Part shown: positions 1-39,468 of the stretch, one piece after another | Numbering within the stretch: the first letter of the stretch is position 1 | How the letters are laid out: every line of letters starts with the position of its first letter | Assembly (NCBI GenBank): GCA_028874195.1 | Contig: JAPPLM010000064.1 | Coordinates: forward strand, 1 to 39,468 | Reading direction: 5' to 3' | Length of the DNA stretch: 39,468 nt | Origin: Chloroflexota bacterium | Lineage (GTDB): Bacteria > Chloroflexota > UBA11872 > VXOZ01 | Notes under the pieces: generated by a model | The model's database searches: none | Told to the model about the DNA's origin: nothing | Seen by the model: only the letters and a program-made list of their open reading frames with translations | Program-made: the position numbers and the translations under genes

Positions 1-125
1 CCAGCTGAAGTATTCATGAACCAGGTGTTGCACTTGAAATGTGAATCCACCTTCCCGCTTTCGCGGGAATGACGGAGTCCCTCGTGCTATTTTCATGGTA
101 ATGACGGAGTCCGCCGCTTGAGTGA
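1..125. repeat. Intergenic end with dispersed hairpin repeat, copy 1
   Basis: There is no gene downstream of the accB-like gene before the window edge. Positions 52-69 form a perfect 7-bp stem (TTCCCGC / GCGGGAA) with a TTTC loop. The 35 bases at 64-98 recur exactly at 17066-17100. A shorter piece of the same unit (AATGACGGAGTCC) repeats at 100-112. It resembles the intergenic repeats that read as 'VIPAKAG' when translated. accC, the usual gene after accB, is not adjacent on this side. Confidence 0.75.
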
Positions 126-620
126 CTACTCCACATCGTCCGTAGCCGGTTCTGGCGCAGGTTCGATGAGGGCGAGGGGCTGACCGTATTCAACCGGCTG
201 CCGCGATTCCACGAGAAAGCGTTGCAACGTTCCGGCAAAGGGCGCGTGGACTTCATTGAGCACGTTGAGCACCTCGATGTAGCCCAGCAACTGCCCTTCC
301 TCTACTACCACGCCTTCATCGATAACCGGAAGCTGCTCCTGGTTGCGGCTGCGAGAGAAGACGCCGACCCTCCCCGCGTGCACAACGTGCAACTCCGGTT
401 CGGTCTCTTCCGCGGCGGGCGGGGGGGATGATGACACCACCGACAGCGTTTGGGCCGTGCGCTTGATTGCCACGCGCACGCCGTCATGCTCCAGAGAGAG
501 CTCTTCTACGTCTGAGCCGCTGATGAGCTCGATGAGCGGCTTCAGGCGCTCATCGATGACCTGAGACAGCGGCGTAGCGTGCCCGGCTACTTGCTCCTGC
601 TGTTCATCTGGACTGCTCAC
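126..620 (-). CDS. accB: Biotin carboxyl carrier protein-like subunit lacking the biotinyl lysine
   Basis: This 164-aa protein has the layout of the acetyl-CoA carboxylase carrier protein. An N-terminal segment (about 20-55) resembles the AccB N-terminal domain. An Ala/Pro-rich linker follows (about 65-80). The C-terminal half (about 82-155) is a biotinyl/lipoyl-type beta barrel ending in typical P-V-E-Y-G-Q-P-L strands. The normal turn E-A-M-K-M is replaced by E-V-L-N-V: the codon at the biotinylated position reads AAC (Asn). As written it cannot be biotinylated there. The GTG start overlaps the efp stop as GTGA, so translation is probably coupled to efp. The family is clear; carrier function is doubtful. 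It may instead act as a non-biotinylated, BADC-like partner of carboxylase, or a second true AccB may exist elsewhere. Confidence 0.85.
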   Translation of the reverse strand: MSSPDEQQEQVAGHATPLSQVIDERLKPLIELISGSDVEELSLEHDGVRVAIKRTAQTLSVVSSSPPPAAEETEPELHVVHAGRVGVFSRSRNQEQLPVIDEGVVVEEGQLLGYIEVLNVLNEVHAPFAGTLQRFLVESRQPVEYGQPLALIEPAPEPATDDVE

Positions 621-1183
621 GACGAACGCACCCGTTCAATGTAGTCGTTTGTGCGCGTATCCACGCGTATCGTCTCTCCCGCGTTGACGAAGAGCGGTAC
701 ATTGACGACCAGGCCCGTCTCTACGGTTGCCGGCTTCGTGCCGCCGGCGGCAGTATCGCCCTTGAATCCGGGGGCGGTCTCCGCAACTTCAAGCTCAACG
801 GAAGGCGGCAAGGTCGCATCGAGTACTCGCTCGCCGTGCATTTCCAGTTCAATCGTAGCGCCGTCCTTGAGGTAGTTTACGGCATTGCCCAGCAAGTCGC
901 CGCTTACGAGAATCTCGTCGTACGACTCCGTGTCCATGAAGTGAAAGACATCGCCGTCCTGATAGAGGAACTGCGCCGGGCGCTGCTCCAGTCGGATTTG
1001 GCGAAAGCGAGCGCCGGCGTCGCAGGTGCGATCGATGATGTGGCCGTCCTGCACGTGCCGGAGCTTAAGCCGCACGACGGCGCCGCCCCGCCCCATTTTG
1101 ATGTGCTTTACCTCTTCCAGGCGGAAGATGGCATCCTCATATTCGATTACGACGCCCCGTCGTAAGTTGCCAGTTTCGATCAA
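617..1183 (-). CDS. efp: Elongation factor P
   Basis: This 188-aa protein matches the family length. EF-P binds ribosomes stalled at polyproline and stimulates peptide bond formation. The N-terminal KOW-like domain carries the tip loop K-H-I-K-M-G-R-G-G-A at residues 26-35. The modified position is Arg32 rather than the commoner Lys. The OB domains follow, with the family pattern F-M-D-T-E-S-Y-D-E near residues 82-90 and a C-terminal domain ending T-N-D-Y-I-E-R-V. The start is TTG at 1183, preceded by GGAGG with 9 nt spacing. It lies between pepP and accB on the same strand, a widely conserved order, with a 142-nt gap to pepP that holds a hairpin repeat. Confidence 0.97.
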   Translation of the reverse strand: MIETGNLRRGVVIEYEDAIFRLEEVKHIKMGRGGAVVRLKLRHVQDGHIIDRTCDAGARFRQIRLEQRPAQFLYQDGDVFHFMDTESYDEILVSGDLLGNAVNYLKDGATIELEMHGERVLDATLPPSVELEVAETAPGFKGDTAAGGTKPATVETGLVVNVPLFVNAGETIRVDTRTNDYIERVRSS

Positions 1184-1325
1184 TGCGCAATGCCTCCTGC
1201 ACTTGTACCCTTCAAGTTAGTTTTGCTCTGATGTTATACCCTCACCCTAGCCCTCTCCCCGAGGGAGAGGGGACAAGATATAGGGGCTGCTGTCTGCCAA
1301 GTTCATCCGGCAACGGTATGCGGAC
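1184..1325. repeat. REP-like hairpin repeat between pepP and efp
   Basis: The gap holds an element of the widespread 'CCCTCACCCTAGCCCTC' type at about 1240-1272. CCCTCTCCC (1251-1259) pairs perfectly with GGGAGAGGG (1263-1271) around a CGA loop. In the pepP-efp transcript this would be an intercistronic hairpin. The rest of the gap carries the efp Shine-Dalgarno (1193-1200) and an unsupported TATAAC hexamer on the minus strand near 1236. Confidence 0.7.
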
Positions 1326-2420
1326 TCATGCTGAGAATCTTAGTTTCGGCGATCCGGTGAGTACGTCCGCGCCGTCCTCACGGAGCACAACCAGGTCCTC
1401 GATGCGCACGCCGCCTACCCCTGGCAGATACACGCCGGGCTCGATAGAGAACACGGCGCCGGCGGGCAGCGGCGTGTCGCCCGCCAAGGGTGAAAGGCGC
1501 GGCGCCTCGTGAATTTCCAGACCGACGCCATGTCCGAGGCCGTGGCCGAAGTGATCGCCGTGTCCGGCGGCCACAATGACCTCTCGCGCCAACGCATCGG
1601 CTTCGACGCCGGACATGCCGGCGCGTACCTGGCTTGCCGCGGTTTCCTGAGCCTTGAAGACAAGCTCATAGACCGCCTGCATCTCCGGGGAGGGCGTGCC
1701 GAGCGCCACCGTGCGGGTCATGTCCGAGCAGTACCCGTCGGCAATGCAGCCAAAGTCCATGACGATGAACGTGTCGCGGGGGATGATGTCGTCCCCCGGC
1801 CGGTGGTGCGGCATGGCGCCATTGGGTCCGGCCGCTACGATGGACGGAAAGGAGAGGCCTTCCGCGCCGGCCTCCCGCATCAAGACCTCCAAGCGCCACG
1901 CCACGTCTTTCTCGGTGACGCCGGGACGCAGCCACGTGAGAAGTTCGGCCAAGGCGTTGTCGGCAATGGTTATGGCACGCTGGAGCGCGGCTACCTCGTC
2001 CGGCTCTTTGGCCACGCGGAGATCCTCTACGACTCCCTGAGATGCGACGAGGTCGACTTCACCTTTCAGAGCCTCCCGGTATGTATCGTACGCGGCCACG
2101 CTCACATGGTCCGATTCGAAGGCCAGCCGACCGAAGCCGTGCTGCTTACTGAGATCCAAGAGCAGGGAGGCCAATTGGCCTGATTGCGGCACGATCGTGA
2201 AGTCGGGAGCTTGCTTGCCCGCCTGTTCGGTGTAGCGGGAGTCTGTGATCAACAGAGCTGTAGTAGCGCTGATCAGCAGCCAGCCGGAAGAACCCGTGAA
2301 GCCGGAAAGGTAGCGGCGATTGTAGTCGCTGCTCACGAGCAGCGCGTCCGCCTCAGACTCCCGAAGCCAATCGCGCACGTTTCGCATTCGTTGGGCGGTT
2401 GAAGATGGTGCAAGAGTCAT
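1326..2420 (-). CDS. pepP: Xaa-Pro aminopeptidase (M24B metallopeptidase)
   Basis: This 364-aa cytoplasmic aminopeptidase removes an N-terminal residue preceding proline. A creatinase-like N-terminal domain occupies about 10-135 (Y-N-R-R-Y-L-S-G-F-T-G-S is typical). The pita-bread catalytic domain follows. All five dinuclear metal ligands are visible: Asp222, Asp233, His297 (in H-G-L-G-H), Glu327 (S-I-E-P-G) and Glu341 (R-I-E-D). The length fits the short PepP/PepQ-type enzymes of Gram-positive and Chloroflexota-like bacteria. It precedes efp and accB on the same strand. The ATG at 2420 has no strong Shine-Dalgarno upstream. The choice between the names pepP and pepQ is not decided by sequence alone. 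Confidence 0.95.
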   Translation of the reverse strand: MTLAPSSTAQRMRNVRDWLRESEADALLVSSDYNRRYLSGFTGSSGWLLISATTALLITDSRYTEQAGKQAPDFTIVPQSGQLASLLLDLSKQHGFGRLAFESDHVSVAAYDTYREALKGEVDLVASQGVVEDLRVAKEPDEVAALQRAITIADNALAELLTWLRPGVTEKDVAWRLEVLMREAGAEGLSFPSIVAAGPNGAMPHHRPGDDIIPRDTFIVMDFGCIADGYCSDMTRTVALGTPSPEMQAVYELVFKAQETAASQVRAGMSGVEADALAREVIVAAGHGDHFGHGLGHGVGLEIHEAPRLSPLAGDTPLPAGAVFSIEPGVYLPGVGGVRIEDLVVLREDGADVLTGSPKLRFSA

Positions 2421-2492
2421 GGCAACAGAACTAGTGGTAAGTGGCGTAATAGCATGTCTCCAATTGTAGCATGCAATCCGCCTGGAGTTTCA

Positions 2493-3221
2493 CTAGGGCT
2501 GAGGTATCGTAGTGAATGCGCTCAGCTCGATGAGCCAGCGCGCGACGTGGCCGGTCACGTTCACCTCGACCCAGGCGGCAATCACGATGAGTGGGACTAC
2601 GAGGAAGACGTAGCCCTTGATGACGTTCACTGCGGCCCAAACCAGATTCTCCATCGCAGTGAGGGAGGGAACCGGTCGCAACAGCGACCATGCCAGCCGC
2701 AGCGAGAGGGCGCTGCCGAACACGATTGCGGGTACTTCAAAGACACCGTGTGGAAGAATGAGCAAGAGTCCCACAAGTATCTTTAGGAGTATCATCGTTT
2801 CGATTTGCACGGCCAGCATGCCTAGGATCACACCGGGCAGTGCCGCAACGATCAGCGGATAGAGGCCGAACGTGACTAAGGCGAGTATGGGGCTGAGGAG
2901 CAGGATGCGCAGGTTGTTGCGCAGGATCGCGCCGGTAGAGATAGACTCGATGCCGCCGAGGCGCTCGATCTGCTCGGCATAGGCGCGGAGGAGGGTTTCA
3001 GTTGCATTGGGATAGGCCAGCGCGAGCACGGCCCCGGCGACAATACCGGCAAAGAAAGAACCGGCGGTGAAAAGCATCAACCACCGGTTAGTCTTTAGAA
3101 GGGCCGGGATATCCTGCGCGTAGGCACGGATGAGCGAAAAACCAGATTCAGGTTCACGAGGGGCGCCTCGAGCGTCACACGTGGCATTCCAAAGCCAGTA
3201 CAGACGCTTCGGCTTGAGCAA
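2493..3221 (-). CDS. SpoIIM (stage II sporulation protein M)-family membrane protein
   Basis: This 242-aa integral membrane protein belongs to the SpoIIM/DUF95 family. It has about five to six hydrophobic segments (about 48-70, 104-128, 130-160, 165-190, 205-235) and the family signature L-P-H-G-V-F-E-V-P near 157-165. In Bacillus SpoIIM takes part in the engulfment machine, but the family is widespread in non-sporulating bacteria, where its role is unknown. The longest frame starts at TTG (3221), only 6 nt after the tatA stop and without a visible Shine-Dalgarno, so the true start is uncertain; translation may be coupled to tatA. No other sporulation gene lies in the window. Confidence 0.85.
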   Translation of the reverse strand: MLKPKRLYWLWNATCDARGAPREPESGFSLIRAYAQDIPALLKTNRWLMLFTAGSFFAGIVAGAVLALAYPNATETLLRAYAEQIERLGGIESISTGAILRNNLRILLLSPILALVTFGLYPLIVAALPGVILGMLAVQIETMILLKILVGLLLILPHGVFEVPAIVFGSALSLRLAWSLLRPVPSLTAMENLVWAAVNVIKGYVFLVVPLIVIAAWVEVNVTGHVARWLIELSAFTTIPQP

Positions 3222-3227
3222 AACGCG

Positions 3228-3488
3228 CTAGCTTTTCTTGGATTCTTTCTCTTCGCTTTCAGACTGGCCCGAATCCTCTTTCTTTTCGCCGGAGTCCGCA
3301 GATGAATCGGCTTTCTTTTCCCCGTCCGATTCGCTGGGCTCTTCCTGTTCTTCCTTCATCGCCGTGCGGAATTCGCGGATGCTCTTGCCGAGCGAACCGC
3401 CGAGGCCTGCAATCCGGCTGCCCCCGAAGAGGATTACGATGATCACAAGGATGATGAGGAGCTCCGTCCACCCAAATGTGCCAAGCAT
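3228..3488 (-). CDS. tatA: Twin-arginine translocase subunit TatA
   Basis: This 86-aa protein contributes to the pore of the Tat pathway, which exports folded proteins across the cytoplasmic membrane. One short N-terminal membrane helix (about 8-22) is followed by the Phe-Gly hinge (L-F-G-G) and an amphipathic helix (S-L-G-K-S-I-R-E-F-R). The tail is very acidic and rich in Ser, Glu and Lys. The ATG at 3488 is preceded by AGGAAAGG about 10 nt upstream. tatC is not adjacent. The Opp-type binding protein at 30432-32081 carries a Tat signal and is a likely substrate class. Confidence 0.93.
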   Translation of the reverse strand: MLGTFGWTELLIILVIIVILFGGSRIAGLGGSLGKSIREFRTAMKEEQEEPSESDGEKKADSSADSGEKKEDSGQSESEEKESKKS

Positions 3489-3878
3489 TCCCGTTTAACC
3501 TTTCCTGCCAGTGGTCGTTCTTAGCCTGAATTCCATAATACGCGCCCAGCAAAAGAGAATCAAATTGACTCACTACAGCCTGTAAGGAGATTGGCCCCGA
3601 AATTGACACGTCGCGCCCACGTGAGATGTGTTTGGAACTGAATTGTCTAGAGGCGCACCCCTGCTCACCAAAGGCTGGTCACCAAGCCGCTCAAGAGCAA
3701 CACCGGGCAGTTATACAGCCGAAAAACCCCGTCCGCTGTGTGCAAATAGCTGCCTGCAACGATGGCGGTCGGGCGGTTGTCTCTCGCATAGTGCTATGCT
3801 ATCTTGAAAGTAACGCAGGGTGCCGCAGGACCACAAACACCACCAGAGCGGATACCAGTAGAATTCGAGGCCTGACCC
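3489..3878. other. Divergent intergenic region tatA / ctpA
   Basis: These 390 bases separate the minus-strand tatA cluster from the plus-strand protease. No convincing gene is present; short frames here lack ribosome binding sites. A candidate promoter for ctpA is listed separately. I see no terminator or strong hairpin. Confidence 0.6.
3777..3805 (+). promoter_or_regulatory. Candidate sigma-70 promoter for the S41 protease gene
   Basis: TTGTCT (3777-3782) and TATCTT (3800-3805) are separated by 17 bases. This would place the transcript start about 65 nt before the ATG at 3879. The match is by eye only. Confidence 0.35.
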
Positions 3879-5129
3879 ATGAAGCGCAAGCACTTCCTGA
3901 CTATCATCTTGTCATTCTCGCTTGTTCTTACGGTTGTCACCGGCGCCTTTGCGACGGGCTATGCGGCGGGTTCCCGAGGCTCACCAACAGACCCCCTGGG
4001 TGAAGTCCTCTCTGGAGTACTCCCCGGTATCGTTCCAACTACTCCCCCAGTCGGCGAGGATCAGAAGTGGAAACTCTTCGTGGAGGTTTGGGAAGTTGTC
4101 TCGCAAAACTTCTACCGGCCGGTGGACAAGGATGTCATGGTACGCGCCGCTATTCGTGGTATGCTGGAGACTCTTGAAGACCCGCACACCGTTCTGCTCG
4201 ACCCCTCAGTGAGCCAGCGGGCACGGGAGCAAACGCGCCAGAAGTTCCAGGGCATCGGCGCGCGCATCGAGGAAAAAGATGGGCAGATCATCATTCACTC
4301 GGTATTCCCCGACTCCCCGGCACAGAGCGGAGGCTTACAACCGGGGGATATTATCATGGCGGTGGATGGCGATCCAATCGCAGGCGAAACACCTGAAGAG
4401 ACCGCGTTGCGCATCCGCGGGGCCGCGGGCACTGATGTTGTGTTGACCGTAAAGCGCGGCGAGGAAGAGCCGTTTGACTTGACCTTGACGCGAGCGGAGA
4501 TCAGAATCCCCTCACTTTCAGCGCAAACGCTGGAAGGGAACGTTGGCTACATACGCCTGTGGAGCTTTGGCGCGCTTACTGCCGATGACTTGCGCGCGGC
4601 GCTGGAATCGCTGGTTGATGCTGAAGCGCCCGGTGTCATTCTGGACTTGCGGGATAACCCCGGTGGACTGCTGGGCGCGGCGATCAGAGTAAGCGGCGAG
4701 TTCTTGCCGCGGAGAACCGTGGTGCTCTATGAAGAGCAGGCGCAGCAGCTGCGCCCGTATCGCGTACCCAGGGAAGGGGTGGCCCTCGACATTCCTCTGG
4801 TTGTCTTGGTGAATGAGCGCAGCGCCAGCGCCTCGGAAATCGTGGCCGGCGCGTTAGCACACTACGATCGTGCCGTCATTATCGGCCAGCGCACGTTTGG
4901 CAAGGGCACGGTACAGTTGCCCCACGACCTGAGCGACGGTTCGCAACTTCGCGTAACTATTTCGCGTTGGCTTACGCCCGGCAAGGAGTCAATCTCTGAG
5001 GTTGGCATCACCCCCTCCATAGTGGTCGAGGCGGATTTCGATGGCACGAAACCGCTTGAAGAGGATGCGGCGGTACAACGTGCCCTGCAAGAGCTTGCGC
5101 GGGTCGCCTCTCTGTCCAACGCTGCCTAA
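3879..5129 (+). CDS. ctpA: Carboxyl-terminal processing protease (S41, CtpA type)
   Basis: This 416-aa envelope serine protease cleaves C-terminal tails of exported proteins. An N-terminal signal or anchor (about 6-30) is followed by a helical cap. A PDZ domain lies at about 124-208 (G-I-G-A-R-I and L-Q-P-G-D-I-I). The S41 fold follows with L-D-L-R-D-N-P-G-G (255-263). The Ser-Lys dyad is Ser317 (in E-R-S-A-S-A-S-E) and Lys342 (F-G-K-G-T-V-Q), 25 residues apart as in the plant D1 processing enzyme. The downstream M16 peptidase starts 17 nt after the stop, suggesting an operon of two envelope or quality-control proteases. Confidence 0.95.
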   Translation: MKRKHFLTIILSFSLVLTVVTGAFATGYAAGSRGSPTDPLGEVLSGVLPGIVPTTPPVGEDQKWKLFVEVWEVVSQNFYRPVDKDVMVRAAIRGMLETLEDPHTVLLDPSVSQRAREQTRQKFQGIGARIEEKDGQIIIHSVFPDSPAQSGGLQPGDIIMAVDGDPIAGETPEETALRIRGAAGTDVVLTVKRGEEEPFDLTLTRAEIRIPSLSAQTLEGNVGYIRLWSFGALTADDLRAALESLVDAEAPGVILDLRDNPGGLLGAAIRVSGEFLPRRTVVLYEEQAQQLRPYRVPREGVALDIPLVVLVNERSASASEIVAGALAHYDRAVIIGQRTFGKGTVQLPHDLSDGSQLRVTISRWLTPGKESISEVGITPSIVVEADFDGTKPLEEDAAVQRALQELARVASLSNAA

Positions 5130-5146
5130 CCTAATTGGTGAGATCG

Positions 5147-6430
5147 ATGAAAGAGCAGACGCTGCGTAGGCACACCCTACCTAATAGGCTGCGGGTGCTC
5201 ATACTGCCCATGCCGCACACCCGCGCGGTAACCGTTAGTCTGTTCTGTGGGGCCGGCTCGCGCTACGAACCATACGACCTTATGGGGCTATCCCACTTTC
5301 TGGAACACATGCTCTTCAAGGGCACGGTGCGACGGCCCGATCCCCAGGAAATAGCGGAAGCGATTGAACGCACCGGCGGTCTCTTGAACGCGAGCACGGG
5401 ACGCGAGGCAACCGTCTTTTGGGCGAAAGTGGCGTCGCAGCATCTCCCAATCGCATTCGACATCCTTTCCGACATTGCCCTGAACCCCGCGCTGAATCCC
5501 GACGACGTCGAGCGGGAGCGCAGTGTGATTCTGGAGGAGCTCGAACTCTACCAGGACACGCCATCGGATTGGGTACACGTGCTCATGTCACGCTTGCTGT
5601 GGCCCGGTCACCCGCTTGGAGAAGACATCGGTGGACGTCCGGAGTCCATTCTGAACATCACCCGCGACGACCTGTTGCAACACGTGGAAGATTTCTACCG
5701 CGCCAACAATATGGTGCTTGTCGTTGCAGGCGGCGTGGACCCCGACGTTGCTCTTTCCCATGCGGAAGAGGCGTTTGGCAACTTACGCAAGGGGACCGGT
5801 CCGGCGTGGCTCCCAGCGGTCGCGACGCAGCCTGTCGAGCGGGTTGTCACGCAGCCCGAGGACCACAATCAGGTGCAGCTTTGCATCGGAGGCAAGGGCC
5901 TTTCCCACGCCGACCCTGATCGCCACGCCTTTGAACTGCTCAACACCGCGTTGGGCGACGGTTTGAGTTCGCGCTTGGCAGTAGAGGTACGCGAGCGCCT
6001 GGGCTTGGCGTACGACATTTACTCATATGCTGAGCAGTATTTTGACACAGGCTCTTTCGTCATTGCGGCTGGAGTGGACGACGGGCATCTGGGCAGTGCC
6101 CTCGCTGCCATTTGGGAACAGGTAGACCGCATTCGGCAGCACAGGCTGCCGGCGGAAGAGTTGGATAAGGTGCGGGAGTTCACGAAGGGGCGGCTGCTGC
6201 TGAGCATGGAAGATAGTTGGAACGTGGCGAGCTGGTACGGCAGTCAAGAGGTGCTAATGCACACCACGATTACGCTGGACGAAATGCTCGCTACTATCGA
6301 TGCCATCACCGCTGACGACATCCTGCGTGTGGCGCAACGTATCTTCGTGCCCGGGTGGGCGCACATGGCAGTAGTGGGACCGGGGCTGGATCGCGCGGCC
6401 ATAGAAGACCTGGTGAGCATGTGGAACTAA
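5147..6430 (+). CDS. M16 family zinc metallopeptidase (insulinase/processing peptidase-like)
   Basis: This 427-aa protein has the inverted zinc motif H-F-L-E-H (about 50-54) and the distal Glu in the V-I-L-E-E-L-E segment about 76 residues later, so the N-terminal M16 domain should be active. The C-terminal M16_C domain (about 165-345) completes one clam-shell half. The size matches the single-gene bacterial M16B class similar to mitochondrial processing peptidase beta. ATG 5147 was chosen because homologues begin near this point; TTG 5135 and GTG 5138 are in frame and could add three or four residues. The gene closely follows ctpA. Confidence 0.93.
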   Translation: MKEQTLRRHTLPNRLRVLILPMPHTRAVTVSLFCGAGSRYEPYDLMGLSHFLEHMLFKGTVRRPDPQEIAEAIERTGGLLNASTGREATVFWAKVASQHLPIAFDILSDIALNPALNPDDVERERSVILEELELYQDTPSDWVHVLMSRLLWPGHPLGEDIGGRPESILNITRDDLLQHVEDFYRANNMVLVVAGGVDPDVALSHAEEAFGNLRKGTGPAWLPAVATQPVERVVTQPEDHNQVQLCIGGKGLSHADPDRHAFELLNTALGDGLSSRLAVEVRERLGLAYDIYSYAEQYFDTGSFVIAAGVDDGHLGSALAAIWEQVDRIRQHRLPAEELDKVREFTKGRLLLSMEDSWNVASWYGSQEVLMHTTITLDEMLATIDAITADDILRVAQRIFVPGWAHMAVVGPGLDRAAIEDLVSMWN

Positions 6431-6505
6431 GTTTGGCCGGGGTGGATCCGTCGTAATATCCGGCCAAGTTGGAGGAACCACGTTGGCGAATTAGACGCTG
6501 ACCTG

Positions 6506-6664
6506 GTGTGCAAAGAGCGGATTCCGAGAGTCCTTGTGGATGCGCTCGGCGGGCTGATCGCAGAGGCGCAAGGGAAGTTGCAGCAGGCTCTCTCATGTGT
6601 AAGCGCCCGGTGCGGTAACAAGGTAAACAATCTAAGCGAGCAGGTTCTGGAGACCGCAGCATAG
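6506..6664 (+). CDS. Doubtful small ORF after the M16 gene
   Basis: The 248-nt gap between the M16 and TPR genes stays open in the M16 frame from its TAA (6428-6430) to a TAG at 6662-6664. A GTG at 6506 would give 52 residues of mixed, partly helical sequence with two cysteines. There is no well-placed Shine-Dalgarno; GGAGG at 6471-6475 is too far away. I do not recognise the product, and it may be chance or a decayed gene. Confidence 0.15.
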   Translation: MCKERIPRVLVDALGGLIAEAQGKLQQALSCVSARCGNKVNNLSEQVLETAA

Positions 6665-6678
6665 GACCGTAGAGGAAA

Positions 6679-7917
6679 ATGAAGCTAAGAGATTTCCTGC
6701 AGTGGGGAGAACAGGCGCTCGCGCTGAATCACGCCGAGCTTGCGGAGGAAATCGCCCGCTATCTGCTCAAGCAGTCCCCGAGCAATCTGGCGGCGCGCAC
6801 CTTGCTTGGCAATGTTTACTTGCAATCGGGCCAAATGGAGGAAGCGGAAGAGCACCTCCTGCAAGCGCTCGACATGGACCCGGAGAGCCCTGACACGCTC
6901 ACAAGCCTCGCTGAGGTGTTGGAGACCCAAGGACGAGACGAAGAAAGACTCGCCGTGATCCGCCGTGCCTTTGAATGTGATCCCACGCGGACCGACGTTA
7001 AACAACGTCTCATGACGCTCAGGCAGGAAGTGGAAGACGCTGCGCATGAAAATGGACTCTTGACGCGCGTCGGTCTGGCGCGCATACACCTGCGCAGTGG
7101 CTTGCTGGAGCATGCAATTGCCGAGTTTCGCTATGTGCTTGAGGAGACCCAGATTCACTGGAGCGCGCGTGTCGCCCTCATGGAGGCGCATTGGCTCAAT
7201 GGGGAGAGGCAAGCGGCCAGTGGGATTGCAGATGAAATCGTCCGCGAGCACCCAAACTGCCTGAAGGCGATCTTGCTTTCGGCAGACGTGCGGGCGCACA
7301 TGGGTCTCATAGACCAGGCGCGGCAACTCCTGGAGCGCGCCCGTCAAGTGGACCCAGACTTTACGCTGGCCCGCGCGCTTTATCCTGCCAACGGCCCTTC
7401 ACGTTTGCCGTTGCCGAATGATGACGCGGAGATAGAGGTGCCGATTGACTTTTTGCAGCGGATCGAAGCAACGTTGGCCGCGAAAGAAGAGCCGGAAGAG
7501 GGAGATGCACGAACGCGCGCAGCAGAGCGCATCAGTGCACGCGCCGCCACGGATGCGCAGGAAGAGCGAAAGCGCATTCTTGTAACTCCTGCCCAAGACA
7601 CTGCTCCCGAGAAGGATGAGCCGCCAGCTGTGGAACCGCCGCCGGCGGCGAGTGCCGCTCCTGACGCTGGCAAGAGTGGGGAAAGTGCAGAAAACTGGGA
7701 TGCTCTCCTGCGCAAGCTGGAACAGGCAGGACCGCAAATGGACGAGCCTACACTCGCTGCTCTTGCGCAACAGCTCGAGGCGATCGCGGCTGCCGCGCCT
7801 AACCGATTGCAGGCATGGCAACAGCTTGGCGATGTGTATCAACGCATCGAAGAGACCGACCGTGCCATGCGCGCGTATATGCGTGCCTTAGATAGCAGTT
7901 CCGAATCGCGGCAGTAA
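6679..7917 (+). CDS. Tetratricopeptide repeat protein
   Basis: This 412-aa protein has no signal peptide. Several TPR-like helical hairpins fill residues 1-240, for example A-R-T-L-L-G-N-V-Y-L-Q-S-G-Q-M-E-E-A-E-E. A low-complexity Glu/Ala/Pro linker follows (about 255-335). A last TPR pair lies at about 350-408 (A-W-Q-Q-L-G-D-V-Y-Q-R-I-E-E-T-D-R-A-M-R). TPRs mediate protein-protein contacts; the partner is unknown. AGAGG lies about 5 nt before the ATG. The plus-strand order after two proteases and before an envelope protein suggests, but does not prove, an envelope-related scaffold. Confidence 0.85.
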   Translation: MKLRDFLQWGEQALALNHAELAEEIARYLLKQSPSNLAARTLLGNVYLQSGQMEEAEEHLLQALDMDPESPDTLTSLAEVLETQGRDEERLAVIRRAFECDPTRTDVKQRLMTLRQEVEDAAHENGLLTRVGLARIHLRSGLLEHAIAEFRYVLEETQIHWSARVALMEAHWLNGERQAASGIADEIVREHPNCLKAILLSADVRAHMGLIDQARQLLERARQVDPDFTLARALYPANGPSRLPLPNDDAEIEVPIDFLQRIEATLAAKEEPEEGDARTRAAERISARAATDAQEERKRILVTPAQDTAPEKDEPPAVEPPPAASAAPDAGKSGESAENWDALLRKLEQAGPQMDEPTLAALAQQLEAIAAAAPNRLQAWQQLGDVYQRIEETDRAMRAYMRALDSSSESRQ

Positions 7918-8088
7918 CACGGAAACGCCGCGAATGACGGGCTCCGTTGCCGGTGCCGTATTCTGAACTCTGTATCTTTCCCGTGCCAGGAGCCAAGGGG
8001 CAATAGCAGACAAGAAATCTCAGACCCGCGTGCGGTCCGAGTGTGATAGGTCGGAAGTCTCTCATCAAGAGTGGAGGTACGTGGCCCC

Positions 8089-9777
8089 ATGAAGAAGCTG
8101 ATAATCATCTTGACCGGCCTGCTGATGCTATTGGGGGCACTAGTCTTTGTCGGATTTCTGTTTTACTTCTCTTTCGGATTCGCAGAGGAGGGGCTCTTCA
8201 TCGGAGCAGGTGCCTCCACCGCTACAATGGAAGAATCTGCTGCAGATTATGATGCCCCCGCGGAACGAATGGAAGCGGCTCAGCCGGAAATCGCCGCGCC
8301 CGCCGCTGAAAGCAGCGCGCAAAAAGTAGCGGCGTCCGCCCCACTCCCAACTGCGGTTTTTGCAACGGATGCCAAGGTTATTCGTAACGGAACGCTCAGC
8401 ATCGTGGTAGAGAATCCCGCAGCCGCTCTCACCAGTGTCGAACAGATAGTGGCGGGTATTCCCGGAGCGTTCATTGCCACTGCTGAAGTGAGGCGCGCCG
8501 GCGATAGCCAGCCGACCTCGCTCACGTTGCGGGTGCCCGCGGAGGCTTTCGACCAAGCCTTGTCTGCGCTGCGCGCTCTCGCTCAGGAAGTATTGGCTGA
8601 GCAAACCGCCGCCCGCGACGTTACTGAAGAATATACCGACCTCGATGCGCGTCTCCGCAACCTGCGAGCCGCCGAGACCCAACTCCTCGCCTTGCTGGAA
8701 CAATCCGACGCCGTGGAAGACCTCCTGAAAGTCGAGAATCGGCTGGCGGAAGTGCGCGGAGAGATCGAGCGGCTCCAGGGACGCTTGAACGTCCTCGAGA
8801 ATCGCATTGCGCTCGCGACGATCCACGTGCTCCTGCACGCCCCGCCGGACCTCTCAGTGGTGCTCGCGGCCGAGAATTTGCCCGTTGCGCATGAAGTGAC
8901 CACGTTTGTTCTCACCTATCGCAATGAGGGCAGCGTGACGGCGCGTGACGGAATACTGGTGCTTTGGGTGCCTGAATTCCTTAGTGTGATAGGTATGGGA
9001 CATGGGGGTGTATACGATCCACTGAGTCGCAAAATCCGTTGGAGCCTCTCTGACATTGCGCCCGGCTCGGTGAATTCGGTTTACGTGCAATTGCGCGTGG
9101 AGGCTACTGAAAAAGACATCGAGCTGCACACCCACTTTCAATCGGCAAGCGCTGAGTTGGACGAGGCTAACAATACCGCCTACCTTACGCTATCGTTCGC
9201 GCCGGACCTGACGTTGCAGGTCGATGGCCCGGCTTCGGGCGCGCAAGGGAACACCATTCCCATCTGGGTCTACTATGCGAACGCCGGAACAGGCGATGCC
9301 ACCGACGTCACCATACGGACGACACTGCCACCCGGCTTGACGTTTGTGCGAGCGACTTCCGGCGGCAGCTACGACCGGGACACGAGTACCATAGTGTGGC
9401 AGCTTGGCTTGCTGCAGGCTGGCGCAGGCAGTGACTTGCGTATCGACATGCGGGTAGACGTGGCTGAAGGCCGCCTGCAAATCCCCATTGCGATAGCGGC
9501 AGATCCAGCCGACGCGGTTGGATTCAATAACCGGACCGAGCTATTTTTTACGGCCTTGCGCGAAGATGTCTCCGCGCGTTCGGTCTGGCAACCGGGACAG
9601 ACCGTTGAGACGAGCTTTGCGGCGCTCATCGTAGTGGCGCGGACGGCTGTGGACGTGCTCATTTGGCTGCTTACGTTCGGCATTCCGTTGGCAATCGTCG
9701 GATTGCTCGGCCTCGGCGTGAGAGTTGGCATGCGCCGCTTGCGACGAGGGCAAGGCGCGCAATCGCTTGACGAGTGA
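8089..9777 (+). CDS. DUF4349 envelope protein with DUF11-like repeats
   Basis: This 562-aa protein begins with a membrane anchor (about 3-28) and an Ala/Glu-rich spacer. A DUF4349-like domain at about 85-260 contains a long coiled-coil stretch (residues about 185-240, heptads rich in Leu, Glu and Arg). Two Ig-like DUF11/CARDB-type modules follow (about 265-375 and 380-480), and a C-terminal transmembrane helix lies at about 520-545 before a basic cytoplasmic tail. An extracytoplasmic loop held by anchors at both ends is the likely topology. GGAGGT ends 10 nt before the ATG at 8089; a GTG at 8071 is in frame but overlaps that site. The function of DUF4349 is unknown. Confidence 0.85.
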   Translation: MKKLIIILTGLLMLLGALVFVGFLFYFSFGFAEEGLFIGAGASTATMEESAADYDAPAERMEAAQPEIAAPAAESSAQKVAASAPLPTAVFATDAKVIRNGTLSIVVENPAAALTSVEQIVAGIPGAFIATAEVRRAGDSQPTSLTLRVPAEAFDQALSALRALAQEVLAEQTAARDVTEEYTDLDARLRNLRAAETQLLALLEQSDAVEDLLKVENRLAEVRGEIERLQGRLNVLENRIALATIHVLLHAPPDLSVVLAAENLPVAHEVTTFVLTYRNEGSVTARDGILVLWVPEFLSVIGMGHGGVYDPLSRKIRWSLSDIAPGSVNSVYVQLRVEATEKDIELHTHFQSASAELDEANNTAYLTLSFAPDLTLQVDGPASGAQGNTIPIWVYYANAGTGDATDVTIRTTLPPGLTFVRATSGGSYDRDTSTIVWQLGLLQAGAGSDLRIDMRVDVAEGRLQIPIAIAADPADAVGFNNRTELFFTALREDVSARSVWQPGQTVETSFAALIVVARTAVDVLIWLLTFGIPLAIVGLLGLGVRVGMRRLRRGQGAQSLDE

Positions 9778-9867
9778 TGTTGCCCACATCGAGACCGCGC
9801 GTGCGACAGCGTGCTGCTATAGGCGGTGGCCCGTAAGAATAAACCGGATCAGAGTACCTTTCATTAG

Positions 9868-11508
9868 ATGAGCGCGTCTGTTTCCACCGACGTGATCATG
9901 GCTCGTGCCGCGGTGGTGTTGCTTCTCAGCAACGTGCTCAGCCGCATTCTCGGGCTCGTTCGCGAACAGACCATCGCGTACCTCTTTGGGGTGAGCGGGG
10001 CAGCCTCCTCTTTCGTGGCGGCGTCCCAAGTGCCGACGATGGTCTACGACCTTCTGCTCGGCGGCGCGGTGACGGCTGCCTTGGTCCCTGTTTTTGCCGA
10101 CTACGCAAGAAATAACCGCGAATTCTCGGCGTTGTTCGGCGCAATGCTGGCGCTGGCGGCGGTGGTGCTCGGCGGCATGGTGATAGTGCTGAGCGTGTTC
10201 GCGGAACCCCTCGTCCGCATTCTCGTTCCCGGCTTTGCCGCAAATCTTGCCGATCAGTGCCTAATCTCGTCGCAGACAGCCACCGTTGCGGCAACAAGCG
10301 CTAGCGCTGGGTCGGAATTGCTCGCGCAAACGGTTGGACTAACCCGCTTGGCCTTGCCCGCCGCGGCCTTCTTGGGTCTGTCGGGCGTGGTCAACGCCGC
10401 GCTCTACGCCGGTCAGCGACCCCACTATCCGGCCTTCTGCGCGGCGGTGTATAACGTGTGCATCATCCTCACCGCGCTGCTCTTTGTCGGTCGCTTTGGC
10501 GTTGCGAGCCTTGCGCTCGGCGTGCTGGTGGGATCGGTTGGGCAGCTTATCTTTCAACTGCCGGGCTTGTGGCGCATGGGCTTGCGCCCGCGCGTGGCCT
10601 TATCGCATCCCGCCGTGCCGCGCATTCTGCGGCTCTATGCGCCCGTCTTTGCGGGGTTGATCATCACGCAGTTTGCCATTGTCTTGGATCGCAACCTTGC
10701 GTCGTGTACCGGCCAGGACAGCATCGCCGCAATGAACTACGCGACCCGCTTGGTGCAACTTCCCCTCGGCTTGGTCGGCTCCGCGATTGCCCTTGCCGTG
10801 CTCCCGCTGTTAGCCGCAGAAGAAAGTGTCGCCAATCTAGAAAACTTTCGGCGCATACTCAACCAAGGGGTGCGGCTCATTCTGCTCCTGATGCTGCCGA
10901 TCTTTGCCTTGATGTTGATCTGGCACTGGCCCATCGTCGAGCTTGTCTATCAGCGCGGGGCGTTCGACGCCGCCGACGCCGAAGCCACCGGCTTGGCGCT
11001 CTTCCTCTACAGTTGGCAATTGCCGCTGACGGGGTTGGACCAGCTCTTCATCTTTGCCTACTACGCTCGCAAGAACACCCGCACGCCAGTGCTCGTAGGC
11101 ATCTTGGGCATTGGTTTCTATCTCGCTGTTGCCTTGCCGTTGCTGCAACCGCTCGGCATGCCGGGGCTGGTGCTGGCGAACACTGTGCAGAATTCCGGCC
11201 ATGCGCTTGTCATGCTCTGGCTGCTTAGCCGCTTCTTGGGGGGTGTGGGCGGCGAGGGCTTTGGCCGATTCATCGTAACTATCGGCACGGGTACGTTATT
11301 TGTTGCACTCGCGGCTGGCGGCATGCTCTACGTGCAACGGGTGTTGACCGATGGCGGTGGCACGGTCGGCTTGTTGGCGTTGGTCGTGGGAGGCGGCGGG
11401 TTGTTGCTGCTTGCGTATCTGGGGATGTTGCGGCTGTTCAAGTTACCTGAACTCGCTCTCTTGGCCGAAATGGCGCCCGCTCCCTTCCGCGCGGCGGTGC
11501 GGCGCTAG
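9868..11508 (+). CDS. murJ: Lipid II flippase MurJ (MviN)
   Basis: This 546-aa polytopic protein of the MOP superfamily flips the peptidoglycan precursor lipid II across the cytoplasmic membrane. About 14 hydrophobic helices are visible. The N-terminal family signature S-R-I-L-G-L-V-R-E-Q lies near 26-35, followed by A-A-S-Q-V-P-T-M and a G-G-A-V-T-A-A-L-V-P-V-F motif. The first periplasmic region is longer than in many homologues, with a Ser/Ala/Thr-rich stretch around 130-150. The ATG at 9868 has a weak RBS; ATG 9898 is an alternative. Its presence implies a peptidoglycan pathway, though most Chloroflexota are monoderm and vary in wall structure. Confidence 0.93.
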   Translation: MSASVSTDVIMARAAVVLLLSNVLSRILGLVREQTIAYLFGVSGAASSFVAASQVPTMVYDLLLGGAVTAALVPVFADYARNNREFSALFGAMLALAAVVLGGMVIVLSVFAEPLVRILVPGFAANLADQCLISSQTATVAATSASAGSELLAQTVGLTRLALPAAAFLGLSGVVNAALYAGQRPHYPAFCAAVYNVCIILTALLFVGRFGVASLALGVLVGSVGQLIFQLPGLWRMGLRPRVALSHPAVPRILRLYAPVFAGLIITQFAIVLDRNLASCTGQDSIAAMNYATRLVQLPLGLVGSAIALAVLPLLAAEESVANLENFRRILNQGVRLILLLMLPIFALMLIWHWPIVELVYQRGAFDAADAEATGLALFLYSWQLPLTGLDQLFIFAYYARKNTRTPVLVGILGIGFYLAVALPLLQPLGMPGLVLANTVQNSGHALVMLWLLSRFLGGVGGEGFGRFIVTIGTGTLFVALAAGGMLYVQRVLTDGGGTVGLLALVVGGGGLLLLAYLGMLRLFKLPELALLAEMAPAPFRAAVRR

Positions 11509-11519
11509 GCGGACACCAA

Positions 11520-11556
11520 AGTGACTGTCACTGAGTCCAAGTAGCCTGTATACAGG
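11520..11556. promoter_or_regulatory. Two short palindromes upstream of PEP carboxylase
   Basis: AGTGAC-T-GTCACT (11520-11532) and CCTGTATACAGG (11545-11556) are both perfect dyads, within 190 nt of the ppc start. They could be operator sites; the second resembles GntR-type TGTATACA cores. CCTGTATACA recurs at about 32284-32293, upstream of the methyltransferase. No T-run follows, so a terminator is unlikely. Confidence 0.3.
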
Positions 11557-11721
11557 ATACCGGCTGCTCCTCAGTCATGGGGCTTGCAAGTATGGCATGA
11601 TAGGGATGAGCATTCTCCTCTTCTTGACTTGTCAAATTCGCCTAACGCACCTAATTTGCTTGCAAACCCCTCCATGGGGTGTGGAAGCTCCTATCAATCC
11701 GGATTGCAGAGGGAACGTGGT

Positions 11722-14565
11722 ATGGAGATGGAAGCCGAGCCTAAGCAGACCGCTCTACAACGGGTACCCATCGAGCAACTGCGCGAGGACGTGCACTTTC
11801 TGGGCAGCGTGCTCGGTGAGGTGCTGCGGGAGCAGCACGGTCAGTCACTCCTGGACCTGGTTGAGGACGTTCGTCTTCGCGCCATCTGGCAGCGGACGAC
11901 CACGGCTACCGTTTCACTGCAACCGCTGGCGGACTCAGTGTCCGATCTGCAGCAGGAGCAGATGTTCGCGGTGGCTCGAGCGTTTTCCCTCTACTTCTAT
12001 CTCATCAACGCTGCGGAAGAGCAGCACCGCCTGCGCCGCATGCGCGAGAACGAGCGCAAAGGACATCCCAACCCAAGGTATGAATCGATTGCCGCCGCCA
12101 TAGCGCACCTGAAGAGCGAGGGCGTCATGCCGGCAGAACTGGCGCCAATTCTGGCGCTCCTCTCCATTCGCCCGGTCTTCACGCGGCACCCCACAGAAGT
12201 GCGGCGGCGGACGCTGCTGGTATTTCTTGAGATGTTGCGAGCCTGTCTAGCTGAACGCCAGAGCAAGCGTCAAGACGTGTCGCTTGAGCAGCGGACCAGT
12301 GAAAAGATCCATGAGATTGTGACGATATTGGCGCAAACTGACATCACGCCCTGGGAGCGCCCAACCGTCTTGGGAGAGGTTGACGACGGACTCTACTACT
12401 TCGATCACGTATTGCTGGACGTGATCCCGGCACTCTATCACGAGCTGGAAGACGCATTGCGGCAATACTCTGAGGAGCATGCATTTACGCTGCCGCGCTT
12501 CTTGACCTTCGGGTCCTGGATGGGAGGCGATCGGGATGGGAATCCATTCGTCACACCGGCGGTGACCGAAGAGACTTTGCGCATGCATCGGTCTCTAATC
12601 CTCGATAGATACACGCGAGACCTAGACGAGTTGTGGCGTGTATTGAGCCCATCGGTGCACTATGCGTCCGTCTCGCAGGAGTTGCTGGATTCGATTGCGC
12701 GCGACCGCGAATCGTTGCCCGGCGCCGGAGTTGGCGCCAAGTCGGACATTATAGAGCCTTACCGCACCAAGATCGTCATGATGCAGAAGCGTTTGGCGCG
12801 CACGCGCCGACGCTATGCGGGCGGTGGCGCGGCGGCTTCCGGAGCGTACCATGACCCCGATGCATTGCTTGAAGATCTGTTGCTCATCCAGGACAGCTTG
12901 GTACAGAACGGTGGCGGACGAATTGCCCGGGGCCTGCTCCGCGACGTGATTCGACGGGTGCAAGTCTTCGGCTTTCATCTGGTAGATCTAGACGTGCGCG
13001 AGCACAGCGGCGTGCATGAGGCCACGCTGGATGCATATCTCACCGCAGCGGATGTAACGCCGCGTTATAGCGCTTTGAGTGAATCAGACAAAGTTGCACT
13101 GCTCACGCGGTTGCTCGAGAGCTCAGAGACGATAGGCTTTCACGAACTCTCCGTAAGCGAAGCCGCTCGCACGGCCTTCCAGACTCTGGTGAGCGTGGCA
13201 CGCATGCAGGCGGAGGTTGGGATAGCGGCTTGCAACACCTACATCATTAGCTTTACGGAATCGGTGAGCGACTTACTTGAAGTAGCTGTGCTGGCCAAGG
13301 AGGCCGGGCTATGGCAAGTGGACGCCCAGGGACGAGTAAGCGAGAGTCGTCTCAAGATTGTGCCGCTACTTGAGACCATCGGGGACTTACGCGGCGGATT
13401 TGATCTCATGCATGCGCTGCTCTCGATACCTGTGTTCCGCTCTCACGTGGCGCGCTGGGACGACCGCTTCGAGGTCATGTTAGGGTATTCCGACAGCAAC
13501 AAAGACGGCGGATTTCTCACGTCTACCTGGGAACTCTATTGCGCGCAGAGACAGGTCGTTGCCGCCTGCCGCGCTCATGGCGTGACCGTCCAGCTTTTCC
13601 ACGGCCGCGGCGGCGCCCTCGGTCGGGGCGGCGGGCCGACGAACCGCGCCATTATGGCGCAGCCTCCCGATTCACTGGCCGGCGGCATGAAGCTGACGGA
13701 ACAGGGCGAGGTCATTTTTTCCCGCTATGGCCGCCAAGCGGTTGCGCATCGCAACCTGGAGCAGGTCATCCATGCCATGCTGCTGGCGCGGCTCAGTCCC
13801 AGCGTTTTGGAGTCCCGCGCTTCCCTGGAGCCTGACTGGGAGAGCACCATGGCGACGCTGTCGCAGACGGCGTTCCGTGCCTATCGAGCACTCATCTACG
13901 AGACACCGGAACTCCGCACCTATTACCAGCAGGCGACGCCCATCGAACACATCAGCCGCATGAATGTGGGGTCGCGGCCGGCGTCGCGCAAGGGCGGCGA
14001 CCGCGTGGAGGATCTGCGGGCGATACCGTGGGTATTCGCGTGGACGCAGAGTCGACATAACTTACCTGGTTGGTACGGCGTCGGCAGCGCCTTGCAGGCG
14101 TTTATTGCCGCAGACGGGGGCAATTTGGAGCGCTTGCGCGCGATGTACACGCGTTGGGTCTTCTTCCGTTCGCTCATCGATAACGCCCAACTGAGCATCG
14201 GCACCGCCGACATGTCGGTGGCGCGTCTCTACGCCGGACTGGTAACTGACGACGCAGTAAGAGACAAGATCTATACAGCGATTGCGGAAGAGTACCAACG
14301 CACGCGGGATGCGCTCCTGCAGATTACGGCCCAAGAGCAACTCCTCGACTCTTCGCCGGTGCTGCAACGCTCGATTCTGCTGCGCAATCCCTACGTCGAT
14401 CCGCTGCACTGTCTCCAAGTGCGCATGATCAAGGAGTGGCGCACAGACTTTGCTGACGCGGCTGAGACTCCTTTGGATGAACTCACGCCGGAAGCGCGCC
14501 GCTTGTTGGAAGGAATCTTCCAGACCATCAATGGCATCGCGGCCGGCGTGCAGTCAACGGGATGA
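11722..14565 (+). CDS. ppc: Phosphoenolpyruvate carboxylase
   Basis: This 947-aa cytoplasmic enzyme carboxylates PEP with bicarbonate to oxaloacetate, replenishing the TCA cycle. All core motifs are present: T-R-H-P-T-E with catalytic His156, G-S-W-M-G-G-D-R-D-G-N-P, G-Y-S-D-S-N-K-D-G-G-F, F-H-G-R-G-G-A-L-G-R-G-G-G-P (glycine-rich PEP-site loop), G-S-R-P-A-S-R, F-A-W-T-Q-S-R, and the conserved C-terminus N-G-I-A-A-G-V-Q-S-T-G. The ATG at 11722 was chosen because GAGGGA lies 7 nt upstream. An upstream in-frame extension to 11584 would add 46 residues with no family resemblance. It stands alone, with no TCA-cycle neighbours. Confidence 0.97.
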   Translation: MEMEAEPKQTALQRVPIEQLREDVHFLGSVLGEVLREQHGQSLLDLVEDVRLRAIWQRTTTATVSLQPLADSVSDLQQEQMFAVARAFSLYFYLINAAEEQHRLRRMRENERKGHPNPRYESIAAAIAHLKSEGVMPAELAPILALLSIRPVFTRHPTEVRRRTLLVFLEMLRACLAERQSKRQDVSLEQRTSEKIHEIVTILAQTDITPWERPTVLGEVDDGLYYFDHVLLDVIPALYHELEDALRQYSEEHAFTLPRFLTFGSWMGGDRDGNPFVTPAVTEETLRMHRSLILDRYTRDLDELWRVLSPSVHYASVSQELLDSIARDRESLPGAGVGAKSDIIEPYRTKIVMMQKRLARTRRRYAGGGAAASGAYHDPDALLEDLLLIQDSLVQNGGGRIARGLLRDVIRRVQVFGFHLVDLDVREHSGVHEATLDAYLTAADVTPRYSALSESDKVALLTRLLESSETIGFHELSVSEAARTAFQTLVSVARMQAEVGIAACNTYIISFTESVSDLLEVAVLAKEAGLWQVDAQGRVSESRLKIVPLLETIGDLRGGFDLMHALLSIPVFRSHVARWDDRFEVMLGYSDSNKDGGFLTSTWELYCAQRQVVAACRAHGVTVQLFHGRGGALGRGGGPTNRAIMAQPPDSLAGGMKLTEQGEVIFSRYGRQAVAHRNLEQVIHAMLLARLSPSVLESRASLEPDWESTMATLSQTAFRAYRALIYETPELRTYYQQATPIEHISRMNVGSRPASRKGGDRVEDLRAIPWVFAWTQSRHNLPGWYGVGSALQAFIAADGGNLERLRAMYTRWVFFRSLIDNAQLSIGTADMSVARLYAGLVTDDAVRDKIYTAIAEEYQRTRDALLQITAQEQLLDSSPVLQRSILLRNPYVDPLHCLQVRMIKEWRTDFADAAETPLDELTPEARRLLEGIFQTINGIAAGVQSTG

Positions 14566-14735
14566 GCGTGTGCTGATCTTGGGGATGCCAGGGATCAAGG
14601 CAATAGGCTTGGCTTTCTTGCAGCAGCGTGATGATGCGGGTGTTACCAGGAGAGTTGGTAGAATCTGGATAAAACGGGGCGGCGAGAAGGCTTTTCTGGC
14701 ACAATTGAGAAAATCAGCCTGTTCGTCAGCATCCA

Positions 14736-14751
14736 AGGCGCGAAAGCGCCT
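14736..14751 (+). other. Hairpin with GAAA tetraloop upstream of the first dioxygenase gene
   Basis: AGGCGC (14736-14741) pairs with GCGCCT (14746-14751) around a GAAA tetraloop. It sits about 50 nt before the ATG at 14803 in the otherwise empty 237-nt gap after ppc. No T-run follows, so it is not a standard terminator. It could be a structured leader or a remnant. Confidence 0.35.
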
Positions 14752-14802
14752 GTGCTTCGATAATGGGAACCTTCCATTGAGACGGGAGACACTCAGACGG
14801 CG

Positions 14803-15693
14803 ATGAAAACGACGGTCTTGCCAGAAACACTGACGTCGAATGGCAATGCCTTCGATCTCTCTAACGAGACGTTCGGGGAGTTGCGGGACGCCAACAGCTT
14901 GCTCGGCGATATGGGTGCAATCCACGAACGGCTTGACGAGGACGGCTATCTGCTCTTCCGCAATTACCTGGACAAAGAAAAGGTGCTGGCGGCCCGCCGC
15001 GAACTGATTGGCAAGCTCGACGAAATCGGTCTTATCGACCGCAGTAAGCCCTTCATGGATGCCATCTTTTCGGGTGACACGAGTGGCATCAGCGCGACGG
15101 ACCGCAAGGCATTCGCCCGCAACCTCCGGTCGGGGCCGGCGCTGAAGGAGGTTTGCTTTTCCGGTAGAATCATGTCCTTCTTTGAGGAGTTTTTCGGGGA
15201 CGAAGTGCTCCACCTCAATTACATTTGGGTGCGCAACCGGCGTCGTGGGGCTGCCGCCCCCTGTCACTTCGACTGGGTGTACATGGGACGCGGCACCCGA
15301 AACGTCGTGACGACATGGATCCCGCAGGGAGCAATACCCTTATGCGACGGCCCGCTGGCGATCCTGCATGGCTCGCACAAGTGGCAAGAACTGCAGCAGA
15401 CGTACGGCAAGATCGACGTGGACAAGGATAAAGATAAGAACCCGTACGGCGGCGGGTCGCTGACCAAAGACCCGAATCAACCCCAGCAGCGGTACGGCGG
15501 GCGCTGGCTCACCACGGAATTCGAGCCGGGTGACGTGCTCATGTTCGGCATGTTTACGTTGCACTGTTCGCTGGACAACGAAAGCCCGGAGAACCACATC
15601 CGCCTTTCCACCGACACACGCTACCAACTCTCCAATGAACCCGCCGACGAGCGCTGGATCGGCGATGATCCCTTCGGCCACGGCATGATGTAG
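14803..15693 (+). CDS. Phytanoyl-CoA dioxygenase (PhyH) family protein, copy 1
   Basis: This 296-aa protein belongs to the Fe(II)/2-oxoglutarate oxygenase superfamily. The iron-binding facial triad is visible as His155-x-Asp157 (C-H-F-D-W) and His254 (T-L-H-C), with Arg267 (I-R-L-S-T) placed to bind 2-oxoglutarate. The double-stranded beta-helix spans about 120-275. Catalysis is therefore plausible, but the hydroxylated substrate is unknown; the family includes lipid, halogenase-like and natural-product enzymes. It is followed after 159 nt by a paralogue with about 80-85% identical residues, a tandem duplication. The ATG start has no strong RBS. Confidence 0.9.
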   Translation: MKTTVLPETLTSNGNAFDLSNETFGELRDANSLLGDMGAIHERLDEDGYLLFRNYLDKEKVLAARRELIGKLDEIGLIDRSKPFMDAIFSGDTSGISATDRKAFARNLRSGPALKEVCFSGRIMSFFEEFFGDEVLHLNYIWVRNRRRGAAAPCHFDWVYMGRGTRNVVTTWIPQGAIPLCDGPLAILHGSHKWQELQQTYGKIDVDKDKDKNPYGGGSLTKDPNQPQQRYGGRWLTTEFEPGDVLMFGMFTLHCSLDNESPENHIRLSTDTRYQLSNEPADERWIGDDPFGHGMM

Positions 15694-15852
15694 GCCGGGG
15701 CCGCTGAGAAGGGTATCCCGCGCAGCGGACGGCACACCGCAATTGCAGTGGTTTGGTGTGAAAGGTAGTATTGACGGAGCGGCCATAGACGGCGCTGTGA
15801 CCACGTCTACTGCCGCGACGGAGTTCTCACCGCATCAGGGAGGTTAGGCAAG

Positions 15853-16749
15853 GTGGTTATTCAGACTCTCGTCTTGCCGGAAACGTTGTCATCGAACGGA
15901 AATGCCTTCGATCTCTCGCATGAGACATTCGGCGAGTTACGCGATGCCAATAGCTTGCTGGGCAATACGGGTGCCCTGCACGAACGCTTTGCTGAAGACG
16001 GCTATTTGTTGCTGCGCAACTATCTGGACAAGGAGAAAGTGCTGGCGGCGCGCCGTGAATTGATCGGCAAGCTCGACGAAATCGGCTTGATCGATCGTGC
16101 CAAGCCCTTTATGGAGGCCGTCTTCTCCGGCGATACCAGCGGCATCAGCGCGACGGACCGCCAGAAGTTCGCCCGCCACCTCCGCTCAGGGCCCGCGCTT
16201 AAGGAGATCTGCTTCTCCGGTCGGGTTATGGAATTCTTCGCGCAGTTCTTCGGCGATGAGGTCCTTCACCTGGATTACATTTGGGTTCGCAATCAGCGTC
16301 GGGGCGCGGCCACCGGCTGCCACTTCGACTGGGTGTACATGGGGCGCGGCACCCGCAAGCTCATGACGGCGTGGATTCCGCAGGGCGCGGTGCCGCTTGC
16401 CGACGGCCCGCTGGCGATCCTGCACGGCTCTCACAAATGGCACGAATTGCAGAATACCTACGGCAAGATCGACGTGGACAAGGACAAGGAGAAGAACCCC
16501 TACGGCGGCGGCTGGCTGACGAAGAACCCGAATCAGCCCCAGCAGCGGTACGGCGGCCGCTGGCTCACCACGGAGTTCGAGCCGGGCGATCTGCTGGTTT
16601 TCGGCATGTTCACACTGCACTGCGCGCTGGACAATAAAAGCCCGCAGAACCGCATCCGCCTCTCCACCGACACCCGCTATCAACTCGCCAGCGAACCCGC
16701 CGACGAACGCTGGATCGGCGACGACCCCTTCGGCCACGGGATGATGTGA
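15853..16749 (+). CDS. Phytanoyl-CoA dioxygenase (PhyH) family protein, copy 2
   Basis: This 298-aa tandem paralogue of the preceding gene keeps the same iron and 2-oxoglutarate residues (His157, Asp159, His256, Arg269) and an identical C-terminus (D-D-P-F-G-H-G-M-M). Differences cluster around 125-175 and the acidic lysine loop near 205-225, which may alter substrate choice. The GTG start at 15853 is supported by GGGAGG about 9 nt upstream, a better RBS than copy 1 has. The 159-nt spacer between the copies shows no clear duplication, so the two probably have separate translation signals. Confidence 0.9.
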   Translation: MVIQTLVLPETLSSNGNAFDLSHETFGELRDANSLLGNTGALHERFAEDGYLLLRNYLDKEKVLAARRELIGKLDEIGLIDRAKPFMEAVFSGDTSGISATDRQKFARHLRSGPALKEICFSGRVMEFFAQFFGDEVLHLDYIWVRNQRRGAATGCHFDWVYMGRGTRKLMTAWIPQGAVPLADGPLAILHGSHKWHELQNTYGKIDVDKDKEKNPYGGGWLTKNPNQPQQRYGGRWLTTEFEPGDLLVFGMFTLHCALDNKSPQNRIRLSTDTRYQLASEPADERWIGDDPFGHGMM

Positions 16750-16922
16750 GCCTGCTGTGACGAGTGGCCTAAAAGGGTCAGGAGAATGCCGCATTAAGCT
16801 TGGCGGCAGCCTTGAGTGGCGGAACTGAGTTAACTGCTAATGCCGTCATCTCTCCGAGAGGGTAGCCTCGCTAAGCGAGCATAGTATTCGGAGGGTCTGA
16901 AACGGCCCGTGATGATGGTAGT
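16750..16922. other. Spacer with short palindrome between dioxygenase and tRNA-Arg
   Basis: No gene is seen. At 16866-16879 lies CCTCGCTAAGCGAG, a tight dyad. Its first 13 bases recur downstream of the broken SDR gene at about 21399-21412. It may be a fragment of a dispersed element. Confidence 0.35.
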
Positions 16923-16998
16923 TGGTACCCCGTGAGCGATTCGAACGCTCGACCCCTGGCTCCGCAAGCCAGTGCTCTATCCACTGAGCTAACGGGGC
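16923..16998 (-). tRNA. tRNA-Arg (anticodon GCG)
   Basis: This is a complete 76-nt cloverleaf with encoded CCA. The acceptor stem is GCCCCGT / ACGGGGT with a G1-U72 wobble. The D arm is GCTC-AGTGGATA-GAGC, the anticodon arm CTGGC-TTGCGGA-GCCAG, and the T arm GAGCG-TTCGAAT-CGCTC. The anticodon at positions 34-36 reads GCG, which decodes CGC arginine codons. Bacteria normally read CGU/CGC/CGA with an ACG anticodon modified to inosine, so GCG is notable. Confidence 0.95.
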
Positions 16999-17053
16999 AA
17001 TCCATTTGATGCTTTTAGTATAGCATTTTGCGCGGTTGCGGCGGTGAAGATGG

Positions 17054-17100
17054 TTCCCGTTTTCACGGGAATGACGGAGTCCCTCGTGCTATTTTCATGG
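17054..17100. repeat. Dispersed hairpin repeat, copy 2
   Basis: 17066-17100 is identical over 35 bases to 64-98. The adjoining stem is TTCCCGT (17054-17060) / ACGGGAA (17065-17071) around TTTC. Compared with copy 1, the inner pair is T-A instead of C-G: both sides changed, so pairing is kept. It lies in the 215-nt gap between the tRNA and hflC. A further 7-bp dyad, AGGGCTG (17151-17157) / CAGCCCT (17173-17179), lies just past the hflC stop but has no T-run. Confidence 0.8.
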
Positions 17101-17213
17101 CATGGACGGTGGTTCCAAATTTACTCACAGGGTTGTGGTGCATTAAGCAGAGGGCTGTAAGTCTTTCGACCCCAGCCCTCTTCTCGTCAGTGCAAAACAA
17201 CGATGCTGTCGCG

Positions 17214-18131
17214 TTACTCGTCTTCTTCTATCGCAGGCGTCAGCACCGGCGGCGTGGCCCCAACGTCTCGCTGCGGCGACGGATCGACCAGGTACTTGAA
17301 GAATTCGCTCTCCGGCGAGAGCACGATCATGTCACCCTCTTTAAGCACCTTGACGTAGGCCTCGAGGCGGCGGCGGAAGGCAAAGAATTCGGGGTCCTGG
17401 TTGAGCGCGTCAGCGTAGATCGCGATGGCTTCGGCGTCGCCCTCACCGCGAATTTGCGCCGCTTGCTCCTCGGCTTCTGCGACGATCACGATGCGCTCGC
17501 GGTCAGCGGCTGCCATGATTTCGGCACCTTGCTCCTCGCCCTCGGCGCGGTAGCGGTTGGCTTCACGCGCGCGCTCGGCCCGCATCCGATCGAAGACGCT
17601 CTCCTCGACTTCCTCCGGCAGGTCGGCGCGCTTGAAGCGCACGTCAATCACCTCGATGCCGAAGTCCAGGGCGCGCTGGCTGCTGGCGATTGTGACCAGT
17701 TCCATGATGTTTTCGCGTTCACTGGCGATGATCACGTCGAAGTTGTACGTCGCGAGCGTACGGCGTAATTCTGAGAAGACGACGTCATCCAGGCGTGCTC
17801 GCGCGCCGGTCTCATTCTGCACGCTCACGAAGAACTTGATCGGATCGATGATGCGCCAGCGCGTCACGTGGTCAACGATGACGCGCTTCTTGTCAAGAGT
17901 GAGATACTCCTGAGGCTCGGCGTCACTGGAGAGTAAGCGGCGGTCGAAGTAGACCGCTTCTTGTATGAAGGGCAGCTTGAAATAGAGACCGGGGTCTCTG
18001 GCCGTATAGCGGTACTCGCCAAGCTGCAAAACGATGGCCTGGTTCGTTTCGGCGACGACAAACGTCACCTGCGAGAATACGATTATTATCAGCGCCCCAA
18101 GGGCAATGATTACGGTTAGCGTGCGTCCCAT
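17214..18131 (-). CDS. hflC: HflC, SPFH/band-7 protease modulator
   Basis: This 305-aa membrane-anchored protein has one N-terminal helix (about 5-27) and a prohibitin-homology SPFH domain (about 25-200). The Ala/Glu/Arg-rich helical region (about 185-270, A-E-G-E-E-Q-G-A-E-I) is expected to oligomerise. With HflK it forms a large cage that surrounds and regulates the FtsH protease. The start ATG at 18131 follows AGGAGG. It begins 12 nt after the hflK stop, so hflK-hflC form an operon transcribed leftwards. FtsH is not in the window. Confidence 0.93.
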   Translation of the reverse strand: MGRTLTVIIALGALIIIVFSQVTFVVAETNQAIVLQLGEYRYTARDPGLYFKLPFIQEAVYFDRRLLSSDAEPQEYLTLDKKRVIVDHVTRWRIIDPIKFFVSVQNETGARARLDDVVFSELRRTLATYNFDVIIASERENIMELVTIASSQRALDFGIEVIDVRFKRADLPEEVEESVFDRMRAERAREANRYRAEGEEQGAEIMAAADRERIVIVAEAEEQAAQIRGEGDAEAIAIYADALNQDPEFFAFRRRLEAYVKVLKEGDMIVLSPESEFFKYLVDPSPQRDVGATPPVLTPAIEEDE

Positions 18132-18143
18132 GCGGCACCTCCT

Positions 18144-19190
18144 CTACTGGCTAACGCTTGACGGTTGAGTTCCGGACTGCAAGCTGCGGAGCGGGAGGAA
18201 GGGCAGCACGCCGCTGTCAGTTGGCGTGATCAGCACTTTCTCCACGTCTGCCATGGCTTGCTCGACCGCCTCGATATACATACGCTCGCGGGTTACCTCG
18301 GGGGCGCGGCGATACTCTTCCAGAATGGAGAGGAAGCGCTCGCTCTCACCACGCGCGCTGCGGACGCGTTCTTCTCTGTACGCTTGCGCTTGCTCGAGCA
18401 GGCGTTTCGCTTCACCACGAGCGCGTGGCACCACGTCTTCTCTGTAGGCCTGGGCTTCGTTTACTTTGCGCTCGCGGTCTTCACGGGCGCGCACGACTTC
18501 GTGGAAGGCGTCCCGTACTTGATCGGGAGCGTCGGCCACTTGCAGGCGCACGTCGGTGATGGAGATGCCCGCATTGTACTCATCCATGAGTTCCTGCAGG
18601 TAGGCGCGGGTATTTTCCTGGACCTCGGCGCGGCGCTCGGTAATCACGCCGTCAATCGGCATCTTCCCAACGGCGCTGCGCAGCGCAACTTCGGTCGTCG
18701 TGTGCAGCACGGCTTCCGGATTGTTCACGTTGAAGACGAACGCCGCGGCGTCTGTTACCCGGTACTGTACGAGAAGTCCAACTTCGACGATGTTCTCATC
18801 AGCCGTAAGCATCAGCGCTTCTTCCAGAATGCGCCGGGTCTCTTGGCCGCCCTGCGCGCTCACCGTGCGTTGTCCGATTTCGGCGCGCCGCACGTTGGCG
18901 ATGTCAACGATGACGACGTTCTGAATCGGCCAAGGCAGGTGGTAATTCACGCCGGGTGACGTAGTATTCACATGCCTTCCGAATTGGAGAACGACCCCTT
19001 GCTCGGCGGGACCCACGATGTATACACCGGAGCCGATCCAGAGCACGGCCGCGACGATGACGCCGAGCACGATGAAGCGCTGCAACCGTTTTGCCCGATC
19101 GCGGGTCTGACGGAGCATTTCTCCAAAGTCTTCATTGTCTTCATCGTCCGGCGGGCCGCCCTGCGGGCCGCCACGATCATAGACGGACAT
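18144..19190 (-). CDS. hflK: HflK, SPFH/band-7 protease modulator
   Basis: This 348-aa partner of HflC has a Gly/Pro/Asp-rich cytoplasmic N-terminus (1-25), as in HflK. A transmembrane helix lies at about 38-58, then an SPFH domain (about 55-230; V-G-P-A-E-Q-G-V-V-L-Q-F-G is characteristic). A long charged helix with two similar repeats follows (E-A-Q-A-Y-R-E-D-V-V-P-R-A-R-G-E and Q-A-Y-R-E-E-R-V-R-S-A-R-G-E, about 243-280). It acts with HflC on FtsH at the membrane. The ATG at 19190 is preceded by AAGGAGG with 7 nt spacing. It is the first gene of the hflKC operon. Confidence 0.93.
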   Translation of the reverse strand: MSVYDRGGPQGGPPDDEDNEDFGEMLRQTRDRAKRLQRFIVLGVIVAAVLWIGSGVYIVGPAEQGVVLQFGRHVNTTSPGVNYHLPWPIQNVVIVDIANVRRAEIGQRTVSAQGGQETRRILEEALMLTADENIVEVGLLVQYRVTDAAAFVFNVNNPEAVLHTTTEVALRSAVGKMPIDGVITERRAEVQENTRAYLQELMDEYNAGISITDVRLQVADAPDQVRDAFHEVVRAREDRERKVNEAQAYREDVVPRARGEAKRLLEQAQAYREERVRSARGESERFLSILEEYRRAPEVTRERMYIEAVEQAMADVEKVLITPTDSGVLPFLPLRSLQSGTQPSSVSQ

Positions 19191-19774
19191 GCTATTGCCT
19201 CCTTAATTGGCCTTAGTTGCTTGTCCGAAGCCATTTGGTGTCGCCTGACGTCAAACGACTTTCCAAACTGCGCTTTCTCTTGCCTTATACTACTACGGTA
19301 CCATTCTCAGGCCAGTTTGTAGAGTGCAGCCTCCGTGCCCCGCGTGTGCTCTGTGGATGCAGCAGTGCACACGTAGGTGTCTCCGGAAAACTTCAGGCTA
19401 AGCGAAAGCCGTTCCTAACGCAGTGCGTGCGAGGTATCTGACTGACGGCTCGATCCTTGTGCCCGCGGTAATACACACTTCTATAGCGCTCAGTCCCAGT
19501 TCGGGCCGGCTTTCTCGACAGCTTGGAGAGCGAGCGCTGACAATCAATCTCCCGCTGCAACTCTCCCGCGCAGGCCGTGAAACCTCAGAGAACTATCTCC
19601 ACACTCTCGAAACGTCCGGCAAGGAATGCGGGCAGAGCAGTCATATCTTGCGTATCGGCTCCGTAGACCCAGCGCGATGATGGTCTTGAGGAAGCCTCTG
19701 CGGGAATTTCTGTAGTAGAATCAAGGCAGGAGAAATTCAAGGCGATAGGACGCAAGCTAGAAGGGAAAGCGGCA
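19191..19774. other. Intergenic region hflK / ferritin, no gene recognised
   Basis: These 584 bases separate the diverging hflKC operon and ferritin gene, so both promoters should lie here. An 85-codon frame at 19423-19680 has no RBS and no recognisable motif. TATAAG on the minus strand (about 19287-19292) and TAGAAT on the plus strand (19716-19721) could be -10 boxes, but neither has a well-spaced -35. I see no RNA gene or repeat. Confidence 0.5.
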
Positions 19775-20296
19775 ATGCTATCGGAACAGATGGAGGCGGC
19801 ATTTAACGAACAGATCACGGCCGAGCTCTATGCATCGAATTTGTATCTCGCGATGGGAGCCTACTTCGATGCGCAGGCCTATCGCGGTTTCGGTCATTGG
19901 TTGCGTATGCAAAGTGAGGAAGAGCGCCAGCATGCGCTGCGTATCGTCGACATCGTGGTTGACCGCGGCGGCACGGTTGACATCCAGGCCATTGAGGCGT
20001 GCGGCTCATTCGAGTCCCCACTGGCGATATTTGAACAGGTAGTGGCACAAGAACAGAGAGTTACGCAGACCTTCCATGTCCTTTCCGAACTGGCCGAACA
20101 AGAGCGCGACCATACAACGCTCGTGGAACTCGAGTGGTTTCTCCTCGAGCAAGTGGAAGAGGAGCGGGTCTCTCGCGACATTCTGAAGAAAGTAGAGCGC
20201 CTGCAAGATTCGGCGAGCGGCATGCTAGAACTCGACCGCGAACTTGGGGGGCGAATGGTGGCAGAGGAACAAGAGGAAGCGGAGCCGCAGCAGTAA
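19775..20296 (+). CDS. ftnA: Bacterial non-haem ferritin
   Basis: This 173-aa iron-storage protein forms a four-helix bundle that assembles into a 24-mer shell. Ferroxidase ligands align in number with E. coli FtnA: Glu17, Glu49/Glu50 and His53 (E-E-E-R-Q-H), Glu94 region (V-A-Q-E-Q-R) and the late Glu cluster (E-Q-V-E-E-E near 128-133). The C-terminus ends in an acidic, Gln-rich tail. The ATG at 19775 has GAAAG/GGGAAAG-type RBS sequence upstream. No Fur-type operator was recognised before it. It stands alone between hflKC and tRNA-Gly. Confidence 0.93.
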   Translation: MLSEQMEAAFNEQITAELYASNLYLAMGAYFDAQAYRGFGHWLRMQSEEERQHALRIVDIVVDRGGTVDIQAIEACGSFESPLAIFEQVVAQEQRVTQTFHVLSELAEQERDHTTLVELEWFLLEQVEEERVSRDILKKVERLQDSASGMLELDRELGGRMVAEEQEEAEPQQ

Positions 20297-20341
20297 TCCG
20301 ACTTCCGGCGCGACTTTGGATCCTGCGCCGTTCCGTCGTGT

Positions 20342-20416
20342 TGGAGCGGGCAATGGGATTCGAACCCACGGTCTCAACCTTGGGAAGGTCGCGTGTTGCC
20401 ACTACACCATGCCCGC
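20342..20416 (-). tRNA. tRNA-Gly (anticodon CCC)
   Basis: This is a 75-nt cloverleaf with encoded CCA. The acceptor stem is GCGGGCA / TGCCCGC and the D arm GTGT...ACAC. The anticodon arm CGACC-TTCCCAA-GGTTG gives anticodon CCC, which reads GGG. The T arm is GTGGG-TTCGAAT-CCCAT. It lies 45 nt past the ferritin stop and faces it. Confidence 0.95.
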
Positions 20417-20595
20417 GTGCTCTCTTAATTCTACAGTAGGCCATTTTGGGGCCTCAGTCAAGCAGATGCGCGGCGTTTCACCTAGCAGAATTTAGCTTTC
20501 CGCGCCTGTGTTCTATGTCTCTCCACGGGAAGAATGAGCGGGCGCTCAGTGATGGCTCTATCGTTCAAACTCAGCGAAAACAGCGAGGTCTTCAC

Positions 20596-20607
20596 GGGGG
20601 GGGGGGG
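20596..20607 (+). repeat. Homopolymer of 12 G in the SDR ribosome-binding region
   Basis: Twelve consecutive G end 4 nt before the SDR ATG (20612), where the Shine-Dalgarno should be. Such a tract can change length by slippage and would alter RBS spacing. It is also a place where reads or assemblies err. Confidence 0.8.
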
Positions 20608-20611
20608 CGAC

Positions 20612-21357
20612 ATGTCTAAGGAGCTCGCAGGCCGCAGAATCCTGATTACCGGGGGCGGGCGAGGCATTGGGCGCGCAATTGCTTTGGCGAGCGCGCGCGA
20701 GGGAGCGCGCGTCGCTATCGCGGCGCGTTCTGAAGACCAGCTTGCCTCCGTAACCAAGGAGATCCAGGCTGTGGAGGGCACTGCCGTGCCGCTTGTTTGC
20801 GACGTGGCAGACGTTTCTCAGGTGGAGCGCATGGTGGGAGACGCGGCTAATGCTCTGGGAAGCATTGATATCCTCGTCAATAACGCGGGCGGCGGCACTG
20901 AAAGCGCTCCGGTTGCCGAGAGTACGCCCCAGCTATGGATTGAGTGTATCTCCGTGAATCTCGTAGGTACATACGCCTGCGCGCGCTTTGTCTTGCCCCA
21001 CATGATCGCGAACGGCGGCGGCAAGATCATCAATATCGGTTCCGGCATGGGCCACGAGGCGCGCCCAGCAGCTCGTCGTACAACTCGGCGAAGGCTGCCG
21101 TGTGGATGTTTACGAAGTGTCTCTCGCTGGAGGTCTGGGAGCACGGTGTCGAGGTCAATGAGATTGTGCCCGGTCCTGTTCTCACGCCACTAACGGCGGA
21201 TCGCTTCACGCTAGATGGCCCCCCGCCCTTCACGCCCAGCGAGCGTGTCAAGCTGCCTGAGGAAGTGGCGGAACTCACCGTGTGGCTTGCCAGCCAGCCG
21301 CCGGGCGGACCAACCGGCCAGAGCTTCAGCCTTGCCCGCCGTCCTCCTGGAGGCTGA
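20612..21357 (+). pseudogene. Short-chain dehydrogenase/reductase (FabG-like), frameshifted
   Basis: The first part (ATG 20612 to about 21065) encodes the Rossmann start M-S-K-E-L-A-G-R-R-I-L-I-T-G-G-G-R-G-I-G, the N-N-A-G-G motif and the catalytic-Ser region I-N-I-G-S-G. After H-E-A the frame must shift by -1 (one base missing around 21058-21070). It then continues with P-S-S-S-S-Y-N-S-A-K (catalytic Tyr and Lys), C-L-S-L-E-V and P-G-P-V-L-T-P, ending at TGA 21355-21357. Joined, it would be about 249 residues, a normal SDR length. The rest looks intact, so this is either a recent lesion or a sequencing error. The substrate is unknown. The preceding G12 tract adds to the doubt. Confidence 0.85.
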
Positions 21358-21693
21358 GGAAGAGGTAAAAGCGTGCTAAGGGTCTTCTTTCCCGTGGCAC
21401 CCTCGCTAAGCGAAGTATGCGCCATGCCTAAGCGTTTTACCTGCAAATAGCTCACCGCTGCATATGAGCCTATACTGTCCCACCAGTTCAAAAGCTAAAG
21501 CCTGCAGGCTCAAACTCTCTCGTCATGGCCTACGACTGAGATTCTCCTAAGGCGCCAGCTCCCCACCTAGCCACAGTGGACGATGGCGGCCTCCTGAGCA
21601 TTCCTTGCATCGCAAGATCGCCAAGCGGCGACTGCGCATGAGGTCTTTGCAAACGTATGGGGCGTTGAGGAGCTGCTTGCGAGGAGAAGACTC
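21358..21693. other. Intergenic region SDR / metal ABC permease
   Basis: These 336 bases lie between convergent units. They hold a second copy of the short dyad CCTCGCTAAGCGA at about 21399-21412 and an AGCCTGCAGGCT palindrome near 21500. A short frame at 21605-21790 overlaps the permease end and lacks support. I recognise no gene and no T-rich terminator. Confidence 0.45.
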
Positions 21694-22512
21694 TCAGGCG
21701 AGGGCTCTGCGCCTGAACGAGGCTACCAGTGCGAAAATCCCGCTTGCTACCAGGGTCATGGCAGGAGCCGCAGGCACGTTGAAGTGGTAGGAGATGTAGA
21801 GGCCCGTCACGGCGGATGCGGTCCCTAGCGCCGCGGCCAGCAACATCATGGAGACAAAACGCCTGGCCAATAGATACGCCGCGGCAGCAGGTGTTACCAG
21901 CATTGCCATGACGAGAACGATACCCGCCGCCTGAATGCCTATTACGATAACGAGGGCAAGCATGACCAGAAACATGTAGTCGACCAAGTTGGTACGCGAA
22001 CCGACAACCTGCGATCCCACGGGATCAAAGCTTGCAAACATCAGCCAGTGGTGAAGAGTGAATAGCCCCAGGATGACAATCAAGGTTATCCCAAGGGACA
22101 CATAGATGTCGGTTGGAGATATGGCCAATACCTTTCCCAGGAGCAAATCTTCCATATTGACTCTGATGTGCGACGCACTTGCCAGCATCACAAGTCCCAG
22201 GGCAAACATGGCTGCAAAGAGAATGCCTATGGAAGTATCCGTGCTAAGGCCCGCGCGTCGGCTCACCGTTCTGACCAGTAAGGCAATGGAGACCCCTGTT
22301 GGGATGGCGGCTATGGCCGGGTTGATGCCGACTATGAAGCCAAGCACCATGCCCGGCAGCACAGCGTGAGCGAGTGCGTCCCCAATGAAGGCGAGATTCC
22401 TGGTGACGACGTACGCGCCAACCAGCGGACACATCACGCCCACCAGAATCGAGCCGATCAGGGCTCTCACCATGAAGCCGTACTCAAGCGGGGCGATAAG
22501 AAAATCGATCAC
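21694..22512 (-). CDS. Metal ABC transporter permease (ZnuB/AztB/MntB family)
   Basis: This 272-aa ABC-3 family permease has about eight hydrophobic helices. The family motif R-N-L-A-F-I-G-D-A-L-A-H-A-V-L-P-G lies near 43-59, and V-L-V-M-A-M-L-V-T-P-A-A-A-A near 197-210. It forms the membrane channel for Zn2+ or Mn2+ uptake with the ATPase and binding lipoprotein encoded just upstream. Its start lies 4 nt after the ATPase stop, so the three genes form one operon transcribed leftwards. The binding protein's ligand set favours zinc. Confidence 0.92.
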   Translation of the reverse strand: MIDFLIAPLEYGFMVRALIGSILVGVMCPLVGAYVVTRNLAFIGDALAHAVLPGMVLGFIVGINPAIAAIPTGVSIALLVRTVSRRAGLSTDTSIGILFAAMFALGLVMLASASHIRVNMEDLLLGKVLAISPTDIYVSLGITLIVILGLFTLHHWLMFASFDPVGSQVVGSRTNLVDYMFLVMLALVIVIGIQAAGIVLVMAMLVTPAAAAYLLARRFVSMMLLAAALGTASAVTGLYISYHFNVPAAPAMTLVASGIFALVASFRRRALA

Positions 22513-22516
22513 GTTT

Positions 22517-23278
22517 TCAATCTACCGCTCCCCCGTCCGTAGCAAGCCGCAGACCGGGGGCGCCATACAGCTTCTCCATTACCTGGGGCGTAAAGACCTG
22601 GTCGGGAGGACCGCAGGCACACACCTGGCAGTTCAGACACAATACCTCGTCGAAGCGGCCCGCCAGGTTGGTCAGGTCGTGGGTCGCCAGCAAGACAATG
22701 CATCCGTCATCCCGTAAGGATCTAAGAACTTCAACGAGGCTTTCTTGGGCGCCGAGATCGACGCCGCTGAACGCCTCATCCAAGAGAATTACACTTGCCT
22801 CTTGGGCCAAAGCCCGGGCGACAAACACCCTTTGCCTCTGTCCGCCCGATAGCTCAGTCATGAGAGCGGAGCGATGGTCCCATAGGCCCACACGACAGAT
22901 GCACTCCTTCACGAGCTCTCGGTCTCTCTTCCCAGGTCGCCGGAACCACTTTAGTCTGCAGCGCCGTCCCATCATGACAACGTCCATGACGGTCACGGGA
23001 AACCGCCAGTTAACGCTCTCTCGCTGAGGCACGTACGCCAGCGCCCCGCCTCCCTGGTCTACACGGTGAAGGGTTACCTTTCCATGGCGGACCGGGAGGA
23101 GCCCGGCAATAGCATTGAAAAGGGTGCTCTTGCCGGCTCCATTCGGTCCTACAACGCCCATAAGTGTACCCGCATCCACGTCGAAGGTGACGTTGCTCAG
23201 GGCCATGTGCCCATCGAGCTCGACGGTCACGTCCTGAAGCGAAACGCTTGCTTGATGCGAGTACTGGGCGGAACTCAC
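22517..23278 (-). CDS. Metal ABC transporter ATP-binding protein (ZnuC/AztA/MntA-like)
   Basis: This 253-aa ATPase energises the adjacent importer. Walker A is G-P-N-G-A-G-K-S-T (about 44-52), the Q-loop V-P-Q-R-E-S (about 83-88), the signature L-S-G-G-Q-R-Q-R near 144-151, Walker B V-I-L-L-D-E-A-F, and the H-loop A-T-H-D-L. N-W-R-F-P-V-T-V-M-D-V-V-M-M-G-R is typical of Mn/Zn/Fe chelate-type ATPases. The GTG start overlaps the binding-protein stop as GTGA, implying coupled translation. Confidence 0.93.
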   Translation of the reverse strand: MSSAQYSHQASVSLQDVTVELDGHMALSNVTFDVDAGTLMGVVGPNGAGKSTLFNAIAGLLPVRHGKVTLHRVDQGGGALAYVPQRESVNWRFPVTVMDVVMMGRRCRLKWFRRPGKRDRELVKECICRVGLWDHRSALMTELSGGQRQRVFVARALAQEASVILLDEAFSGVDLGAQESLVEVLRSLRDDGCIVLLATHDLTNLAGRFDEVLCLNCQVCACGPPDQVFTPQVMEKLYGAPGLRLATDGGAVD

Positions 23279-25491
23279 TTCAGTGCCTCGACAATTCGAG
23301 TCACATTTGCGCGCACCATGCCAAGGTACGTATCAGCGCCGCTGCCCTCCGGTCCAAGCGATCCGGAATAGAGCTGGACCACCTCTGCTCCAGTCTCCCT
23401 AGCTACGGCTTGTGCCAGCCTGTCACTGACAGTCGTCTCGCCAAACAAAGCCGGCACGTTGTGGTCTCGAATGACATCGACCAGTGCCGCAATGTGCTCC
23501 GCAGAGGGCTCCACGTGAGTTGAAAGTGACGGAATGACCAGACCAATCACCTCAAATCCATATGCCTTTGCAAAGTAGGCGAGGCTGTCGTGTGATGTTA
23601 CCAGCAGTCTTTGCTCAGGCGCCAACACGCTGACCTGATCTTGGATCCAGGCGTGCAACTCGTCGAGCTGCTCCTGGTATTCGGCAGCATTCTGGAAGTA
23701 GACGGTCGCGTTGTCCGGGTCTAGAGCCGCAAGCCGGGCGGCGATCTCGTTGACCGCGATCTTCACCCGAATTGGGTCGAACCAAAAGTGTGGGTCGTAA
23801 GTGCCGTGGACGTGTCCCTCATGGCCATGACCGTCACCATGATCGTCATGGTCGTCATGATCATCAGCCTCGCCCACAATTCCTACGAATGCGATCTTGG
23901 TGGGTGCACCCTCTACGTGCCAGTGCCTAACTACCTCCAGATCGTGCTCGTCTAGCTGCAGCACCTCGCCGCCCACTGAGTCAGTGATGAAGATTGCGCC
24001 CGGCGCCACGGCCAGGTGGGGACGCGCCCAGAATCCTGTCTCCACCGGAGTCGCCAGGAAGTCAGTCTTGGACGCCAGCAGATCTCCATCGTGAGAGTCA
24101 TAGACACGCAGTTCACCGTCGCTCATGACTACCAACAGAGTCTCACCACCATGGCCAAGCTGGACCTGGATGGGGCGGAGGTCTTCCGTTGCGGAGAAGA
24201 GCAACTCCATCGTCTCCTCTTCCGGCTCGACGATGTACAGCCCAAACGACGAACCCATGGCAAAGAAGTGATCCAGACCGTGGGCGCCCCAAACGGATGT
24301 GACCTGGAAGTCATCAGCAACCCCGTCCGGCGCTATGAAAACATGGGAGTACTCGCCCGGATGTGCATCCAGAACCAGGACGCCACCGTGGCATCCGAAT
24401 ACGGCCATGTGGCCGTTGCCGGCGCTACCTTGCAGCGAGTCGCAACCCTCAGCACTGTAGAGAACATTGCCATCCAGGTTTCTGATCTCCGCGCCAATGG
24501 GAAGCCGAGCGTCAGGGTTGCCTGGGTAGTCCGGGTGCTTGATGGTAACGGCGAAGAGATCGCCTTCCATCGGTACCACTGCTCCATGCTGAGGACCCAC
24601 GTTCATTCGCAAAGGAACATAACTGTCCCCATGCTCTTCCAGCTCATGTTCGTCGAGAAGCACCACTTCACCGGAGCCCTCGTAGAAAATGGCCGTCCAT
24701 TCATCGCTTACATGCAGGTGCGTGGGACGGTCGCCGCTCAAGTCCAGGGCAAGCTTTCGTGAATCCTCCTCAACCAGGTCGAAGTGGTCATCATGAGCCT
24801 CCAAGAATATCCCGCCATCGAACACATAGGCCATGTTGGCATCTGAGGAGACGGCAACTGCAAAGCGGCCAGTGTGGGAAGTGTAAATCAGGCCGGCCCG
24901 TGAACCCAAGTCAAAGCGGTCCTGGTCCACCGCGCCAGTCTCCAGGTCTATGAGGGAAATCTTCCCTTCCACGCCATCGCCCACGAGCAAGTGGCCCACG
25001 AGCATCTCGTCATGATGTTCGCCTTCATCCTCGTGATCCTCGTGATCGTCATGCATATCGATCTCGGTGAACTCGATCGGATCGACGCTTTCACCGAGCG
25101 CTACAATCTTAGACTCGTCCGCACTGGCGTTATGTAAGAGTTCCTCCAGCCAAGCAGCCTCCAAGTAGAGGCCGACAGACAACACGAGATCCGCATCTGC
25201 CACCCTGGCAATGTCGCGGGGTGTGGGCTGGAAGTGGTGCGGGTCGCCGCCCACTGGCAGCAGGCTGAAGACCTCCACCCTGTTTCCACCAATGATACGA
25301 GTCCAGTCTGCTACAAAGTTGGTGGTTGTTACTACCTGAATCAGCGGCGCGGATGGCTGGGCCGCCTCTTTGGCAGATTCTTGGGGATCTTGGTCAGTTG
25401 CGCAGGCAGAAAGGAAAGCCATCGCGAAGGCGATAAGGCCCACAGCAAACGTCTGCGCAAACCGCCCGTAGCGATTCTTGCGATCAAGCAT
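23275..25491 (-). CDS. Zinc-binding lipoprotein (ZnuA/AztC type) with inserted AztD-like beta-propeller
   Basis: This 738-aa lipoprotein is more than twice the usual ZnuA length. A signal peptide ends in the lipobox L-S-A-C (Cys30). Residues 50-145 are the N-terminal ZnuA lobe with D-P-H-H-F-Q-P-T-P (ligand His85). A His/Asp/Glu-rich strip (147-160) leads into an inserted domain of about 380 residues (163-541). Its repeating beta strands and segments such as L-P-I-G-A-E-I-R, Q-H-G-A-V-V-P-M and F-G-C-H-G-G-V-L resemble the AztD zinc metallochaperone propeller. A second His-rich strip (545-562) precedes the rest of ZnuA: D-P-H-F-W-F-D-P (His568), T-S-H-D-S-L-A-Y-F (His634) and F-G-E-T-T (Glu685). 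Three His ligands favour zinc. ATG 25491 was chosen because GGAG lies 8 nt upstream; ATG 25512 is in frame. Confidence 0.93.
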   Translation of the reverse strand: MLDRKNRYGRFAQTFAVGLIAFAMAFLSACATDQDPQESAKEAAQPSAPLIQVVTTTNFVADWTRIIGGNRVEVFSLLPVGGDPHHFQPTPRDIARVADADLVLSVGLYLEAAWLEELLHNASADESKIVALGESVDPIEFTEIDMHDDHEDHEDEGEHHDEMLVGHLLVGDGVEGKISLIDLETGAVDQDRFDLGSRAGLIYTSHTGRFAVAVSSDANMAYVFDGGIFLEAHDDHFDLVEEDSRKLALDLSGDRPTHLHVSDEWTAIFYEGSGEVVLLDEHELEEHGDSYVPLRMNVGPQHGAVVPMEGDLFAVTIKHPDYPGNPDARLPIGAEIRNLDGNVLYSAEGCDSLQGSAGNGHMAVFGCHGGVLVLDAHPGEYSHVFIAPDGVADDFQVTSVWGAHGLDHFFAMGSSFGLYIVEPEEETMELLFSATEDLRPIQVQLGHGGETLLVVMSDGELRVYDSHDGDLLASKTDFLATPVETGFWARPHLAVAPGAIFITDSVGGEVLQLDEHDLEVVRHWHVEGAPTKIAFVGIVGEADDHDDHDDHGDGHGHEGHVHGTYDPHFWFDPIRVKIAVNEIAARLAALDPDNATVYFQNAAEYQEQLDELHAWIQDQVSVLAPEQRLLVTSHDSLAYFAKAYGFEVIGLVIPSLSTHVEPSAEHIAALVDVIRDHNVPALFGETTVSDRLAQAVARETGAEVVQLYSGSLGPEGSGADTYLGMVRANVTRIVEALK

Positions 25492-25540
25492 TAGTTTCAC
25501 TCCAATTTCCATTTCTTCTCAATTCTAGTTCATTTCGTTG

Positions 25541-25557
25541 CCAAATGCTGTCATTGG
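25541..25557. promoter_or_regulatory. Imperfect dyad upstream of the zinc-transport operon
   Basis: CCAAATG-CTGT-CATTGG lies about 50 nt before the lipoprotein start. It could be an operator for a metal repressor, but the dyad is imperfect and no well-spaced -35/-10 pair was recognised nearby. Confidence 0.2.
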
Positions 25558-25685
25558 CGCTCAGCCAAAGCGTTACGATGCGCCTGAAAGCCTTTGACAG
25601 CCTACAACTACAGCGAGATTCCCGCCAATAAGAGTTCACAATTCGGTCTATGCAGGACCCTTTTGCAAGCGCCGAGCGAAATCGA

Positions 25686-25752
25686 CGCAGGTTGCAAACC
25701 TGCGCTACCGGAGGAAATGAACCGCAGCATACAAGGCTGCGCTACCGGAGGA
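25686..25752. repeat. Two tandem hairpin repeats, 37-nt period
   Basis: Unit 1 is CGCAGGTTGCAAACCTGCG (25686-25704), unit 2 is CGCAGCATACAAGGCTGCG (25723-25741); each is followed by CTACCGGAGGA. Unit 1 forms a perfect 8-bp stem. Unit 2 keeps a 6-bp outer stem, with the sixth pair changed from G-C to C-G on both sides. This resembles a dispersed structured intergenic repeat. Confidence 0.7.
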
Positions 25753-25919
25753 GTCTCTCGCATTACCCGTCATGCCGGCGGAGATCCGCCCAGTGCCTGG
25801 GTGCGTGCCTCTGTGCGGGGCGGGGAAGCCAAGTAGCTTGTACTGGCAGAAGTGGCCTATCGTCAAGCATTCTCACACCCAGCCCGGCATTCCCCCATCA
25901 AGTAGGGGGACAATCTGCA

Positions 25920-26022
25920 CCAGTCCACAGGCGGTCGCCATTACAGTAAGTCCGTTTCCCGTCGCGGCGGCGAGGAAACGGCATCGGCTCAAATAAGGAT
26001 GATCTCTATAATCTAGGCCTCC
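25920..26022 (-). pseudogene. Remnant of a Tat-signal family-5 binding protein gene start
   Basis: Read on the minus strand, this matches the RBS and the first 30 or so codons of the intact binding protein at 30432-32081. Residues S-R-C-R-F-L-A-A-A-T-G correspond to the Tat signal S-R-R-H-F-L-G-A-T-A-A, and T-A-C-G corresponds to the lipobox A-A-C-G. The start codon is lost through base changes and a 2-nt insertion between RBS and start, and similarity ends right after the lipobox. The copy begins decaying next to the TCCCCC/GGGGGA hairpin at 25891-25910. No downstream gene body remains. Confidence 0.75.
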
Positions 26023-26064
26023 TATTGCAATTCATACGCAAACTCAATTCTAATGGACGAAAAT

Positions 26065-26093
26065 AGTGTAGACTTAATGAGAACCGTTGTCAA
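26065..26093 (-). promoter_or_regulatory. Duplicate promoter with Fur/Zur-like 7-1-7 box, remnant copy
   Basis: On the minus strand TTGACA (26093-26088) and TACACT (26070-26065) are separated by 17 nt. The 15-bp dyad TGAGAACCGTTGTCA (plus strand 26078-26092) overlaps the -35. It is identical to the live copy at 32137-32165, offset exactly 6,072 bp. If active, the transcript would run through the remnant towards the zinc operon about 570 nt away. Confidence 0.6.
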
Positions 26094-26311
26094 CTAAAGT
26101 TTGGAAGCGTCTCAATCTCCAGACACGAAGAGGGAACGGAAAGAGACACGGCGCCGGCCATTGTTGCCCCGGAGCGCGCCCTCTCCTTGGCTCATGCCCC
26201 GTGCAACTACGATGGGCCGCAGCGGGCCCGCCCAGACTCGCACCGCGTTGCTCCGCCTCTGACGTAAGTCGTTCTTCTCGTATAACCCGCCACCTGTTCA
26301 ACTTTAAACGC

Positions 26312-27304
26312 TTAGCAAGTCTCGTCTTCGTACAAGTGACAGGCCACCGTGTGGCCGGGACTTAGCTCCCGGGTCGGTGGCATGACCTGCTTGCACACGG
26401 GCAGCACGTGGGCGCAGCGCGGGTGAAACGGGCAGCCGGACGGGGGATTGAGCGGGCTGGGTACGTCGCCGCCAAGCACGATCCGCTCCTGGGCCTGCCC
26501 CGGTCGGGGCTGCGGGATGGCCGAGAGCAGCGCTTGGGTATAGGGATGCCGGGGCTCCCGGTACAACTCGTCGCCGGGGGCGGTCTCCACTAGCTTACCC
26601 AGATACATCACCCCGATACGGTCCGCGATGTAACGGACTACCGCCAGGTTGTGGGCGATGAACAGGTAGGTCAAGCCGTGCGCGGCCTGCAAGTCGCGCA
26701 GCAGATTGAGCACTTGCGCTTGCACAGAGACATCCAATGCCGAAACCGGTTCATCGCAGACGATGAGCTGTGGTTGCAGGACCAGCGCCCGGGCAATGCC
26801 GATTCGCTGGCGCTGTCCCCCGCTGAACTCGTGCGGGTAGCGCCGCGCGTACTCGGGACGCAGACCGACGGCCGTAAGCGCCGCATGCACCTGCGCCTCC
26901 CGCTCGCGCCTGGTGCCCAAGCCGTGTACGACCAATCCCTCAGCGATGCTGGCGCCGACGGTCACACGTGGATTGAGCGAGCCATAAGGGTCTTGGAAGA
27001 TAGTCTGGGCCTGCCGGCGCCAAGCAGCGAGGTCGCGACCACGCAATTCGAACACATCCTGACCGGCAAAGCGTACGTGTCCGCCGGTGGCAGGGATGAG
27101 GCGTAGGATGACGCGCGCCGTCGTAGTCTTACCGCAGCCCGATTCTCCCACGAGACCAAACGTCTCGCCGCGCCGAATGTGGAAGGAAACCCCATCTACC
27201 GCCCGGACCGCTGGCCGGCGACCGAGCCGGCTACCCCGCACCGGAAAGTGCTTGACCAAGTCTCTGACCTCGAGCAGCGGCTCCGTCACATCGGTATTTG
27301 TCAT
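26312..27304 (-). CDS. Oligopeptide-type ABC transporter ATP-binding protein (OppF/DppF)
   Basis: This 330-aa ATPase is the second nucleotide-binding subunit of the importer. Walker [10 protein letters not shown] lies at about 53-61, the signature F-S-G-G-Q-R-Q-R near 165, Walker B L-I-V-C-D-E-P, and the H-loop A-H-N-L. The C-terminal oligopeptide-type extension (G-C-P-F-H-P-R-C-A with further Cys) may bind a Fe-S cluster, as proposed for this subfamily. The ATG at 27304 overlaps the oppD stop as ATGA, so a longer upstream frame to 27427 was rejected. It is the last gene of the operon. Confidence 0.93.
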
Positions 27305-28356
27305 CGTGGCTCCTGCCCGGATACTAATGCCTCGGTGCCACTGGTCGGTTGTGCGGACGCATGCAGCCAACAGCGGACGCGGTGGCCCGGCCCCGCGGCG
27401 ACATCCGGCGGCAGTTCGGTCATACATTGTGAAAGGGCGTGTGGGCAGCGCGGGGTGAAAGCGCAGCCGGCTGGCAGCCGGCTCGGATGCGGCACGCTGC
27501 CTGCGATGGCCGGGAGTTGCTGACTACGGTCAGTTCCGAGTGAGGGCATGCTCATGAGCAGCCCTTGCGTGTAGGGGTGTTGCGGCGCCTCGAACAGAGC
27601 CTCGACCGGCGCGTGCTCGACGATCCGCCCAGCATACATAACTGCCACATCGTCGGCCAACTCGGCAATCACTCCCAGATCGTGGGTAATGAATAGTAGA
27701 CTCATCCCCATCTCGTCTTGAAGCTGCCGGAGCAGATCGAGGATTTGGGCCTGAATAGTCACGTCAAGCGCCGTCGTTGGCTCGTCCGCGATCAGCAAGG
27801 CTGGGCGGCAAGCCAGGGCCATTGCGATCATCACCCGTTGGCGCATGCCGCCGCTTAGCTCGTGGGGATGTGCGCGGGAGCGCTCGGCCGGGGCCGGGAT
27901 CCCCACTTGGTGGAGCAACGCGATTGCCTGCTCTCGCGCCTCGCGTCGATTCACCCGCCGGTGTACGCGCACCACCTCCGCAATCTGATCCCCGACCCGG
28001 TGCACAGGATTGAGCGAGGTCATGGGTTCCTGGAAGATCATCGCGATAGTCCGACCGCGAACCGCTTGCCACTTTCGTTCGGGGAGCGTGAGGAGATTGC
28101 GGCCATTCAGTCGTACCTCACCGGCAAGCTCGCAGGTTGGCTGCGAGGGCAGCAACCCCATCAAGGCCAGAGCTGTGACGGACTTGCCGCAGCCGGATTC
28201 GCCGACCAAACCGAGAATGCGCCCCTGTTCGATTTCAAAGGTCGCGTCCTGCACGGCAGGCACCTCGCCGTCGGGCGTGGAAAACGAGACACTCAGCCCT
28301 TGCACCGCAAGCAGAGGCGCTTGCTCTGAGTGGGACTGCTCTAGTGTCTCTGACAT
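27301..28356 (-). CDS. Oligopeptide-type ABC transporter ATP-binding protein (OppD/DppD)
   Basis: This 351-aa ATPase is the first nucleotide-binding subunit. Walker [10 protein letters not shown] lies near 53-61, then M-T-S-L-N-P-V, the signature L-S-G-G-M-R-Q-R, Walker [13 protein letters not shown], and H-loop T-H-D-L-G-V. The C-terminal motif G-C-A-F-T-P-R-C-P with nearby cysteines is typical of Opp/Dpp/Nik ATPases. The start is 42 nt after the permease stop. The pair of ATPases places the system in the peptide/nickel/opine (PepT) family. Confidence 0.93.
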
Positions 28357-28398
28357 CGGTGCTCGCTTGTACTTCCTATTCGACCAATACTCTACTGA

Positions 28399-29319
28399 CT
28401 AGCGATGGCGCGAGCGCGGATCGAGGGCCGCACGCAGCCCGTCACCAAGCAAGTTGCACGCCAGAACGGACAGGAGAATGCACAACCCCGGCAAGAGGAC
28501 CAGATGCGGCGCATGTTCGAGGTAGGTGCGGGCGTCGTTCAACATTGCGCCCCATTCCGGGGTCGGTGGCTGGATGCCCAAGCCCAGAAAACTGAGCGAT
28601 GAGATCATCAGGATGATGTGGCCCAGGTCGAGCGTAGCGAGTACCACGATAGGGCCGATGACATTGGGCAGGATGTGCCGCGCCATAATCCGCAGGTCCG
28701 AGGCGCCCAGAGCGCGGGCCGCCAGCACGAACTCCCATTCGCGGGCCGCAAGCGTCGCGGCGCGAAATATGCGGGCGTGATCGGCCCAGCCGACGGCGAT
28801 GATGGCAATAAGGAGGCTCTGGAGGCTGGGACCGAGAAAGCCGACTAACGTCAGTGACAGGATCAGTCGCGGCAGCGCCAGCAGCACATCGATGCTGCCC
28901 ACCACGACGCGATCCACCCACCCGCCGAGATAGCCAGCCGTCGTGCCAATCGCCAGGCCAATGAGAAGCAGCCCGATGGTTGTCGGGATGGCGCTCCCCA
29001 GGGTGGAGCGGGTGCCGTAGATGAGCCGGCTGGCTAGGTCACGGCCCAGTTGGTCGGTCCCAAGCGGATAGCGCGCGCTGGGGCCCTGCAGTTTGTCGCT
29101 CAAGTGAATGGCGAGCGGATCATATGGCGCGATGAGGGGCGCTGCTATCGCGATGGCGACGAATAGACCCAGCAAGATCAGGCCGCCAAGCGCCGCCCGA
29201 TCGGCTTGTAACACCCGTAGCGCCGCGCGCCAAGGGGAGTGCTCGCCTACTGCAAAGAGCTCCTCGTCCTGCAGCGTCTCTGTCGATGCCGGGGCGGCCG
29301 GCAGCACGCGGCTAGGCAT
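28399..29319 (-). CDS. Oligopeptide-type ABC transporter permease (OppC/DppC)
   Basis: This permease of about 306 residues has the usual OppC N-terminal extension and first helix (A-A-L-G-G-L-I-L-L-G-L-F-V-A-I-A-I-A), then P-L-G-T-D-Q-L-G-R-D, and a membrane domain of five further helices. The EAA loop A-A-R-A-L-G-A-S-D-L-R-I-M-A-R-H couples to the ATPases. ATG 29319 was chosen for AGAGG 8 nt upstream; ATG 29325 and GTG/ATG up to 29349 are in frame. It overlaps the end of the oppB-type gene by 8 bp. Confidence 0.92.
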   Translation of the reverse strand: MPSRVLPAAPASTETLQDEELFAVGEHSPWRAALRVLQADRAALGGLILLGLFVAIAIAAPLIAPYDPLAIHLSDKLQGPSARYPLGTDQLGRDLASRLIYGTRSTLGSAIPTTIGLLLIGLAIGTTAGYLGGWVDRVVVGSIDVLLALPRLILSLTLVGFLGPSLQSLLIAIIAVGWADHARIFRAATLAAREWEFVLAARALGASDLRIMARHILPNVIGPIVVLATLDLGHIILMISSLSFLGLGIQPPTPEWGAMLNDARTYLEHAPHLVLLPGLCILLSVLACNLLGDGLRAALDPRSRHR

Positions 29320-30280
29320 GGTCATCGCCTCTGCCCTGTGCTCCCGCACCCAAGCGGATGCGTGGATCGATTACGGCGTAAAGCAGGTCGGTCGCCAGGT
29401 TGACGAGCACAAACGTCAGGCCGGCCAGCAGCACAAAGCCCTGGATGATGGGGTAATCGCGCGCGTAGATCGACTCCACAACGAGTTTACCCACGCCCGG
29501 CCACGCAAAGATCGTCTCGACAATGGCCGCCCCGCCGAGGAGCTGGCCGAACTGGGTGCCGGCGACCGTCACGACCGGGAGGAGTGCGTTCCGCAACGCA
29601 TGTTTGAGCACTACCGCCAGCTTATTGAGGCCTTTGGCGTAGGCCGTGCGAATATAGTCCTGCCCCATAACTTCCAATACGCTGGCGTGGGTCAGCCGGA
29701 CGAGGGTGCCCATAGTGAAAACACTTAGTGAAATGGCCGGCAGAATCAGGTGCCGGAGGTCGCCGTCACCGTAGCCCGCGACCGGCAGAAGCCGCAGAAT
29801 CACAGCGAAAGCATAGATCAGGATCAGCGCCACCGCAAAGCTCGGTAGCGAGGCGCAGAGCAAGGCCAGCACCCGACCGGCTTCGTCGAGCAGCGTGCCG
29901 CGGTACACGGCCGTTACCGTGCCAATCGAGACTCCCAATACCAGAGCCAGGAGCAAGGCGGCGGTGGCGAGCTTCACAGTCGCGGGAATGCGCCGTGCCA
30001 GCTCCGGCAACACCGGCACGCTGTCGGTATACGTCAAGCCCATGTCTCCACGGATTACATCACCAAGCCAACGGACGTACCGCACGGGCATGGGATCGTT
30101 GAGACGCAACTCCTCGCGTTTGGCCGCGATTTCTGCCGCCGTTGGCTCCTGATCGCCTTGGCTCAGAGCGAGCTCGGCTGGATCACCCGGCGCCAGATTG
30201 GCCAAGAGAAAGGCCAGAAGCGAGACGCCCAAGAGCACCGGTACCAGCGCGAGGAGACGGCTCAACGTGTAGCGGACCAT
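29312..30280 (-). CDS. Oligopeptide-type ABC transporter permease (OppB/DppB)
   Basis: This 322-aa permease opens with the family pattern R-L-L-A-L-V-P-V-L-L-G-V-S-L-L-A-F-L-L at the first helix, and L-A-P-G-D-P-A. About six membrane helices follow. The EAA-type loop R-T-A-Y-A-K-G-L-N-K-L-A-V-V-L-K-H lies near 216-232, and F-A-W-P-G-V-G-K-L-V-V-E-S is a hallmark. It pairs with the OppC-type subunit. It is separated from the binding-protein gene upstream by a 151-nt gap with a long hairpin. Confidence 0.93.
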   Translation of the reverse strand: MVRYTLSRLLALVPVLLGVSLLAFLLANLAPGDPAELALSQGDQEPTAAEIAAKREELRLNDPMPVRYVRWLGDVIRGDMGLTYTDSVPVLPELARRIPATVKLATAALLLALVLGVSIGTVTAVYRGTLLDEAGRVLALLCASLPSFAVALILIYAFAVILRLLPVAGYGDGDLRHLILPAISLSVFTMGTLVRLTHASVLEVMGQDYIRTAYAKGLNKLAVVLKHALRNALLPVVTVAGTQFGQLLGGAAIVETIFAWPGVGKLVVESIYARDYPIIQGFVLLAGLTFVLVNLATDLLYAVIDPRIRLGAGAQGRGDDHA

Positions 30281-30321
30281 TGTTTCGACTCCTCGCAGAC
30301 AAGGCGGTGGCTCCGGCCTTC

Positions 30322-30381
30322 GGCTTGGGTTCGTCGCCTCTCTCCCGCCGCTTCAGGCGAAGGAGGCAACGAACCCAGCCG
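30322..30381 (-). other. Long intercistronic hairpin between binding protein and permease genes
   Basis: GGC...TGGGTTCGT-C-GCCTC (30322-30340) pairs with GAGGC-A-ACGAACCCA-GCC (30363-30380), a stem of about 17 pairs with one internal mismatch and a smaller GCC/GGC stem in the loop. There is no T-run. In binding-protein-dependent operons such hairpins often protect the upstream message, so that the receptor is made in excess. Confidence 0.65.
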
Positions 30382-30431
30382 CAATCCGACCCCAATCCAC
30401 CGTCTCCAGCGGATCACGTTGCCGACTGGAA

Positions 30432-32081
30432 TCAACCCACGGAGAGTTTCGCCAGGGTCGGCTGGTAGAGCGCACTCACGTCGTAGCCCTTCACCTCGGG
30501 GTGGTGGGCAAACACGACGTGATCATAGAGCAGCGCCGCGAAGCGCACGTCATTGAACGCGATCTCCTGCAACTGGTCGTACAAGGCTCTGCGCTCATTG
30601 TAGTCCAGCGCGACCGCTGCCTGCTCGATGAGACTGTCGACCTCAGGGTCGTTATAGTCGAAGTGCCGCGTGGCATTGGTGTTGCCCGTCGAATGCATGA
30701 AGCGGCTGAAGATGTAGTCAGGATCACCGTTGGCCCAGCCGAAGGTGCTTACGGTCAGGTTATAGTCCCCGTTCGCAACCACTTCTTTCCAAGCTGCATG
30801 CTCGATGAGCTGGAGTTCGGCGTCCAAGCCCAGCGGCGCAATGACGGCCTGGATGACTTCAAACAGGCTCTTGTAGGGGTAACGATTGTTCTGCAGCGAC
30901 GAAATGGGCGCCGTGATCTTCATCCGCTGCCCGCCGAGGGCCGCTTGCGCCAACTCCAGTGCCTTTTGCGGGTTGTATTCCGGGACGAGGTCTTGGCGCG
31001 CCCACGTGGTGGCAAACGATGGCAAGATACTCTTCCCGGCCGTCGCAAAGCCATGCCACAGGTCGTCCGCCAGCGACTGCCGATCGATGGCCATGTTCAC
31101 TGCCTGGCGCATCTCGGGCTTGTCGAACGGCGGTTTCCTGCAGTTGAATGACAGGTACTGGAAAAGCGCGATGGGCTTTGAATTCACAGTCACCGCGCCC
31201 TCTCCGCGCAACTGCGCGCCCTGCTGCGGCTGCAAGCCACCGAGGTCGACTACGCCGTCAATCTCACCGGAGCGCAACGCCGCGACACGCGTATTGGGGT
31301 CCGGCAAGGAGCGGAGGATGATTTGCTTCACCGCCGGAGCGCCGAGGTGGTACCCTTCAAAGGCCTCCAGGATGAGGTGTTGGCCCTTTTCCCACTCGAT
31401 GATCTTGAACGGGCCGGTGCTCGCCGGCGGCGCATTGAAGCTCCCCTCGGCATTGAAGGATGCCGGTGAGAACATCGCCGAATAGAAGTTAGACATCGTG
31501 TTCGGCAGCGCGGGCCGGGGCTCGCCGAGAGTCAACCGTACCGTGTTCGCATCTACTGCCTCGACCTTCTCGAACTGGCCCAGGGCCCGCTCTTTGCTAT
31601 AGCCGAAAAAGCGCGAACTGCGCGGGCTGATCTTGACGTAGCGCTCGATATTGGCGGCCACGGCGCCGGCATCGAATTCCCCGCCATCATGGAAGGTGAT
31701 CCCGGGCCGGAGCTTGATGGTCCACACCCGTGCGTCGTCGCTCGACTCCCACGACTCGGCCAACTCGGGCTGGGGCACCAGATCGTTATCCAGCTTGGAG
31801 AGACTATTCCACGCGTTTACGATGAGATGCGTGAAATACGGGTCCTCAAGACCGTTGGCGAGGTCGCGGGGCGCCGCGAGGACGAGCTCCTCGGCGCTGC
31901 GGTTACGCGGCGGCGCGGCGGAAGACCCCTGTGCGCTTGGCGCGTCAGACTCACCCTGGGAGTTGCCTTCAACTGCGGGTCCCGGAGCGCCCGTCGGACC
32001 GCAAGCAGCCGCTATGGCAGCAAGTCCGGTTGCCGCCGTGGCACCGAGAAAATGACGTCGGCTGAAATGAGGATGCTTCAC
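30432..32081 (-). CDS. Family-5 extracellular solute-binding lipoprotein with Tat signal
   Basis: This 549-aa receptor starts an Opp/Dpp-type operon. The signal has the twin-arginine motif S-R-R-H-F-L near 7-12 and a lipobox ending A-A-A-C-G (Cys27), so it is probably exported folded by Tat and lipid-anchored. A Ser/Gly/Ala-rich linker (30-58) precedes an SBP_bac_5 domain (about 65-540; L-A-E-S-W-E-S-S-D-D and R-P-G-I-T-F-H-D-G are typical). The class binds peptides, nickel, haem, glutathione or opine-metal complexes, and the ligand cannot be read from sequence. The GTG start at 32081 has GGAGG 8 nt upstream. A dead second copy of its 5' end lies at 25920-26022. Confidence 0.93.
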   Translation of the reverse strand: MKHPHFSRRHFLGATAATGLAAIAAACGPTGAPGPAVEGNSQGESDAPSAQGSSAAPPRNRSAEELVLAAPRDLANGLEDPYFTHLIVNAWNSLSKLDNDLVPQPELAESWESSDDARVWTIKLRPGITFHDGGEFDAGAVAANIERYVKISPRSSRFFGYSKERALGQFEKVEAVDANTVRLTLGEPRPALPNTMSNFYSAMFSPASFNAEGSFNAPPASTGPFKIIEWEKGQHLILEAFEGYHLGAPAVKQIILRSLPDPNTRVAALRSGEIDGVVDLGGLQPQQGAQLRGEGAVTVNSKPIALFQYLSFNCRKPPFDKPEMRQAVNMAIDRQSLADDLWHGFATAGKSILPSFATTWARQDLVPEYNPQKALELAQAALGGQRMKITAPISSLQNNRYPYKSLFEVIQAVIAPLGLDAELQLIEHAAWKEVVANGDYNLTVSTFGWANGDPDYIFSRFMHSTGNTNATRHFDYNDPEVDSLIEQAAVALDYNERRALYDQLQEIAFNDVRFAALLYDHVVFAHHPEVKGYDVSALYQPTLAKLSVG

Positions 32082-32136
32082 TATCTTTGCCTCCTATTGC
32101 AATTCATACGCAATCCCATTCCTAATGAATGAAGAT

Positions 32137-32165
32137 AGTGTAGAATTAATGAGAACCGTTGTCAA
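32137..32165 (-). promoter_or_regulatory. Opp-type operon promoter with overlapping Fur/Zur-like dyad
   Basis: On the minus strand, a consensus TTGACA (32165-32160), a 17-nt spacer and TACACT (32142-32137) stand about 48 nt before the GTG start. Overlapping the -35 is TGAGAACCGTTGTCA (plus strand 32150-32164). Its arms TGASAAC / GTTSTCA form a 7-1-7 dyad like Fur-family boxes. All 15 bases are conserved in the remnant copy at 26078-26092, although flanking bases have diverged. Repressor identity is inferred only from this shape. Confidence 0.65.
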
Positions 32166-32378
32166 CTAAACCAAGAAGCGTCTCAATTACCGATCGCGAA
32201 GGAAGAGCGGAAAGAGACTCGGCGCGGGCCGACATGCTCGCACGGTACAACCGCTACACCAGTTTCGGAATTGGCGCGGGTCTCCTGTATACAACTGAGC
32301 TTTCAGTCTCTATAGCTAGGAATATGCAGTAGATTCTTCTGGTAGGTATTACTGGTAGGTATCAAAGGAGAGTAATGC

Positions 32379-33248
32379 GTGAAAACACCGACTGATGATA
32401 CGAGTTTCATTCTACGGCTGCCATTCGACCCGTTTGCACTGTGGGCAGCGGAACAACGAGCCGGGACAGACCGCGGCCCCAGATTGGATAACGCGGTGGA
32501 TTTGGCAGTGTGGCGAGAACTCGCACCCGGATTCGACGGCCCGAATACGCAGACAAAGCGCGCTCCCGATTTGTTAGGACGCGTGTTGGAACTGGTACCT
32601 CCGGGCGCTTCCATCCTCGACATTGGCGCGGGCACGGGGAACTATGCGCTCCCGCTGGCGCAGCAGGGCTGCGACGTGACCGCGCTTGATCATAGCCCGG
32701 ATATGCTGGCCGTGTTGCAACGCAAGCTTGAGCGGGAGGGTGTTGCGGGCGTCACTCCGCAGCCGGGTAGGTGGGAAGACGCGCAGATAGCTCGTCACGA
32801 CTACGTGCTTGCCGCGAATTGCCTCTACCGCACTGCTGACCTGCAACATGCGCTGGAGCGTTTCTCGTCGTTGGCGCGGAAGCGTGTACTCATTATCTTC
32901 AGTATCGGCACACCTTACTTGCTGCTAAACACACTCAACCAGTCGCTTGAAAGAGGTCCGTTCAGTATCGGTGCGCGCCCCGACCATGTTATTTGGGGTC
33001 TACAGGCGCTGGGTGTGCTGCCGTGGGTGGAGCCATTCAACGTGCAACGAAAGCTGCAATATGCAGATCTTGCGGGAGCGGTTCAAGAGCTGGGGAGGAC
33101 GCTGGGGTTAAGTGCCGCCGAGAAAGCTCGCGCCGCTGACATTCTTCCATCCTTGCTGCAGCCGGTGGCGAATGGTTGGGAATATCCCTACACCTTAACA
33201 ATCCCGCTTATCCACTGGGATACGGCAGACCTGCACGACCATGCTTAA
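32379..33248 (+). CDS. Class I SAM-dependent methyltransferase
   Basis: This 289-aa protein has a Rossmann-type methyltransferase domain at about 60-180. Motif I is I-L-D-I-G-A-G-T-G-N-Y (79-89), then V-T-A-L-D-H-S-P-D-M (acidic residue for the SAM ribose). The N-terminal extension (1-60, F-D-P-F-A-L-W-A-A-E-Q-R) and C-terminal region (190-289) are not recognised and may define substrate. The start is GTG 32379 with AAGGAG 8 nt upstream; an ATG at 32375 is out of frame and stops at once. It diverges from the Opp-type operon across a 297-nt region, and a link to that importer's ligand is possible but unproven. Confidence 0.88.
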   Translation: MKTPTDDTSFILRLPFDPFALWAAEQRAGTDRGPRLDNAVDLAVWRELAPGFDGPNTQTKRAPDLLGRVLELVPPGASILDIGAGTGNYALPLAQQGCDVTALDHSPDMLAVLQRKLEREGVAGVTPQPGRWEDAQIARHDYVLAANCLYRTADLQHALERFSSLARKRVLIIFSIGTPYLLLNTLNQSLERGPFSIGARPDHVIWGLQALGVLPWVEPFNVQRKLQYADLAGAVQELGRTLGLSAAEKARAADILPSLLQPVANGWEYPYTLTIPLIHWDTADLHDHA

Positions 33249-33301
33249 TGCGTATAGCACATTGCCGCAATAGGGTGGCGCTGTGTTCTCATCCGCATAG
33301 A

Positions 33302-36300
33302 CTATGGCGGTGGAATCCGCAGGCGCTGGCCGACGCTGATCACATCAGGGTCTGAAATCTCGTTATACGCCGCCAGCGCGCTGGCGGCGACTCCAAACTC
33401 CTGAGCAATCGCGGTGAGCGTATCGCCCTCTTGCACAATGTACTCTTGCTGTGCTGGTGTTGGTATTGGCGTGGGAGTCGGCCCTGATTCAGGCTGTGGA
33501 CGTGGCGAGGGTGTTGGTTCAGGCAGTGGAGTGGCAATTGGTGTAGGCGGCACCACGACCAGTTGAGGCGTTGGGGACAGCGTTTTGAGTGGCTGCTGAT
33601 TTGACGGCGGTCCCGCCATTGTTGAAGCACTTGTAATGTCTGGATTCCAGAGGCCGCGCGTAGCGAAGGTCACGGCAATAAGTGCGCCAACGGCCAGCAA
33701 GACCGCGCCTCTTGCCAGACCCTGTTCGCCGACCAGAGGTGTCTTCGTGCCGGCAGGGAGGAGCGGCCACCAATTGGCTTTGATAGAAGCCGGCCACCAG
33801 TTTGCTTTACCTACGAGGGCCACAATCCCCGGTACGAGCAGCGAGCGCACTACCAACGCGTCGATTAGAATTCCAAGCGCAACAGCGGCACCCATTTGAA
33901 ACAGCATCTGCAGCGGCGATGCCGTAAGCGCGGCAAAGGTACCGGCGAGAATGACACCGGCAGCCGTGATGATTGCGCCTGTGCGGGCCGAAGCCACACG
34001 CACGCCCTCGCGTAAGGGTAGCGAGGCGCTCTCTTCCCGAATGCGGTGTACCAAGAAGACGTTGTAGTCTGCGCCAAGCGCAATGAGCATCACCATCACC
34101 GTCAAGGGAAGCAGATAGTAAACTCCCTCATGACCGAGGACTCCTTGGAAGAACAACGTTGAGAGCCCCAAACTGCTGCCGTAGGAGAAGACAACGGAGC
34201 CTACCAGATAGAGAGGCGCTACGAGGCTGCGCAGCAGAATCGCGAGAACGGCAAAGATGCCAACTACGGTGACGATGCCCACGGTCCGAATGTCTTGGCG
34301 TACTACCTGTTGGATGTCGGCAATCTCCGCCGTTGATCCGCCCAGGAAAACCTTGGCCGACGCCAGCGGGCCGTCACGCTCACGCTCAAGAGTTTGTCTC
34401 AATTCGCTCAGGGACGAGATGGCCTCCGGGCTAAGCGGATCGTCTTCGAGGATGACAAAGATTCGAATTGTCCTAGCGTCTTCCGACAGGAACAGCGGCG
34501 CAATCGCGCGAGAGGCTTCCTGTACTTCGGGGAGTGCCGTCGGTATGAGGTAGGGATGAGGATAAGTGGCAAATGCCTCCCGCAAGGCGGAGAGCGCGTC
34601 TGCCAGATTGCCCATCGCCGCCGGCAGGGGACTCTGACTCGGCTCACGCGCTGCCAGCGCACTGGGGAAGAACACCGCGTCGGGCTGCTCAGCGAAGAAT
34701 GCATCTAGCAAGTCGAGCTGAGTTGCTACCTCGCCAACAGTAGCCTGGGTTTCTGACTGAATTGCCGCACGTTGTTGCGCGGAGAGGGTTGCCGGCGCAG
34801 GGGCGCTCTCTAAGCGTTGCTGGATGTCTTGCAAGATCCGGGTTGCCTCTGTAAAGGCTGACTGCCCGATCACGTTGGGAAAAGCTTCAGATAGCTCCTC
34901 CAGATAGAGACTAACCGGCGCGAGCGCAGCGGCAGGGTCGCCTGTGCTTGGGGAAGAGCCCGGTTGGCGCAACTGCGTCGCCAACTCGCGAAGCTGTGTG
35001 GTGGGATGGGCCTGGCTGCGTAGGTCCGCAGTCCTCGCGGAGAGGTCTGCCAGCGCGTTCTGTGTGCGGTCGAATTGTCCCGCTTGCGCAACATCCGGAA
35101 ACGCGCCTGCCAACTCTGCCACGTATTGCTGTAGTACGACCGCCTGGGCCCCGGCTGCCTCAATGTGGTGACTTGGCGATTCATCTCCACCCGCTTGAGG
35201 ATTGCGCAAAGCGGCGACAATCTGCGCCAACTGCGTGGGAACGGTGAATCCGGTAGTGCTCCCATCGCCGACAGGGTCGATGACTGTACGTGCCAGTCCG
35301 ACCGATTCTAAAGCAAGTAATTCCTCCTGCATCGCCGCGATGGCGCGCAAGATTGGGGCCGACGTGAGGTCGGCGCTCTCCGGCAGTTCTAACAGCACCA
35401 CGCCGGGCGCGAACTCTCCTTGCGGGAAGTTTCTTGCGATAGCGTCGAAGCCTTGGCGAGAGTCAGTCGTCTTGGGCAGCGAAGCGAGCATGGCAAGGTT
35501 TTCACGATACTGGAGCAGGCCAACGTAAGGAATCGCGAGAAGCACCGTTATGAGTGTTACGAGGACAAGCGGCCTTCGTGCGACAAGATTGGCAATGCGT
35601 ACCCAATGTGACGAGGGCTGCGTGTTTTCAACACTTGTCTTGAGCGGCCAAAAGAGGTGTTTACCAAAGAGGGAGAGCAATGCGGGAGTTAGGGTGAGTC
35701 CCGCGAGCAAGGTTATGCCTACAGCCAATGCGAGACCGGGTCCCATAGTCTTAACTAGGCCAAAACGCGCCATGCCGAGAGCGGATAGGCCGACCATTGT
35801 CGTGATGGCGCTCGCTGCGATCACTGCTCCGATGCGCTGTACTGAACGCACTGCAGCTTCGTAAGCAGTGTTTTGCCCGAGTTCCTCGCGAAAACGCGAA
35901 ATGAAGAAGAGCGAATAGTCGGTGCCGGCGCCAAAGACGAGCACCACCATGAAAGAATCGAGCAGTGATGAGATCTGCCAACCAAACTGAGCCAAGTAAC
36001 CCAGGATGCCCCGCGAAACGAGGTACGCGAGCGTAATGGTAATAAGCGGTATGAGGATGGCAAGGGGCGCCCGGTATATTAAGAAGAGAAGGCCAATGAC
36101 GAGGAATAGCGTAACGGTGGTGGTGCGGTCCGTGCTCTCAACGATGCTGTCTACCAGGTCCGTGCCGAGTCCAGCCTCACCGGTGAAGTTTACTGCCAGG
36201 CCTGCGGGCTTGCCTTGTTCCACGCGTTCGCGGATGGCATAGGTCGCCTCATCAACCACCGGCTGAAATGCCGCCACGGTGAAATGCACCTCGATCAGCA

Positions 36301-36688
36301 TGGCAGCGTTGTTCGGGCTGATGAGGGTACTCTCACGCTCCGGGTGGCTGAAGACGGAGACTACGTCCTGTACGATTGCCGGTCCCTGGGGAGAGAGCAG
36401 CCAGTTGTGGACGGACTCCGCGAACCCGCGGTCTGCAGCCGTGAGTCCGCCTTCTCGTTCAAAGACCAGTAGACCGGAACTGGCGCTGCCGCTGGCAGCG
36501 AATTTCTCGGCCTCCAACGCGCGGGCAGCTACAGAATTGGCAGCGGAAGGCAGGAAGCTCGTCTGGTCGGAAGAAGCGACGTCACTGATGGACGGCGCAG
36601 TAACGCCAAGGAGTAGCGCAAGGGCAATCCAGAAGAGAAGTATGGGAATCCGGAGAGGCACGACCACGTGCCCAAACTTACGAATCAT
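33302..36688 (-). CDS. MMPL/RND-family transporter with C-terminal LysM domain
   Basis: This is a 1128-aa inner-membrane protein. The first half (about 1-400) has an N-terminal helix, a periplasmic domain and the MMPL helix bundle (F-G-A-G-T-D-Y-S-L-F-F-I-S-R-F-R-E-E is the hallmark). A long extracytoplasmic region (about 410-760) is Ala/Gln-rich and helical. The second bundle (about 790-975) repeats A-L-G-A-D-Y-N-V-F-L-V-H-R-I. An extra helix (about 994-1011) follows, then a 70-residue Pro/Thr linker and a LysM domain (1082-1128, Y-I-V-Q-E-G-D-T-L-T-A-I-A). MMPL proteins export lipids or drugs by proton-motive force. LysM binds peptidoglycan-like glycans. The substrate is unknown. Confidence 0.92.
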   Translation of the reverse strand: MIRKFGHVVVPLRIPILLFWIALALLLGVTAPSISDVASSDQTSFLPSAANSVAARALEAEKFAASGSASSGLLVFEREGGLTAADRGFAESVHNWLLSPQGPAIVQDVVSVFSHPERESTLISPNNAAMLIEVHFTVAAFQPVVDEATYAIRERVEQGKPAGLAVNFTGEAGLGTDLVDSIVESTDRTTTVTLFLVIGLLFLIYRAPLAILIPLITITLAYLVSRGILGYLAQFGWQISSLLDSFMVVLVFGAGTDYSLFFISRFREELGQNTAYEAAVRSVQRIGAVIAASAITTMVGLSALGMARFGLVKTMGPGLALAVGITLLAGLTLTPALLSLFGKHLFWPLKTSVENTQPSSHWVRIANLVARRPLVLVTLITVLLAIPYVGLLQYRENLAMLASLPKTTDSRQGFDAIARNFPQGEFAPGVVLLELPESADLTSAPILRAIAAMQEELLALESVGLARTVIDPVGDGSTTGFTVPTQLAQIVAALRNPQAGGDESPSHHIEAAGAQAVVLQQYVAELAGAFPDVAQAGQFDRTQNALADLSARTADLRSQAHPTTQLRELATQLRQPGSSPSTGDPAAALAPVSLYLEELSEAFPNVIGQSAFTEATRILQDIQQRLESAPAPATLSAQQRAAIQSETQATVGEVATQLDLLDAFFAEQPDAVFFPSALAAREPSQSPLPAAMGNLADALSALREAFATYPHPYLIPTALPEVQEASRAIAPLFLSEDARTIRIFVILEDDPLSPEAISSLSELRQTLERERDGPLASAKVFLGGSTAEIADIQQVVRQDIRTVGIVTVVGIFAVLAILLRSLVAPLYLVGSVVFSYGSSLGLSTLFFQGVLGHEGVYYLLPLTVMVMLIALGADYNVFLVHRIREESASLPLREGVRVASARTGAIITAAGVILAGTFAALTASPLQMLFQMGAAVALGILIDALVVRSLLVPGIVALVGKANWWPASIKANWWPLLPAGTKTPLVGEQGLARGAVLLAVGALIAVTFATRGLWNPDITSASTMAGPPSNQQPLKTLSPTPQLVVVPPTPIATPLPEPTPSPRPQPESGPTPTPIPTPAQQEYIVQEGDTLTAIAQEFGVAASALAAYNEISDPDVISVGQRLRIPPP

Positions 36689-37090
36689 CGCGCGTTCTAG
36701 CTGCAGCGGGAGCCGACAAGGCGGTTATACTGGCTTATCCTTGTGGGAGGAGTTTCAAGCGCGTGCAATTGCCATTAAGATTCATAGTACAACGCGATTC
36801 TTGCGCCTACAACTGTTTGGTTTTTCCTTCCTGTGCTGTACGGATTTGCGTTTGTGGATGCAATCCGCGTCAAGAACAGACTGCGCTAACTCGTGCGAGC
36901 GTGCGCGCAGCCCCACGGGTGACTGACGTGCATAGCGCGATGCGGCGACTTGCGATGCTGCACGCTCTAGCAGGCTTCTCGATTGACTTCTGGCGGTAAA
37001 TTGGGTTTCATTGTGTGCAGAGTCTTGCTCCATGCCACTGGCGAGCAGGACCCTCCGATTTGTCAGGAAGCCGAGGAGCGACTGAACACC
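36689..37090. other. Divergent intergenic region MMPL / isomerase
   Basis: These 402 bases hold both promoters but no gene. A weak plus-strand candidate is TTGACT (36983-36988), 17 nt, TTTCAT (37006-37011). The frame from 36983 that runs into the isomerase is an open upstream extension without family similarity. I see no repeat or RNA. Confidence 0.45.
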
Positions 37091-37906
37091 ATGAAGAAGG
37101 GACTTAACCGGGGAGCGCTGCCAAGCGACTGGCAGCCGGACCAGATACTCGATACAGCCAAAGAAGCCGGCTTTGACGGCGTGGAGTTGACGTTCGGCAA
37201 TGAGGGCTCGTTGCACGTCAACCTCACCAACGAAGAGTTGCGCGCCATACGCAAGCACGCAGAGTCCATCGGCTTGGAACTGCCGAGCACCTATACCGGC
37301 CTGAACTGGCAGGTACGCATGACCGACGCCGACCCGGACGTGCGTGCGAACGCGGCGCGAATAAACGAACGGATGCTGGAGATTGCACACGAGATCGGGG
37401 CAAATACACTATTGGTTGTGCCGGGAGTGGTGGACGAACACACGGCCTACGACGACGCGTATAACCGGGCGCGGGATGCGATAGGGGCCTTAGTGCCTAA
37501 GGCCCGGAGCCTCGGTGTGGCAATTGGCGTGGAGAACGTATGGAATAAGTTCCTGCTCAGCCCGCTTGAGTTCGCGCGCTTCGTTGACGAGATCAATGAT
37601 CCCCACGTGGGCGCTTACTTCGACGTGGGCAATATCCTCGCCTACGGTTATCCGGAACAATGGATTCGCATTCTCGGCAAGCGTATCAAGAAGTGCCACG
37701 TCAAGGACTTCGTGGTGCAAAGGCCCGGCGGCTACTTTACGACCCTGTTGGAAGGGTCGGTGGATTGGCCGGCGGTGCGCCAGGCGTGGGATGATATCGG
37801 CTACGACGACTTTGTAACCGTCGAGATTGGCCCTATGCGCCATAATCCGGCCTTAGGCGCGCGCATTATGGCCGAGTCTTTGGATACGATCTTCTCGCTT
37901 AGTTAG
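37091..37906 (+). CDS. Sugar phosphate isomerase/epimerase-like TIM barrel protein
   Basis: This 271-aa protein belongs to the xylose-isomerase-like / AP endonuclease 2 TIM-barrel superfamily. Metal ligands fit the sequence as Glu148 (G-V-E-N), Asp178 (Y-F-D-V-G-N), His203 (K-C-H-V-K-D) and Glu245 (T-V-E-I-G). It resembles L-ribulose-5-phosphate 3-epimerase (UlaE) and related hexulose isomerases; the exact sugar cannot be told. ATG 37091 starts the recognisable domain (M-K-K-G-L-N), with GAGGAG 12 nt upstream, a slightly long spacing. It lies near remnants of a sugar-type binding protein, consistent with carbohydrate use. Confidence 0.88.
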   Translation: MKKGLNRGALPSDWQPDQILDTAKEAGFDGVELTFGNEGSLHVNLTNEELRAIRKHAESIGLELPSTYTGLNWQVRMTDADPDVRANAARINERMLEIAHEIGANTLLVVPGVVDEHTAYDDAYNRARDAIGALVPKARSLGVAIGVENVWNKFLLSPLEFARFVDEINDPHVGAYFDVGNILAYGYPEQWIRILGKRIKKCHVKDFVVQRPGGYFTTLLEGSVDWPAVRQAWDDIGYDDFVTVEIGPMRHNPALGARIMAESLDTIFSLS

Positions 37907-38024
37907 GCCTTTGAAAAGTGACTTTATGAGTCGTCCTGCCCAGAGGCATTGCAGCGACAAAAGCTTCTTGGAAACGCATTCTCCGAACGGTATTGACTAG
38001 CGCGCTGGCGCTGGGGGTGGACGC
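37907..38024. other. Short spacer, nothing recognised
   Basis: The 118 bases after the isomerase stop contain no gene, hairpin with T-run, or repeat that I can support. Confidence 0.5.
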
Positions 38025-38217
38025 CTACCGCTCCACGCGCTCGCGCACGGTATTGATCAACATTGCATCCATACCCAGCACGTCAAGGCCTACAATCGCC
38101 ACCTTTTGTTCGCCGTCTCCAAGAACTACGTCGGTCGCATAAAGACCGTGCAGGACACTTTCCACGTCTGGCTGGCTTGACTGGAAAGCGCTTCCCAGCG
38201 GCGGGAAAATTCGGACA
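38025..38217 (-). pseudogene. Fragment of a neutral/alkaline ceramidase-like N-terminus
   Basis: On the minus strand this encodes about 60 residues: V-R-I-F-P-P-L-G-S, then H-G-L-Y-A-T-D-V-V-L-G-D-G-E and V-A-I-V-G-L-D-V-L-G-M-D. The pattern matches the start of neutral ceramidase-like hydrolases (I-T-P-P-L-G ... L-Y-A-R-A-L-V-L-D-D-G ... V-S-L-D). The frame ends at TAG 38025-38027, so the other several hundred residues of the enzyme, including the catalytic region, are missing. The apparent upstream frame runs through a 9-G tract (38221-38229) and the neighbouring terminator and is not real coding sequence. Confidence 0.6.
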
Positions 38218-38220
38218 TCA

Positions 38221-38229
38221 GGGGGGGGG
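38221..38229. repeat. Homopolymer of nine G
   Basis: Nine consecutive G sit directly at the upstream edge of the ceramidase-like fragment, between it and the terminator. This is the second G-tract in the window after the G12 at 20596. Confidence 0.8.
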
Positions 38230-38233
38230 TCAA

Positions 38234-38268
38234 GAAAAAAGCAGGGCCGGACTGGCATGTCCGGCCCC
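38234..38268 (-). terminator. Rho-independent terminator after the sugar-binding protein gene
   Basis: On the minus strand GGGCCGGAC (38267-38259), loop ATGCCA, GTCCGGCCC (38252-38244), then TGC and six T (38240-38235). The perfect 9-bp GC-rich stem plus T-run begins 23 nt after the stop at 38291. Confidence 0.88.
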
Positions 38269-38290
38269 AACAAATGCGGTCAAGATGCGC

Positions 38291-39433
38291 TCAGCAGACG
38301 CAGCCACCTTCCTCCAGGTGCACCTCCGCCACTTTCTGCGTCTCTTCCAGCAATTCTTGAATGGTGGTCTTGCCTTCTTCCAGCTCGATCCAGCCTTCCG
38401 CCCATTGCGTGTCCAACTCGGACTGGCGGACCATTTGCCGGTGGGCTACGCTCATTGCCGCCGTCTGCGCATAGACCTCGGGGTCTTCATACTCGTATTG
38501 GGTGAACGGCGGAATGGACTTGTTGGCCGCGTAGCGGCTGCCGCCGAGCTGTGCGATGAACGGTATGGCGTCCTCTCCGATCGCGAATTTATAGAACTCC
38601 CAGCCGGCATCCGGCTCGGTGGCTGACGCGCTGATCCATTTGGCGTCGATGGACTGCGCCGCCATGCGCCCTGCCGGGCCCTTCGGCAGCAGCGTGTGCT
38701 CCACCTTGAAGGGCTCCTCCTGGGTCTCGATCCTTGCTTTGATGGTGCGGGTAAAGTAAGAGCCGGTAATGAGCCCCGCGACCGTTTGTTGCGTAAAGTC
38801 CGGCTCCACATTCGGCTCTTTCCCCAGGGTCAAACCATACGCCACACGGTGCTTGATCACCATATCCAGCGCATTCTGCGCGGCCTCGGCGGCCTGCTGC
38901 GTATTGATGGTAGGCGCCGTGAAGTCCTCATTCCACCACGCCCCGCCCCAGGCAAAGAGATGAATCCAGAACCAGCCGGTGCGATTGAAGCGATAGGGCT
39001 GCGTGCCAAAGCGGGTGATGCGATTCCCCTCCGTCTTCGTTAGCTTCGTAGCCATCTCCAGCACCGCATCCCAGGTCCAGTTGCCTTCCGCCTCCAACTC
39101 GCGCGGCGACTTCAGGCCCGCTTCCGCAATGAGATCGGCATTGTACCAGTACTCCTTGCCGTTCGTGAACCAGGCAATGCCGTAGGCCTGCCCGCCGATA
39201 CGCTCGAGGGCGTATTCGTGAAAGTCATCCAGGTTGACATCCGGGTCCGCGGCCAGGAACGGGTCGAGCGGCACCAGCATCTCGGCAGTGTAAAACTGGC
39301 TGAGATAGCCAAACCAGCCGTAATAGACGTCATAGGGAACACCGCTGGCAAACGCCGCCACCGCCTTCTCGGTCAGCGAGGTGGGAAAACTGCCGGAGGC
39401 AACATCAACGTTGCGGAATGATAAGTTCGTGAC
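38291..39433 (-). pseudogene. Family-1 (sugar-type) ABC solute-binding protein, 5'-truncated
   Basis: The frame encodes about 380 residues of an SBP_bac_1-type receptor: A-A-F-A-S-G-V-P-Y-D-V, L-V-P-L-D-P-F, W-Y-N-A-D-L-I-A-E-A-G-L, W-T-W-D, and a C-terminal segment ending G-G-C-V-C. Family similarity extends upstream of the first GTG (39361) into V-D-V-A-S-G-S-F-P-T. A TAA at 39434-39436 then cuts the frame before any signal peptide or the first 50-80 residues. Without a signal it could not be exported as a receptor. No permease or ATPase genes follow, only a terminator. It is most likely a decayed gene; frameshift or sequence error near 39433 is the alternative. Confidence 0.75.
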
Positions 39434-39436
39434 TTA

Positions 39437-39468
39437 GACAGTGATTACACCCTTGCTATACTGCGATA
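39437..39468. other. Window end, nothing assigned
   Basis: The last 32 bases lie upstream of the truncated binding-protein frame and show no recognisable continuation of it in any frame. Confidence 0.4.

Follow-up and report, generated by a model that had tools for sequence, protein, structure and literature searches.

A ZnuA/AztC-type receptor of Chloroflexota with an AztD-type propeller inside its histidine-rich loop

The split receptor gene and its operon

The window, a 39,468-nucleotide stretch of a Chloroflexota genome (contig JAPPLM010000064.1), carries an ABC transporter operon in which the receptor gene is a single intact frame without stops, encoding 745 residues from its first ATG. 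An alternative ATG at 25491 would give a 738-aa product with residue numbers lower by 7, in which His92 and His575 become His85 and His568. Along the 745-aa chain, the N-lobe of a ZnuA/AztC-type receptor is followed by a His/Asp strip, an eight-bladed propeller, a second His/Asp strip and the receptor C-lobe. The operon and the parts of the chain are laid out as follows.

21694-22512, minus strand: ABC-3 permease, AztB-like (PF00950, E 2e-69; AztB model NF040871, E 4e-60, below cut-off)
22517-23278, minus strand: ABC ATPase, AztA/MntA-like (matches the AztA model below its cut-off)
23275-25512, minus strand: split receptor-chaperone lipoprotein gene (stop-free frame; full-length homologue in G003, 81%)
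25402-25512, minus strand: signal peptide with lipobox LSAC and Cys37 (read from the sequence)
25060-25368, minus strand: receptor N-lobe, residues 49-151, with ligand His92 (PF01297 model 1-97; His92 in 47/47 fused proteins)
25006-25059, minus strand: left His/Asp/Glu strip, residues 152-169 (predicted disordered; at the same place in other fused proteins)
23869-25005, minus strand: AztD-type eight-bladed propeller, residues 170-548 (NF038015, E 1.3e-29; PDB 6cmk and 6ck1; model Z 42.4 to 6ck1_B)
23803-23868, minus strand: right His/Asp strip, residues 549-570, with 7 His (from the sequence; predicted disordered)
23278-23802, minus strand: receptor C-lobe, residues 571-745, with ligands His575 and His641 (PF01297 model 85-263; both His in 47/47 fused proteins)

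The stop of the receptor frame overlaps the start of the ATPase (23275/23278). An ATPase and a permease stand in the operon as in AztABCD systems, but AztC and AztD, rather than being separate, share one frame. A lipobox-like motif, found by regular expression, is present in 43 of the 47 fused proteins. Upstream of the transporter, on the opposite strand, lies a gene that appears ferritin-like by eye (19775-20296). A further ZnuA-type receptor of the same genome (L001:1345-2478, contig C32 of G000) is uninterrupted and has a long His/Asp loop.

Together, the two lobes cover the whole Pfam ZnuA model, which matches in two stretches (284 bits) separated by approximately 380 residues. The three His ligands of receptor cluster A-I, His92, His575 and His641, are present and invariant in the fused set. 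The preliminary description had placed the first two 483 residues apart in the 738-residue numbering, and this spacing holds; it falls within the range of fused proteins, 470-546 (n = 36 measured), as opposed to 67-209 in plain relatives (n = 12 measured). The NCBIfam AztC model scores 252 bits, below its 350-bit cut-off, which leaves the receptor outside the AztC equivalog. At the column of the fourth AztC ligand, Asp279, as read from the alignment of PsaA Asp280, the window's clade has Gly; the plain receptor on C32 keeps Asp at this position. Modelled as one receptor across the insert, the two lobes (aligned over 12-701) reach Z 34 to the loop-deleted AztC structure 5kzj.

The propeller insert and its recurrence

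The NCBIfam AztD model NF038015 matches residues 177-543 nearly end to end (model positions 1-354 of 356, E 1.3e-29) with 103 bits, the curated cut-off being 400 bits, and by sequence the insert is a divergent AztD homologue rather than an AztD at the level of that family. Its only significant PDB matches are the two solved AztD proteins, 6cmk (E 1e-22) and 6ck1 (E 7e-22). A prediction of the insert alone, made from a 51-sequence alignment, reaches a mean pLDDT of 93.7, and the best nine Foldseek matches of the model are all AztD. VIA-align superposes the model on 6ck1_B with Z 42.4 (rmsd 2.6, 363 aligned), compared with Z 25.3 for the best other propeller, which rules out an unrelated propeller. 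The AztD-like nature of the insert, suggested earlier from the sequence, is thus borne out by the family model, the solved structures and the predicted fold, and the concern that it might be an unrelated domain falls away. A prediction of the full chain combines an AztD propeller with an AztC-like receptor and leaves both strips disordered; at a pTM of 0.58, its domain orientation is not usable. No second AztD match was found in the window's genome.

The flanking strips consist of His, Asp and Glu to 74-91% in the window protein, and the right strip connects the propeller end with the receptor ligand His575. Strips on both sides, as initially described for this one protein, recur in nearly every fused homologue; in a few of these, the left strip is short and carries little charge. 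Insert-less orthologues with ungapped loops occur in G005 (same genus) and G016 (same class), with lobes 84-90% identical. They start and finish the loop with the same residues as the window protein, which places the insert within the flexible loop and not at an end of the receptor, again as had been proposed. The loop of the G004 orthologue contains a stretch of N, and this orthologue was left out as evidence for absence of the insert.

The same split protein is present at full length in G003, of the same genus (81% identical). A contig scan of genomes gave 62 loci, which were pooled with the earlier loci to count architectures; N-lobe, propeller and C-lobe lie together in 47 frames, representing 46 distinct genes, and every named record is labelled Chloroflexota. 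Among the loci retrieved in a search of the class to which G233 belongs (393 genomes), 27 combine all three parts, some of them being genes already counted, and other members of that class encode stand-alone propeller lipoproteins without receptor lobes. In a plasmid collection, the matches listed are only AztD-like proteins, at ≤29% identity. An assembly join or chimera, against which the preliminary description had cautioned, is ruled out by the full-length homologue in the same genus together with dozens of further, independently assembled loci. Two fused genes (L046:4131-7725 and L049:3821-6332) are broken over two frames, through sequencing error or decay.

Evolutionary history of the propeller

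The tree of the receptor lobes and the tree of the inserts disagree strongly. Among the inserts, clades A and B both have good support, and the receptor clade of the window protein mixes members with insert A (the window, G003, L045 and L055), members with insert B (L072, L075, L076, L077, L082 and L084) and members with none. Constraining the receptors with insert A to one clade was rejected (AU p 1.9e-5, dlnL 186), as was constraining the inserts of the window-type receptors to one clade (p 3e-4, dlnL 590), and a single, vertically inherited fusion as the whole story is ruled out by both tests. These p-values, and that given for L153 below, are indicative, the constrained sets having been chosen after the first trees were seen and the trees being 'quick' ones with long branches.

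At L153:3389-5677, a Chloroflexota receptor with short strips carries a Poribacteria-type AztD insert, which groups with AztD of Poribacteria; placing it with the other Chloroflexota inserts was rejected (p 7e-4). This is apparently a second, independent insertion at the same loop. Two loci, L076 and L088, each hold a plain and a fused receptor that differ by the propeller between the strips, with lobes identical to 90-91% and 80-82%, respectively, at the DNA level. The free propellers of L147-L151 nest inside insert clade B.

Several propellers occur in other settings. L147:3989-7089 encodes a tandem pair of stand-alone propeller lipoproteins, in which TPQATA repeats follow the lipobox in place of receptor lobes. 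L050:5236-8028, labelled Candidatus Binatia, encodes a different host protein of 931 aa, itself propeller-like by eye, that encloses a clade A propeller together with His-rich strips, and a Fur-like gene lies nearby. At L094:5836-8196, a Poribacteria AztD extends by approximately 330 C-terminal residues that end, by eye, like a sorting domain, and a plain ZnuA gene lies upstream.

Given the conflict between the trees, the Poribacteria-type insert of L153 and the tandem plain and fused copies, the propeller behaves as an exchangeable module shared by several deeply different receptors. It has probably moved into, between and out of receptors by recombination in the repeats that encode His and Asp, which would be the simplest cause. 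We lean slightly towards a wider picture in which the His-rich receptor loop acts as a socket, with at least two AztD lineages inserted independently, exchanged and freed again as lipoproteins, and with the His/Asp codons as the recombination seams.

Zinc sites, proposed delivery and known systems

The solved PdAztD has two zinc sites, site 1 formed by His124, His167 and His218 and site 2 by His99, His102, Asp104 and His408, as well as a disulfide between Cys214 and Cys231 (PMC6689063). Aligned to these residues, the insert has the following positions.

24778-24795, minus strand: AztD zinc site 2 (donor site), H240, D242, H243 and D245, aligned to PdAztD His99, Asp101, His102 and Asp104 (PMC6689063)
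24718-24720, minus strand: site 1 ligand His265, aligned to PdAztD His124
24586-24588, minus strand: site 1 ligand His309, aligned to PdAztD His167
24430-24432, minus strand: third site 1 position, where Gln361 replaces PdAztD His218 (His in 47/49 fused inserts)

The internal ligands of site 2 (H240, H243 and D245) are kept in the window protein, and this three-residue set is complete in 48 of 49 fused inserts. Site 1 reads His, His, Gln in the window protein and is complete in 47 of 49; among these inserts, only the window protein and its G003 homologue have Gln in place of His218, and G003 is altered further (H102 to D, H124 to N and H167 to Q in PdAztD numbering). The disulfide pair, C357 and C374 here, is found in 49/49. 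The position of PdAztD His408 falls where the insert has no free C-terminus, and the first His of the right strip (552) lies approximately 2 residues beyond its equivalent. Overall, the AztD ligands and the disulfide are near-completely conserved across inserts down to 23% identity. From the family and the ligands, the metal bound by the window protein is presumably zinc, and L055 has a Fur-like regulator and a CobW gene (by reading) as neighbours, a zinc context.

Compared with G003, the insert of the window protein has a dN/dS of 0.26 and the two lobes have 0.18 and 0.12, values indicating that the insert is under purifying selection, somewhat looser than that on the lobes. The erosion of site 1 and the somewhat faster evolution of the insert suggest that, in the window's genus, the propeller may be giving up some of its function. 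The preliminary expectation that the fusion is probably functional is supported, in that the intact operon and the dN/dS of the insert fit it; the erosion of site 1 in this genus, and the sharing of the module among deeply different receptors, had been missed at that stage.

In PdAztD, zinc is transferred from site 2, which is built by the N- and C-terminal strands and a hairpin, and the association of AztC with AztD is rate-limiting (PMC6689063). In AztC, zinc transfer requires the D-loop and every one of its histidines, and in the published model the loop docks in the pore of AztD (PMC7463823). As site 2 lies on the extension of the terminal strands and the hairpin, an AztD that is linked to the receptor by both of its termini carries the donor site at the joint. 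Delivery of zinc in cis seems to be the best reading of the window protein, because the insert occupies the transfer loop, donor site 2 falls at the joint and the His strip leads to His575. The propeller would capture zinc at site 2; zinc would then be passed along the right His strip, from the C-terminal strand of the propeller (the His408 position of PdAztD) to His575, and the receptor would hand it on to the permease. The tether would remove the slow, rate-limiting association step and hold the chaperone at the membrane. We assign a probability of about 0.64 to the reading that this is a membrane-anchored zinc receptor of the AztABC/ZnuABC type, with AztD inserted as an exchangeable module in the flexible loop that engages AztD and delivering zinc in cis.

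The main competitor, which we consider unlikely but take seriously, is that the propeller works as a zinc store or scavenging antenna, raising the local zinc level and letting the metal dissociate rather than handing it over to the cleft in a directed way. Nearly all relatives have both zinc sites, stand-alone lipoprotein propellers without receptor lobes exist in the same class, and the ZinT domain of AdcA is dispensable for import (PMC7858048). However, the site damaged in the window protein is site 1, which is non-transferring in PdAztD, whereas donor site 2 is kept, and the insertion falls in the very loop required for transfer (PMC7463823).

It is improbable that the propeller serves mainly to contact the cell surface or a partner protein, with zinc sites that are merely structural. 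Propellers are common interaction folds, and a zinc-type permease is absent from the flanks of 23 of 47 loci, some flanks ending at contig ends, so that some of these receptors must rely on a transporter whose genes lie outside the locus or have another function; the near-full conservation of the AztD ligands and disulfide in such divergent inserts nevertheless argues against mere contact. Still less probable is a decaying hybrid, in which selection on the insert has relaxed in this genus, leaving it as a remnant, and the plain C32 paralogue does the work: the loss of a site 1 ligand, the dN/dS of 0.26 against 0.12-0.18, the plain receptor in the same genome and the insert-less G005 orthologue would fit, but there is no frameshift or stop, dN/dS is well below 1, and site 2, the disulfide and the fold are all kept.

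As the AztC-AztD complex is transient, direct metal hand-over has been hard to study; a single chain with donor and acceptor tied together at the transfer loop offers a ready system for catching the complex and for measuring the effect of a tether on the rate. The tree conflict and the apparent second insertion also make it possible to test whether domains are inserted preferentially into low-complexity metal-binding loops.

We found no description of the split AztC-AztD architecture in the open-access literature searched, and one may exist elsewhere; the component families are known, and so are receptor-chaperone fusions in other forms. The closest system is AztABCD of Paracoccus denitrificans (PMC6689063, PMC7463823), which shares the two families, the three receptor His, the donor-site ligands, the kind of ABC partners and the place of the loop. 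There, AztC and AztD are two proteins in transient contact, as opposed to the window protein, where AztD sits inside the transfer loop of the receptor. Streptococcal AdcA (PMC7858048) likewise joins a ZnuA-like receptor and an accessory zinc protein, ZinT, on one lipoprotein, but ZinT has an unrelated fold and follows the C-terminus of an unsplit receptor via an 11-aa linker. In actinobacterial receptors of the anchored-repeat type, such as C. diphtheriae ZnuA (PMC12445094; TIGR03772), His63 and His317 are 254 apart and an HxD/HxH zinc motif is present, features from which this receptor probably also has a zinc-motif insert between its lobes; that region is smaller, different and not a propeller, and it is tied to cell-wall proteins sharing the motif. 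The stand-alone AztD-like lipoproteins of Chloroflexota (L140-L151) have a propeller that branches inside or beside the clade of fused inserts, but carry it without receptor lobes.
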